From assembly GCA_945884695.1 (NCBI GenBank), contig CAMCYO010000004.1, positions 1 through 56,647 of the forward strand: a stretch of DNA of 56,647 bases, given 5' to 3'. Within the stretch, counting starts at the first letter, position 1, and each line of letters begins with the position of its first letter. The position numbers were made by a program, and so were the translations under genes. Positions 1 through 56,647 of the stretch are shown piece after piece. The stretch is from Streptomyces griseus (lineage in GTDB: Bacteria; Actinomycetota; Actinomycetes; Nanopelagicales; Nanopelagicaceae). The notes below the pieces were generated by a model, which was not told the origin of the DNA, ran no database searches, and saw only the letters and a list, made by a program, of their open reading frames with translations.

Positions 1-1218
1 ACGGCTTCCTGGATTGACTAAATAGCTGGCAAGTGATGTATCAAAAATGACTCCGGCTACATCGTGGAGACGTCCAAAGGATTTCGCATCATGCATCACT
101 TTATGAATCTTTGGATCTGTAATCCAACTCCCCATTTGAGGTGAGTTCACTACAAAAGCACGAGTTGATGTCATTGCTACTCCATAACGATGAATTACCT
201 CTCCAATAAATTCGGCATGGAGACAAATGGGTCCGCCGTGTTCCAAAATCTGTGAGCTAGCTTCTTCTGGACTTAGAACGTGGATATCTTCTTCTTCAAA
301 GAGAGTTGAACTTTCACTCTTGCTTTCATTGGCGCTAGAGGATTTGACTGCGATTGGTTTTATGCGATCTTTAAGAGTTCGAAACTCCAGTTTTTCAAAT
401 AGTGGTGCTAGCGCAGATTCCTCGACTCCATTCCATGCCAAACTTTCGATGCTTACATCTAAAGGAACGTCATGTATCAATTGAGTCAACTCACGATTTG
501 TTAACGCCACTTGAATATTTGCACGTAAACTTTCTCCCACTTTTCCAGTAATACTTTCAGCTCCATCAATAAGTGCCTTTAACGAACCAAATTCAATAAT
601 CCATTTTGAAGCAGTTTTCTCCCCTACTCCGGGAATTGATGGCAAATTATCACTTGGATCACCGCGCAGCGCCGCAAAATCTGGATAGTTCTGTGGGGTC
701 AATCCATATTTTTCAAATACCGCTTCGGGTGTCATTCTGGCTAGATCACTTACCCCCCGCTTTGGGTAGAGGACTGTAGTTTTCTCGCTAACCAATTGAA
801 AACTATCTCGATCGCCGGTACAGATGATGACATCCACACCTTCACGCTCTGCAAGGGAAGTGAGCGTGGCAAGAATGTCATCTGCTTCAAAGCCTGCAAC
901 TTCAAATTGTGAAATACCGAAAGCTCCTACCAAATCATGTAACAGCGCCATCTGAGAACGAAATTCATCCGGCGTTTTCGCTCGATTTGCTTTATATTCT
1001 GGAAATTTTTCAGTTCGGAATGTTTTTCGAGAAAGATCAAAAGCCACCGCCACATGGGTGGGCTTTTCTTCCTTAAGCAAAGAGATAAGCATCGTCGCAA
1101 ATCCATATATAGCATTTGTGTGCTGGCCCGTGGCTGTAGTGAAATTCTCAGCCGGTAGGGCATAAAAAGCCCGATAAGCCATCGAGTGCCCATCGATTAA
1201 AAGTAGTCGAGAGGCCAT
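1..1218 (-). CDS. polA: DNA polymerase I, N-terminal part (partial)
   Basis: Repair and Okazaki-fragment polymerase; only the first 406 codons are in the window and the frame stays open to the left edge. The N-terminus (LLLIDGHSMAYRAFYALP) and the acidic motifs FEADDILA and CTGDRDSFQLV belong to the 5'-3' exonuclease domain, which ends near residue 300 with the helix-hairpin-helix SNIPGVGEK-like stretch (DNLPSIPGVGEKTA). The following region corresponds to the 3'-5' exonuclease fold, but the usual D-x-E motif reads HAE (ICLHAEF), so proofreading is probably absent, as in mycobacterial PolA. The polymerase domain lies outside the window. The ATG at 1218 is preceded by TAGAAT with a 7-base spacer and no Shine-Dalgarno sequence, so the mRNA is probably leaderless. 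Confidence 0.95.
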   Translation of the reverse strand, partial: MASRLLLIDGHSMAYRAFYALPAENFTTATGQHTNAIYGFATMLISLLKEEKPTHVAVAFDLSRKTFRTEKFPEYKANRAKTPDEFRSQMALLHDLVGAFGISQFEVAGFEADDILATLTSLAEREGVDVIICTGDRDSFQLVSEKTTVLYPKRGVSDLARMTPEAVFEKYGLTPQNYPDFAALRGDPSDNLPSIPGVGEKTASKWIIEFGSLKALIDGAESITGKVGESLRANIQVALTNRELTQLIHDVPLDVSIESLAWNGVEESALAPLFEKLEFRTLKDRIKPIAVKSSSANESKSESSTLFEEEDIHVLSPEEASSQILEHGGPICLHAEFIGEVIHRYGVAMTSTRAFVVNSPQMGSWITDPKIHKVMHDAKSFGRLHDVAGVIFDTSLASYLVNPGSR

Positions 1219-1225
1219 ACATGAG

Positions 1226-1248
1226 ATTCTATGCGAGCAAGATAGAGT
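1226..1248. promoter_or_regulatory. Divergent -10 boxes for polA and the thioesterase gene (leaderless)
   Basis: On the minus strand TAGAAT (1226-1231) ends 7 bases before the polA ATG. On the plus strand TAGAGT (1243-1248) ends 7 bases before the thioesterase ATG. Both fit the TANNNT -10 element, and both would place the transcription start at or next to the start codon. No ribosome binding site is visible on either side. The two -10 boxes are only 11 bases apart, so polymerase can probably serve one direction at a time. Promoter activity is inferred from sequence only. Confidence 0.5.
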
Positions 1249-1255
1249 TGGCCCT

Positions 1256-1678
1256 ATGGACAACAACGCGCATTCAAAATTTATGGAACAACTTCGCGAA
1301 CGTGGCAGCGGTGCACTTGATAAAAAGATGGGGATCGAGATTGTTGAAGCATCACCGACTCGACTTGTGGCCACAATGCCAGTTGAAGGCAATACTCAAC
1401 CCATCGGACTTCTCCATGGTGGCGCAAGCGTGGTTTTGGCAGAAAGTCTTGGTTCTATTGGAACGCAATTACATGCTGGCCCAGATCGCACCGTTGTAGG
1501 GATTGATATCAACGCCACGCATCACAAATCTGCGACAAAAGGCAAGGTGACTGCAGTTGCAACCGCCATTTCGCTGGGAAAAACAATGTGCTCTTACGAG
1601 ATTGTGATTACTAATGATGAAGGCCAACGTACCTGCACTGCCAGGATTACCTGCTTAATTCTGGCTCCTCGGGCTTAA
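1256..1678 (+). CDS. PaaI-like hotdog-fold thioesterase
   Basis: A 140-residue single hotdog domain of the PaaI/4HBT thioesterase superfamily, which hydrolyses acyl-CoA or aryl-CoA thioesters in the cytoplasm. The diagnostic stretch LLHGGASVVLAESLGS (about residues 52-67) carries the HGG turn and the catalytic acid on the long helix. NATHHKSATKG fits the following CoA-binding strand. Length is normal for the family. Substrate cannot be told from sequence; menaquinone-pathway (MenI-like) and phenylacetate-type enzymes share these motifs. It is one of only two plus-strand genes here, diverges from polA with a leaderless start, and its stop codon overlaps the opposing livF stop within one TTAA. 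Confidence 0.88.
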   Translation: MDNNAHSKFMEQLRERGSGALDKKMGIEIVEASPTRLVATMPVEGNTQPIGLLHGGASVVLAESLGSIGTQLHAGPDRTVVGIDINATHHKSATKGKVTAVATAISLGKTMCSYEIVITNDEGQRTCTARITCLILAPRA

Positions 1679-2388
1679 CCGCCTAAGTAGGCCTTTGTTA
1701 CCGCTTCATCTTTAGCCAAGTCTGATGCTTTTCCACTCATTTTAATAGTTCCAGATTCCAAAACGTAGGCACGATCGGCGACATCGAGGGCTGCTGATGC
1801 ATTCTGTTCAATCAACAAAATAGTGATTCCTTGCTCACGAATCTTGACGATAGTTTCAAAAATCATATCTACTAACACTGGTGCTAGTCCCATGGATGGC
1901 TCATCAAGCAGAAGTAATTTAGGTGCTCCCATTAATGCACGCCCTACAGCAAGCATCTGCTGTTCTCCACCCGACATTGTTCCGGACTTTTGTTCAATTC
2001 GTTCGCGGAGGCGTGGGAAAAGATTGAGCACCTTCTCAAAATCATCTGCAATTCCAGATTTATCATTGCGAAGGAATGCGCCTAACTCCAAATTTTCACG
2101 TACGGACATACGGGGAAAAATTCGACGGCCTTCTGGCGACTGACATAAACCCTTCTGAACAATAAGGTGCCCCTCTTTGCCATCGATCCGTTCACCTTGG
2201 AATGTGATGGTGCCAGCTTTTGGCTTAAGTAATCCTGAAATCGTACGAAGCGTGGTTGATTTACCTGCACCATTTGAGCCAATCAAGGTAACAATTTCTC
2301 CCTGGTTAACGGTAAGAGAAACATTTTTGACAGCCAAAATTGCACCATAGGCGACTTGCAAGTCCTTAACTTCTAACATTACGGTCAT
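1675..2388 (-). CDS. livF: Branched-chain amino acid ABC transporter ATPase, LivF type
   Basis: One of two nucleotide-binding subunits that power import through LivH/LivM. Walker A is GSNGAGKST with the lysine near residue 43, the signature is MSGGEQQML, and Walker B is LLLLDEPSMGLAP followed by the H-loop region; the short form (237 residues) and the ending KAYLGG are typical of LivF. It is the last gene of the livKHMGF operon, and its ATG overlaps the livG stop as ATGA. Its own stop shares a TTAA with the convergent thioesterase gene, and no terminator hairpin is visible between the two. Confidence 0.95.
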   Translation of the reverse strand: MTVMLEVKDLQVAYGAILAVKNVSLTVNQGEIVTLIGSNGAGKSTTLRTISGLLKPKAGTITFQGERIDGKEGHLIVQKGLCQSPEGRRIFPRMSVRENLELGAFLRNDKSGIADDFEKVLNLFPRLRERIEQKSGTMSGGEQQMLAVGRALMGAPKLLLLDEPSMGLAPVLVDMIFETIVKIREQGITILLIEQNASAALDVADRAYVLESGTIKMSGKASDLAKDEAVTKAYLGG

Positions 2389-3164
2389 GCTTTTTCACCC
2401 TTTGCTTTTCCAAGGTAGGCCTCAATAACGCGCTGATTAGATTTGATCTGCGCAGGAGTTCCTTCGGCAATTTTCTCTCCCTGATCAAGAACTGTCACTC
2501 TCTCTGAAACCGACATAACAACACTCATGTCGTGCTCAATCAAGAGAATCGAAACTCCCTGTTCATCTCGTACCCGATAGACAAAATCAATGAAGGTGAG
2601 TGACTCTTGTGGATTCATTCCGGCTGTTGGCTCATCTAAAAGTAATACTTTTGGTTTAATTGCAAGGGCTCTTGCAACTTCTAAGCGACGTTGATCACCG
2701 TATGAGAGATTGCGTGCATATTCACCTGCCCATTTACCAATTCCAACAAAGTTCAGGAGTTCACGAGCTTTTTCACGAGACTCTCTCTCTTCACGACGTT
2801 GAGAAGGAGTACCAAAAATTGTGGCCAAAATTCCGGACTTGAGATGTGAATGCATCGCGACCATAACGTTCTCTTCAGCTGTCATGAGACCAAAGAGACG
2901 AATATTTTGAAATGTTCTGGCAACTCCACCAGAAGCAATTTTATGAGGTGGGGTGCCTGTAATATCGGTACCATCGAAAATTACAGAACCACTCGTTGGC
3001 TTGTAGAGACCAGTGAGCACATTAAAAAATGTTGTCTTACCTGCACCATTTGGACCAATGAGGCTAACAATTTTCCCTGTCGGAATATCAAAGGAAACAG
3101 AATTGACTGCAACTAAGCCACCAAATTGGACAATGATCTTCTCGGCCACTAAAGCGCTAGACAT
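2385..3164 (-). CDS. livG: Branched-chain amino acid ABC transporter ATPase, LivG type
   Basis: Second ATPase of the transporter, 259 residues. It has Walker A GPNGAGKTT (lysine near 43), the Q-loop region GVARTFQNIRLF, signature LSYGDQRRLEVARAL and Walker B LLLDEPTAGMNP. The LivG-specific insertion after the Q-loop (roughly residues 100-140) and the C-terminal EAYLG tail separate it from LivF. Its ATG overlaps the livM stop by one base (TAATG), which suggests coupled translation. Confidence 0.95.
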   Translation of the reverse strand: MSSALVAEKIIVQFGGLVAVNSVSFDIPTGKIVSLIGPNGAGKTTFFNVLTGLYKPTSGSVIFDGTDITGTPPHKIASGGVARTFQNIRLFGLMTAEENVMVAMHSHLKSGILATIFGTPSQRREERESREKARELLNFVGIGKWAGEYARNLSYGDQRRLEVARALAIKPKVLLLDEPTAGMNPQESLTFIDFVYRVRDEQGVSILLIEHDMSVVMSVSERVTVLDQGEKIAEGTPAQIKSNQRVIEAYLGKAKGEKA

Positions 3165-4354
3165 TAATGGTGTCCTCCCAAGTTAGAAGTGGTGTCATCT
3201 GCCTCGTGAAGGATGGCCTTGAGGCGAGATTCCGGAATCATTCCCTCACGTTTGAAGAGCATCATCAAAATCAGAACTCCACCAAAGAGCAGGAAATTAT
3301 AGGAGGGGAAATTAATATTCAATCCAAATGATGTATTTACCAATTCGCCAAGTGCAGGCAGGCCAGTTGAGTTAACCCAAGCTATCAAGAGAGCGCCAAC
3401 CATAACTCCCCATACATTTCCCATTCCACCAAGCACAACCATTGCGAGCAAGATGATCGATATGGAAAAATTAAACCGATCAGCGAAGACACCATTCACG
3501 TGAGTGGCAAAGGCTACTCCCCCGATACCGCCCGTGAATGCGCCAACCGCATAAGCTGCAAGTTTTGTGCGCATCAGTGGCACGCCCATCATGCTTGCAG
3601 CAAGTTCATCTTCGCGGATGGCAAGCCATGCACGCCCCAGACGTCCTTTACGTAATCTCAAAGAGACGAAAATCAACATGGCAGTGAGTAATGCAAAAAT
3701 AAAGAACTTCCAACTGAAATCAAAAGGGCCGAGTGCCTTACCAGGGACGCCTATATTGTCCACCGGTGAAATTCCCTTAGTTCCATTCGACATATTGAAT
3801 CCTGCAATATTTTCACCATTGGTGAAGACCTGAGGGATAATTTCGCCAAATCCAAGTGTAACTAGTGCAAGATAGTCACTCTTGAGGCGAAGTGTCGGTG
3901 CGCCAATAATGATTCCAAATGCTGCACAAATTAATCCGCCAATGAAGATAACAGCCCAGAAACTGATGTGAATTCCAGGTGTTTCAGGCTTTGCTGTAGT
4001 CAGTACATGAACATTGACTTGGCGGAAAAAGGCCGACATGAACCAACCTGCTGAATATCCACCAATTGCCCAAAATGCAACAAAGCCAAGATCAAGTAGC
4101 CCTGCATATCCGACAACAATGTTGAGTCCAAGAGCGCAAATAGCCCAAACGAGCGCCTCATTAACCGTTGTTGGTGGGAGCCACCGCTGAAAAACCTGTT
4201 GAATATCAAATGGCAAGCGATACATAACGAAGGTATAGAAAGACCAAATGATTAATGCGGCAATCAAGAAACCGAAAGCCCACTCCTTTTGAGTTTTACT
4301 CTTCTTAATTGCCCTATTCTTTTTGGATCTCTTAACTTCCAACTTACCATTCAT
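3164..4354 (-). CDS. livM: Branched-chain amino acid ABC transporter permease, LivM type
   Basis: Membrane permease of 396 residues. A short lysine- and arginine-rich N-terminal tail (about 20 residues, cytoplasmic by the positive-inside rule) precedes roughly nine to ten hydrophobic segments. The LivM hallmarks GLNIVVGYAGLLDLGFVAFWAIGG and the loop WLAIREDELAASMMGV, which contacts the ATPases, are present; the longest motif is given here only in part of its length as a family marker. It pairs with LivH to form the channel. The start was chosen after AAGGTG about ten bases upstream; the livH stop lies only eight bases before it. Confidence 0.93.
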   Translation of the reverse strand: MNGKLEVKRSKKNRAIKKSKTQKEWAFGFLIAALIIWSFYTFVMYRLPFDIQQVFQRWLPPTTVNEALVWAICALGLNIVVGYAGLLDLGFVAFWAIGGYSAGWFMSAFFRQVNVHVLTTAKPETPGIHISFWAVIFIGGLICAAFGIIIGAPTLRLKSDYLALVTLGFGEIIPQVFTNGENIAGFNMSNGTKGISPVDNIGVPGKALGPFDFSWKFFIFALLTAMLIFVSLRLRKGRLGRAWLAIREDELAASMMGVPLMRTKLAAYAVGAFTGGIGGVAFATHVNGVFADRFNFSISIILLAMVVLGGMGNVWGVMVGALLIAWVNSTGLPALGELVNTSFGLNINFPSYNFLLFGGVLILMMLFKREGMIPESRLKAILHEADDTTSNLGGHH

Positions 4355-4361
4355 ATATTCA

Positions 4362-5414
4362 TCACACCTTCTCGGTAACTGGTTTGCCGAGCAAGCCCGT
4401 TGGTCTAAAGGCCATCAAGAGAATAAGAATTGAAAAAACCACTGTTTGTGACCATTGTTGTCCAAGCCCGATTGGCAATCCATCGTTGAGACCTTGGATT
4501 AACCCAATCAAAAGCGCGCCAAGAACTGCACCTTGCAAGCTACCGATTCCGCCCATAACGGCTGAAGTAAAGGCAATCAAGCCCAGCTGATAACCAAGGT
4601 TGTAGGAAGTAAGGCCTCGTGTCTGCTGGAAAATTAAGCCAGCCGCACCAGCAAGTGCGCCACCCAGGGCAAAGGTAAATGAGATGGTGCGATCAACGTT
4701 AATACCCATCAATCTCGCAGCATCTTGATCTTGAGCAGTTGCGCGCATTGCCTTGCCTTGGCGAGTTCGTGTAACTATCCAGGTCATTAAAATTAACAAA
4801 GGAAGGGTAATAGCAATTGCATAAAGCGTTGTGTAAGCAATTGTCACACCAGATATCTCAAATTGGCCAGGTGGCAAGACGCTATTCCACGTCTTTGGAC
4901 CGGAACCATTCCAGCGCAGACCGATAAACTGCAGAACAAAGGAGACTCCAACAGCGGTAATAAGTGGTGCTAATTTTGGTGCTCTTCGTAGTTTTCGATA
5001 GGCAAAGCGTTCGATTCCCACGTTCACTCCAGCACTCACTGTCATTACTGTTACCAGGCAGGCTGCAAATACCAACCATGCGCCTGGATTTGACGCACTC
5101 TTACCAAACCAAATCGCAATGAAATTTGCTGAAAATACTGCGCCAAGCATGAAGAGATCTCCATGGGCAAAGTTAATCAACTCAATAATTCCATAAACCA
5201 ATGTGTAGCCAAGAGCAATCAGTGCGTAAAGTACTCCATTGCTCAAACCAATAATGGATGCTTGAAAGAACTGTGAAGGGGATTTAATGAAATTTATTGT
5301 TAGCCAAAAAATAATTAATACCGTTGCAATTGAGCCCAATGAGCGTTCAAGATAAAGACGACGAATCTTTCTCGCTTGATATCCCTTTGCAAATATTGAC
5401 ACGTGATCTCCCAT
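4362..5414 (-). CDS. livH: Branched-chain amino acid ABC transporter permease, LivH type
   Basis: Permease partner of LivM, 350 residues with about eight membrane segments. Family marks are IGLSNGVLYALIALGYTLV, the NFAHGDLFMLGA motif and the EAA-like loop MRATAQDQDAARLMGINVD. The first 25 or so residues (AKGYQARKIRRLYLERS) form a basic cytoplasmic extension. It is separated from livK by 124 bases that contain a strong hairpin, so its level may be set below that of the binding protein. No good Shine-Dalgarno sequence precedes the ATG, so the exact start is less certain than the gene. Confidence 0.92.
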   Translation of the reverse strand: MGDHVSIFAKGYQARKIRRLYLERSLGSIATVLIIFWLTINFIKSPSQFFQASIIGLSNGVLYALIALGYTLVYGIIELINFAHGDLFMLGAVFSANFIAIWFGKSASNPGAWLVFAACLVTVMTVSAGVNVGIERFAYRKLRRAPKLAPLITAVGVSFVLQFIGLRWNGSGPKTWNSVLPPGQFEISGVTIAYTTLYAIAITLPLLILMTWIVTRTRQGKAMRATAQDQDAARLMGINVDRTISFTFALGGALAGAAGLIFQQTRGLTSYNLGYQLGLIAFTSAVMGGIGSLQGAVLGALLIGLIQGLNDGLPIGLGQQWSQTVVFSILILLMAFRPTGLLGKPVTEKV

Positions 5415-5485
5415 TGTGCTGTGAACTACAACTAACTTCTTAGGCGGATACTAATCTAGGAATTAAGGCAAAGATAGGTTAAAGA

Positions 5486-5516
5486 GAACGGGGTGAGCGT
5501 TATGCCCACCCCGTTC
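5486..5516 (-). terminator. Hairpin between livK and livH (attenuator or mRNA-stabilising stem)
   Basis: A perfect 10-bp inverted repeat, GAACGGGGTG (5486-5495) with CACCCCGTTC (5507-5516), encloses an 11-base loop. It begins about 20 bases after the livK stop. On the minus strand it is followed by TCTTTAACC, a poor U tract, so partial termination or protection of the livK mRNA 3' end is more likely than full termination. Such an arrangement would give more binding protein than permease. Confidence 0.6.
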
Positions 5517-5538
5517 GCCTCTTAATATCTACTTGAGT

Positions 5539-6795
5539 TTATTTAAGAACCCAAGCTTGGAGTGTTGTCTCTGCTCCACCCTTTACGATCTCAACTGTGA
5601 TATCGATAGCATCGACGTCTCCAGTTGCTGGATCGATAGTGATTGACTTACCAAGTACTGATACGTCAGCAGGAATTGTGACTCCGCTTCCGGAGAAGAC
5701 GGCGTTACGTACGCCTTCGCGTGTTCCATCAGAGGCAGCAATTGCAGCCATGATGACCTGAACAGCAGAAACACCATAAAGTGGGTATGAACCAACTGGA
5801 TCAACACCGTATTCGGCCTTGTAGTCAGAAACAAATTTTGCGCCGGCACCATCTGGTGCGTTAGCAAGAAGCAAATCTGTTGAAAGACCAGCAAAGGTTA
5901 GGTACACGCCATCAGCTTCTGGCATCTTGACGAAGTCTGGGTATCCAGTAAATCCGTCTGGTCCCATAACCTTCACCTTGGTGTTATCGCCAAGAACTTT
6001 GACCTTATCTTTGATGAGCTGTCCACCATTGTTGTCAAAGATTCCAGCGATGTAGATCATCTCTGGCTTTAGGGCCTTGATCTTTGTAAAGAGAGCTTCG
6101 TATGAAGCCTGCTTTGCATCCCAGGCTTCTCCGCTCGTTCCGCTAGAAAGAACTGTGATACCAAGCTTGTTAGCTTCGCTTGTAACAGCAGTTCCAACAC
6201 CTTGACCGTATGTCTGGTTGTCGTTAAGTACGAAGATGCTCTTAATACCAATTGACTGTGCAAATTGTGCTGCAGCAGATCCTTGATTGTCATCTGTTGT
6301 ACACACACGTGCGTAGTTGCGAACTCCAGATGGGTAATAGATATCTGGCTCGCCTGGCTCCCATGCCTTAGTTAGACCAGGGTTGGTGTTTGCATTTGAA
6401 ATCATCAAGATAGCTCCACCTGGTGCTTGGTTGATAATTGGCACGATGATCTTTGCGCAACCTGAGTTATATGTACCCATGACTGCAATTTCATTCTTAT
6501 TTGCTACGTGATCTTGAGCGTTCTGGGCGCACTTAGCGTCATCCCATGAACCCTTGGCAGCTGTGGCGTTGTCATAAATCTTCAACTTCACCTTGTAGTC
6601 GCCAGCTTTGTAATCTTGCTGCTTCAAATACAGTTCGATTGCTTTGTTGGTTGAGTCATTAGAGTCAAAAGATGCACCTTGTAGCGGTAGGTCTGTTGCA
6701 ATAATGAGTTCGTTAGAAGACGAACATCCTGTCAATGTCGCTGCAGCGAGTGCTGCTGTGGCTAGAAGCCCGACAACGCGAAAACGAGTTTTCAT
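5539..6795 (-). CDS. livK: Branched-chain amino acid ABC transporter substrate-binding lipoprotein, LivK type
   Basis: A 418-residue periplasmic-binding-fold type I protein that captures the substrate outside the membrane. The N-terminus is a lipoprotein signal: basic start, hydrophobic run and lipobox LTGC with the modified cysteine at residue 24. After it comes ELIIATDLPLQGAS, the first beta strand of the fold, and later VMGTYNSGCAKIIVP and PDGFTGYPD typical of this family. The pairs of cysteines in the mature part may form a disulfide. The substrate may be branched-chain amino acids or other small amides; sequence alone does not decide. AGGAAGG lies about seven bases before the ATG. The gene opens the operon and is the first after the ANTAR regulator. 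Confidence 0.93.
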   Translation of the reverse strand: MKTRFRVVGLLATAALAAATLTGCSSSNELIIATDLPLQGASFDSNDSTNKAIELYLKQQDYKAGDYKVKLKIYDNATAAKGSWDDAKCAQNAQDHVANKNEIAVMGTYNSGCAKIIVPIINQAPGGAILMISNANTNPGLTKAWEPGEPDIYYPSGVRNYARVCTTDDNQGSAAAQFAQSIGIKSIFVLNDNQTYGQGVGTAVTSEANKLGITVLSSGTSGEAWDAKQASYEALFTKIKALKPEMIYIAGIFDNNGGQLIKDKVKVLGDNTKVKVMGPDGFTGYPDFVKMPEADGVYLTFAGLSTDLLLANAPDGAGAKFVSDYKAEYGVDPVGSYPLYGVSAVQVIMAAIAASDGTREGVRNAVFSGSGVTIPADVSVLGKSITIDPATGDVDAIDITVEIVKGGAETTLQAWVLK

Positions 6796-6813
6796 AAACT
6801 ACCTTCCTGTAGC

Positions 6814-6872
6814 TCTTGTCCCCGGAGAGGGAAGCAGCCAGGGTATCGGTTGGCCTCATACTTGGACAAGAC
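6814..6872 (-). promoter_or_regulatory. Possible structured leader of livK
   Basis: The 134 bases between the ANTAR regulator and livK hold an 8-bp inverted repeat, TCTTGTCC (6814-6821) and GGACAAGA (6865-6872), closing a 43-base loop just upstream of the livK ribosome binding site. A small CCC/GGG hairpin lies inside it. A T-run (TTGTTTTTT) further upstream may end the preceding transcript. I do not recognise a known riboswitch, and I found no pair of ANTAR-type hexaloops with A1 and G4. Confidence 0.3.
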
Positions 6873-6929
6873 CGCAGGCCCTATCCAGGTGAAAAAACAA
6901 TGAATTGACAGTTAGCCCTCTGCGGGAAG

Positions 6930-7547
6930 TTACCGCTCTGGTGCGTCGGTAGGGGAAATTACGGCTAAGGCTATTTCCTTCATAGATAGTCGACGATCCA
7001 TGGCTGCCTTTTGAATCCAGGAGAAGGCCTCGGGCTCGCTGAGATTTAGGGCGGCCATAAGAATTCCTTTTGCACGATCGATAAGTTTTCGAACCTCTAA
7101 TCTTTCATGAAGTTCTGCAACTTCATCAGCCAGGGAAACCATTTGCTTGTGCCTACTCATTGCAATTTCCATAGCCGGAACCAAATCATTAATTGAAAAA
7201 GGTTTTACGACATAAGCCATTACTCCGGCATCTCTAGCGCGATCGACTAATTCCTTTTGACTAAAAGCCGTCAGCATTAACACCGGTGCAATGGAAATGA
7301 TTTCTTGCGCTGCTGAGATTCCATCGAGGATCGGCATTTTGACATCGAGGATTGCTAGATCTGGTTTGTGTTCGCGAGCAAGAGAAATAGCTTCTTCCCC
7401 ATTTTTGGCTTCTGCTACCACCGAGTATCCAGCTCCGGTAAGCATCTCTACTAGATCCATACGAATGAGGGTTTCATCTTCGGCGACCAAAATTCGACAT
7501 GGTTCGTTCAATGTATTTTCACCATCTCGTGGAATTGATGTGCTCAT
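6930..7547 (-). CDS. pdtaR: ANTAR-domain response regulator, PdtaR type
   Basis: Two-domain antitermination regulator of 205 residues. The receiver domain shows the acidic pair in AEDETLIRMD, the phospho-acceptor aspartate in LAILDVKMPILDG, the threonine in MLTAF and the lysine in VVKPF. A coiled linker (about 130-150) leads to the ANTAR RNA-binding domain RKLIDRAKGILM near the C-terminus. Phosphorylated ANTAR proteins bind paired hexaloop RNAs and relieve termination. The first ATG lies one base after the tRNA 3' end, so it has no Shine-Dalgarno sequence; it could be used as a near-leaderless start after tRNA processing. A TTG at 7511 (residue 13) is an alternative. The partner histidine kinase (PdtaS) is not in the window. 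Confidence 0.93.
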   Translation of the reverse strand: MSTSIPRDGENTLNEPCRILVAEDETLIRMDLVEMLTGAGYSVVAEAKNGEEAISLAREHKPDLAILDVKMPILDGISAAQEIISIAPVLMLTAFSQKELVDRARDAGVMAYVVKPFSINDLVPAMEIAMSRHKQMVSLADEVAELHERLEVRKLIDRAKGILMAALNLSEPEAFSWIQKAAMDRRLSMKEIALAVISPTDAPER

Positions 7548-7548
7548 G

Positions 7549-7621
7549 TGCCCCGAGTCGGATTCGAACCGACACTATGCAGTGTTTGAGACTGCCCTCT
7601 CTACCGTTGGAGTACCGAGGC
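7549..7621 (-). tRNA. tRNA with anticodon CAA (Leu by codon), short variable arm
   Basis: A 73-base cloverleaf. The acceptor GCCTCGG pairs with TCGGGGC through G-C and G-T pairs. The D arm is CTC/GAG with the GG of the D loop, the anticodon stem is GCAGT/ACTGC with loop CTCAAAC (anticodon CAA, reading UUG), the variable region is five bases (ATAGT), and the T arm is GTCGG/CCGAC with loop TTCGAAT. The discriminator is A, and CCA is not encoded (A73 is followed by CAT). Canonical bacterial leucine tRNAs are class II with a long variable arm, so this is an atypical species. It lies between pyk and pdtaR and is probably cut out of the same transcript. Confidence 0.85.
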
Positions 7622-7660
7622 GCGAACGCGAGTGTACCCGATTAAAAACTACGTCGGAGG

Positions 7661-9100
7661 TCAACGATATGCAGGCGCAGCACCAGCAACTGCATCACCT
7701 ATACGGTGAATGCGCATGGCATTTGTTGAGCCCGGAATTCCTGGAGGCGAGCCAGCAACAATCATGATCAACTCACCAGTGTTGGCTCGCCCGGAAGATA
7801 TAAGTATGGAATCAACTTGCTTCACCATTTCATCCGTGTGATTAACAGTTGGAGCCAAAATAGATTCGACGCCCCAACTCAACGCGAGTCGATTAAAGGT
7901 TCCTGATTCGGGGGTAAGGGCCAAGATGGGAATTACAGAACGCAATCGCGACATTCTTCGTGCAGAATCTCCACTTTGAGTAAAGGCGACTAAATATTTA
8001 GCACCGACTGTTTGACCAACATCAACTGCCGCCCTCGTGATTGCTCCGCCTGTTGTCTTTGGAGAATGTTGAAGCGGTTGAATTCTATGAAGACCGCCTT
8101 CTTCGGTTTTTTCAATGATGCGCGCCATGGTTGCAACGGCTTCAATCGGATACTTTCCTACACTTGTTTCACCTGAAAGCATCAATGCATCTGCTCCATC
8201 GAGTACCGCATTTGCGCAATCCGTAGCCTCAGCACGAGTCGGGCGAGAATTTGTCATCATTGATTCAAGCATTTGAGTAGCAACAATTACCGGTTTGGCC
8301 GATTCGCGAGCTTTCTCTACACATAGTTTTTGTACTAGGGGAACCTCTTCAATCGGCAATTCAACTCCGAGATCCCCCCGTGCCACCATGATTCCATCAA
8401 ATGCAGCAACAATACTTTCAATGTTTGAGACGGCTTGAGGCTTTTCAATTTTAGCAATAACAGGAACTCGGATTCCAATTTCATCCATCACGCGATGCAC
8501 GTCTTTGATGTCATGAGCGCTGCGAACAAATGAGAGTGCAATAAAATCTGCTCCTGCGCGCAATCCCCACTTGAGATCATCAATATCTTTTGCTGATAGT
8601 GCAGGAACTGAAACAGCAACTCCAGGCAAGTTAATTCCTTTGTTATCGCTTACCGAGCCACCCTCGATGACTTCAGTTTTCACATCAGTTGCAGTGACAT
8701 CAAGAACGCGAACGCTTACTTTGCCGTCGTCTATCAATATGCGATCGCCTGCTTTGCAATCACCTGGCAATCCTTTATAGGTCGTACCGACCCGATCTTT
8801 TGTGCCTTCGACATCTTGTGTTGTTATAGTAAAAATATCACCCGCATTTAATTGATGGGGACCATTGGCGAAGCGCATAAGTCTGATTTTTGGCCCTTGG
8901 AGATCTACCAAGATTGCTATTGCACGGTTAAAATCCTTGGCGCCTTTGCGGATAAATGCGATATGAGAATCATGATCTGCGTGGGATCCATGCGAAAGAT
9001 TGAGTCGAGCCATATTCATACCCGCACCAATAAGTGCATTGACTTGTTCTTGGGATGACACTGCAGGGCCGAGAGTACAAACGATTTTCGCTCTGCGCAT
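7661..9100 (-). CDS. pyk: Pyruvate kinase
   Basis: Last glycolytic enzyme, phosphoenolpyruvate plus ADP to pyruvate plus ATP; 479 residues, normal for bacterial forms without an extra C-terminal domain. The start MRRAKIVCTLGPAV, the substrate-loop motif LNLSHGSHADH, the active-site lysine in VIAKIEKPQAV, the metal-binding GIMVARGDLGVE and the loop MLSGETSVGKYP are all present. The C-terminal allosteric domain begins near residue 340. The ATG follows two tandem TAAGGT units; the upstream copy overlaps the gltD stop and could be a -10 box for a leaderless mRNA, the nearer one could serve as a weak Shine-Dalgarno sequence. Confidence 0.96.
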   Translation of the reverse strand: MRRAKIVCTLGPAVSSQEQVNALIGAGMNMARLNLSHGSHADHDSHIAFIRKGAKDFNRAIAILVDLQGPKIRLMRFANGPHQLNAGDIFTITTQDVEGTKDRVGTTYKGLPGDCKAGDRILIDDGKVSVRVLDVTATDVKTEVIEGGSVSDNKGINLPGVAVSVPALSAKDIDDLKWGLRAGADFIALSFVRSAHDIKDVHRVMDEIGIRVPVIAKIEKPQAVSNIESIVAAFDGIMVARGDLGVELPIEEVPLVQKLCVEKARESAKPVIVATQMLESMMTNSRPTRAEATDCANAVLDGADALMLSGETSVGKYPIEAVATMARIIEKTEEGGLHRIQPLQHSPKTTGGAITRAAVDVGQTVGAKYLVAFTQSGDSARRMSRLRSVIPILALTPESGTFNRLALSWGVESILAPTVNHTDEMVKQVDSILISSGRANTGELIMIVAGSPPGIPGSTNAMRIHRIGDAVAGAAPAYR

Positions 9101-9109
9101 ACCTTAACC

Positions 9110-10564
9110 TTAAACCATGAGCTGTCGCGCTGTTGGCTCAATCGGTGACGGTAGTTGTGAATTCCCGGTTAAGAATCGGTCAACAGCAGAGGCGGCGCTA
9201 CGACCTTCTGCTATCGCCCAAACAATGAGTGACTGTCCTCTGCCTGCATCTCCACATACAAAGACACCTTCGGATTTACTTTGGTACTGGGCATCTCGCT
9301 TAATATTTCCATGCTCATCTAATTCCACTTCCAATTGTGTTAACAATGGGCTTGCTTCGGGGCCAGTGAATCCCATTGCAAGAAAAACAAAGTCCGCAGG
9401 AATTTCCTTCTCGGTTCCCGGAATCGAAGCAAATTTTCCATCGATAAATTCTGTCTCAACAATTAGCAATGCTTTTACATTGCCGTCTTCATCGCCAATG
9501 AATTTTTCAGTGGAAACAGAAAAAATTCGATTGTCATTCTCTTCGTGTGCACTTGAAACTCTATATATCATCGGATACATCGGCCAAGGTTGAGCAGTCG
9601 GACGCTCACTCGTGGGACGTGGAAGTATTTCAAGTTGCGTAACGCTTAAAGCGCCTTGTCGAGTTACCGTTCCCAAACAATCAGCGCCGGTATCGCCTCC
9701 ACCAAGAATAACAACGTGCTTGCCTGCCACGTTTATGAGAGGTGTTTCCACTTCACCAAGTGCTTGCTTATTGCCCCATGGTAAATATTCCATCGCCTGA
9801 AAAACCCCCTGCAATGCGCGTCCGGGTATTGGCAGATCACGCCATTGCGTCGCTCCTACGGCAAGAACTACTGCGTCATAGCGTGAGCGCAACTGGTGCC
9901 CAGTTACTTCAACACCGACATCCACCCCAGGTCTAAAGCGCGTTCCTTCTGCGCTCATCTGCGCCAGTCTTCGATCAAGAATAGATTTCTCCATTTTGAA
10001 TTCGGGAATTCCATATCTTAAGAGCCCTCCAATTTTTTCGGCTCTTTCATAGATTGCAACAGTGTGGCCAGCACGTGTGAGCTGTTGAGCCGCTGCTAAA
10101 CCTGCCGGCCCTGATCCAATAACTGCAACAGTTTTTCCAGAAAGACGGTCGGGTGAAAGTGCGACAACTTTTCCGTTTTCAAAGGCTTCTTCAATCGTGG
10201 CAAGTTCCACCTGCTTGATCGTTACTGCATCGTCGTTAATTGCAACAACACATGCGGTTTCACACGGTGCTGGGCAGAGGCGACCAGTGAATTCTGGAAA
10301 GTTGTTTGTCGCATGCAAACGATCGATGGCTTCGGCTTTGTCGCCTCTATGAATTAGGTCATTCCATTCTGGAATGAGATTTCCTAATGGGCAGCCTTGA
10401 TGACAAAAGGGTATTCCACAATCCATACAGCGACCCGCTTGCTTTTGAAGTTCAGGAAAGGGTTGCGGTTCGTAAACTTCTTTCCAATCGCGAATACGCA
10501 CATCAACTGGCCGTCTTTTTGGTATTTCACGAGGAGTTGTTAGAAATCCTTTTGGATCACCCAT
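9110..10564 (-). CDS. gltD: Glutamate synthase (NADPH) small subunit
   Basis: The 484-residue FAD/NADPH subunit that feeds electrons to GltB. The N-terminal cysteine clusters ([17 protein letters not shown] near residues 47-63 and [10 protein letters not shown] near 97-106) bind the 4Fe-4S centres. A first dinucleotide fold [13 protein letters not shown] binds FAD and a second [12 protein letters not shown] binds NADPH. The C-terminal [17 protein letters not shown] completes the FAD site. The start overlaps the gltB stop by eight bases, with GGAGGTGG as ribosome binding site inside the end of gltB. Confidence 0.96.
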
Positions 10565-13500
10565 TTGCCACCTCCATCACATACTTATCTGCAGGCAAGC
10601 CTTCGCGTAAGGCCTTCTCCATTGCCCTTATAACTCGGGCGTAGTCTCGCGGCATCACTAAAGATATTCGAGCCAAAGATTGTTCCCAATCCTCAAGGAG
10701 AGATCGAGCAACACGTGAATCAGTTTCTTGTGCAAACGATGCAACAAGCTTCTTTACATTCTCTCGTTCCTCTTGGGGTACGGACATAATGTCAACCATT
10801 TCAGTATTAACATTTGATGTCTCTAAATCAAGCACGAATGCACGCCCGCCTGACATGCCCGCCGCAAAATTTCTTCCAGTTTTCCCGAGAATCAATACCG
10901 TTCCGCCAGTCATGTATTCACAACCGTGGTCGCCGATTCCCTCAGCTACTGCAACCGCGCCAGAATTGCGTACACAGAATCGCTCTCCAACTACGCCTCG
11001 AATAAAGATTTCGCCAGAGGTTGCCCCATAACCAATCACGTTTCCGGCAACAACATTTTCATTCGACGCAAATGTTGATTTCTCATCAGGTCGAACAATC
11101 ACGCGCCCACCAGAGATACCCTTAGCAACATAATCATTAGAATCACCAAAAAGACGTAGTGTTAAACCACTGGGTATGAATGCACCAAGTGACTGTCCAG
11201 CAGAACCACGCAAAGTGATATCAACTGTGTTCGCAGGTAAACCCCTACCGCCATATTTTCGAGTAATCTCTGCGCCAAGCATCGTTCCGATTGTTCGATT
11301 TACATTTCGAACATCAACGGAAAACTTAACCCTCTCTTGTCGAGCAAGGGCTGGTTCGGCTTGAATAATCAATAAATTATCCAAAGCGTTTTCTAAACCA
11401 TGATCTTGGAAAGTTGTCTGATGAAGTGAACCCTTAACATCTGGTCGGGCAAGCAAGGGCGCTAAATCTAAACCACTTGTTTTCCAATGAGTGATCGCTT
11501 GGGCAGTATCTAAAAGATCGACACGTCCTACTGCTTCTTCAAGTGTTCGAAGTCCTAGGAGCGCCAAATATTCTCGGACTTCCTGGGCGATATATTCAAA
11601 GAATGTTTCGACAAATTCAGGTTTTCCAGTGAACTTCTTACGTAGTTCAGGATTCTGAGTGGCCACGCCAACTGGGCACGTGTCGAGATGGCAAACTCGC
11701 ATCATGACACACCCTGAAACAACTAATGGAGCTGTTGCAAAGCCAAATTCTTCTGCGCCGAGCAAAGCTGCAATGACAACGTCGCGTCCGGTCTTTAATT
11801 GACCATCTGCTTGTACAACAATTCGATCGCGTAATCCATTTAACAAAAGAGTCTGTTGAGTCTCAGCAAGTCCAAGTTCCCAAGGCGCGCCAGCATGCTT
11901 TAGCGAGGTAAGCGGAGATGCGCCAGTTCCGCCATCATGACCAGAGATTAAGACAACATCTGCATGTGCTTTGCTTACGCCTGCAGCAACTGTTCCGACA
12001 CCAACTTCAGCAACAAGCTTGACGTGGATGCGTGCGTTCTTGTTGGCATTTTTAAGATCATGAATAAGTTGGGCCAAATCTTCAATAGAGTAAATATCGT
12101 GGTGAGGTGGTGGTGAAATTAGGCCCACTCCAGGGGTTGAGTATCGAACTTTTGCAATCCATGGATAAACCTTGGTACCAGGAAGTTGCCCGCCTTCACC
12201 TGGCTTTGCACCCTGTGCAATCTTGATCTGGATGTCATCAGAATTCACTAAGTAATCACTTGTCACGCCAAAGCGTCCACTGGCGACCTGTTTGATTGCA
12301 GAACGCTTCGAATCTCCATTAGGCATCACTTGATAGCGCTCTGGATCTTCACCACCTTCTCCAGTATTGGATTTTCCTCCAAGACGATTCATGGCTATGG
12401 CCATAGTTTCGTGAGCCTCTTGTGAAATCGAACCGTATGACATAGCACCTGTTGAGAATCGTTTGTAAATTGCTTCTACAGGTTCTACTTCTGCAATATC
12501 AATTGATTTCTTCTCATCAGTTTTAAATGTAAATAACCCTCGGAGGGTCATTGCGCTCTTGCTTTGATCATTGACTCTATCTGTGTATCTTCTAAAAATA
12601 TCAAATCTCTTATTACGAGTGGAGTGCTGAAGAGTGAATACAGTTTCGGGATCAAATAGGTGCGGCTCGCCATCGCGACGCCATTGGTATTCCCCACCAA
12701 TTGGAAGACGCTTAGTACCCGGAACTTCTCCTCCTGGCGGATATGCAATATGATGGCGGGCTATAGTTTCTTGAGCAATCACATCAAGACCAATACCTCC
12801 TAATCTGGAGGTAGTTCCAGCAAAGTACTCGTCAATTACTTCATGAGAAAGTCCGATAGCTTCAAAAACTTGGGCTCCTGTGTAAGAGGCAATTGTTGAG
12901 ATTCCCATTTTTGACATCACTTTGAGTACACCCTTATCAAGGGATTTGATGAGATTGCTTACCGCCTTTTCAGGGCCAATGCCAGTAATGACTCCTTGCA
13001 AAACTAAATCTTCGGCGCTTTCCATAGCAAGATATGGATTAACTGCAGCAGCGCCATATCCGATAAGAAGTGCAACGTGATGAACTTCTCGTACATCGCC
13101 TGCTTCGATAACAAGGCCAACATTCGTACGCGTTTTCTCGCGAATCAAATGATGGTGAACAGCTGCTGTAAGTAATAGAGATGGGATTGGCGCATTATCT
13201 GCATCGCCATCTCGATCCGATAAAACTATAAGTCGAGCGCCTTGAGCAATTGCTCCGGAAACTTCAGAGCGAATCTCATCCAATCTTTGCTTCAGCCCGA
13301 CTCCTTCACCAGAAACAGGAAAGAGCCCACGTACAACATGAGTAATAAAACCCGGATGATCTCCATCAGCATTTACATGAATAATCTTTGCAAGTTCGTC
13401 GTTGTCGATAACGGGATAGTCCAAATCAATTTGTCGGCATGACCTTGGCCCTGGATCCAAAAGATTATGTTCAGGTCCTATCGAACCGCCTAGAGATGTA

Positions 13501-15065
13501 ACGAGTTCCTCACGAATTGCATCGAGTGGAGGATTTGTTACTTGGGCAAATAATTGGGTGAAGTAATCAAATAAAAGTCTTGGTCGATTAGAAAGGGCGG
13601 CAATTGGTGAGTCGCTACCCATAGAGCCCAGTGGTTCTGCGCCATTTCGTGCCATAGGAGTTATAAGAATTCGTAAATCCTCTTCTGTGTATCCAAAGGC
13701 TCTCTGACGACGAATCACTGATGAGTGCGGGTAAACAATGTGTTCTCTTGCAGGCAAGTCGCCCAACTTAATTTTTCCTGCGTGAAGCCACTCTCCATAT
13801 GGTGCTGAAGTTGCCAAATCATTCTTAATTTCTTCGTCTTCAATAATTCTGCCGGCTTCAATATCTACTAAAAACATCTTGCCTGGTTGCAATCGACCTT
13901 TGCGGGCAATTTGATCTGCCGGAATATCTAACACTCCCACTTCACTTGCGAGCACAACAAGACCGCCTTTTGTGACCCAAAAACGAGATGGCCTCAATCC
14001 ATTGCGATCAAGCACCGCTCCAACTTGATGGCCATCGGTGAAAGTTACGCATGCCGGACCATCCCAAGGTTCCATAAGAGAGGAATGGAAAGCATAGAAA
14101 TCGCGGCGTGATTGAGACATCGATGCATGATTCTCCCAGGCCTCAGGAATCATCATAAGAATTGAATGTGCAAGCGATCTTCCGCCAAGATAAAGAAGTT
14201 CTAAGACCTCATCAAATGATGCAGAGTCACTTCCATGTGTGTCAACAATAGGAAAAATTCTTGAAATATCACCCGGAATGAGATCACTGTGTAAAAGCGC
14301 TTCTCGTGCTCGCATCCAGTTTCTATTTCCTTTAACCGTATTGATCTCGCCGTTATGCGCGATAAATCTATAGGGATGAGCTAGTGGCCATGAAGGAAAG
14401 GTATTTGTCGAAAATCGAGAATGGACTACCGCTAAAGGTGAAACCACTCTTGAATCCGATAAATCTGGAAAGAATTCCTCTAACTGACCCGTTGTAAGCA
14501 TTCCCTTATAAACAATTGTTTGAGAAGACAGGGAAGGAAAATAAACCTCAAGGCTATGCTCGGCGCGCTTGCGCAGACAGAACGTCATTCGATCTAGATG
14601 TATTCCCACTTCATTCTTCTTACCTGAAAGAAATATCTGTTCAAAGTTAGGCATAACTGAAAGTGCAGTTTTCCCAAGTGAGGCGGAATTAATTGGCAAG
14701 GTACGCCATCCCAAAACTTTCAGACCTTCTTCATCTGCCAACTTTTCAATTGCGGTTTTTATCTCCGCGCCTTGTTCAATAAATGCAATACCGCATGCGT
14801 ACTCACCAGCTGGAGGAAGTTTAAAGCCAGCAACTGCTCGTAGGAATTCGTCAGGGATGCGGATGAGAATTCCTGCACCATCACCGCTATCAGGTTCTGC
14901 GCCAGATGCTCCGCGGTGTTCGAGGTTTCTAAGCGCAATCAGCGCTGTAGCGATAATTTCATGTGTAGGAATTTTGTTGAGCGTTGCTACCATGGCAACT
15001 CCGCATGCATCGTGCTCAAAAGCAGGATCGTAAAGACCCTGTTTCTGAGGATAGTTCGATGCCAC
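10557..15065 (-). CDS. gltB: Glutamate synthase (NADPH) large subunit
   Basis: Converts glutamine and 2-oxoglutarate to two glutamates; 1502 residues, the full family length. The glutaminase domain starts after a short propeptide: the catalytic cysteine is residue 21 in HDACGVAMV. The central domain and the FMN-binding synthase domain ([27 protein letters not shown]) follow, then the 3Fe-4S cysteines in [15 protein letters not shown] and the C-terminal right-handed beta helix with glycine-rich repeats ([16 protein letters not shown]). The start is GTG at 15065 with GGAG seven bases upstream. A hairpin abuts this ribosome binding site, and a perfect TATAAT lies about 75 bases upstream of the start. 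Confidence 0.97.
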
Positions 15066-15076
15066 GAAGGTGCTCC

Positions 15077-15103
15077 AGTTGTCCTAATTGAGGAGGGACA
15101 ACT
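15077..15103 (-). promoter_or_regulatory. Leader hairpin abutting the gltB ribosome binding site
   Basis: An 8-bp stem (AGTTGTCC with GGACAACT) and an 11-base loop lie in the gltB 5' leader, ending directly before the GGAG ribosome binding site. The loop on the mRNA strand carries CTCCTC, which is complementary to the neighbouring GGAG. The element could therefore control ribosome access, or could bind a regulator. Effect and ligand are unknown. Confidence 0.45.
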
Positions 15104-15140
15104 TTGGCCCTAAAAACTTACTGTGCGAACTCTACCAAAG

Positions 15141-15146
15141 ATTATA
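15141..15146 (-). promoter_or_regulatory. -10 box of the gltBD promoter
   Basis: Perfect TATAAT on the minus strand with a TG directly upstream, in the 100-base gap before gltB. No good -35 hexamer is seen 16-18 bases further upstream (CTAGAG there). Transcription would start near 15134 and give a leader of about 70 bases that includes the hairpin. The box is the best sigma-70-like -10 in the window. Confidence 0.6.
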
Positions 15147-15165
15147 CATAGTAGGTATTGGCTCT

Positions 15166-15873
15166 CTAGATACCGCTTAAATGAACCAAACTTCCGATTC
15201 CGGCGGTGATTGCCATACCCAGAGCTCCACCTATGAGTACACGAATCGTTGTGCGTAAAACTCGTGAGCCTGCAGTTCGCGCACTAACAATTCCAGTTCC
15301 TAATAATCCAATGAAAGTAAATATGACGATGCTCCACGCTTTTGCTCCAGGTGTTGATGCAAATGCTCCGAGAAATGGAATGAGCCCACCGAGGGTAAAG
15401 CTCGCAGCAGAAGCAAGTGCTGCTTGCATTGGTCGAGCCTTTGTATGGGGATGTTGACCAAGTTCATCTCTTAAATGCGCAGCTAACGGATCCTTATCAT
15501 GCATAGCCACGGCAACTTGGTGTGCGAGTTCCTTTGAAAGCCCACGACTGATATAGATTTGTTCAAGTTCCAAAAGTTCACCTTCTGGGTCCAGGGCTAA
15601 ATGTTCCATCTCTAAAATTTTGTCTGATTCCTCAATATCATTTTGTGATCTCACCGAAACATACTCACCAACAGCCATAGACATAGCGCCTGCAACAATT
15701 CCCGCGCTTCCAGCCGTTATCAAAAAACTATCCGCATTGGCTGCAGATACTCCGATCATGAGCGATGCAGTTGAAACCAACCCATCATTGGCTCCGAGTA
15801 CCGCGGCTCGAAGCCAGCCGGCTCTGTGAGTTCTATGATGCAAGTTTCTTTGGTAAACCTCTTCAAGTGACAT
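15166..15873 (-). CDS. VIT1/CCC1-family metal transporter
   Basis: A 235-residue membrane protein of the vacuolar iron transporter family, which moves Fe2+ or Mn2+ across membranes. The first helix carries the hallmark VLGANDGLVSTASLMIGV (about residues 26-43), and MAVGEYVSVRSQ is the second family motif. About five hydrophobic segments flank a charged cytoplasmic metal-binding stretch rich in glutamate (EESDKILEMEHLALDPEGE and on to residue 150). No rubrerythrin or ferritin-like domain is fused. The gene follows lgt after two bases and ends the long his-trp array. Confidence 0.88.
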   Translation of the reverse strand: MSLEEVYQRNLHHRTHRAGWLRAAVLGANDGLVSTASLMIGVSAANADSFLITAGSAGIVAGAMSMAVGEYVSVRSQNDIEESDKILEMEHLALDPEGELLELEQIYISRGLSKELAHQVAVAMHDKDPLAAHLRDELGQHPHTKARPMQAALASAASFTLGGLIPFLGAFASTPGAKAWSIVIFTFIGLLGTGIVSARTAGSRVLRTTIRVLIGGALGMAITAGIGSLVHLSGI

Positions 15874-15875
15874 GG

Positions 15876-16715
15876 CTAGGCACTTTCGGATTCAGTAAGG
15901 CGGGCTTGTGTTTCTCGTCGACCTAGATTTACAAAAGCCCAGAGGGAGGCGATGAAGACGAGTGCGCTGATCCACACATTAACTCGCAACCCAAAAATAT
16001 GGCTGGCATAATCGATGCGAAGTGTTTCGATAAAGAAGCGTCCGAAACAGTAGCCCACTATGTAAAACAGGAATGCTTGGCCAGGCTTAAATAATTTCTC
16101 TCTCTTCATAATTATTACTGCGATAAGAACACACCAAAGCGCTTCATAAAGGAATGTAGGATGAAAAGTTTCAAAGTTTCCGTATAAGTATGGTCTGTTA
16201 TAAGGTGGAATTTCTAATCCCCAAGGCAAGGTAGTTGGCTTGCCGAAAAGTTCTCCATTAAACCAATTACCGAAGCGTCCAACTGCTTGCGCAAAAAGTA
16301 CTCCGGGAGCTAGGGCATCTGCAAATTGAGAAAATGTAAGAACTCCCTCACGATCACTTTTAACGATATTGCGGTAGTAAATCCACGCAGCTAAAGTCCC
16401 TAAGGGAATTGCTCCCCAAATTCCCAGCCCGCCTTCCCAGATTTTGAATACCCTTGAAAAATCTCCATCTGCTCCAAAATAGTCACCTGGCGAGGTGATG
16501 ACGTGATAAATACGTCCTCCGATTATCCCCGAGGGAACGGCAACAATGGCTACATCGGCAACAATGCTCTTACCACCACCCATCGCGCGATATCGCTTAT
16601 CACCCAACCAGATAGCAAGTGCAATTCCTGCAATTAGACAGAGTGCATACCAATGAATCTGTAGCGGCCCGATACTCATTGAGGACGAACTTGGAGTGGG
16701 AATAAATCTCAACAT
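15876..16715 (-). CDS. lgt: Prolipoprotein diacylglyceryl transferase
   Basis: Membrane enzyme that transfers diacylglycerol from phosphatidylglycerol to the lipobox cysteine of prolipoproteins, the first step of lipoprotein maturation. The signature region AQAVGRFGNWFNGELFGKPT (about residues 145-165) contains the essential arginine and asparagine, and YEALWCVLI and FCFGRFFIETLR-like stretches (YCFGRFFIETLR) follow. Length 279 and about seven membrane segments are normal. The likely clients in this window include LivK; the second-step enzyme LspA is also encoded here. Confidence 0.95.
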   Translation of the reverse strand: MLRFIPTPSSSSMSIGPLQIHWYALCLIAGIALAIWLGDKRYRAMGGGKSIVADVAIVAVPSGIIGGRIYHVITSPGDYFGADGDFSRVFKIWEGGLGIWGAIPLGTLAAWIYYRNIVKSDREGVLTFSQFADALAPGVLFAQAVGRFGNWFNGELFGKPTTLPWGLEIPPYNRPYLYGNFETFHPTFLYEALWCVLIAVIIMKREKLFKPGQAFLFYIVGYCFGRFFIETLRIDYASHIFGLRVNVWISALVFIASLWAFVNLGRRETQARLTESESA

Positions 16716-16725
16716 CAGAGTCTGC

Positions 16726-17391
16726 TTATCCTTCTATCGCTTTTGCAAATGCAACAGGATCAAAGTATTCAGTATCGCGATTGAGCTCTTTTCCATCTTT
16801 GAAGACCGTCGGTGTGGAGTTGATGTTATTGGAAGCGCCATCGTCTGCAACATTCTTTACCCACTGTCCATAGGTACCATCAGTAACACACTTCTTAAAG
16901 GCACTAGAAGTTAATCCAACTTGCTCACCAGAAGCTAAAAGCCCCTCGGATGCCCATCTACCAGAGTTCTCTGTTGGAGATTGATTTGCGTATAGATTTG
17001 CATGGAATTGTAGGAATTTTCCCTCATCTGCAGAGCAAGCAGCAGCGTTAGCTGCAAGAATCGATTCTGGTCCTATGAATGAAAGAAGGTGGAAAACCAC
17101 CTTTGCTTTCTTCTCGGTAATGAGCTTTTGAATATATACGCCATTACTCTGTTCAAACCTAGCGCAAATAGGACATTGAAAATCTTCCCAGATATCTATG
17201 GATGGCACGCCTTTGAGATCGCCATTGAAAACAACTCCATAACCATCGCTTTTTGAAACTATCGCTGGATATGGGGCAGCTTTGCTGGAACTACTGACAA
17301 ATGAAAATATCACTCCAATTGCCACGATAAATACAACCATTCCAATGACAATGTAACGGGTGACCTTATCTCCGCCTGATTGCTTAGCCAT
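16726..17391 (-). CDS. Membrane-anchored DsbA-like thiol-disulfide oxidoreductase
   Basis: 221 residues with one N-terminal membrane anchor (about 13-33, IVIGMVVFIVAIGVIFSF) and an extracytoplasmic thioredoxin-fold domain of the DsbA/DSBA_2 group. The active site is CPIC in IWEDFQCPICARFE (about residues 70-83). The cis-proline loop NSTPTVFKDG lies near residue 190, and two further cysteines (in AAACSADEG and FKKCVTDG) may form a structural disulfide. It follows a MauE/DoxX protein with an 8-base overlap; MauE-type proteins are thought to help reduce or oxidise such partners. AAGGAAAAAC precedes the ATG. Confidence 0.88.
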   Translation of the reverse strand: MAKQSGGDKVTRYIVIGMVVFIVAIGVIFSFVSSSSKAAPYPAIVSKSDGYGVVFNGDLKGVPSIDIWEDFQCPICARFEQSNGVYIQKLITEKKAKVVFHLLSFIGPESILAANAAACSADEGKFLQFHANLYANQSPTENSGRWASEGLLASGEQVGLTSSAFKKCVTDGTYGQWVKNVADDGASNNINSTPTVFKDGKELNRDTEYFDPVAFAKAIEG

Positions 17392-17848
17392 GTTTTTCCT
17401 TCTCTCTGTCCAGTGCGAACCGACTCGTAGGGTAGCGAAATAAATAGAAACTCATGAGGGTTAAAGCAAAATCTCTAGCAATTTCTTCAACATACTTCGT
17501 ATCTTTGGCATCGACTTGGCCTCCGCCTCCAAAACACCCGCAATCAATGGAGAGCCCACGCGCCCAAGCTTGGGCGATTGCAACGATAAAGACCAACATG
17601 AGTGCGCCAGAAAAAATTGCCGTCTGTCGAACGGCAACACCTAGTATGAGGAGTAACCCAGCACCAATCTCTATCCACGGCAATGCAACTCCTAAAATAT
17701 TTGCTACTGGAATTGGCAAAGCTTCATATGCGCGAACAGCCATCTTTGCTTTACTTGGGTTAAAGGCTTTGAGATAGCCGGCATAAAAAAGTACTCCACC
17801 GAGAATTAACCTGAATACCAAACTAAGCCACGGACTCAACTTTTTCAT
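17384..17848 (-). CDS. MauE/DoxX-family membrane protein
   Basis: A 154-residue protein with four hydrophobic segments and the family motif LILGGVLFYAGYLKAFNP near the N-terminus. The pair SIDCGCFGGGG (about residue 100) provides two cysteines in a loop after the third segment, as in MauE and DoxD proteins implicated in disulfide chemistry outside the membrane. It overlaps the trpA stop by four bases (ATGA) with GGGAGG as ribosome binding site, and overlaps the DsbA-like gene. The pairing suggests a small redox module inserted between trp genes and lgt. Confidence 0.82.
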   Translation of the reverse strand: MKKLSPWLSLVFRLILGGVLFYAGYLKAFNPSKAKMAVRAYEALPIPVANILGVALPWIEIGAGLLLILGVAVRQTAIFSGALMLVFIVAIAQAWARGLSIDCGCFGGGGQVDAKDTKYVEEIARDFALTLMSFYLFRYPTSRFALDREKEKHG

Positions 17849-18648
17849 CGTGCCTCCCTTACTCCTAATGCAAGTTCTTTCGCGAGTGATCTAACACTTT
17901 CTAGTCCTTGTTCCTCACTCTTTGCCTCAAGCAGGATCTTAATAAAAGCTGACCCAACAATCACTCCGTCAGCATAGGTAGCAACACTTTTAGCTTGCTC
18001 ACGAGTAGAAACCCCTAAACCTACGCACACTGGCAATGTCGTCTCCTTGCGAATGCGCGACACTAATTCTTGCGCTCCAGATGAAACAGAGGTACGCGTG
18101 CCAGTTACGCCCATAAGCGAGGCTGCATAAACAAAGCCAGAACAATGCGAAGTGACTCTGGCTAATCTTTCTTGAGTAGTGCTAGGTGCAACAACATAAA
18201 TTGAATTAATTCCAGCATCGACAACTGCACTCTGCCAGGGAGCTGATTCTTCAATCGTCAAGTCAGGCGTAATTACTCCAGACCCACCATTATTTACAAT
18301 CTCTTTTGCAAATGCATCAACACCATACTTCTCAATAGGGTTCCAATAAGTCATCACCAGCGTTGCAAGTCCTACTCCATGGGCATGACTTACAGTCGAA
18401 AAAACCTGAGCAGCCCCTGTTCGCCCGCGCAATGAAATGCTTGCTGCTTCTTGAATTGTTGGACCATCCATCACTGGATCGCTGTAAGGAAAACCAATCT
18501 CCACAGCATCAACGCCTGCTTCCTGGAATACGGTGATGACCTTTTTACAACCTTCATATGATGGAAAGCCGGCAGGAATATAGGCAATCAGCGCAGAACG
18601 ATTCTCATTCTTGGTTCTAGCTAAGACTTCTTCGAGTGAGGTAGGCAT
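17845..18648 (-). CDS. trpA: Tryptophan synthase alpha chain
   Basis: Cleaves indole-3-glycerol phosphate to indole and glyceraldehyde 3-phosphate; 267 residues, a TIM barrel. The catalytic glutamate and aspartate sit in VEIGFPYSDPVMDGP (about residues 50-64). The phosphate-binding GLGVSTREQ and DGVIVGSAFIK close the barrel. Indole is channelled to TrpB, whose gene is directly upstream and overlaps by one base (TAATG). Confidence 0.97.
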   Translation of the reverse strand: MPTSLEEVLARTKNENRSALIAYIPAGFPSYEGCKKVITVFQEAGVDAVEIGFPYSDPVMDGPTIQEAASISLRGRTGAAQVFSTVSHAHGVGLATLVMTYWNPIEKYGVDAFAKEIVNNGGSGVITPDLTIEESAPWQSAVVDAGINSIYVVAPSTTQERLARVTSHCSGFVYAASLMGVTGTRTSVSSGAQELVSRIRKETTLPVCVGLGVSTREQAKSVATYADGVIVGSAFIKILLEAKSEEQGLESVRSLAKELALGVREAR

Positions 18649-19838
18649 TAAAGAGGTATTCCGAAATAATCTGCAGCGGTTTGAACGTCTTTATCTCCGC
18701 GTCCTGAAAAGTTAATGAGCAAAATCGCATCAGGCCCGAGTTCTTTTCCAATCTCCATTGCACCTGCCAAAGCATGCGCCGTTTCAATCGCAGGAATTAT
18801 TCCTTCGGACTTGCACATCAGGCTAAATGCATGCATTGCTTGCTCATCATTAATCGCTCGATATTGAGCCCTTCCGATGTCATGCAGATAAGCATGCTCA
18901 GGACCAACGCCTGGATAATCAAGTCCGGCCGAGATGGAGTGAGACTCAACGGTTTGTCCATTTGCATCTTGTAATACATAGGAGCGAGTACCGTGCAAAA
19001 CTCCAGGTGATCCACCAGTAATTGTTGCCGCATGACGACCAGTTTCAATTCCGTCTCCGCCTGCTTCGAATCCAATCAGTTGAACACCAGTATCAGAAAT
19101 GAAAGCATGGAAGATTCCGATGGCGTTGGATCCACCACCTACACATGCAAGTACTGCATCCGGTAAGCGTCCTGTTAAGGAAAGAACTTGCTCTCGAGCT
19201 TCTTGACCAATAATTTTTTGAAAATCCCGAACCATTGTTGGAAATGGATGGGGTCCGGCAACGGTACCCAGCAAGTAATGCGTTGTTTCTACATTTGTAA
19301 CCCAATCGCGCATCGCTTCGTTGATTGCATCTTTAAGCGTTCGCGATCCTGCAGTCACCGGAACTACTTCGGCTCCGAGCAATTTCATTCGAGCAACATT
19401 AAGTGCCTGGCGCCGAGTATCTTCCTCGCCCATGTAGACAACACATTCAAAACCAAATAACGCTGCTGCGGTAGCCGACGCAACGCCATGCTGACCCGCA
19501 CCAGTTTCGGCAATAATTCTCTTTTTTCCCATTGCCTTTGTTAATAGCGCCTGACCTAAAACGTTGTTAATTTTATGACTACCGGTGTGATTCAAATCCT
19601 CGCGTTTGAGAAGTATTCGTGCCCCTCCGGCATATTCTGAAAATCTTTTTGCTTCAGTAATGATGCTAGGACGACCGCTATATGTTAAATGTAAACGAGC
19701 TAGTTCTGCTTGGAAAACTGAATCATTAATTGCGTAGTTATGTGATTTTTCCAATTCATCTAACGCACCTATGAGCGCCTCCGGTACGAAGCGTCCTCCA
19801 TAGGGTCCAAAATGACCGAGAATATCTGCGTTAGCCAT
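18648..19838 (-). CDS. trpB: Tryptophan synthase beta chain
   Basis: PLP enzyme joining indole and serine to give tryptophan; 396 residues. The PLP lysine is in [11 protein letters not shown] (about residues 88-98), the phosphate loop is [10 protein letters not shown], and the start [15 protein letters not shown] is the canonical N-terminus of the TrpB1 class. A TAGAAT formed around the trpC stop lies eight bases before the ATG. It might act as an internal -10 box, but the operon context makes that optional. Confidence 0.97.
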
Positions 19839-19849
19839 AATGGTTCATT

Positions 19850-20623
19850 CTATCCTTGGCCCAACAAAGTACGCATTGTGAGAGTCACATCACTACCTTT
19901 TACAAGCGCTTCACCAACCAAAACTGCATTAGCGCCACAATTCTTTGCAAATCCGACATCTTGCGCGGTGCTGATTCCTGATTCGGCCACTCGAATAATG
20001 CTTTCAGGAATCTGTGGGATAAGTTCGCTAAATACGTGAGAGTCAACTTCTAGAGTTTTTAGATTACGTGAATTCACGCCAACGATTGATGGCTCAATTT
20101 CAAGAGCGCGAATAAGTTCGTCCTCGGTGTGTACCTCAACGAGGGCTTGCATACCAAGAGTTCTTGTTAAGTCTGCAAAATCACGCAACTGACTACTTGA
20201 AAGCGCTGCAACAATAAGGAGCACGATATCTGCTCCATGAGCACGAGCTTCGTAAAACTGATATTCGTCGACCATAAAATCTTTACGAAGAACGGGAATG
20301 CTCACCGCAGAACGAACAAGGTCTAAATCATCCAAAGAGCCACCAAATCGACGTGATTCGGTTAGCACGCTCACTGCACTTGCTCCCGCTAATTCATAGG
20401 ACAACGCCAACTGTGCTGGATCAGAAATCTTTGCCAGATTGCCTTTACTTGGTGATGATCGTTTTACCTCGGCAATCACATGCATCTGTTCACCTCTAAG
20501 AGCCGAGAGTGAATCTTTGGCTGGACCAGCTTTTGCAACGGCCTCAAGAATGTGATTCATGGGCCCTCGCCGAGCGGCAAGGTCTTGCCTGACGCCGACA
20601 ATAATTTCGTCTAAGACGCTCAC
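19850..20623 (-). CDS. trpC: Indole-3-glycerol phosphate synthase
   Basis: Ring-closing step of tryptophan synthesis, a single-function TIM barrel of 257 residues with no TrpF domain fused. EVKRSSPSKG (about residues 55-64) holds the catalytic lysine; VLRKDFMVDEYQ and VAESGISTAQD are further marks. The GTG at 20623 was chosen because it gives the family-typical start SVLDEIIVGVRQD and overlaps the stop of the small upstream gene as GTGA; a frame open further upstream would only read through that small gene. Confidence 0.95.
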   Translation of the reverse strand: MSVLDEIIVGVRQDLAARRGPMNHILEAVAKAGPAKDSLSALRGEQMHVIAEVKRSSPSKGNLAKISDPAQLALSYELAGASAVSVLTESRRFGGSLDDLDLVRSAVSIPVLRKDFMVDEYQFYEARAHGADIVLLIVAALSSSQLRDFADLTRTLGMQALVEVHTEDELIRALEIEPSIVGVNSRNLKTLEVDSHVFSELIPQIPESIIRVAESGISTAQDVGFAKNCGANAVLVGEALVKGSDVTLTMRTLLGQG

Positions 20624-20784
20624 AATACTTCTCGATCTGTTGGATCTATCCCATGATCTAAAGCGCTCCACGTACTTAGCGTTTTTGGTTTGCGTTCGTA
20701 CCTAGCGGGCAACTTCGTGATCACCCTAATCATTACAGCACTCAGTACAACGAGACCGATTATGAGAAAGAGGGATTTCTGCAT
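20620..20784 (-). CDS. 54-residue Trp-operon membrane protein (reduced TIGR02234-like)
   Basis: A small gene between trpE and trpC. It starts [20 protein letters not shown], one membrane helix, followed by a basic turn ARYERKPK and a tail ending WSALDHGIDPTD. It is coupled on both sides: TGATG with trpE and GTGA with trpC. From memory, the actinobacterial Trp biosynthesis-associated membrane protein (TIGR02234/PF09534, about 200 residues with several helices) occupies this slot and has a similar RYE...W-x-A-L-D-x-G-x-DPT tail. This looks like a version cut down to the last helix and tail. No function is established for the family. Confidence 0.75.
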   Translation of the reverse strand: MQKSLFLIIGLVVLSAVMIRVITKLPARYERKPKTLSTWSALDHGIDPTDREVL

Positions 20785-22268
20785 CACAATTTCCGTAACG
20801 CATTTGCTGAAGTTATTGCGCTGAGAACGCCAGCAGCTTTGTTAATACATTCTTGATCTTCAGATTCAGGATTTGAATCCGCAACAATTCCAGCACCTGC
20901 TTGAACATATGCTCTGCCCTGATGAATTACCGCAGTGCGAATTGCAATACAAGTATCGATGTTGCCGGTGAAATCTATATAGCCAATAGCTCCGCCATAA
21001 ATCCCACGGCGAGTTGTTTCCAGAGTTTCTATAATTTCCATTGCTCTAGGTTTAGGCGCTCCAGATAGTGTGCCTGCTGGAAATACGCTAAAGAGTGCGT
21101 CCACAGGAGAACTCTGATCGCTGAGTTTGCCAGTTACGGTAGAAACAATATGCATTACGTGTGAATACCTTTCTATATGCATAAAGTCCACAACTTCTAC
21201 GGTGCCCGGTGCACATACGCGGCCAATGTCATTTCGGCCTAGATCAACAAGCATGAGATGCTCTGCGCGCTCTTTTGGGTCTGCGAGTAGTTCTTTTCCT
21301 AGAGCAATGTCTTCTTCGGGTGAATCAGAGCGCCTTCTCGTTCCGGCAATTGGATGAATAAGAACTTCACGATCAGTTACTTTAACGAGAGCCTCGGGAC
21401 TAGATCCAACAACATCAAGGCCATCGCGCAAGCGAAGCAGATACATATAGGGGCTTGGGTTCTGCACTCGTAGCATTCTGTAAACCTCAAGAGCATCGGC
21501 CGTGCAATCCATTGAAAAGCGTTGCGATAGAACTACTTGAAAAGCTTCGCCCGCTGTGATTTCGGATTTCACATTCTTGACATTTTCACAGTACTGCGCT
21601 GATGTAATGTTTCTCATAAAAATTGGCTCCGTTTTAGGAGCGATCTGCGACACCTCACCTTTATCGGTGTGAAGTAAGTCAGATTCCATTTGATCCAATC
21701 GTTTTTGAGCAGACTCCCAGGCTAAATCAACACGTTCATTACTTCCATCCCAATTAATTGCGTTCGCAATTAACGTGACAGTGCCATTACTGTGGTCAAG
21801 AACTGCTAAATCTGTAGTTAACATGAAAGCAAGATCTGGAATCTGTAAGTCCTTCTTTGCTAAGTTCGGAAGTTTTTCAAGTGCGCGGACGCAGTCGTAC
21901 CCCATATAACCAACGAGCCCGCCAGTTAGCGGAGGCAGGCCAGGAATTCGCGGAGATTTGAGATGCTCTGCACATACACGTAGCGCATCAAGAACGGGAA
22001 TATTAATCGGCGCACCCGCAGGAATCGTTCCCTCCCAAATTGCTAAACCATCTTTTTCACTCAGTGTGGCTTCGCAATGAACACCTACGAAAGAGTACCG
22101 AGACCAAACTCCCCCGTGTTCTGCCGATTCCAATAAGAAAGTACCTGGAGCATTTTTGGATAATTTGCGATACACGCCAAGTGGCGTTTCGCTATCTGCC
22201 AAAAGTGTGCGAGATACCGGAATAACGTTAAAGCTCTTTGCGAATTCTCGAAATGCCTCTAATTTCAT
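20784..22268 (-). CDS. trpE: Anthranilate synthase component I
   Basis: Chorismate plus ammonia (from the TrpG glutaminase, not in this window) to anthranilate. 494 residues: the N-terminal regulatory part has the LLES motif in [11 protein letters not shown] (about residue 40), the known tryptophan feedback site. The C-terminal chorismate-binding part has the motifs [24 protein letters not shown] and [14 protein letters not shown]. The ATG overlaps the hisI stop as ATGA, which links the his and trp blocks in one transcript. Confidence 0.97.
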
Positions 22269-22615
22269 TGCGATAGCTCAAGTAAGTTTTGATGAAAACA
22301 GGAGTCCTTACCGGTATGACAGGCAGAGCCAATTTGTTCAACACTAAGAACTAGCGCGTCACCATCGCAATCTAACCAGAGTTCTTTTATCAATTGAAAG
22401 TGTCCTGAAGTCGATCCTTTAACCCAGAGTTCATTGCGACTTCGACTCCAGTAAGTAGCTTTCTTGGTTTGAAGAGTGATTGCCAAAGATTCTTGATTCA
22501 TCCAGGCCAGCATAAGAACTTTTCCGCTGAGATGATCTTGCGCAATTGCTGGTATCAGTGAATCGGGTTCTTTCAAAAGGATACGAACGGCTTCAGAGAG
22601 TTCTCGCTGATCCAT
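22265..22615 (-). CDS. hisI: Phosphoribosyl-AMP cyclohydrolase
   Basis: Third step of histidine synthesis, opening the adenine ring of phosphoribosyl-AMP. 116 residues, so the HisE pyrophosphohydrolase domain is not fused. [20 protein letters not shown] (magnesium-binding aspartates) and the zinc cysteines in [10 protein letters not shown] are present. hisE and hisG, which act earlier, are not in the window. Confidence 0.95.
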
Positions 22616-22629
22616 AGGGATATTCTGCC

Positions 22630-23403
22630 CTATTGATTACTCTCCTCGCGCATGGAATATCCCTCTTTCGCCAAATAGCGCTTAACATCGCCAATTCTAT
22701 GAACTCCAAAATGAAAAACACTCGCAGCCAAGAGAGCATCGGCTCCAGCATCAAGGGCCCCTGCAAAATCAGAGAGCGACCCTGCTCCCCCACTTGCTAT
22801 TAATGGCACAGTAGTTATCGCTCTTACTGAGTTAATCATGCCAATGTCATAACCAGCTCTCGTTCCATCGGCATCCATCGAGTTGAGCAAAATTTCTCCT
22901 ACGCCAAGTTGACATGCTTTCTCTACCCATTCCAACGCATCTATATTTGCACTTTCTCGTCCACCATGAGTTGTTACTTCAAATCCAGAATTGGTACGTG
23001 CTCTTCGAGCATCAACTGAAAGCACTAATACTTGCGAGCCGAATTTATCTGCGATTTCTGCAATCAATTCTGGGCGAGCCAATGCTGCAGTATTTATTGA
23101 AATTTTATCGGCCCCTGCGCGTAAGAGCCTGTCAACATCGGCAACTGAACGAATTCCACCGCCAACAGTTAGCGGAATGAATACTTGTTCTGCCGTTTTG
23201 CGAACAACCTCCAAGGTAGTTTCTCTACCTGCGCTACTTGCTGATATATCTAGAAAGGTGATCTCATCTGCGCCCTCTAAGTCATAGAGTTTGGCCATTT
23301 CCACAGGATCACCGGCATCTTTGAGATCCTTAAAATTTATTCCCTTAACGACTCGACCATCAGTTACATCAAGACATGGGATAACGCGAACTCTGAGTGT
23401 CAT
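22630..23403 (-). CDS. hisF: Imidazole glycerol phosphate synthase, cyclase subunit
   Basis: Cyclase half of the HisF-HisH complex that makes imidazole glycerol phosphate and AICAR using ammonia from HisH. It is a TIM barrel of 257 residues; the catalytic aspartates are in IPCLDVTDG (residue about 11) and LSVDARR (about 130), with phosphate sites VGGGIRS and ASGGAGS. It overlaps priA by ATGA and is followed by hisI after 14 bases. Confidence 0.97.
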
Positions 23404-24125
23404 TTAGATGTAACCAACAAGGCTTCTTCTAATGTGAATGCACCCGCATAAAGTGCTTTACCTACTATTGCGCCTTCGATACCAACAATTGCCATTAGAG
23501 ATTCGAGATCTGCAAGAGAGGAAATTCCACCACTCGCCACTACAGGTTTAGAAGTTGCATCACATACCGCCTTGAGCAATTCCACATTTGGACCTGTGAG
23601 AGTTCCATCTCTTGCAACATCAGTGACGACATATCGTGCACACCCGTCACGGTCTAATCGTTCTAGCGTTTCATAGAGATCGCCCCCTTCTGAAGTCCAG
23701 CCGCGCGCAGCTAGAGTTCGGCCTCTCACATCCAAGCCCACAGCAATTCGATCCCCATACTTTGCGATCATTGAAGATGTCCACTCTGGATTTTCTAAGG
23801 CAGCAGTGCCTAAATTGATTCGATGACAACCCGTAGCAAGGGCCCGATCTAGCGTTTGGGAATCTCTGATACCGCCACTGAGTTCGATTTTGATATCTAG
23901 CGCGCCAACAACGTCGGCCAGCAACTGCGAATTATCGCCACGGCCAAAGGCTGCATCTAAATCAACTAAGTGAATCCACTGCGCTCCTGCACTTTGAAAC
24001 TCGAGAGCAACTTCTAATGGATCACCATAAATTGTTTCGCGGGCAAGTTCTCCTTGCACTAAACGCACCGCTTTGCCATCTTTAACATCTACTGCTGGTA
24101 GCAATTCAAGTGCATTGCGCCTCAT
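23400..24125 (-). CDS. priA: Bifunctional HisA/TrpF isomerase PriA
   Basis: TIM barrel of 241 residues that isomerises ProFAR for histidine synthesis. In actinobacteria the same enzyme usually also isomerises phosphoribosylanthranilate (TrpF activity). The acid-base aspartates are in [10 protein letters not shown] and [14 protein letters not shown]; phosphate-binding ELSGGIRD and ASGGISS are clear. No separate trpF is seen near the trp genes, which supports the dual role. I chose the ATG at 24125 because it overlaps the hisH stop as ATGA; a TTG five codons upstream has no usable ribosome binding site. Confidence 0.92.
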
Positions 24126-24730
24126 AGCGTGGCTAACCAATTCCTAATAAATGCAAGGCCAGCTTTGCCGGATTTTTCAGGATGAAATTGAGTAGCACTG
24201 AGTGGGCCGTCTTCGACCGCGGAAAGAAAAGTATCGCCATAGGTTGTCCATGCCTGCATTAAACCAACGCTTTCTTTAGCTGCATATGAATGTACAAAAT
24301 AAAATGTTTCACCCTCCAAGCCACGAAAAAGAGCCGAGTTCGGATCAGATTCAACGTTGTTCCAACCCATATGTGGCAATACTGGCGCATCAATCTTGCT
24401 CACTTGTGCATCCCAATATGCGAGCCCACGAACACTTTCTTTCTGAGACCGAGATGGCTCAAGGCCTTGAGAAAAAAGTATTTGCATTCCAACGCAAATC
24501 CCCAGAACTGGACGAGATGCAGAAATTCTCTCCCTTATGATTTCATCTCCATGTGCAACTTCAAGCCCGGTCATGCAACTTTGAAATGCACCTACTCCTG
24601 GTACAACGAGACCTTGGGCTTCAATGCATGTTCGTGGATCCGACGTAACCTGTACATCCAAACCAGTGTGCGCAAATGCTCGTTGGGCTGAACGCAGATT
24701 GCCAGAACCGTAATCGAGAATTGCGATCAA
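24122..24730 (-). CDS. hisH: Imidazole glycerol phosphate synthase, glutaminase subunit
   Basis: Class I glutamine amidotransferase of 202 residues that delivers ammonia to HisF. The nucleophile cysteine is in [10 protein letters not shown] (about residue 80) and the His-Glu pair in QFHPEKSG near residue 180. [15 protein letters not shown] at the start is the family opening. It sits between hisB and priA with four-base overlaps on both sides. Confidence 0.97.
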
Positions 24731-25311
24731 AGAGCGCCTTTTGTTGAAGGAATCCCTGCAACTCTTCCATCAAGTGAAACGGCGTCGCGAAGTGCGCGTG
24801 CTACCGCTTTGAATTGAGCTTCTAACACGTGATGTGCGTTGCGGCCTTCGAGAACTCGCACATGCAATGCAATGTGGGCTTCAGCCACTATGGATTCCCA
24901 AATATGTTTTCCTAAAGTTGTATCAAAAGTCCCAATCAATTCAACGATTTCAGGTTGGCGGTGGACAAGATATGGCCGTCCAGATAAATCAACAGCGGCT
25001 TGAACTAAGACTTCATCAAGTGGCACCATCGCATCGCCAAATCTGCGAATACCCACTTTGTCTCCCAGTGCTTCCTTTAGCGCTTGCCCAAAAGCCAGCG
25101 CCGTATCTTCGACGCTGTGATGTGAATCAACTTCTACATCTCCTGTGGTTTTTACCATCAAGTTGAAGCCTGAATGCTTACCTAATTGACCAAGCATATG
25201 ATCGAAAAATGGAACCCCTGTTGACACATCGATCGTGCCATCCCCGTCGAGATTAAGTTCGACAATCACGTGAGACTCTTTAGTCTTTCGTTCAACTCGT
25301 GCTGTTCTCAT
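24727..25311 (-). CDS. hisB: Imidazoleglycerol-phosphate dehydratase
   Basis: Manganese enzyme of the sixth step, 194 residues, single-function (no phosphatase domain as in enteric HisB). FFDHMLGQLGKHSGF, DSHHSVEDTALAFGQAL and AEAHIALHVRVLEGRNAHH supply the metal-binding histidines and glutamates in the expected order. Confidence 0.97.
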   Translation of the reverse strand: MRTARVERKTKESHVIVELNLDGDGTIDVSTGVPFFDHMLGQLGKHSGFNLMVKTTGDVEVDSHHSVEDTALAFGQALKEALGDKVGIRRFGDAMVPLDEVLVQAAVDLSGRPYLVHRQPEIVELIGTFDTTLGKHIWESIVAEAHIALHVRVLEGRNAHHVLEAQFKAVARALRDAVSLDGRVAGIPSTKGAL

Positions 25312-26408
25312 GCTTGGCCTCTCAGTGTTTTCTGTAACGCGGAAATGAACAGTGAATTTTCGGCTTCATTGCCGATAGTGACTCGTAGATAACCTGATAA
25401 TCCCACATCTCGAATCAAGACACCTTGATCTAGCAATGATTGCCAAACCTTAGTTGGAGAATTTACGCCAAAGAGGAGGAAATTCGCGCTACTTGGCAGG
25501 ACGGGAAGCCCCAAATGGGCAAGTTCTTCAGCAATTCGATTACGGGAAGAAATGAGTGCATCAACACTGCGCAACAACTCGACTCGGTGCTCTAGGGCGA
25601 CAATTGCGATTGCTTGCGTCATTGCGCTCAAGTGGTAAGGCAACCTCACAATCTTCATTGCATCCACGGCTACTGGGCTTGCTACCAAATAACCAACGCG
25701 CGCTCCTGCAAATGCGAAAGCCTTACTCATTGTCCGAACAACTACTACGTGGGGGTTATTGCTAATCAATGTTGTTGCTGAAGGTTCTTGTGAAAATTCT
25801 GCATATGCCTCGTCGATAACTAAAAGAGCGCCAACATCTGCCACGGTCTGCGCAATTTTCGTGATATCTGCAATTGAAATGCTTGTTCCGGTGGGGTTGT
25901 TCGGAGTCGTAAGAAAAACCATCTCTGGTTTGGTGGACCGAATCTGTTCGCAGGCTAATGGCACATTAATGCTGAAGTCATTTTCTCGATCCGCCTTGAC
26001 CCAAGTTGTGGAAGTATTTTGAGCGATGAGTGGGTGCATTGAATAAGAAGGTACAAATCCCAGTGCAGTTCTGCCACCGAAAGCTAAAAAGAGAGATTGG
26101 ATTACTTCATTACTCCCATTTGCAGGCCAAATATTTTCACCACTGAATGCAGTGCCTTCTCTCTCATTGATAAAAATTGCAAGCATTTTCCTCAGCTCAA
26201 TCGCATCGCGATCTGGATATCTATTGAGGGTTTTTGCAACATCGCTAGCCTTTGCCGCAATTGCATCAACAAGTGCTTTGGATGGAGGGAACGGATTTTC
26301 ATTAGTATTGAGTTGGGCAATACTTTCAAGTTGGGGTGCGCCGTATGGGGTAAGTTCCTGCAAATCTTCTCGCAACGGCAACCATGCTGGCCATTTTGGT
26401 CTCATCAA
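25308..26408 (-). CDS. hisC: Histidinol-phosphate aminotransferase
   Basis: PLP aminotransferase of fold type I, 366 residues. The PLP lysine is in [18 protein letters not shown] (about residue 228). NENPFPPS near the N-terminus, PNNPTGT and VIDEAYAEF before the lysine, and a terminal arginine in [11 protein letters not shown] complete the family pattern. It overlaps hisD and hisB by ATGA. Confidence 0.96.
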
Positions 26409-27712
26409 AGAATTTCCCCGCGCGCAGACATCGCTTGGCCATGAGCAGGCAAATCCTCGGCATTTGCAAGAGTTATCACCGTTGCGGCTATGTCGTTAAA
26501 GGATTTCTCATCGTATTGAATCTGGTGAACTCCTTTTAAGAATGTTTGAACGCTTAATCCACTTGAGTGACATGCGCATCCACCGGTGGGTAAAACGTGA
26601 TTAGAGCCAGCAGAATAATCACCCAAGGAAACTGGCGAGAAGCGCCCAATAAATACTGCACCGGCATTTCGAATTAACTCTGCATCGTCTGCAGAAAATT
26701 TAGTCTGAATTTCTAGGTGTTCAGCACCATAGGCATTGACTACATCAATTCCTTGTGAGATTGAATCAACCAAAACGATGGCAGATTGAATTCCCGATAA
26801 CGCAGTGGTGATTCTTTGGCTGTGCTTTGTAAGAGCAACGCGCTTAGCCAATTGCTCACGAACTTTATTTGCTAAATCAGTGCTGTCGGTAACAAGTACA
26901 GCTGCAGCAATAGTGTCGTGTTCTGCTTGGCTAATTAAGTCTGCGGCAACTTCAATTGCACGAGCTGAATTGTCAGCTAAAATTGCAATTTCAGTTGGCC
27001 CTGCTTCTGAATCGATCCCGATGATGCCACGTAGAGCACGCTTAGCGGCAGCAACATAAATATTTCCAGGACCAGTGACCATATCCACTTTCTCGCAGAC
27101 GCCTTCCATTCCGAAGGCAAATAGTGCAATCGCTTGTGCTCCACCAATTGCATATACCTCGGTGATGCCAAGAAGCGCACAGGTGGCTAAAATTGTGGGA
27201 TGAGGAAGGCCATTAAATTCTGCCTGCGGTGGTGAAGCAATTGCAATGCTCGGAACTTTCGCAATTTGAGCAGGAATGACATTCATCATCACGCTACTTG
27301 GGTAAACCGCTTGACCTCCAGGAACGTAGATTCCAACTCGATCTACCGGAATCCACTTTTCAGTGACCGTTGCTCCCTCAACAACTTTTGTTATTTTCAA
27401 AGCACGGGTTTGCTCATTATGAACCAGAGTAATTCTTTCAATAGAGCGCTCTAGGGCGCTACGAATTTCAGGCTGCAAACTTGCTAGCCCTTGATCGATA
27501 TCAACTTGCGAGACCTTAATAGAAGGTGGTTTTACTCCATCAAATTCTTGCGCCAGATCGATGAGATCTTCTTCGGTTCCATTCTTCACCCGCTCAAGGA
27601 TTGGTTCAATTTTGAGCATCGCACTTGCTACATCCATTTGAGCTCGAGGAAGTTCAACTCGATATTGTGATTTGGTCAGAGATCTACCGCGAAAATCAAC
27701 GGTACGAATCAT
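26405..27712 (-). CDS. hisD: Histidinol dehydrogenase
   Basis: Zinc and NAD enzyme for the last two steps of histidine synthesis; about 435 residues. The signature [16 protein letters not shown] and [10 protein letters not shown], and the metal/catalytic residues in [10 protein letters not shown] and AYGAEHLEI, are all seen. It is first in the array. I chose the ATG at 27712; a TTG two codons upstream is possible. GATAAT ends five bases before that ATG and no Shine-Dalgarno sequence is present, so the transcript probably starts at or just after the start codon region; this makes the ATG the better choice. Confidence 0.94.
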
Positions 27713-27717
27713 CGCCA

Positions 27718-27723
27718 ATTATC
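27718..27723 (-). promoter_or_regulatory. -10 box for the his-trp array
   Basis: GATAAT on the minus strand, in TATGGATAAT, five bases before the hisD ATG. The spacing implies a leaderless or nearly leaderless mRNA. The 90-base gap to dnaE contains no clear terminator hairpin, so read-through from dnaE is also possible. No attenuator or histidine/tryptophan leader peptide is seen in the gap. Confidence 0.4.
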
Positions 27724-27808
27724 CATATCTATCGAAGGTTCAGGAGTTCAAAGTCTAGAGGTTGTCCCAGAGAAGAAGGGATGGAATTTATATGTCGGAA
27801 GGAATTAA

Positions 27809-30800
27809 TTAGGCGAGACAGCCAGCTCCAAGGATAGATTTGAGGTCTGCGCTCAAACTTGGAGATGCGGTAACTCGAGGCTCGAGTTTCATTAAGGTGG
27901 TTTTGCCCATATCATCAATTGCTAAATGAACCTCACGTTGCCCAGGGTGCGTTCTTAAAATTTCCTTCAATCGGTCAACTATGGGTGGAGTGCACTGCGA
28001 AATTGGTATCGTCACGATTAATGGACCTATGGGACCTTTAGAAATATCAGGAAAAGTCATTTCAAGGGCTGTAAAGCGCAATTTATCTTCACGTTTATCT
28101 GCTCGACCTCGGATTACCACAACTCGGTCCTCTGTTAGGGATAAAGCATGTTGTACATAAGTATTTGAAAAGAAGAGAACTTCCAATGATCCCTCTAAAT
28201 CTTCAACAGTCACAATTGCCCAAGAAGCGCCCTGTCTAGTTACTTTTCTTTGTATGGAAGTTATGAGCCCTCCGATGGTTACGATTTTTTCACTTAAGGA
28301 CTCATCGTCTACCAACTCACTAATGGTCATATCCGTTGCAGATCGCAATACATGTTCGACACCAAGGAGTGGATGATCAGAAACGTAAAGTCCGAGCATC
28401 TCTCTTTCGTAACTAAGTAAAAGAGCTTTCTCCCACTCCCCTGGTGGAATCTCTATATCCAAACCGGAGCCTGATGTGATCTCCTCTCCTCCAAAGAGAT
28501 CAAACTGGCCTACCGCCTCGGCCCTCTTTGTCTCAATAATCGAATCAAGGGCTTCAAGATGAACTGCCATCAAACCCTTTCGGGAAACTTCGAATGAATC
28601 GAAAGCGCCAGCTTTGATGAGAGATTCAATAGTTTTCTTACTGCATACTTGCACATCCACTTTTGCTAGAAAATCTCCAAACGAAGTGAAGTTACCTTTC
28701 TCAAATCGAGATTTCTTGATAGATGCGACAACACCTTCACCGACATTTCGAATTGCCGCTAAACCAAAACGAATATCGTTCCCCCGTGGCGTGTACTCAG
28801 CATCGGACTCATTAACATCAGGTGGCAAAACGCGAATTCCCATCCGCCGACACTCGCTTAAATAGAGCGCTGATTTATCTTTATCATCTCGCACACTTGT
28901 AAGGAGTGCAGCCATATATTCAGTTGGGAAATTTGCTTTGAGGTAGGCAGTCCAATAAGACACGACACCATATCCAGCGCTATGGGCTCTGTTAAAAGCG
29001 TAATCCGAGAATGGAATAAGAGTTTTCCAGAGTTCGGCAATTGCTCCGACGCTAAATCCGTTCTGCTTCATACCCGCTTCGAAATGCACATACTCTTTAT
29101 CAAGAATTTCGCGGTCTTTCTTTCCCATAGCTTTTCTCAATAAATCAGCGCGCCCAAGTGAAAACCCAGCAACTTTTTGTGCAATCGCCATAACCTGTTC
29201 TTGATAAACGATGAGGCCGTAGGTGTCGCCCAAAATATCTTCAAGTGGCACTGATAACTCTGGATGAATTGCAACAACTGGCTTGCGGTTGTTCTTGCGA
29301 TCGGCATAGTTGTTATGTGCATTTTCACCCATTGGTCCTGGGCGATAAAGAGCGATAACTGCAGAAATATCTGCAAATGAGTCAGGTGCCATTGAGCGAA
29401 GGAGTGCACGCATTGGTCCACCATCGAGCTGGAATACACCCAAGGTATCTCCACGGCCAAGAAGTGCAAATGTTTTTGGATTATCTAGGGTGAGAGTTTC
29501 CAGGACTACCTCTTGATTAAGATTGGCTTTGATATTGAGGAGGCAATCATCAAGTACGGATAAATTTCGAAGCCCAAGGAAATCCATCTTCAACAGACCT
29601 ATTGCTTCGCAAGCGCCCATATCAAATTGAGTGATGATTGCTCCATCGGCTTCTCGGCGATGAATCGGAATTACATCAAGCAAGGGTTCTTTTGAAAGAA
29701 TCACACCTGCAGCATGTACGCCCCACTGTCGTTTTAATCCTTCTAATCCCCGCGCAGTATCTACAACTTTTTTGGAATCTGGATCGGTCTCATAGAGCGT
29801 TCTAAACTCACTTGCCTCGTCATAACGTTCATCCTTGGGATCGAATATTCCAGATAAGGAAATATCTTTGCCCATAATTGCAGGTGGTAGCGCTTTAGTT
29901 AATTTCTCACCAATGGCATATGGATATCCAAGTACTCGCGTTGAATCCTTAATTGATTGCTTAGATTTGATTGTTCCGTAGGTAATAATTTGGGCAACGC
30001 GATCTTCACCATATTTCTCTGTTGCATAGCGAATCATTTCGGAGCGACGACGCTCATCAAAATCCAGATCGATATCAGGCATGGAAATACGTTCTGGATT
30101 GAGGAAACGTTCAAAGAGAAGTCCGTGTTCAATCGGATCTAGCGCCGTAATACCTAAGGCGTATGAGACGAGCGAACCAGCCGCAGAACCTCGACCAGGT
30201 CCAACTCGAATGCCCTGACGTTTTGCATGACTTACTAAATCTGCAACTACGAGGAAATATCCAGGAAATCCCATTTTAATCATCACATCAAGCTCGTAGG
30301 TTAAACGTTCCTGATATAGCAAAGGAATTGCACCTGAAATTCGCTCTGATAGCCCTCTTTGTGATTCTTTCCGCAACCAACTGTCTTCAGTCTCTGATTG
30401 AGGAACAGAAAACTTAGGAAGTAAGTTCTCTCCTTCTCGCAGAGTCACATTGCAACGTTCGGCCACAAGCAATGTGTTGTCACAGCTCTCTGGAATCTCC
30501 TTAAAGAGTTCACGCATTTCTGCAGCAGATTTGAGATAAAACTGATTGTTATCGAATTTGAATCTCTTTGGGTCGGCCAAAATAGAACCAGACTGAACGC
30601 AAAGAAGAACTTCATGGGCAGCAGCATCTTCTAAGTATGTGTAGTGCAAATCATTTGTTGCTAATAGTGGAAGGCTGAGCTCTTTGCCCAATTTCAGCAA
30701 ATCAGCTTTTACCCGGTTCTCTATCTCAATCCCATGATCCATAATTTCTAAGTAGAAATTCTCTGGACCGAAAATATCTCTCAACTCACTGGCCGCGCGC

Positions 30801-31300
30801 ACCGCTTCTTTATAAGATCCCATGCGTAATCGAGTTTGCACTTCGCCACCGGGGCAACCTGTTGTTGCAATTATTCCTTTACCGTACTTTGCTAAAAGTT
30901 CGCGATCCATCCGAGGTTTGTAGTAATAGCCCTCAAGGGAGGCCAAAGATGAAAGCCTGAAGAGGTTGGCTAATCCTTCATTATTTTCTGCAAGCAGCGT
31001 CATATGTGTATATGCACCACCTCCGGAAACATCATCATCTCCGCCCTGCGCCCATTTAACTCTGTGCTTATCAAATCGAGATTCTGGTGCGACATAGGCT
31101 TCGATGCCAATGATTGGTTTAACGCCGGCTTTTTTTGCTTGCTTATAGAATTCAAAAGCACCAAAAACATTTCCATGGTCGGTCATGGCAATTGCTGGCA
31201 TTTCTTGCCTAGCAACTTCGGCGACTAAATCTCCAACGCGCGCGGCACCATCGAGCATCGAATACTCGGTATGTACATGTAAATGCGCAAAAGAGGCCAC
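27809..31300 (-). CDS. dnaE: DNA polymerase III alpha subunit (replicative)
   Basis: Chromosome replicase catalytic subunit, 1163 residues. The PHP domain opens with [20 protein letters not shown]. The palm domain holds [17 protein letters not shown] and the catalytic aspartates in [34 protein letters not shown] marks the fingers end (quoted in part for identification), and an OB fold ([15 protein letters not shown]) lies near residue 1000. It is the DnaE1 type, distinct from the error-prone DnaE2 at the right edge. It follows rluD-like by 18 bases. Confidence 0.97.
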   Translation of the reverse strand: [1163 protein letters not shown]

Positions 31301-31318
31301 GGCTGGTGAGACTAGTCC

Positions 31319-32260
31319 TTATGGGAGTACTGCGGAGTTAAGCAACGCCAAGGCCTGAACTAAGTCATCTGGGTAAGGTGTTTGCAGCTCTAATAGGTCA
31401 CCGGTGATGGGATGTTTGAATCGCAACTCAAGTGCATGCAACCAAGGGCGTGAAATCTCTAATCTCAAAGCCAGCGTTGGATCGGCGCCATATGTCATAT
31501 CCCCTACTAAGGGATGGCGAAGTGCGGAGAAATGGACGCGGATTTGATGAGTTCGGCCTGTTTCTAATTCTACTTTCACTAGAGATACGCCTCGGTAGTA
31601 CTCAATGACCTCATAGTGAGTGATGCTCATTTTTCCATCGGCTACTACGGCAAATCTATAATCTTCTTTTGGATGGCGATCGATGGGTGCATCGATTGTT
31701 CCAGTCGCTGGATCCATATGGCCTTGAACAAGTGCATGGTAGACCTTTTCAACTTCTCTATTTCGAAAGGCATCCTTAAGCACCGTGTATGCGCGGTCAG
31801 TTTTAGCAACAATCATGAGCCCTGAAGTACCAACATCTAGGCGATGAACTATTCCTGCGCGCTCGGGTGCACCACTTGTAGAGATTGAATACCCTGCTGC
31901 CGAAAGTGCTCCGATAACTGTCGGACCCGTCCATCCCGGACTTGGGTGGGCGGCACATCCAACTGGTTTATCAATAACAACAATGGCATCGTCATCATAA
32001 ATAATTGAAAGTCCAGCCAGAGGAGTTGCTGGAACTGCCTCTTGAATCGTTGTATCGGGCATCAAGATTTCAATAGATTGCCCACCGAGAACACGATCTG
32101 ATTTCGACATGGGTGTTCCATCACTTTGGATTTCGCCATTTTCTAGCAGGCGCACTACTGCAGTTCTGGATAAACCAAGGACTCGAGTAAGCGCACTATC
32201 AACGCGCTCTCCTTCTACTCCTTCTGGCACTACTAAAGTTCTTAATTCACGCGCCATCAT
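31319..32260 (-). CDS. RluA-family 23S rRNA pseudouridine synthase (RluD-like)
   Basis: Converts specific uridines of large-subunit rRNA to pseudouridine. 313 residues: an N-terminal S4 RNA-binding domain (VDSALTRVLGLSRTAVVRLLENGEI) and the catalytic domain with the essential aspartate in HRLDVGTSGLMIVAKT. ETGRTHQIRVHF and HPLVGDMTYG are further RluA-family motifs. I start at the ATG pair (32260/32257) that overlaps the lspA stop, with AAAGAGAG just upstream; an ATG six codons earlier is possible. The coupling to lspA is conserved in many bacteria. Confidence 0.93.
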   Translation of the reverse strand: MMARELRTLVVPEGVEGERVDSALTRVLGLSRTAVVRLLENGEIQSDGTPMSKSDRVLGGQSIEILMPDTTIQEAVPATPLAGLSIIYDDDAIVVIDKPVGCAAHPSPGWTGPTVIGALSAAGYSISTSGAPERAGIVHRLDVGTSGLMIVAKTDRAYTVLKDAFRNREVEKVYHALVQGHMDPATGTIDAPIDRHPKEDYRFAVVADGKMSITHYEVIEYYRGVSLVKVELETGRTHQIRVHFSALRHPLVGDMTYGADPTLALRLEISRPWLHALELRFKHPITGDLLELQTPYPDDLVQALALLNSAVLP

Positions 32261-32768
32261 GGCTCTCTTTATCGTCATCTTTCATGGTGGGTGGCGCGGT
32301 AGGGGAAATATTCTTAAAAGAAAGAACTACTGCAAGCACCGCAGCAATAACAATAGCCGAGTCTGCAAGATTAAATATCGGCCACATTGGTAGCTGGATC
32401 CAGTCAATAACTTCACCTTTTAGTGGGGTACCACGAAAAATTCGATCAGTGAGGTTGCCAAGAGTTCCGCCTAAGACAAGCCCTAAAGTTACTGCCCACC
32501 AAGGAGATTTCACTCGCCCCATAAAAAAAATGATGACAGCCACAACAATCAAAGCAAAAGATGTAAGGAAAACGGTACCGCCAGGTGCGAAGTTAAATGC
32601 CGCGCCAGAGTTTCGGGTGAGGTTGAGTTGCAAGAATGTACCTAGAATCTTTGTTGAACTCTTGCCTTCATAGTAGTAAAGGACGAGAGTTTTACTCAAC
32701 AGATCAAGTAGCCAGATAATCCACGCAGTGATTGCAACTCTGCGGAGAATGGGCCGAGAGGCGCCCAA
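32247..32768 (-). CDS. lspA: Lipoprotein signal peptidase (signal peptidase II)
   Basis: Cleaves the signal peptide from diacylglyceryl-modified prolipoproteins. Four membrane helices; the catalytic aspartates are in GTLGNLTDRIFRG and FNLADSAIV, and NLTRNSGAAF is the third conserved block. With TTG at 32768, two bases after the upstream stop, the protein has 173 residues, the usual size. An in-frame ATG at 32807 would add 13 residues and overlap the upstream gene; it lacks a ribosome binding site. AGGAAGA lies 12 bases before the TTG. The start is uncertain, the identity is not. Confidence 0.9.
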   Translation of the reverse strand: MGASRPILRRVAITAWIIWLLDLLSKTLVLYYYEGKSSTKILGTFLQLNLTRNSGAAFNFAPGGTVFLTSFALIVVAVIIFFMGRVKSPWWAVTLGLVLGGTLGNLTDRIFRGTPLKGEVIDWIQLPMWPIFNLADSAIVIAAVLAVVLSFKNISPTAPPTMKDDDKESHDGA

Positions 32769-32770
32769 AA

Positions 32771-33532
32771 TTAGCGCCGTTCTTCCTTCTGTTTGCAGAT
32801 CATGCATAGGGTCGCGCGAGGAAAAACTTGCAGGCGCGCCTTGCCTATGGACTTTCCACATTCTTCACACTGCCCATAGTTCTTCTGATCAATACGTTCG
32901 AGAGCGCGCTCAGTTTGCAAGACCATATCGCGTGCATTAATAACAAGTGACATCTCATGTTCGCGTTCGAAAGTTTTAGTTCCTGCATCTGCTTGGTCGT
33001 CGCCAGCGCCTTCACCGGACTCATGAATAAGCTCATCCATTTCGCGCTCGACTTCAGCTAATTCAGATTTGAGGCGGGATAAATCTTTGGCGATATCAAT
33101 TCGGATGATTTTAAGTTCGGCCGAACTCCAAGGTGCTTCGTTTACTGAAACAACGACAGGTTTAGGAGCGACTTTAATTGGCTTCAGCGGTACGCCCTTT
33201 TTCAGCGCCTTTGATGGACGAGGTGGTGGTGGCATAACCAAGCGACGCTCTTCTATAACAGCAGGTGTTGAGACCGGAGCAAGGGCTGCCTTTGTTGGAA
33301 ATGGTCGGCTAGCAGATTTCTTCTCGGCTACTTTCTTTACAGGTTTTTTAGCAACTTTTTTAGCAACTTTTTTAACAACCTTTTTAGCTACTTTTTTAAC
33401 AGCTTTCTTGAGAGCCTTCTTAGCAATTTTTTTAGCAGGTTTACTCGCTGTTGATTTCTTTCCGGCCTTCTTCACCGGCCTCTTTTTCCCAGCGCTCTTG
33501 GAGGCTGGTTTCTTCTTATTTTTCGTAGCCAC
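32771..33532 (-). CDS. TraR/DksA-type zinc-finger protein with histone H1-like N-terminal tail
   Basis: 253 residues in three parts. Residues 4-72 are almost only lysine, alanine and valine, with nine or so KKxx tetrads from about 34 on, like the basic tails of histone H1 and mycobacterial HupB. Residues 130-215 predict a helical hairpin (SELAEVEREMDELIHE) as in DksA. The C-terminus is a C4 zinc finger, CEECGKS...CMICKQ (cysteines about 222, 225, 243, 246). DksA-family proteins enter the RNA polymerase secondary channel; the tail should bind DNA or RNA. The GTG at 33532 with AGGGTG upstream was chosen because the longer open frame would run into ileS. Confidence 0.85.
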   Translation of the reverse strand: MATKNKKKPASKSAGKKRPVKKAGKKSTASKPAKKIAKKALKKAVKKVAKKVVKKVAKKVAKKPVKKVAEKKSASRPFPTKAALAPVSTPAVIEERRLVMPPPPRPSKALKKGVPLKPIKVAPKPVVVSVNEAPWSSAELKIIRIDIAKDLSRLKSELAEVEREMDELIHESGEGAGDDQADAGTKTFEREHEMSLVINARDMVLQTERALERIDQKNYGQCEECGKSIGKARLQVFPRATLCMICKQKEERR

Positions 33533-33585
33533 GGCGCGCACCCTATGCCGATATTGAGGGAAATGCCACTCCCGCCACGATGGAA

Positions 33586-33591
33586 TAGAGT
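33586..33591 (+). promoter_or_regulatory. -10 box of ileS (leaderless)
   Basis: TAGAGT ends six bases before the ileS ATG, the same hexamer and nearly the same spacing as at the thioesterase gene (1243-1248). No Shine-Dalgarno sequence is present. The start of transcription would coincide with the ATG. Confidence 0.5.
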
Positions 33592-33597
33592 TCGCTA

Positions 33598-36500
33598 ATG
33601 AGCAACTACCGCGCCCTTCCGGCACAAGTGGATTTGCCCGCGATAGAGCGCTCCATTTTAGATTTCTGGCGCACTCACTCGATTTTCGAACGCTCCCTTG
33701 AAGCCCGCAGCGGTTCAAAACCATGGACATTTTATGAAGGCCCTCCGACAGCAAATGGGGCGCCCGGAACTCACCATATTGAAGCTCGTGTATTTAAAGA
33801 TGTATTTCCAAGATTTCATACGATGAAGGGCAAATACGTTTCGCGCAAAGCCGGATGGGATTGCCATGGCTTGCCAGTAGAAATTGCAGTTGAAAAAGAG
33901 TTGGGATTTGCAGGAAAAGGTGACATCGAAAAATTTGGTATAGCGCAATTTAATGAAAAGTGTAAAGAATCTGTACAAAGACATGTCGGCGCATTTACAA
34001 CAATGACCGATCGAATGGGGTTTTGGGTCGATTTCGATCAAGCCTATTGGACGATGTCACCTGAATATGTTGAAAGCGTCTGGTGGAGTTTGCAACAAAT
34101 CTGGAATAAGGGACTCCTCGTTCAAGATCATCGCGTTGCGCCATATTGTCCCCGATGTGGCACAGGTCTTTCCGACCACGAATTGGCACAAGGTTATGAA
34201 AGCCTTACCGATCCATCGGTCTATGTTCGTTTTCCGATCACATCTGGTCCGCTCGCTCAATTGGGTGCGAGTTTTCTTGTATGGACTACAACTCCCTGGA
34301 CTCTTGTCTCCAATACAGCAATTGCGTTGAACCCAAAAGTAAGGTATCTCGTAGTCGAAGAAACGACACCGGATGGAACCGAAGTTTTGGTCATTGCAGA
34401 GGCACTTGTCGGAGTGTTAAAAGGTGAAGTCAAGATTTTAAAGAAAATGCAAGGTAGAGAATTTGAACGCACAACGTATAAGCCTGCTCTTACGCTAGTT
34501 GACATCCCTGATGCGTACTTTGCTGTGCTGGCAGAGTACGTGACAATCGAGGACGGTACGGGGCTAGTACACCAATCTCCAGCTTTTGGAGCCGATGATC
34601 TCCAAGTCTGTAGAAGTTATGGACTCCCAGTTGTTAACCCAATCCGTGCCGACGGAACTTTCTTACCCGAGATTGATCTCATTGGTGGGTTATTTTTCAA
34701 AGAAGCAGACAAGATTTTGGTTAAGCAACTGCGCGCAAGTGGTGCGCTCTACAAACATCTTCCATATGAGCATCAATACCCTCACTGTTGGCGATGCCAC
34801 ACTCCCTTAATGTATTACGCACAACCATCGTGGTATATCCGAACAACTGCTATTAAAGATGAGCTCATTCGCGAAAATGAAAAGACTAATTGGCATCCTG
34901 AAACGATAAAAACCGGACGCTACGGGGATTGGCTAAAAAATAATATTGATTGGGCTCTTTCTCGAAATCGTTACTGGGGAACACCACTGCCCATATGGCG
35001 ATGCGAAAATAAACACGATATTTGCGTTGGGTCGCTTAAGGAACTAGGCACACTGGCAGGTACCGAGCTTTCCAATCTCGATCCACATAGGCCTTTCGTT
35101 GATGATATTTCATGGCCATGTGCGCAATGTGGCTCGGCAATGCTCCGCGTTAATGAGGTAATCGATTGTTGGTATGACTCTGGCGCAATGCCTTTTGCGC
35201 AGTGGGGCTACCCTCATAAGCAGGGTTCAGTTGAAAAATTCAAAGCCGCATATCCTGCTGATTTTATTTGCGAAGCAATCGATCAGACTCGTGGATGGTT
35301 TTACACGCTGATGACAATTGGAACACTAGTCTTTGATGAAAGCTCATACAAAGACGTCCTTTGTCTTGGTCACATCCTGGATAAAGATGGACGAAAAATG
35401 AGCAAGCATTTGGGAAACACTATTGAGCCTATTGCTCTCATGGACGAACATGGAGCAGATGCCGTTCGTTGGTTTATGTTGGCAGCAGGATCGCCATGGG
35501 CTGCACGTCGAGTCGGTCATGAAGTTATCAATGATGTAGTCCGAAAGACACTGCTCACTTATTGGAATACCGTCTCCTTCTTAGCACTTTATGCGAAAGC
35601 TGCTGATTTTGATATTTCGACTGCTCCCCCACTATCTGAACGACCTCTGATGGACCGTTGGATTAATTCCGACCTCAACGTTCTCATAAGCGAAGTGGAT
35701 GAATCCCTGAATGAATTCGACACTCAAAGGGCGGGCAAAGCTCTGACAACATTTATCGATGACTTATCTAATTGGTATGTGCGACGCTCCCGTCGTCGCT
35801 TCTGGGATGGCGATCCCAGCGCACTAGCCACATTGCACGAGTCATTGCGAACACTCACACTTTTACTAGCCCCCATGGTTCCCTTTATTTCTGAACATGT
35901 ATGGCAAGAACTTATCTGCCCAGTTGAGCCACATGCGCCTGCTTCAGTGCATCTAGCTGATTTTCCCATCGCACAAAATTCCGCAATAGATCTGGCACTT
36001 TCTGCACACGTTGCACAAACGCGACGAATAGTTGAATTGGGTCGAGCAGCACGCGCAGAATCTGGTGTAAAAGTTCGCCAGCCCCTCCAGCGTGCATTGA
36101 TTGCAGCATCTGGCTGGGCGCAACTGCCTCCTGAAATGAAGGAACAAATTGCTGAAGAGCTCAATGTTTTGCAACTTGAGGACATTGCAGGAGCAGATGG
36201 CGATTTAGTGGATATCAGCATTAAGGCCAACTTCAAATCACTTGGTGCTAAATATGGTGCAAAAGTTCAAGAGATTGCCCAAGCAATTGCATCGGCTCCT
36301 CCAGCTCAACTCGTTCATACTCTTCGCGCAAATAGAGTTAGTGTGATTACCTCAGGTTCCCAGTCGTGGGATATCGATATCGATGATTTGATTATCACCG
36401 AAGTTCCAAAGACCGGCTGGACTGTTGCAAGCCACGAAGCCGAAAGTGTGGCCATTGACCTAGCCCTCTCTCCAGCCTTGATTGCTAAAGGAAATATTCG

Positions 36501-36723
36501 GGAAGCAGTGAGATTCCTTCAAGAGAAGAGAAAAACTGATGGGTTTGAGATTAGTGATCGCATCAGTGTGACATGGAATTCACATGAGCAAATTGCGCAG
36601 GCAATTGTTGCAGGGACAAATGAGATTTCTACTGAAGTTCTTGCAATTTCAATGCGACGTGATGAGAAAATTCCTCATGGAGATAATGAGCTGGGCTTCA
36701 ACGCACATATTTCTAAAATCTAA
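33598..36723 (+). CDS. ileS: Isoleucyl-tRNA synthetase, long (eukaryote-like) type
   Basis: Charges tRNA-Ile; 1041 residues. The class I signature is in PPTANGAPGTHHIEAR (HIGH equivalent, about residues 46-60) and the KMSKS loop is GRKMSKHLGN. WTTTPWTLVSNTA marks the editing domain. Zinc-type cysteine pairs occur in CPRCGTG, CWRCHTP and CAQCGS. The length and HH form of the HIGH motif fit the type 2 enzymes that actinobacteria share with eukaryotes, a class often insensitive to mupirocin; that property is inference. It is on the plus strand, against the flow of its neighbours, and has a leaderless-type start. Confidence 0.96.
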   Translation: MSNYRALPAQVDLPAIERSILDFWRTHSIFERSLEARSGSKPWTFYEGPPTANGAPGTHHIEARVFKDVFPRFHTMKGKYVSRKAGWDCHGLPVEIAVEKELGFAGKGDIEKFGIAQFNEKCKESVQRHVGAFTTMTDRMGFWVDFDQAYWTMSPEYVESVWWSLQQIWNKGLLVQDHRVAPYCPRCGTGLSDHELAQGYESLTDPSVYVRFPITSGPLAQLGASFLVWTTTPWTLVSNTAIALNPKVRYLVVEETTPDGTEVLVIAEALVGVLKGEVKILKKMQGREFERTTYKPALTLVDIPDAYFAVLAEYVTIEDGTGLVHQSPAFGADDLQVCRSYGLPVVNPIRADGTFLPEIDLIGGLFFKEADKILVKQLRASGALYKHLPYEHQYPHCWRCHTPLMYYAQPSWYIRTTAIKDELIRENEKTNWHPETIKTGRYGDWLKNNIDWALSRNRYWGTPLPIWRCENKHDICVGSLKELGTLAGTELSNLDPHRPFVDDISWPCAQCGSAMLRVNEVIDCWYDSGAMPFAQWGYPHKQGSVEKFKAAYPADFICEAIDQTRGWFYTLMTIGTLVFDESSYKDVLCLGHILDKDGRKMSKHLGNTIEPIALMDEHGADAVRWFMLAAGSPWAARRVGHEVINDVVRKTLLTYWNTVSFLALYAKAADFDISTAPPLSERPLMDRWINSDLNVLISEVDESLNEFDTQRAGKALTTFIDDLSNWYVRRSRRRFWDGDPSALATLHESLRTLTLLLAPMVPFISEHVWQELICPVEPHAPASVHLADFPIAQNSAIDLALSAHVAQTRRIVELGRAARAESGVKVRQPLQRALIAASGWAQLPPEMKEQIAEELNVLQLEDIAGADGDLVDISIKANFKSLGAKYGAKVQEIAQAIASAPPAQLVHTLRANRVSVITSGSQSWDIDIDDLIITEVPKTGWTVASHEAESVAIDLALSPALIAKGNIREAVRFLQEKRKTDGFEISDRISVTWNSHEQIAQAIVAGTNEISTEVLAISMRRDEKIPHGDNELGFNAHISKI

Positions 36724-36756
36724 GAATTATCTCATTCTGCAGGAGGGTAGGAAGAA

Positions 36757-37041
36757 TTACAGGCGCGCAGCAAGGGGTATAAGTAACTGCACTCCAAAAA
36801 ATAGCACTAGGAATGAAAGATCCAAACTCACCGAACCTAAGCGAAGCGGTGGAACAAACTTGCGAACTAAAGCAGTTGGTTTATCGGTAATGGAATAGAT
36901 CGCCTCTGCAAGGAAGAGAAAGACTCCGCGTGGTTGCCATGAACGCGCGAACATTCTAATGTAATCCAGTATCAATCTACCAAATAGTGCGAATAAAAAC
37001 ATTCGCATAATTGTTACAAGTAACTCACCAACGCCGGGCAT
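36757..37041 (-). CDS. YggT-family membrane protein
   Basis: 94 residues with two hydrophobic helices (about residues 5-25 and 65-90) and the motif SWQPRGVFLFLAEAIYSITDKP followed by RKFVPPLRLGSVSLDLSFLV, typical of the YggT/YlmG family linked to division and nucleoid placement. I chose the ATG at 37041, four bases after the sepF stop, which gives the family start MPGVGELL; a frame open further upstream runs through the end of sepF. It is the last gene of the dcw cluster; the divIVA gene expected next in many actinobacteria is not there. Confidence 0.9.
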   Translation of the reverse strand: MPGVGELLVTIMRMFLFALFGRLILDYIRMFARSWQPRGVFLFLAEAIYSITDKPTALVRKFVPPLRLGSVSLDLSFLVLFFGVQLLIPLAARL

Positions 37042-37045
37042 AGAT

Positions 37046-37510
37046 TCAGCTTTGGTTAAAAAAACTTGCCTCAGCAGCGGCTGTTTTGTCTTCGTTGCTG
37101 ACACGTATATTTGCAGGAGAAAGTAGGAATACTTTAGAAGTGACTCTTTCAATAGTTCCGTTATGTCCAAAAACTAAACCACTTGCAAAATCTACTAAAC
37201 GCTTGCGCTCAGATTCTTCCATGTCAGTTAAATTCATAATGACTGGATTTCCAAGTCTGTAATGCTCACCGATAGTGCGGGCTTCATTATAAAAACGTGG
37301 GTGCAAGGTAATGATGCGGTCGAGTACTGGCAAATCGAATTCCATCGCAGGAGCTGCAGAGAGTGTCGATGTGCGAGGTTCGCGCGTACGAATCTTTACA
37401 TCGGGAACTCTTGCTGCAGATGGACGATGTTCGACTTCTTGTGAAGAATCTAATTCAAGATCTTCCATGAGTCCAAGATAGTTCGCTACTTTTCTCAGTG
37501 CATTAGCCAT
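37046..37510 (-). CDS. sepF: Cell division protein SepF
   Basis: Membrane-bound anchor of FtsZ filaments, needed because actinobacteria lack FtsA. 154 residues: an N-terminal amphipathic helix (ANALRKVANYLGLM) that binds membrane, a variable linker to about residue 55, then the SepF core with VIMNLTDMEESERKRLVDFASGLVFG (family core, partly quoted) and VFLLSPANIRVS. It sits between yggS and yggT. Confidence 0.95.
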   Translation of the reverse strand: MANALRKVANYLGLMEDLELDSSQEVEHRPSAARVPDVKIRTREPRTSTLSAAPAMEFDLPVLDRIITLHPRFYNEARTIGEHYRLGNPVIMNLTDMEESERKRLVDFASGLVFGHNGTIERVTSKVFLLSPANIRVSNEDKTAAAEASFFNQS

Positions 37511-37519
37511 GTCGAAATT

Positions 37520-38209
37520 TTACAGGGGGCCAGTACGAACTCCCAGGATTGAGCTCCCTACACGCACATGTGTCGCGCCGTATTCGATGGCCACTTCAAA
37601 ATCATTACTCATCCCAGCCGATAGTTTTTTTGCCATGGGAAATTGTTGGCTAAATACACTATGAATTCGGGCCAATTGAGAAAAGGCGCGATGTGGATCT
37701 TGGCCTAACGGAGCCACAGCCATGAGCCCTTCTAGGGATAAGCCATCTGCGGAAAGGACCTCCTCGGCCAGTAATGGCAACATTTCATCAGATACTCCAC
37801 CTCGATGTAATTGGCCATCAAGTGCCACCTGTAGAAAAATCGAAATTTTCTTTCCTTCGGGTAGCGCTTTTTTGATATATGAAATATGGCGTGCATCATC
37901 GAGTGAGTGAATGAAATGCGCCCATGTGAGGATTTGTTTAATTTTGTTACTCTGAATTTGTCCTTGAAAATGCCATAGTCCTTGAACATCCCTGGCTTTT
38001 TCTTCCCCTTCAGCACTACGGTTTTCTCCAAAATTATCAATGCCCAAACCAGAAAGTATCTTTACATCACTTGCTGGATAAGTCTTTGTCACCACTATCA
38101 GCGCTATCTCTGCCTCGGAGCGTTGCGCATTATTTGCGGCAATGCGGATTCTTCCCTGGATTTTTGCAAGATTGCTTGAAATTTCAAGGTGGCGAGGATC
38201 TAGATCCAA
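37520..38209 (-). CDS. YggS-family pyridoxal 5'-phosphate homeostasis protein
   Basis: PLP-binding single-domain protein of 229 residues, fold type III barrel like alanine racemase. The PLP lysine is in ALIVVTKTYPASDVK (about residue 42). NFGENRSAEGEEK, WHFQGQIQSNK and the C-terminal LSAGMSNDFEVAIEYGATHVRVGS block are family marks. It buffers PLP and has no known catalytic role. It overlaps pgeF by 10 bases. Confidence 0.94.
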   Translation of the reverse strand: MDLDPRHLEISSNLAKIQGRIRIAANNAQRSEAEIALIVVTKTYPASDVKILSGLGIDNFGENRSAEGEEKARDVQGLWHFQGQIQSNKIKQILTWAHFIHSLDDARHISYIKKALPEGKKISIFLQVALDGQLHRGGVSDEMLPLLAEEVLSADGLSLEGLMAVAPLGQDPHRAFSQLARIHSVFSQQFPMAKKLSAGMSNDFEVAIEYGATHVRVGSSILGVRTGPL

Positions 38210-38895
38210 ATTACACCCGCTTGTCTACCTGTAATGCCGTCGCGTCTATACGAAAAATATTCAGGGCTCTCAGCAGTGCACTCTTTACTTAATTCGCCTT
38301 GGATTCCGAGTTCAGTCAGTACGCCAAGTAATCCAGCAGGTAGATTCAAGGCAAATTTTCCTTCTTGAGTGCGTGATTGCGTCAATGGATATGCCCCAAC
38401 AACCTGGCTATAAACATCTTCACCGACTTCATAACACACCCCACAAATCGAGGGACCAAGCTTTCCTTGAATCTGCGTTGCTCCCATTGCCTCCATGAGT
38501 TCAACAACTTTGACTGTGATTGCATTAAGCAATCCTCGCCGTCCCACATGCACGGCTGCAATAAGATCAACCTGTGCATCCCAAAGAAGTAGCGGGATGC
38601 AATCAGCAACCAGAACAGATAAACCAATTCCTGATACTTGTGTAATGAGCGCATCTGCAGTGGGTTCCATTTCAGAAATCCCGTCAACAATAAAAATGCT
38701 TGACCCATGTGTTTGATTCATGAACATTGCGCATACAGTTTCTTCTCTCAACGCAGCGCGGTTGGCAAGAACGCTATCTTTCCCATCGCCAACATGGAGA
38801 GCGAGATTAAATGCGTTGTAGGGATTTGAACTCGCACCTTTGTCAGGTAAGCCAGTACCAAGTGAAAACCTGGTGGTGAATAGGGTTGAAACCAA
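38200..38895 (-). CDS. pgeF: Laccase-domain purine nucleoside phosphorylase / peptidoglycan editing factor PgeF
   Basis: YfiH/DUF152 family, 231 residues. The zinc site is formed by the histidine of MNQTHGSSI, the cysteine of VLVADCIPLLLWD and the histidine of AAVHVGRRGLLN. SICGVCYEVGEDV is the last family block. Family members phosphorolyse purine nucleosides, and in E. coli the protein prevents misincorporation of serine in peptidoglycan precursors. Its place directly after ftsZ is standard in actinobacteria. Confidence 0.92.
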   Translation of the reverse strand: MVSTLFTTRFSLGTGLPDKGASSNPYNAFNLALHVGDGKDSVLANRAALREETVCAMFMNQTHGSSIFIVDGISEMEPTADALITQVSGIGLSVLVADCIPLLLWDAQVDLIAAVHVGRRGLLNAITVKVVELMEAMGATQIQGKLGPSICGVCYEVGEDVYSQVVGAYPLTQSRTQEGKFALNLPAGLLGVLTELGIQGELSKECTAESPEYFSYRRDGITGRQAGVIWI

Positions 38896-38900
38896 AGCTA

Positions 38901-40034
38901 CTACTTCATGAAGTCAGGAACATCGATTTCATCCTCAGAAACGAGTTCTTCGAAAGTGACTCGTTTACGTGATGAGGATTCATCGGGTAATTCCAGTGCA
39001 ACTGCCAATGGATCATTAGCTGCAATTGGGTCAGCATGCCCACCCAATGTGGCCATATCAATTACAGGCATTGAAACTTTTTTGGGAGATCCGCCTTCAA
39101 ATCCTGCAGCGATAACGGTGATTCGAACTTCGTCACCGAGGGCATCATCGATAGTTGTTCCAAAAATTAAATTAGCTTCTGGATGCGCCGCGGCTTGCAC
39201 AAGTTCGCAGGCTTCATTAATTTCAAATAGTCCAAGATCTGATCCACCGGCAATGGAGAGCAATACGCCCATTGCTCCATCGATCGATGCCTCAAGTAGA
39301 GGAGATGAAATTGCTAATTCGGCTGCACGCAAGGCGCGATTTTCACCACGAGCGGAACCGATTCCCATAAGCGCAGAACCTGCATCAGTCATTACGCTCT
39401 TAACATCTGCAAAATCGAGATTAATCAAACCAGGCTGTGTAATGATTTCAGTAATTCCTTGCACGCCAGAAAGCAATACCTGATCTGCGCTCTTAAATGC
39501 CTCAACTAAAGTAATGGAATGGTCTGAAATTGCTAGGAGGCGATCATTAGGAATGACAATAAGAGTGTCAACATGTTCGCGCAGTTCTTCAATTCCTACT
39601 TCAGCTTGCTTGGTGCGAATCTTTCCTTCATGAGAAAAAGGACGAGTGACAACACCAATAGTGAGAGCGCCTAACTCGCGGGCAATTTTTGCAATTATTG
39701 GAGCTGCACCTGTTCCTGTGCCTCCACCTTCACCTGCTGTAACAAAAACCATGTCAGCGCCACGCAAAATTTCTTCTATTTCATCAACATGATCAAGGAC
39801 TGCTTCGCGTCCTCGAGCTGGTGATGCTCCTGCACCAAGTCCGCGCGTTGACTTGCGTCCGATATCTAATTTGACATCGGCATCACTCATTAACAAATGT
39901 TGTGCATCGGTATTGACTGCAATAAATTCAACGCCTTTGAGTCCGACATCAATCATTCGATTTACAGCATTGACTCCACCGCCACCAACTCCAACAACTT
40001 TGATGACTGCTAAATAATTTTGCGGTGAAGCCAC
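38901..40034 (-). CDS. ftsZ: Cell division protein FtsZ
   Basis: Tubulin-like GTPase that forms the division ring; 377 residues. GTP-binding [14 protein letters not shown] and [13 protein letters not shown], and the catalytic T7 loop [15 protein letters not shown] are intact. The linker after residue 320 is short, and the C-terminal peptide [10 protein letters not shown] matches the SepF-binding tail of actinobacterial FtsZ. It starts at GTG (40034) with a strong AGGAGG. The 169-base gap upstream, large for this cluster, probably holds a separate ftsZ promoter; TTGAGG and TATTTG with a 16-base spacer are weak candidates. It also has the 11-base inverted repeat CTCAAGTTGAG at 40063-40073. Confidence 0.97.
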
Positions 40035-40203
40035 TGTGTTTCCTCCTCAAGAACTGCCAACCCTCAAGTTGAGATTTAGCGTTCATTCTCTGCGTGTGGC
40101 GACCGTAGAGGGGGTGAGAAAGCGAATCAAATACCGACACGAGGAGATACCTCAACTCGCTCTTTAAAGATTTTCTCTGCAAAAACCTTGAAGAAATTGA
40201 AAA

Positions 40204-40914
40204 CTATTTCACTATAGGAGCATGTGGTGCGGAGAGATCGAGAAGCGAAATCTTCTTATTTTCAGGAAGGGCTAAGAGTGCTTTGTAAACTTTAACTTTG
40301 AATTCCATTGAACTCTCATCGCCCCAAATCACCGTAAATGTCCTAGGGCTTCCTGTTCTGGAATTGTGCACGATGAGAGTTGCTGAATTTTGATTCAAGG
40401 CCCGGAGTTCACGAAGCTCGGTTCTAATATCTGTGGGTAAGGAAACGAGCAGAGATATAAGAAATTTCTGAGCACTTAAGGTCGGTACTTTCAAGACCGG
40501 TAGAGCTACTCGTGGCTTTTCCTCTAATGTAAAGATCTTTCCAGCCAGATCGACATTCGCACCACCAAGTGCGGCAATTGGCCTCCTTGCGGTGATGCCG
40601 ATCTCCACATTCCTGTGTAACCAACTCCGATTAACTCTTACACTTTCAATCCAGTCTATTTCTTCCAAAATTCTTTGGGCAACTCTGGGCTCTATGCGAG
40701 CCAATTTCTGGCCTTTGGCAATTTGGGATTGCTTCACAATTTCAATCGCACTTTTCTCATTGGGTGCACCGAGAACGTGAATCTCCTGAACCGTCAAAAG
40801 TGACGACCAACCCAAGACATAGGCAAGGGCTGAAAGTACAACTCCTGCCAGGAAGAGACGAAGGAGGGATTTACCAGATCTGCCTCTTCTTTTGGAATTG
40901 TTTAACGTTGAAAT
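40204..40914 (-). CDS. ftsQ: Cell division protein FtsQ (unusual start, probably ATT)
   Basis: Bitopic divisome protein linking early and late proteins. A basic cytoplasmic tail (SKRRGRSGK), one helix (LLRLFLAGVVLSALAYVLGW) and an extracytoplasmic POTRA domain (VQEIHVLGAPNEKSAIEIV) are followed by the beta domain ending near residue 236. The first TTG in frame (40815) lies inside the end of the helix and would remove the anchor. Upstream, back to the in-frame TAG, there is no ATG, GTG or TTG. I place the start at ATT 40914, which overlaps the end of murC by 13 bases; this start is inference, while the reading frame and the helix are clear. Confidence 0.8.
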   Translation of the reverse strand: MSTLNNSKRRGRSGKSLLRLFLAGVVLSALAYVLGWSSLLTVQEIHVLGAPNEKSAIEIVKQSQIAKGQKLARIEPRVAQRILEEIDWIESVRVNRSWLHRNVEIGITARRPIAALGGANVDLAGKIFTLEEKPRVALPVLKVPTLSAQKFLISLLVSLPTDIRTELRELRALNQNSATLIVHNSRTGSPRTFTVIWGDESSMEFKVKVYKALLALPENKKISLLDLSAPHAPIVK

Positions 40915-42290
40915 TTTTTCGCCAACGCTTCTACGATTATTGGCGCGAGCGAACTAACATCTCCAGCACCTAAGGTAAGGATTACATCTCCTGGCCTGGC
41001 ATCGGCAACTACGGCATCAGTTGCTGTCAAGAAATTTGGTTCAAAAATTCCACGGGTCATTAACTTAGTTATAGATTCAGCGCTCACTCCCGCAATTGGT
41101 TGCTCGCTGGCCCCATACACTTCAAGCACCCATGCATGATCAGCAATATCTAAAGCCTTTGCAAACTCTGGAACAAATGCTTGAGTTCTGGAATATCTGT
41201 GAGGTTGAAAGAGAACGAGTACCCTCCCATCAGTGGCATAACGCTTTGCCGTTTTAAGGGTTACTTCAATTTCGGTTGGGTGGTGTCCATAATCATCTAT
41301 AACTCTGATTCCTTGAACTTGACCCTTCAATTCAAAGCGTCGACCAGTTCCTCGAAAGGTTGATAGACCTGCAATAAGTTCTGCACCTGACAACCCCAGC
41401 GCTAATCCACCGGCCAGTGCCGCCGAGGCATTAAGTAAATTATGATGGCCCGGAACTTGTAACTCGATCGTGCCAATTGACTTTCCATTCCATAACGCGC
41501 GAGCCCTGGAGCTTTGGGGAAAAAGTTCAACTGCATCAATGCGAAGATCGGCAGATGAGCTAACTCCATATGAAATCTTTCGTGCAATTTTTGATGAAAT
41601 TCCCAAGGCATGAGATCCGGCATCGTCGGCACAATAAACGAGAAATCCATCCTTGGCAATAGTTTCAACGAATGATTCGAATGCATCCATTACCGATTCA
41701 GGAGTTTTAAAGAAATCGACGTGATCGTGTTCAATATTTGTTATTACTGCGCCGAAGGGATGATATTCAATGAAGGATCCATCTGATTCATCGGCTTCGG
41801 CGATGAAGAAACTACCTGTGCCTCTATGTGCATTTGAACCTGAAGCGCTCAGTGTGCCTCCAATTGCAAAGGATGGATCCTCTCCGCAACTTTGAACTGC
41901 AACAGTAAGCATCGATGTTGTTGTAGTTTTCCCATGTGTTCCGGCAACAGCAACAGATATTGATTCAGACATCAAAGCGCTGAGTGCTTGAGCCCGCGAA
42001 AGGATTGGAATACCTAACTCTTTAGCACGAACCATCTCTGGGTTAGTTTGTGAAATTGCACTCGAATAGATAAGAAAATCTGCACCGTCCACATTTTGGG
42101 CTTGGTGTTGACTTGAAACGCTAGCGCCAATGATGCGCAATCCGGCAAGTACAGAAGACTCTTTCATATCTGAACCAGATACTTCTATGGAATAGGTCGA
42201 CATAATTCGAGCAAGCCCACTCATGCCAGTGCCACCTATGCCGACAAAATGCACGCGCTTTTTCAGAAAGTCTGAAAGAGAAATCTTCAC
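40902..42290 (-). CDS. murC: UDP-N-acetylmuramate--L-alanine ligase
   Basis: Adds L-alanine to UDP-MurNAc, the first amino acid of the stem peptide; 462 residues. The N-terminal Rossmann motif VHFVGIGGTGMSGLA, the ATP loop GTHGKTTTTS, the metal-binding EADESDGSF and the C-terminal VIDDYGHHPTEI are intact. It overlaps murG by four bases. Confidence 0.97.
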   Translation of the reverse strand: MKISLSDFLKKRVHFVGIGGTGMSGLARIMSTYSIEVSGSDMKESSVLAGLRIIGASVSSQHQAQNVDGADFLIYSSAISQTNPEMVRAKELGIPILSRAQALSALMSESISVAVAGTHGKTTTTSMLTVAVQSCGEDPSFAIGGTLSASGSNAHRGTGSFFIAEADESDGSFIEYHPFGAVITNIEHDHVDFFKTPESVMDAFESFVETIAKDGFLVYCADDAGSHALGISSKIARKISYGVSSSADLRIDAVELFPQSSRARALWNGKSIGTIELQVPGHHNLLNASAALAGGLALGLSGAELIAGLSTFRGTGRRFELKGQVQGIRVIDDYGHHPTEIEVTLKTAKRYATDGRVLVLFQPHRYSRTQAFVPEFAKALDIADHAWVLEVYGASEQPIAGVSAESITKLMTRGIFEPNFLTATDAVVADARPGDVILTLGAGDVSSLAPIIVEALAKKFQR

Positions 42291-43378
42291 ATTCCCTCTT
42301 TCTTCATTGCACTCTCCATCATGTTCGCAATTTTACGAACCGATTCTCGATCATCGGAAAGCCCATTGAGTGGTGATTTGAGCGCCCTTTCTAGCACGGT
42401 TGGTAAATGTGAAACTAGCCACTTACCGGTGAAGGTTTTTTGAGGCAGAACAATTGCGCGATCGGCGTTAACTAAATTCTCAGCATTGAGCGCCTGCTCA
42501 CCATTTCCAATGGGAAGTGGAATAAACAGTGCAAAACGACCGAGTGCTTCAACTTCTGAGCATGTCACCGCACCACTTCGAGAAATAATTAAATCTGCTG
42601 CTAAATATGCGCTAGCCATATCGGTGATGTAGGAAACCCCCCGATAATTTCCAGACGACTCAGGAAGAGCGTTCTTGGCCCCCACGGCATGCAAAATCGC
42701 GATATTCATAGTTAAAAGCTCTGGCAACACTGAAGCAACCTCGTTATTCAACCAGTGCGAACCCTGGGATCCACCAAGAATCAAAACTGTTGGCGCTGTG
42801 GCATTCCAGCCCATCGCCACTTTTGCATGGATCCGCGCGCTAGCCCAATCATGTTCTGACCTTGTGATTGCATCGTGAACATCGGATCGGAGTGGAAGAC
42901 CGGTTACGGTGGCTCTTGTAAATCTAGTACTTTGAACCGCTCTTGAAACCGCTAAATTACTAGTGAAGTATGAACCCAGACGATTAGCCCAACCAATTTT
43001 TGCGTTGGAATCATGAATGACTAAAGGAATGCCTTTAGCTTTGCCGGCCAGATATGCTGAGGCGCAAACATAGCCTCCAAAACCAATAATAAGTGATGCG
43101 CCATCAGCAATTGTGCGCGCTTGGCGAACAGATCTCCAGAACTGATATGGAAATGTTAGAAGATGCAGGTCGATTCGACGAGGCATTGGAACTTTAGAAA
43201 TATTGTGCAAAACAAATCCTGATTGAGGAACCAAAGTATTTTCTAATCCTTCTGGTGTTCCCATGAACACGCAATCATCTGAAGGGAAACGTCGCTTCCA
43301 TTCCTTTGCAACCGCTAGAGCAGGTTCAATATGACCCGCAGTGCCTCCTGCTGCAAAGACGATAGTGCGTGGACTCAT
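42287..43378 (-). CDS. murG: UDP-GlcNAc:lipid I N-acetylglucosaminyltransferase
   Basis: Makes lipid II from lipid I at the inner face of the membrane; 363 residues, GT-B fold of family GT28. The N-terminal glycine loop FAAGGTAGHIEPALAVA, the second loop LGGSQGSHWLNN and the sugar-nucleotide site ISRSGAVTCSEVEALG are the diagnostic blocks. It lies between ftsW and murC with four-base overlaps. Confidence 0.96.
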   Translation of the reverse strand: MSPRTIVFAAGGTAGHIEPALAVAKEWKRRFPSDDCVFMGTPEGLENTLVPQSGFVLHNISKVPMPRRIDLHLLTFPYQFWRSVRQARTIADGASLIIGFGGYVCASAYLAGKAKGIPLVIHDSNAKIGWANRLGSYFTSNLAVSRAVQSTRFTRATVTGLPLRSDVHDAITRSEHDWASARIHAKVAMGWNATAPTVLILGGSQGSHWLNNEVASVLPELLTMNIAILHAVGAKNALPESSGNYRGVSYITDMASAYLAADLIISRSGAVTCSEVEALGRFALFIPLPIGNGEQALNAENLVNADRAIVLPQKTFTGKWLVSHLPTVLERALKSPLNGLSDDRESVRKIANMMESAMKKEGM

Positions 43379-44526
43379 GGCTTCTCACGCTTGAGGGCTG
43401 CAAATATAGCAGGATCTCTACGAGCTGTTCCTACAACAAATCCAAGGGCAATAATTGTGGCAAAGAGTGAGGATCCACCGTAGGAAACTAAAGGAAGGGT
43501 GACACCCACTACTGGGAGAACACTTGTTGCTGAACCAATATTCATAATAGTTTGAACAAGTATCCAACAACCAATTCCAGCACATACATATCGACTCATT
43601 GGGTCGTGTGCTCGAATAGCAATGTTAAAAATTGAATAAATGAGAGCTGAAAGTAAGAGAAGAACTGCCAGAGTTCCAAGTAGTCCCAACTCTTCACCGA
43701 TCACAGAAAAAATAAAATCAGTATGTGCCTCTGCTAAGTTGCCCCACTTTTGCCTGCTCGCGCCAAGCCCAACACCAAAGAGTCCACCACTTGCTAAACC
43801 CATAATGCTGTGAGCAGGTTGCCAACCAGCCAACTTGTAATACTCAGGAGAAAAAGGTTGGATCACAGCAAGCAAGCGACTCATTCTATGAGGAGCGGTG
43901 ATAATCAAGGCTACGATTGCGGTTAATCCTAGAATTGATGTGATCCCAAGCAAGCGAAGTTGTATTCCAGATACAAAAAGCAGACCAAGAAGAATTGCAG
44001 CGAAAACTGCTGCGGTGCCCAAATCGTGCCCAAGTAAAATCAGCACCATAATTGCTAAAAATGCGGGTAGAAGTAATTTAAGGACATTTTCTGATCCGGA
44101 ACCTCGAGATTCGCGACGTGACAACATGTAGCCGGCCCACAGTATGAGGAAAAACTTTACGAATTCACTGGGTTGAATAACAACTGGCCCATATCCAAGC
44201 CAATTCCGATTGCCACCTACCAAGTGACCAATTCCTGGAATCTGAACTATGAGAAGAATGAGTACCGATCCAATCAATGAAAATCGTGCAAGAGAAACCC
44301 AACGGCCGAATGGCAATCGAGAAGCAATGTAACCAACTGGTAGTGCCAAAATCAAAAAAGCAATCTGTCGACCGACGATAGCAAATGATGATCCGTTAGT
44401 TTCTAATGAGCGAATAGATGAGGCTGAAAGAACCATCACTAAACCAAGACTTGTGAGCGATGCGGCACTTACCAGAAGCAAATAGTAGGAACTAACCGGC
44501 TTTGAAAGAAAATTTTGAGTTCTCAT
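43375..44526 (-). CDS. ftsW: SEDS peptidoglycan polymerase FtsW
   Basis: Septal glycan polymerase working with FtsI; 383 residues with about ten membrane segments. GGNRNWLGYGPVVIQPSEFVK (shortened here to its hallmark RNW...QPSEF) and the large loop before EAHTDFIFSVIGEELGLLG carry the conserved catalytic and lipid-binding residues. The end LPLVSYGGSSLFATI is a SEDS signature. The ATG at 44526 overlaps the murD stop as ATGA; a longer open frame upstream only covers the end of murD in another frame. Confidence 0.96.
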   Translation of the reverse strand: MRTQNFLSKPVSSYYLLLVSAASLTSLGLVMVLSASSIRSLETNGSSFAIVGRQIAFLILALPVGYIASRLPFGRWVSLARFSLIGSVLILLIVQIPGIGHLVGGNRNWLGYGPVVIQPSEFVKFFLILWAGYMLSRRESRGSGSENVLKLLLPAFLAIMVLILLGHDLGTAAVFAAILLGLLFVSGIQLRLLGITSILGLTAIVALIITAPHRMSRLLAVIQPFSPEYYKLAGWQPAHSIMGLASGGLFGVGLGASRQKWGNLAEAHTDFIFSVIGEELGLLGTLAVLLLLSALIYSIFNIAIRAHDPMSRYVCAGIGCWILVQTIMNIGSATSVLPVVGVTLPLVSYGGSSLFATIIALGFVVGTARRDPAIFAALKREKP

Positions 44527-45893
44527 GGTTGACCTACTAGAGATTGAACTGCTTGGACAAATTGATCTCCACGATCGGCGTAAGAAATAAACTGATCCAT
44601 AGATGCACAAGCTGGAGCAAGTAAAACGCAATCGCCAGATTTGGCCTCTACTTTGGCAATTTTCACTACTCGCTCCATCAAGGAATCTGATTGAGTATCG
44701 TCAACTCGAATAATCTTGATTTCAGGAGCTTGCTCCACGAGTTCCTTGGCAATGAGTTCCCTGTCCTGGCCTATCAAGATTGCCACTTTAATTCGGTTCT
44801 TAGTTTTTGAAATAAGTTCTGACATGTTTGCGCCCTTAGATAACCCACCAGCAATCCAGACAACTGAAAGTTGAGACATGAGGGATGCCTGTGCGGCATG
44901 CGGATTTGTAGCCTTTGAATCATTGATCCAGGTCACCCCATCAGATTCCAAAACTGTTTCAATACGATGGCGACCTGGAGAGAAATTCTTCACTGCACTA
45001 CGGATGTTCTCATGTGAAATTTCTGCACTTCTTGCCAGTCCCGCGGCAGCAAGAGTGTTTGACACACTGTGTGGAGCACTCGGTGAAACTTCTGATAGCT
45101 CGGCAAATACACTTGCTTCTTCGGAATCAACAACGAAAGCTCGATCAATGAGCAAATTCTCTACCAAACCTAGTTCGCCAGGCCTAGGAGAATCCAAAGT
45201 AAAAAAGGTTTTCTTCCCTTTCCACGATTGAGTTTTAATAACCAATTCACCGTCATCAGCATTAAGAATTGCCTGTTCGGTGCAATTCAAAATCTTTAGT
45301 TTTGCGGACATGTACCTCGCAAAATCACCGTGCCAATCAACATGATCATCTGCCACATTGAGTATTGCAACCGAATGGAAGGTGGGCTTTTGACTCCATT
45401 CCAACTGGAAAGATGAGAGTTCAACAACGAGCCAATCAAATGAAAGACCTCCGCAAACCGCCTCAATAACCGTATCGCCCACATTGCCACAGGCGGTTAC
45501 CTTCAAATTGCCGGCCTTTAGCATTGCAGTTGTGAGTTCGACAGTAGTTGTCTTGCCATTTGTTCCAGTAATTCCAATCCATTTTTGCGATGGACAAATC
45601 TCACTTCGTAAATCCCATGCCAAATCCACTTCACTCATGAGATTAACTCCCTGAGCGCGTAATGCAACTATCAATGGGTGGTCGATGCGCCATCCTGGAG
45701 AAACAACAGCCAAATCCCATACTTGCTTTAACGCCGATTCCGTAGAGATGCACTCATCGGAGTTTGGTGCGAAATTTTCATCTGTAGATGTAACAAGTGT
45801 GCCAAATTTCTTTAGCTCACGAACAACAGCTCTTCCCGTAACTCCAGCACCGAGTACAAGAACGCGAGCACCATTGAGATCGGAGGTTTTCAC
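44523..45893 (-). CDS. murD: UDP-N-acetylmuramoylalanine--D-glutamate ligase
   Basis: Adds D-glutamate as second residue of the stem peptide; 456 residues. The N-terminal VLVLGAGVTGRAVVREL, ATP loop ITGTNGKTTTVEL, and ESDGVTWINDSKATNPHAA of the central domain identify MurD. The start is the GTG at 45893, two bases after the mraY stop, giving VKTSDLNGARVLVLGAG; longer open sequence upstream is inside mraY. Confidence 0.95.
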   Translation of the reverse strand: MKTSDLNGARVLVLGAGVTGRAVVRELKKFGTLVTSTDENFAPNSDECISTESALKQVWDLAVVSPGWRIDHPLIVALRAQGVNLMSEVDLAWDLRSEICPSQKWIGITGTNGKTTTVELTTAMLKAGNLKVTACGNVGDTVIEAVCGGLSFDWLVVELSSFQLEWSQKPTFHSVAILNVADDHVDWHGDFARYMSAKLKILNCTEQAILNADDGELVIKTQSWKGKKTFFTLDSPRPGELGLVENLLIDRAFVVDSEEASVFAELSEVSPSAPHSVSNTLAAAGLARSAEISHENIRSAVKNFSPGRHRIETVLESDGVTWINDSKATNPHAAQASLMSQLSVVWIAGGLSKGANMSELISKTKNRIKVAILIGQDRELIAKELVEQAPEIKIIRVDDTQSDSLMERVVKIAKVEAKSGDCVLLAPACASMDQFISYADRGDQFVQAVQSLVGQP

Positions 45894-45895
45894 AA

Positions 45896-46954
45896 CTACT
45901 TCGCCACCCATTGTGCATAGAAAAGACCAAGGCCGATAGCTACCGAGAGTCCTGCGATAATCCAAAACCTCAAAACAATTGTGACTTCTCCCCACCCAAG
46001 AAGTTCAAAGTGATGTTGCAATGGCGCCATTCTAAATACTCTTTTGCCACCAGAAATCTTGAAATAAAGGCGCTGAATAATCACAGAAAGGGTAATGATG
46101 ACAAATAGACCACCAAGGGGAACAAGCAAAACTTGAGTACGCAAAGTTGCTGCTAATCCAGCAAGAGCGCCACCAAGTGCTAGCGATCCTGTATCTCCCA
46201 TGAAAATTTTTGCAGGTGATGCATTCCACCAGAGGAATCCAGTGCAAGACCCAGCAAAAGCTGCAGCAAGAACTGCTAAATCCAAGGGGTCCCTTACTTC
46301 ATAACAATTAAGTCCGGGAGCAACTGCGCAACCTTGACCAAACTCCCATACACCGATCAAGATGAATGCCAAAAAGGTCATTACTGATGCGCCGGTAGCT
46401 AATCCATCGAGGCCATCGGTGAGATTTACAGCGTTGCTTGTTCCAATAACCATGAACACAATCCAGATTACAACTACAACAGTTCCGAGTTTTAGCGAAG
46501 TGTCGCGAACAGTAGAGAGATAGAGCGAGACGGGAGTAAAGCCATCTTGGTCAGCAAAATGAATTCCCAATCCTGCAAATATTGCCGCTAAAGCACCTTG
46601 GCCAAATATTTTCTGCCATCCGGTTAAACCCAAAGAGCGTTGCCGAGAAACTTTTAGCCAGTCATCTAAGAACCCAACAAATCCTAAGGAACAGACAAGT
46701 CCAATAACCAATATCGCTGATGCACTTACTGCAACTTGCGTTAATGCATGAGAGAAGAAATAGCCAAACATTGCCGCCGCAATGATAATGAGTCCGCCCA
46801 TGGTGGGAGTTCCACGTTTGGTGTGATGGCTTTGCGGGCCGTCGTCACGAATAATTTGCCCATACCCACGTTGCGCTAAAAATCTAATAAGAATGGGAGT
46901 GCCAAATAGACTCACAAAAAGAGCCAATCCCCCTGCAACAAGAATTTCTCTCAT
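45896..46954 (-). CDS. mraY: Phospho-N-acetylmuramoyl-pentapeptide transferase
   Basis: Membrane enzyme that transfers phospho-MurNAc-pentapeptide to undecaprenyl phosphate, giving lipid I. 352 residues, about ten helices. The conserved cytoplasmic loops are [37 protein letters not shown] and the HHH-like [11 protein letters not shown] near the C-terminus; the aspartate-rich motifs bind magnesium. Confidence 0.97.
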
Positions 46955-48336
46955 TCATCCTCTCCTGACTTCTCATTCCATAACTGTTCAATACTCGATG
47001 CAAGTTCTTCCATCTTTTCCGCTCTTGAACCTTTGAAGAGAAGAACATCACCTTCTTGAATATGATCTACAAATTTTTGAGCTTGTGCTTGATTTGAACA
47101 AAGATGAACACGCAGTGATGACTCAGGGGTTATATCAACTCCATATTCATCTGCCCCAACAGCAACTAAGTGATCAATTCCAAGTGATTGTGCAAGCGTG
47201 CCAAGGTTTGCATGGTCTTGACGAGATGACTCGCCGAGTTCGTGCATTTTCCCTAAAAATGCCCATGACTGACCGCCCTGCTCTTGTGCAAAAAACGCCA
47301 AAGTCCGCAATGCTGCCGAAGTTGAATCTGGATTTGCGTTGTACGTGTCGTTAATAAGAAGCAGCCCATCTAACTCATGTAACTCCATCCTCCACTTACT
47401 TGCCACCTCAGCCGTAGAAAGCCCAACTGCAATAACATCTAATGGAATTTCTAGCGCCGTTGCAACGCAAGCCGCTGCTAACGCATTTGCAATTTGGTGG
47501 CTACCCACCAAGCGCAAGCCAACTGCTGCTCTTCCTTGCGGCGTTACTAAATCAAAGTGCGCCCGTCCTTCTCGAATGTCAATATCAGCTGCCCGAATGT
47601 CAGCATCATGACTCTCTCCAAATGTGAGAGTGCGAATCGTGCGACCTTTCGTCATCTCAGGTGTGAACCGATCATAAAGTCCCAAAATTGCAGTTCCTTC
47701 ATTAGATAGGGATGCAATTAACTCTGCCTTGGTTTGCGCAATTACTTCTTGTGATCCAAACTCCCCTAAGTGCGCACTCCCAACTTTCAATACCACTCCG
47801 ATGTTTGGAGATGCGATTTCGCACAATTGTGCGATATCACCTTTATGACGAGCGCCCATTTCTACTATGCAAAAACGAGTGGTCTTAGTGCATCGTAAGA
47901 GGACGAGCGGCACGCCTAATTCATTATTAAATGAGCCCTCTGCGGCTACCGTTTCGGCACTCATGCTTAAAATCCAACCAAGTAAATCTTTGGTAGTCGT
48001 CTTTCCTTGGGATCCAGTGATGCCGATAACAATCAACTCTGGCATTTGTTTGCGCACATAGTGAGCAAGTTTTCCAAGGGCTTTTCGAACATCAGGAACA
48101 ATCACACATGGAGCATCAACTTCTCGCGAAGATAAAACTAAGGATGACCCATGAGCAATTGCGTCTTGGGCAAAATTATGGCCGTCAGTAGATTCTCCTT
48201 TCATCGCTAGGAATAGTGACCCCTTCGTTGCGCTTCGAGAATCAAAAATTGGAGGCTGTGTTACAAGTATTGAGCTATCCCCATGGAGTTCTCCCTGAAC
48301 TATTTCTGAAATCTCTCCAGCGGTGAGTGCAATCAT
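46951..48336 (-). CDS. murF: UDP-MurNAc-tripeptide--D-Ala-D-Ala ligase
   Basis: Completes the pentapeptide by adding D-alanyl-D-alanine; 461 residues. The ATP loop is [13 protein letters not shown], followed by [23 protein letters not shown] and [15 protein letters not shown] in the central and C-terminal domains. The D-Ala-D-Ala ligase ddl that makes its substrate is not in the window. Both ends overlap neighbours by ATGA. Confidence 0.96.
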
Positions 48337-49814
48337 GATTTGCTCTCAATTGCCCTTGCAAGGACCAAACGATCATCAAATGGGTGCAAGATTCCAGAAA
48401 TCTCCTGACCAGTTTCATGTCCCTTGCCTAGAACGATAACTACATCCTCATTTGTTGCCAAGCTAATTGCTTGGTTTATTGCTTCTTTACGATCGGCTAT
48501 AACCATATTCGGTGCAACAATCTTTGCCGTTCCAATCATTTCCCTCAATATCGCTAAGGGATCTTCAGAGCGAGGATTGTCGCTGGTAAAAATTGCTAAG
48601 TCGCTGCCCTCTAGAAGGGCTTTCCCCATCAATGGACGTTTGGAAGCATCGCGATCTCCCCCACAGCCAAGAACTCCTATAACTTTTCCATGAGTCATCT
48701 CTCGGCAGACTCTTAACACTGCACTCACAGCATCTGGAGTATGTGCGTAATCTACAAATGAAAGAAATTGTTGACCAACATCAACTTTCTCAAGCCGACC
48801 CTTCGCGGGGGTAAGTTGTGGAAGCAAGCTTGCAATTTCGATGGGGTCAACGCCACTGTTTACAGCAATTGCAATTGCCATAAGCGCATTATCCAGATTG
48901 TACTGGCCATGTAATGGCAGGGTTCCTTCGATTAAGATTCCGCCCATTCCTCTAATCGAAATATCAGTTCCACAAGTTGCAGGAGTAATTGATTGATAGC
49001 TCCAATCTGCCGATGTCAAAGTCCGTGAAAGGCGAAGCACAGGTAATTCAATCTCGTTGGCCAAGCGCATCCCATAGTCAGAATCAATGTTAATTATCGC
49101 TAACTCCGCAAATTCAAAGGTAAAGAGTTTTTTCTTCGCTAAGTAATACTCTTCCATGCTCGCGTGAAAATCTAAATGATCTTGAGTTAGATTCGTGAAA
49201 CCAACAATATTAAAATGAGAGCCCTGAATTCTGTGTAAAGAAATGGCATGGCTGGAAACTTCCAGCGCTACATTTCTTAGATGTCTTTCTCTCATGGTTG
49301 CAATCAGTGATTGCAGTTCGCAACTTTCAGGAGTTGTCCGTGCGTTCGTTATGACATCTGAGCCGATTCGAGTTTCAACCGTTCCAATAAGTCCACTTTC
49401 ACGGCCAGCACCCATCCAGATCTGATGTAGCAATGTCGTCGTTGTAGTTTTCCCGTTGGTACCAGTAATCCCTACGCTATATAGATCGCGCATAGGTTCT
49501 GAATAGAACCAGGCACTCAAATCCCCTGCCGATTTTCGGGGATTTGAAAGAACAATAGTTGGAAGTTCTTGGCTTAATTTTGCACCTTCAACATCGGTAA
49601 CCACTGCAAGAGCGCCTTTACTTTTCGCCTCTTTTGCAAAATTAGCTCCATGAACTTTTGAACCGGGGAAGGCCAGAAAAATATCTCCTGGTTCAACCTC
49701 AGAGCTGTTGTTGGTTAAGCCTGTTATTTCACAATCAACCTTTGCACTTGGACTTCCGAGAAGAGATGCAATATCTGACAACAAGTGTGTAGTTGCCAGA
49801 AGTGGGCGCTCCAT
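48333..49814 (-). CDS. murE: UDP-MurNAc-tripeptide synthetase (meso-diaminopimelate type)
   Basis: Adds the third residue of the stem peptide; 493 residues. The ATP loop is VGITGTNGKTTTTTLL, with NARTTPES and ALEVSSHAI as substrate-binding blocks. The substrate-selecting motif reads DNPR (TSDNPRSEDP, about residue 410), which in MurE enzymes signals meso-diaminopimelate rather than lysine. The wall is therefore predicted to be DAP-type. It overlaps ftsI by one base (TAATG). Confidence 0.96.
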   Translation of the reverse strand: MERPLLATTHLLSDIASLLGSPSAKVDCEITGLTNNSSEVEPGDIFLAFPGSKVHGANFAKEAKSKGALAVVTDVEGAKLSQELPTIVLSNPRKSAGDLSAWFYSEPMRDLYSVGITGTNGKTTTTTLLHQIWMGAGRESGLIGTVETRIGSDVITNARTTPESCELQSLIATMRERHLRNVALEVSSHAISLHRIQGSHFNIVGFTNLTQDHLDFHASMEEYYLAKKKLFTFEFAELAIINIDSDYGMRLANEIELPVLRLSRTLTSADWSYQSITPATCGTDISIRGMGGILIEGTLPLHGQYNLDNALMAIAIAVNSGVDPIEIASLLPQLTPAKGRLEKVDVGQQFLSFVDYAHTPDAVSAVLRVCREMTHGKVIGVLGCGGDRDASKRPLMGKALLEGSDLAIFTSDNPRSEDPLAILREMIGTAKIVAPNMVIADRKEAINQAISLATNEDVVIVLGKGHETGQEISGILHPFDDRLVLARAIESKS

Positions 49815-51610
49815 TAGTTTGTGACCCTTAAAGCCGCCGCGCGAGCGACTTGCCTCTCATTGAGAGGATATGGCGTCAAGTGAGTTGTTGTCGGAGAAAT
49901 ATGTTTTGTAGCAAGAACAAAAGACATAACCTTTTTAAATACTGGACCACCGAGTGCTCCACCCCAGTGAATTCCTTGTGGCCCCTGAATCGTCACGCTA
50001 ACAACATATCGAGGTTCATCTGCTGGTGCGAAACCAATAAAGGATGCCGTATATCCGCTATAACAGTTGCACGCGTCATTGTGGCGCATTGCAGTTCCGG
50101 TCTTGCCTGCAATTCGATAGCCTTCGATAGCCGCCTCTGGCGCGGTTCCATTTGCCGATACAACGCTCTCCATCATGGCGCGCATAATTCTTGCCGTTTC
50201 TGGACTTACGACTTTTACGCTATCTCGAGTGGGTGAGGGCGTGAAATGTCCGCTTGCATCACTTGTGCCCGCCACAACGGTTGGAGATACGCGGACACCA
50301 TCATTTGCAATTGTTGCAAAAACACTTGTAGCTTGCATTGCTGTCAGCGAATATCCCTGTCCAAATGCCACAGTAGGAGCAGTTGTCCCTGACCAATCTT
50401 TCAATATAGGAAGCAATCCCGGTGATTCGCCCGGAAGACCAGATCCCGTGCTACTACCAATTCCAAAAGATCTTAAGTAGTCATATAAAGTGCTGTGAGA
50501 CATTTTCTCACCAATTTGAATTGTTCCGGTATTGCTTGATACTGCCAAAATTCCCGTTGTAGTTAAACGCTCGGTTGCATGCTTTTCATGGTCACGAAAA
50601 ACTGCGTCTGAAACTTTATAAGCGTATGGGACTGTAAAAACACTCCTAGGTGAAACTTTGCCCTCTTCGATTGCTGCTGCCATTGTCATTACTTTTCCGG
50701 TAGACCCTGGTTCGTACACTTCCTGTACAGAAGGATTTCTCATTGCCACAAGTGAGACACTTTTTGTATTGTTTGGATCAAATGTAGGCGCAGTGGCATG
50801 GGCCAATATTTGCCCTGTTTTTGGATCCATCACTATGACAGTTCCGCTCATTGCATGGGCCGATTTAACGGCTTGCACAATTGCTTGAGATGCAACCCAT
50901 TGCACATCTCGATCAATTGTTAGCCTGACAGTAGTTCCAGACTTAGCGGAGATTAATTCCTCTTGCGAGCCAGGTATTTGCGCACCGTATCCGTTGGCAT
51001 ACACATACTTGCCTGCAGTTCCAGAAATTTTTGAATTCAAACTTGATTCGAGTCCATTTGCCCCTACGCCCTGATCATTTACAAAACCGACCAAGGATGC
51101 GATAAGAGACCCTGACGGATACTCCCTTGTGTAAACACGTTCCCCGAAAAAGCCAAAGATTTTCTTATCTAGATGGTTCTTATCCAGGGAAGCGTTATAT
51201 CGATCAAAAGCGCTATTGAGCGAAATCCATGTTGCAGGTTTTACATTTCTGGCTATTCGCCACCACAATCGCTCGCCCGTAATTTCGCGTTGGAGATCGG
51301 TGACAGACATCCCCAATATTGGCGCTGCTATCTTTGCAGCTTGCATTGGGTCCTTAATAAGGCTCTGATTAACTACAACATCAATGGCCGCAACGCTTCG
51401 GGCAAATTCAACGCCATTAACATCGGTGATACTCCCGCGCGAGGCTGGAGCAATTGTTGTACGAGACATTTCACTCGATGCACGAAGGGCGTAAGACTGG
51501 GCTTGAACTGCTTGGATATCTATCAACCTCAAAGCAAATAACATAAGAACAACAAGTGCAATTGCAATAAGGGCTCGTAATCGTTGCTGGGCAAGTGAGA
51601 AGTTCCCCAT
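49814..51610 (-). CDS. ftsI: Class B penicillin-binding protein FtsI (PBP3 type)
   Basis: Septal transpeptidase; 598 residues with a short cytoplasmic tail, one membrane helix (about 13-31, LIAIALVVLMLFALRLID), the pedestal domain and the transpeptidase. The active-site motifs are STGK (in EPGSTGKVM, about residue 305), SSN (VSSNTGT) and KTGT (AGKTGTAM, about residue 505). No PASTA domain follows. It works with FtsW, FtsQ and FtsL. Confidence 0.96.
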   Translation of the reverse strand: MGNFSLAQQRLRALIAIALVVLMLFALRLIDIQAVQAQSYALRASSEMSRTTIAPASRGSITDVNGVEFARSVAAIDVVVNQSLIKDPMQAAKIAAPILGMSVTDLQREITGERLWWRIARNVKPATWISLNSAFDRYNASLDKNHLDKKIFGFFGERVYTREYPSGSLIASLVGFVNDQGVGANGLESSLNSKISGTAGKYVYANGYGAQIPGSQEELISAKSGTTVRLTIDRDVQWVASQAIVQAVKSAHAMSGTVIVMDPKTGQILAHATAPTFDPNNTKSVSLVAMRNPSVQEVYEPGSTGKVMTMAAAIEEGKVSPRSVFTVPYAYKVSDAVFRDHEKHATERLTTTGILAVSSNTGTIQIGEKMSHSTLYDYLRSFGIGSSTGSGLPGESPGLLPILKDWSGTTAPTVAFGQGYSLTAMQATSVFATIANDGVRVSPTVVAGTSDASGHFTPSPTRDSVKVVSPETARIMRAMMESVVSANGTAPEAAIEGYRIAGKTGTAMRHNDACNCYSGYTASFIGFAPADEPRYVVSVTIQGPQGIHWGGALGGPVFKKVMSFVLATKHISPTTTHLTPYPLNERQVARAAALRVTN

Positions 51611-51612
51611 TT

Positions 51613-52005
51613 TTAGCCCTTCTTCTCAATGGAGTCGGCTATTGTTAAAAAGTTTGGGTTGACAGCAGAAACCATTCCAAGTGCATGGGCCGCCGAAGCC
51701 AATCTTTCAGGAGATGAAACATGAGCGATCGCGCGATTTGTAGCCTCGCGTTGATCACTCTGAGTTGTTGCCTGCAATTGGAGATGGCGAAGTTCGAAAG
51801 CATCCTGTCCGGAAAGAGTGTTGATAATAAGTAAGGTCAATAGACCAAGGACTCCGACTGCAGAGACAAATGCAACGAAATAACCTTGCCCAACTTTTTG
51901 TCCTGGTGCTACATCTGGTGCAATTGATAAGGCGATTCTGGCAGCCTTTTGAACGACTTTCTTCCTCGTTGTAGAAAATGGAGGGACTAAAGTAGTTATT
52001 GCCAT
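51613..52005 (-). CDS. ftsL: FtsL-like divisome membrane protein
   Basis: 130 residues: a basic cytoplasmic N-terminus of about 45, one membrane helix (FVAFVSAVGVLGLLTLLII, about 50-70), then a helical stretch rich in leucine and glutamine (ELRHLQLQATTQSDQREATNRA) that predicts a coiled coil. The C-terminal SSPERLASAAHALGMV resembles the septum-formation-initiator and FtsL tail. Sequence is poorly conserved in this family, so the call rests on topology and on its fixed position between rsmH and ftsI. TAATG overlap with rsmH. Confidence 0.85.
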   Translation of the reverse strand: MAITTLVPPFSTTRKKVVQKAARIALSIAPDVAPGQKVGQGYFVAFVSAVGVLGLLTLLIINTLSGQDAFELRHLQLQATTQSDQREATNRAIAHVSSPERLASAAHALGMVSAVNPNFLTIADSIEKKG

Positions 52006-52976
52006 TATGCGGCCACTCTTTCTATCGCACGTAGCCGCACTGATTGCGCTCTGGAGTTTTCTTCGATGTCAAGGGCTGTTGGCGTTTCACTATTTTTAAT
52101 AACGAAGGAAAATTTTGCTGCGAACTGAGGAAGATCAATCGGCAAATCTCGTGGCGTCAAGGAAGTGCAAGCCTTAACAAAAACTTCTTTGACAATGCGA
52201 TCTTCAAGGGATTGAAAAGACATAACAACAATGCGTCCACCCACAGCTAGCCCTTGGAGAGAATCTGGAATTGCCCTGCTCAACGCACCCAGCTCATCAT
52301 TGACTGCGATTCGAAGAGCTTGGAAAGTGCGCTTTGCTGGATTGCCACCAGTACGGCGAGTGGCAGCAGGAATATTTTCCTTAACGAGCTCGGCCAAAAA
52401 TGATGTCGAGTTAAGTGGAGCAACTTCACGCGCCCGAATAATCGCATCAACAATTCTTGGGGCAAATCGCTCTTCACCGAAATTGCGCAGAATCGAAATA
52501 AGCTCATCTCGACTGTAGGTGTTTAGGATGTCAGAGGCGCAAAGGCCACTACTTCGGTCCATGCGCATATCCAGAGGTGCATCCTTCGAATATGAAAAGC
52601 CCCGTTGGTTTTCATCAACTTGCATCGATGAAACACCCAGGTCAAAGAGAATTCCGTTGACTTTGTCATAACCAAGATCAGAAATAATCGAAAGTAGTTG
52701 ATCGTAAACCGCATGCACCGCTACGAATCGAGTGCCAAATCCTGCAAGTCGCTTGGTTGCCAGAGAGATGGCTTCAGGGTCTCTATCAATTCCGATGACG
52801 ACCACATTTGAATACTTCTTAAGAATCGCCTCGCTATGTCCACCAAGGCCAAGGGTTGCGTCCACAACTACAGGATTTGAAGTGGATTCGATTGAAGGAG
52901 AAAGTAGTGTCAGACAACGATTAAGCATTACGGAAATATGTTTGTCGCTAATTCGATCTTCGATCTTTCCTGACAT
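52005..52976 (-). CDS. rsmH: 16S rRNA (cytosine(1402)-N4)-methyltransferase
   Basis: Methylates C1402 in the ribosomal P site; 323 residues. HISVMLNRCL, the AdoMet loop DATLGLGGHSEAIL, GIDRDPEAI and DLGVSSMQVDENQRGFSY are the family blocks. The ATG at 52976 was chosen because GGGGGAG lies a few bases before it; an ATG 12 codons upstream lacks one. The 185-base gap upstream holds a large RNA structure. Confidence 0.96.
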   Translation of the reverse strand: MSGKIEDRISDKHISVMLNRCLTLLSPSIESTSNPVVVDATLGLGGHSEAILKKYSNVVVIGIDRDPEAISLATKRLAGFGTRFVAVHAVYDQLLSIISDLGYDKVNGILFDLGVSSMQVDENQRGFSYSKDAPLDMRMDRSSGLCASDILNTYSRDELISILRNFGEERFAPRIVDAIIRAREVAPLNSTSFLAELVKENIPAATRRTGGNPAKRTFQALRIAVNDELGALSRAIPDSLQGLAVGGRIVVMSFQSLEDRIVKEVFVKACTSLTPRDLPIDLPQFAAKFSFVIKNSETPTALDIEENSRAQSVRLRAIERVAA

Positions 52977-53027
52977 CTTCTCCCCCTTTCTTAGTTTTGC
53001 TTTGCATACCACTTGCTCTTTAGTTCA

Positions 53028-53124
53028 CTATCTCCTCTGGTCACCGCCGGCCGACGGAACTTTGTGTAGCGGCGCCGGGGAAGGGGCGCCGCTTCGTTAG
53101 GTCGGCGGTGGCCACAAGAGATAG
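53028..53124 (-). ncRNA. Long nested hairpin upstream of rsmH, candidate mraW RNA motif
   Basis: A symmetric nested fold spans about 97 bases. The outer stem is CTATCTC (53028-53034) with GAGATAG (53118-53124). The next is GGTCACC with GGTGGCC, then GCCGAC (53050-53055) with GTCGGC (53101-53106). The inner hairpin is GCGGCGCC (53069-53076) with GGCGCCGC (53085-53092) around GGGGAAGG. It is far more GC-rich than its surroundings and ends about 50 bases before the rsmH start. A cis-regulatory mraW RNA motif is known from actinobacteria in the leader of rsmH (mraW) operons; position and form fit, but I could not compare to the covariance model. Confidence 0.7.
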
Positions 53125-53161
53125 CCACTTCTATTAAGTTTTTATTTAGTCTTTTGCAGAT

Positions 53162-53593
53162 TTAGAACAGACCGGGGAATACCTCCTCTGAAACTTCGGC
53201 GAAACCTTTCTCGCGATCTGCCAGATATTCGTTCCACGAAGTTGCATCCCATATTTCAACGCGTGTGTTTGCACCTATAACTACGCAATCTTTTTCTAAC
53301 GCTGCATATGTACGAAGACTTTGCGGAATTGTTATGCGACCTTGACGATCAGGAATTTCATCGTGCGCACCGGCATACATAACACGCATGTAATCGCGAG
53401 CGCCTTTAGCAGTAACTGGCGCTTGTTTTAGTGATTGCGTAATTGATGCAAATTCACTTGCAGGAAAAACGTAAAGACATCTTTCTTGTCCTTTAGTAAT
53501 TACTAATCCTGGTGAAAGTTCTTCACGAAATTTTGCTGGAAGTATGAGTCGGCCTTTTTCATCAAGGCGAGGTTCGTGGGTGCCAAGAAACAT
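53162..53593 (-). CDS. mraZ: Transcriptional regulator MraZ
   Basis: AbrB-like DNA-binding protein of 143 residues that forms rings and controls the dcw cluster. Its two swapped-hairpin repeats both show the D-x-K/Q-G-R motif: [14 protein letters not shown] (about residues 10-23) and [13 protein letters not shown] (about 81-93). The ATG is preceded by AAGGGGG at eight bases. A long array of phased G-rich repeats just upstream is very probably its own operator. Confidence 0.96.
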
Positions 53594-53630
53594 GTAGCTG
53601 GCCCCCTTCCCCAGGTTCCAGAGTGATAAT

Positions 53631-53710
53631 TCCCCACTTTACTCCATTTCTCCCCCTTTTCAACCACCTTTCTCCCCTTTTCTCCCTTTTGGCCCCACTT
53701 TCGCCCCAGC
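53631..53710 (-). repeat. MraZ operator: seven to eight 10-bp-phased repeats
   Basis: Read on the mRNA strand from 53710 down to 53631, consecutive 10-base blocks are GCTGGGGCGA, AAGTGGGGCC, AAAAGGGAGA, AAAGGGGAGA, then AAGGTGGTTG, AAAAGGGGGA, GAAATGGAGT, AAAGTGGGGA. In every block positions 6 and 7 are GG, and A's occupy the left part of the last seven, so the series keeps exact helical phase. The consensus AAAGTGGGGN matches known MraZ boxes. The array ends 37 bases before the mraZ start and lies downstream of a terminator, so the mraZ promoter must overlap it or follow it. A TATCAC near 53624-53629 is a weak -10 candidate. Confidence 0.75.
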
Positions 53711-53732
53711 TTCGGAGGCAGATTTTGGGCAT

Positions 53733-53757
53733 AAAAAAAGACCCTCCTCAGGAGGGC
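53733..53757 (-). terminator. Rho-independent terminator of the DUF3040 gene
   Basis: On the minus strand GCCCTCC, loop TGA, GGAGGGT, then a run of seven T's. It starts about 22 bases after the DUF3040 stop. It isolates mraZ transcription from the upstream genes and is the clearest intrinsic terminator in the window. Confidence 0.88.
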
Positions 53758-53778
53758 CTCTGACTTTGAATCTAGGTA

Positions 53779-54132
53779 TTAACGATCGAAGTTACGACGC
53801 TCCCAGCGATCTTCTAGGCGAGAGCCAAATTTGGCTTTGCGAGCTTTCTTAGGCGCACGCAAGGTGCTCATCCCAGAAAATCCACTGATCATTGAGATAA
53901 GGCCAACAAGGGAAATCAGAAAACCGGCAACTCCCAGGGCCGGGGTTTGGGCAATAAGTCCAGCAAAAAGGATGATTAAACCAGCTACCAAGAAGCCTAG
54001 ACCAGCCAAAATGCGAGGACGTCCCGGATAGAGACGGGTGCCAGTGAGGGCTGAAACTAGGCGTGGATCATCGGCTGAAAGGGCTTGTTCCATCTCGGCT
54101 AAGAGAGCTCTTTCGTGATCAGATAATGGCAC
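53779..54132 (-). CDS. DUF3040 family small membrane protein
   Basis: 117 residues. The N-terminus PLSDHERALLAEMEQAL is the constant opening of the actinobacterial DUF3040 family, followed by two membrane helices (about 38-58 and 62-82) and a basic, arginine-rich C-terminal tail. Function is unknown. The family usually lies next to mraZ or dinB in actinobacteria, as here. The start is GTG with AAAGGGG about eight bases upstream; TAGTAT at 54157-54162 could be its -10 box. A strong terminator follows. Confidence 0.88.
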   Translation of the reverse strand: MPLSDHERALLAEMEQALSADDPRLVSALTGTRLYPGRPRILAGLGFLVAGLIILFAGLIAQTPALGVAGFLISLVGLISMISGFSGMSTLRAPKKARKAKFGSRLEDRWERRNFDR

Positions 54133-54156
54133 TGTGATTACCCCTTTCGCCTGCGG

Positions 54157-54162
54157 ATACTA
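54157..54162 (-). promoter_or_regulatory. Possible -10 box of the DUF3040 gene
   Basis: TAGTAT on the minus strand would start transcription about 18 bases before the GTG, leaving room for its AAAGGGG ribosome binding site. No -35 element is clear. Confidence 0.3.
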
Positions 54163-54233
54163 CTTTCATCGCTATGGAAGACACAATAGAACAAAACTAG
54201 CGAGAATGCATAGCTAGGAAACACTGAGAATTC

Positions 54234-55397
54234 TCATTCTTCAGGCTCAATAAGGCGACCTGGACGAACGCTTCCAGAGCCAAAGCGTGCTTGCGCCTTA
54301 TCTACTGCGCTATCTGCCTCACGCCAACCTTTCTCGCGAGCTCCCAGTTCAAGTTGAATCGGCGCCTCGTCAGAGAAGTTTTCAAGATTGACACTCACCA
54401 AACGTAATCGAGCGCCGTTGAGTTTTAGCGCTATGAATAAAGTTTTTACGACTTCATAAATATCATGAGTGCTATCAATTGCAATAGGCAATGTCTTACT
54501 TCTGCTAACGGTTGTGAAATCTGCAAAGCGAATTTTAATGCTCATCGTTTTAGCAAAATAAGATTTTTCACGCAAGCGGGATGCAACCTTCTCCGTCATC
54601 CGTAGGAGCTCTTGTAATAAAATTTCTGGATCATCTATATCGCGATCAAAGGTAACCGCTGCGCTAATGCTCTTATCAGGATCATCTGTTACAACTTCTC
54701 GATAATCACGCGCCCACGCTAATTCGTAGAGTGAGCTTCCAGCTGCTTCTCCGAGAGCGCGAATTAAAGTTTCGCGCGGAGTATGTGCAATATCGGCCAC
54801 AGTAAATAGTCCAAGGCGCTCTAGCTCTTCTTTAGTTTTAGGGCCGACTCCCCATATTGCAGAGACTGGCAATGGATGCAAAAAACCCAAAATGCGATCG
54901 TCGGGAATTTCTAAAATTCCATTTGGTTTACAGCGGCCCGATGCAAGTTTTGCAATAAATTTTGATGAAGCAATTCCGACTGAACATGTAATTCCTTCTT
55001 GGGCTTCTACTTGGGCACGTATTGCTTGGGCAATTTCGCGTCCAGAGCCCAGTAAGCGTTTAGAGCCCGTTACATCTAGGAATGCTTCATCAAGGGACAA
55101 TGGCTCAACTAGTGGTGTGTACTGCTGGAATATCTCCATGATGCTTTCGGAGACTTCGCTGTAGCGAGCCATATTCGGTGTGACAAAGACGGCATGGGGT
55201 GCAAGGCGTTTTGCTTTACCCACAGGCATTGCTGCATGAATACCAAAGGTGCGAGCTAGGTAGTTAGCAGAGCTCACTACTGAACGAACGCCTGCGCCTA
55301 TGACTACTGCTCTGCCTTTAAGGCTCGGGTCATCATGTTCGGCAACGGAGGCAAAGAATGCATCCATATCCACATGAAGAATGGTTGAGGCGCTCAC
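54234..55397 (-). CDS. dinB: DNA polymerase IV (Y-family)
   Basis: Translesion polymerase of 387 residues. The catalytic carboxylates are intact in HVDMDAFFASVAEHD (about residues 8-22) and PLSLDEAFLDVTGS (about 98-111), so this is an active DinB and not the inactive ImuB relative. The thumb (VSAIWGVGPKTKEELE) and little-finger domains follow. No clear QL-x-LF clamp-binding tail is seen at the C-terminus (RPGRLIEPEE). It starts with a GTG that overlaps the dnaE2 stop (GTGA), so both are made from one transcript. Confidence 0.95.
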   Translation of the reverse strand: MSASTILHVDMDAFFASVAEHDDPSLKGRAVVIGAGVRSVVSSANYLARTFGIHAAMPVGKAKRLAPHAVFVTPNMARYSEVSESIMEIFQQYTPLVEPLSLDEAFLDVTGSKRLLGSGREIAQAIRAQVEAQEGITCSVGIASSKFIAKLASGRCKPNGILEIPDDRILGFLHPLPVSAIWGVGPKTKEELERLGLFTVADIAHTPRETLIRALGEAAGSSLYELAWARDYREVVTDDPDKSISAAVTFDRDIDDPEILLQELLRMTEKVASRLREKSYFAKTMSIKIRFADFTTVSRSKTLPIAIDSTHDIYEVVKTLFIALKLNGARLRLVSVNLENFSDEAPIQLELGAREKGWREADSAVDKAQARFGSGSVRPGRLIEPEE

Positions 55398-56647
55398 GTT
55401 ACGAGCGTACTTCTACTTGCACGCCATTTTTCGTAAGCAGCGCGTAATTCCCATGCACCTGTGGCTCGGAGAGAAACTCCGCGTGGTCCTGTGCGACGCA
55501 CGTGGCCCCTTACTAGAAATAGCGATGAGTTAAAAAGCACCCCGGCATACTCCCTCTGTACATCACTAAAAAAAGTTAGATCATTACAGCCATAGCCGTC
55601 ATCAATAGTAAGAAAAAGAACGCGCTTTCCAGAACGCACTGGCGGAGTCTGCAAAGCAACTTTCACCCCTGCAACGAGCACCGATGCGTGAGAGCGTTGC
55701 GCGAGCAGGTCAGATGATTTCACTGCTCCAATCTCATTAAGGAAGGTGGCATAGAACTCAAGCATGTGGTGAGAAATCTCCATGCCTAGATATTTCACTT
55801 CATGGCGGACGCGTTCATGATCGTGCAAATCAGGAAGTCCGCTAGAGATGAGAGTGGGAGGTGCAAAACCAAAATTAAGTTGCGACCCACCTAAGAAACG
55901 GTCTGGAGATCGATGCAGGTCGTTTAAATGTAAGAGCAGGTCGCGACGATTAGTTTTCTGCTGTGAATTTCCTATCTCATACAGAACATCAAAGGCACCA
56001 ATAAGAACAAGTTTTTCTGTCGTTGGGAAAGAGGCGCCTGCTCGTAAATAGAAATCTCCTAAATCGGCATAGGGTTGACCAGCAATAATTGACTCTACTT
56101 CTGCCCCGCTGATTCCTGCTATATCAGCAAAAGAAATGCGGATTGCATACCCGCGCGCATCTGGTGAAACAAGTGCTTGTCCTGTACTTCTTGTATCAAT
56201 AAGTGCAACAGGAGTTCGTGCACTCTGCGCGTCCACTCGTTCGACCCGATATGAGGCAGCTGATGCATTGACATCAATGTTTAAAATTGTGACCCCCATT
56301 TGCTTGGCATCATCAAGAATTAAACGTTTGGGATACATCCCCGGATCGTGTGTAAGAACGCCAGCAACAAAAGCTGCTGGGTGATGTGCTTTAAGCCAAG
56401 CAGATTGATAGGTGGGCAGAGCGAAAGCTGCAGCATGTGCTTTACAAAATCCAAAAGATGCAAAAGCGCGCAATACCTCCCAGATCTGAGTGACCACACC
56501 TTGGTCATATCCACGAGCTAGCGCAGTTGGATAAAACCAATCGCAAATCTCTTGTTGATTTTCAGGCGCACCTAACACCCGGCGTTTTTCATCGGCTTCT
56601 GCCAGAGATACGCCCGTCATGATGGAGATAATTTTCATCACTTGCTC
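55394..56647 (-). CDS. dnaE2: Error-prone DNA polymerase DnaE2, C-terminal part (partial)
   Basis: The frame is open to the right edge (it begins EQVMKIISIMTG), so the 5' part, including the PHP domain and catalytic aspartates, is outside the window. The visible 417 residues show FGFCKAHAAAFALPTYQSAW and GVLTHDPGMYPKRLILDDAK, blocks specific for DnaE2/ImuC rather than replicative DnaE, and a C-terminal OB fold (ASVLVAGVKVALQTPP). In actinobacteria DnaE2 is SOS-induced and mutagenic together with ImuA'/ImuB; here it is coupled to an active DinB. Confidence 0.93.
   Translation of the reverse strand, partial: EQVMKIISIMTGVSLAEADEKRRVLGAPENQQEICDWFYPTALARGYDQGVVTQIWEVLRAFASFGFCKAHAAAFALPTYQSAWLKAHHPAAFVAGVLTHDPGMYPKRLILDDAKQMGVTILNIDVNASAASYRVERVDAQSARTPVALIDTRSTGQALVSPDARGYAIRISFADIAGISGAEVESIIAGQPYADLGDFYLRAGASFPTTEKLVLIGAFDVLYEIGNSQQKTNRRDLLLHLNDLHRSPDRFLGGSQLNFGFAPPTLISSGLPDLHDHERVRHEVKYLGMEISHHMLEFYATFLNEIGAVKSSDLLAQRSHASVLVAGVKVALQTPPVRSGKRVLFLTIDDGYGCNDLTFFSDVQREYAGVLFNSSLFLVRGHVRRTGPRGVSLRATGAWELRAAYEKWRASRSTLVT

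Follow-up and report, generated by a model that had tools for sequence, protein, structure and literature searches.

Background

MraZ forms rings in which adjacent subunits can each bind one of a series of DNA boxes spaced at one helical turn, and the D-x-x-x-R motifs of the protein contact DNA. MraZ represses its own gene cluster (PMC8475190). The operator described in Mollicutes, (AAAGTGKN3)3, is made of three boxes with a 3-nt spacer (PMC5282649), and in Burkholderia MraZ binds four 7-nt repeats with 3-nt spacers (PMC7761207). A solved complex, 9sz7, contains, according to its PDB title, Mycoplasma genitalium MraZ with a four-box promoter, and provides a reference for two questions: in what way direct repeats are used by a closed MraZ ring, and what lies behind the variation in box number.

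The window studied here is a stretch of 56,647 nucleotides in which an exceptionally long phased MraZ operator, of seven to eight boxes, had been predicted from the letters alone. The hosts, Nanopelagicaceae, are abundant freshwater bacteria with small genomes. Box sequence, phase, number and conservation, the position of the promoter and the way in which box E and the -35 hexamer trade off were all computed in the present work.

Results

Eight phased boxes upstream of mraZ

Direct repeats A to H, eight boxes covering 80 nt, lie upstream of mraZ on the minus strand, from 53711 to 53632, and enclose the two hexamers of a promoter:

53702..53711, minus strand: box A, AGCTGGGGCG; first box, position weakly conserved
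53692..53701, minus strand: box B, AAAGTGGGGC; strong GTGGGG match, 1 base upstream of strict phase
53682..53691, minus strand: box C, CAAAAGGGAG
53672..53681, minus strand: box D, AAAAGGGGAG
53662..53671, minus strand: box E, AAAGGTGGTT; its terminal TT forms the first bases of the -35
53652..53661, minus strand: box F, GAAAAGGGGG; its initial GAAA is the end of the -35
53642..53651, minus strand: box G, AGAAATGGAG; within the promoter spacer
53632..53641, minus strand: box H, TAAAGTGGGG; holds the -10
53658..53663, minus strand: -35 hexamer TTGAAA, from a consensus scan; TTGA in 78/102 family members
53636..53641, minus strand: -10 hexamer TAAAGT, from a consensus scan; TAAAGT in 101/102 family members

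All eight boxes carry GG at columns 6-7 in a strict 10-base frame, and in boxes A and B the best GTGGGG-like match sits 1-2 bases upstream of that phase. With a box matrix trained solely on mraZ promoters from outside Nanopelagicaceae, the chain of eight boxes scored 40.6, whereas 500 dinucleotide shuffles averaged 8.5 and reached at most 20.7. A 4-box pattern with at most one mismatch gave 6 matches in the window (0.18 expected), and a pattern of seven GG in phase had the mraZ array as its sole match in the 1.48 Mb of the organism's own genome; this pattern is the same when reversed, so that its built-in control is uninformative. Besides the array, the 4-box pattern matched one further place in the genome, on contig C10, which falls inside an MFS-transporter-like reading frame and was taken to be a chance match.

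The AAAGTGG of box H is an exact instance of AAAGTGK, the MraZ box of Mollicutes (PMC5282649), and the repeats as a whole conform to the MraZ box as it has been defined, with a GTG core and 7 nt followed by a 3-nt spacer (PMC5282649, PMC7761207). The lowest scores with the box matrix, 2.4-3.1 bits, were those of boxes E, F and C, and given these weak scores the three boxes could go unbound. The shuffles, the genome scan and the conservation described below confirm the array of eight boxes with its 10-base GG phase.

The gene that follows is a true mraZ

The array is placed directly upstream of mraZ, which heads a dcw operon (mraZ-rsmH-ftsL-ftsI) on the minus strand, and the DUF3040 gene and dinB are found upstream of it:

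53779-54132, minus strand: DUF3040 gene, directly upstream of mraZ
53737..53761, minus strand: intrinsic-terminator-like hairpin, after the DUF3040 gene and just upstream of the array
53162..53593, minus strand: mraZ, 143 aa; PF02381 E 1.4e-39, TIGR00242 above cut-off
52005..53012, minus strand: rsmH (mraW), TIGR00006
51613..52005, minus strand: ftsL, FtsL_Actino NF053549
49814..51610, minus strand: ftsI/PBP2-like transpeptidase

The product belongs to the MraZ family (PF02381/TIGR00242) and has both D-x-x-x-R-x-x-x-P motifs, the two D-x-x-x-R motifs being invariant in the alignment. Its closest named relatives come from acI actinobacteria, Candidatus Planktophila and Nanopelagicaceae. The predicted fold (pLDDT 88.6) matches Mycoplasma MraZ, with Z 20.0 and rmsd 2.4 over 138 residues in the comparison with 9sz7. 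The predicted identity of the array as an MraZ operator is supported by the gene downstream, by its position at the head of the dcw operon and by boxes that match AAAGTGK plus a 3-nt spacer. The DUF3040 gene, which adjoins the division cluster, is nearest to the SCO2097 family morphological protein, at a score below the NCBI cut-off.

A promoter embedded in the array

The consensus scan found one sigma-70-type promoter, TTGAAA-16-TAAAGT (0.1 expected), which is the sole promoter-like site of the region. Its -35 begins in box E and continues into box F, and after a 16-bp spacer the -10 falls in box H, so that the array overlaps the promoter and both hexamers are inside it. Transcription would start about 7 bases downstream of the -10, near 53629. 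The original prediction overlooked this promoter inside the array.

Box E reads GTGGTT in 72 of the 78 family members with TTGA, and GTGGTG, whose sixth base is the G of the canonical box, in 19 of the 24 without it. This contrast is partly built in, the TT of TTGA being the end of box E; its informative part is that G is back at the end of the box once the -35 is lost. Box E and the -35 thus trade off, with the same DNA stretch serving, as far as sequence can tell, both polymerase and repressor. The degenerate look of box E is due to this overlap: AAGGTGG had been called degenerate, but the core GTGG is present in 63/70 relatives and the start of the -35 lies within the box. A graded affinity had been proposed from such degenerate boxes, and promoter overlap is, at least in the case of box E, the better explanation.

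The members without a TTGA -35 (24/102) have TGTAAA, TGCAAA or TGATAA instead and retain TAAAGT, and 14 of these 24 have GTGGTG immediately before the -10. They include L090, L092, L095, L102, L108, L111, L119, L121, L122, L129, L132, L134, L138 and L016.

Conservation of the array within Nanopelagicaceae

We anchored 102 Nanopelagicaceae sequences on the -10, leaving the upstream part unused for anchoring, and took from them a nonredundant subset of 70 whose upstream 60 bases are less than 70% identical. In these 70 relatives GG was in phase in 63% for box A, 90% for B, 86% for C and 100% for D-H, counts that are not independent because relatives share ancestry, and one step upstream of box A the value drops to 11%. 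Box H has GTGG in 70/70. The phase score of boxes A-D was 7.9, compared with -5.4 +/- 0.45 under random rotation, and the GG autocorrelation, computed over boxes A-E, has its maxima at 10-11 and 20-21 bases, which is the helical repeat. Three near-identical species differ at 7-10 of the 24 spacer bases of A-D, and their GG bases in these boxes are all the same (0/8 differ).

Strict runs comprised 5 boxes in 10 of the 70 relatives, 6 in 1, 7 in 16, 8 in 37 and 9 in 6. Runs of 7-9 boxes were consequently present in 59/70, when about 2.8 were expected with the upstream part randomly rotated. Loss of the 10-base phase in relatives had been named beforehand as the observation that would speak against the operator; the phase is kept, and the claim withstands this check. 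The description of the array as exceptionally long fares less well, since 7-9 strict boxes occur in 88/103 family sequences and its length is ordinary for Nanopelagicaceae.

Some of the contigs are titled 'Bifidobacterium breve' or 'Streptomycetaceae bacterium' (L082, L085, L098, L099, L109, L115, L117, L130; L066, L090, L096, L125, L128). They carry a Nanopelagicaceae promoter and an MraZ 86-91% identical to that of the window; the titles look wrong, and the contigs look like freshwater Nanopelagicaceae.

Comparison across the class

Chance GG inflates box counts in high-GC families, and the free chain count was therefore supplemented with strict-phase counts and family-wise profiles. Among 21 other class members GG was in phase in 100% for boxes F, G and H, in 90% for box I, which lies downstream of the -10, and in at most 48% at positions upstream of F. 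Family-wise listings give the four-box form (F, G, H, I) in most class families. Box I is retained in 4/98 Nanopelagicaceae, a family that has lost this box and carries A-E upstream. About eight boxes, B-I, with nothing consistent further upstream, are found in two actinomycete families, f18 and f20; because of these the length of the array is not unique, and its description as exceptional is not supported at the level of the class either. By strict counts 7 or 8 boxes occur in 20/81 class sequences, partly by chance in GC-rich DNA.

Three further features were seen in these families. Family f20 (L305-L319) has a ninth box, AGTGG, placed 11 bases past box I. A CCAC....TGACCTGC-like stretch recurs in several class families about 60-90 bases upstream of the -10, and it lies upstream of the -35 in L039, L045, L161, L168, L207, L209, L216, L224, L225 and L226. 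No mraZ was detectable in any sampled member (G054, G117, G134, G149, G164, G175) of family f19, which comprises large-genome actinomycetes of 7-10 Mb.

Discussion

The array is very probably an autorepression operator placed over the dcw promoter, with more MraZ contacts than the four-box M. genitalium complex. Repression, ring binding and autoregulation by MraZ are drawn here from the known biology of the family. MraZ, the first product of the operon, would accumulate and fill boxes E-H over the -35, the spacer and the -10, and RNA polymerase would be excluded. Boxes A-D, upstream of the -35, would offer extra contacts on the same helix face and increase both affinity and cooperativity; they might occupy a larger part of a single ring or hold a second one. 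A cyclic ring with one subunit per box would be well matched by directly repeated boxes spaced at one helical turn, and the near-eight ceiling in three families would fit 1 x 8 and 2 x 4 alike. A bolder version, which we consider rather unlikely, is that 80 bp with one box per helical turn corresponds to a complete MraZ octamer; each subunit of one ring could then hold a box, the DNA would be wound around the entire ring as in a miniature nucleosome, and a number of about eight would be a natural ceiling (A-H here, B-I in f18/f20).

The working operator might instead consist only of E-H on the core promoter, with A-D a purine-rich stretch that resembles an UP element or is a remnant, and that serves no function for MraZ. 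Four boxes are the class standard, the spacers of A-D are highly variable, only 63% of relatives have box A in phase, and 10/70 relatives end at five strict boxes. Diverged relatives nevertheless keep the GG of B in phase in 90% of cases, that of C in 86% and that of D in 100%, despite these variable spacers, and the phase signal ends sharply after box A; we judge an operator restricted to E-H unlikely. The purine bias of the region (85% over 80 nt) and the weak 10-base arrays reported by Tandem Repeats Finder (67-71% matches) could also be read as chance or as a low-complexity repeat expanded by slippage, a reading made scarcely credible by the shuffle tests, by the single genomic place of the array and by a phase conserved over the long term with free spacers, the outcome that refutes it.

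Two other rivals have precedents at mraZ. A G-quadruplex has been reported to control the mraZ promoter of Staphylococcus aureus (PMC11796246), and in the present array a canonical G4 motif runs across A-D (GGGGCGAAAGTGGGGCCAAAAGGGAGAAAAGGGG), with a G4Hunter value of 1.35 over the array. That the G-rich strand controls mraZ in this manner is nonetheless very unlikely: the canonical motif occurs in 22/70 relatives when 17.7 +/- 2.9 are expected with the GG cores kept and the rest shuffled, so that four G3+ runs are not conserved beyond chance; it occurs in 0/21 other class members; and a quadruplex needs neither the 10-base phase nor the conserved GTGG. In Dietzia the mraZ promoter is bound by MtrA (PMC9602371), but the repeat unit is identical to the MraZ box of different phyla, and the array is predicted by a box matrix from other families' mraZ promoters, which makes it extremely unlikely that another regulator such as MtrA is its main user.

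Natural operators of seven or eight boxes, set beside near relatives with four or five, give a handle on stoichiometry, cooperativity and the trade-off between promoter and operator.

Comparison with known operators

The standard actinomycete mraZ operator-promoter (TTGAC..GTGGNG..GTGGNG TANNGTGGNG..GTGGNG) and the array described here are alike in the box, the 10-base phase and the placement of F, G and H relative to the -35 and -10; they differ in that most families have the four boxes F-I, whereas the Nanopelagicaceae array has lost I and has A-E upstream. The arrays of f18 and f20 have about eight boxes with the same core, but retain box I, the eight being shifted one step downstream (B-I) compared with A-H in Nanopelagicaceae. 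The Mycoplasma operator (AAAGTGKN3)3 and the four-box complex 9sz7 share with it the AAAGTGG box, the 3-nt spacer, the direct repeats and the MraZ fold, with three to four boxes against eight. In Burkholderia cenocepacia PmraBc the repeat unit and spacing are alike; however, its boxes cover the start site, downstream of the -10, and those of Nanopelagicaceae run upstream from the -10. The length of the array exceeds the three boxes of Mollicutes (PMC5282649) and the four of Burkholderia (PMC7761207), as predicted, but by the counts in the family and the class it is ordinary within Nanopelagicaceae and recurs elsewhere. Taken together, the array appears to be a known type of operator in an extended form that is conserved at the level of the lineage and conceals the core promoter.
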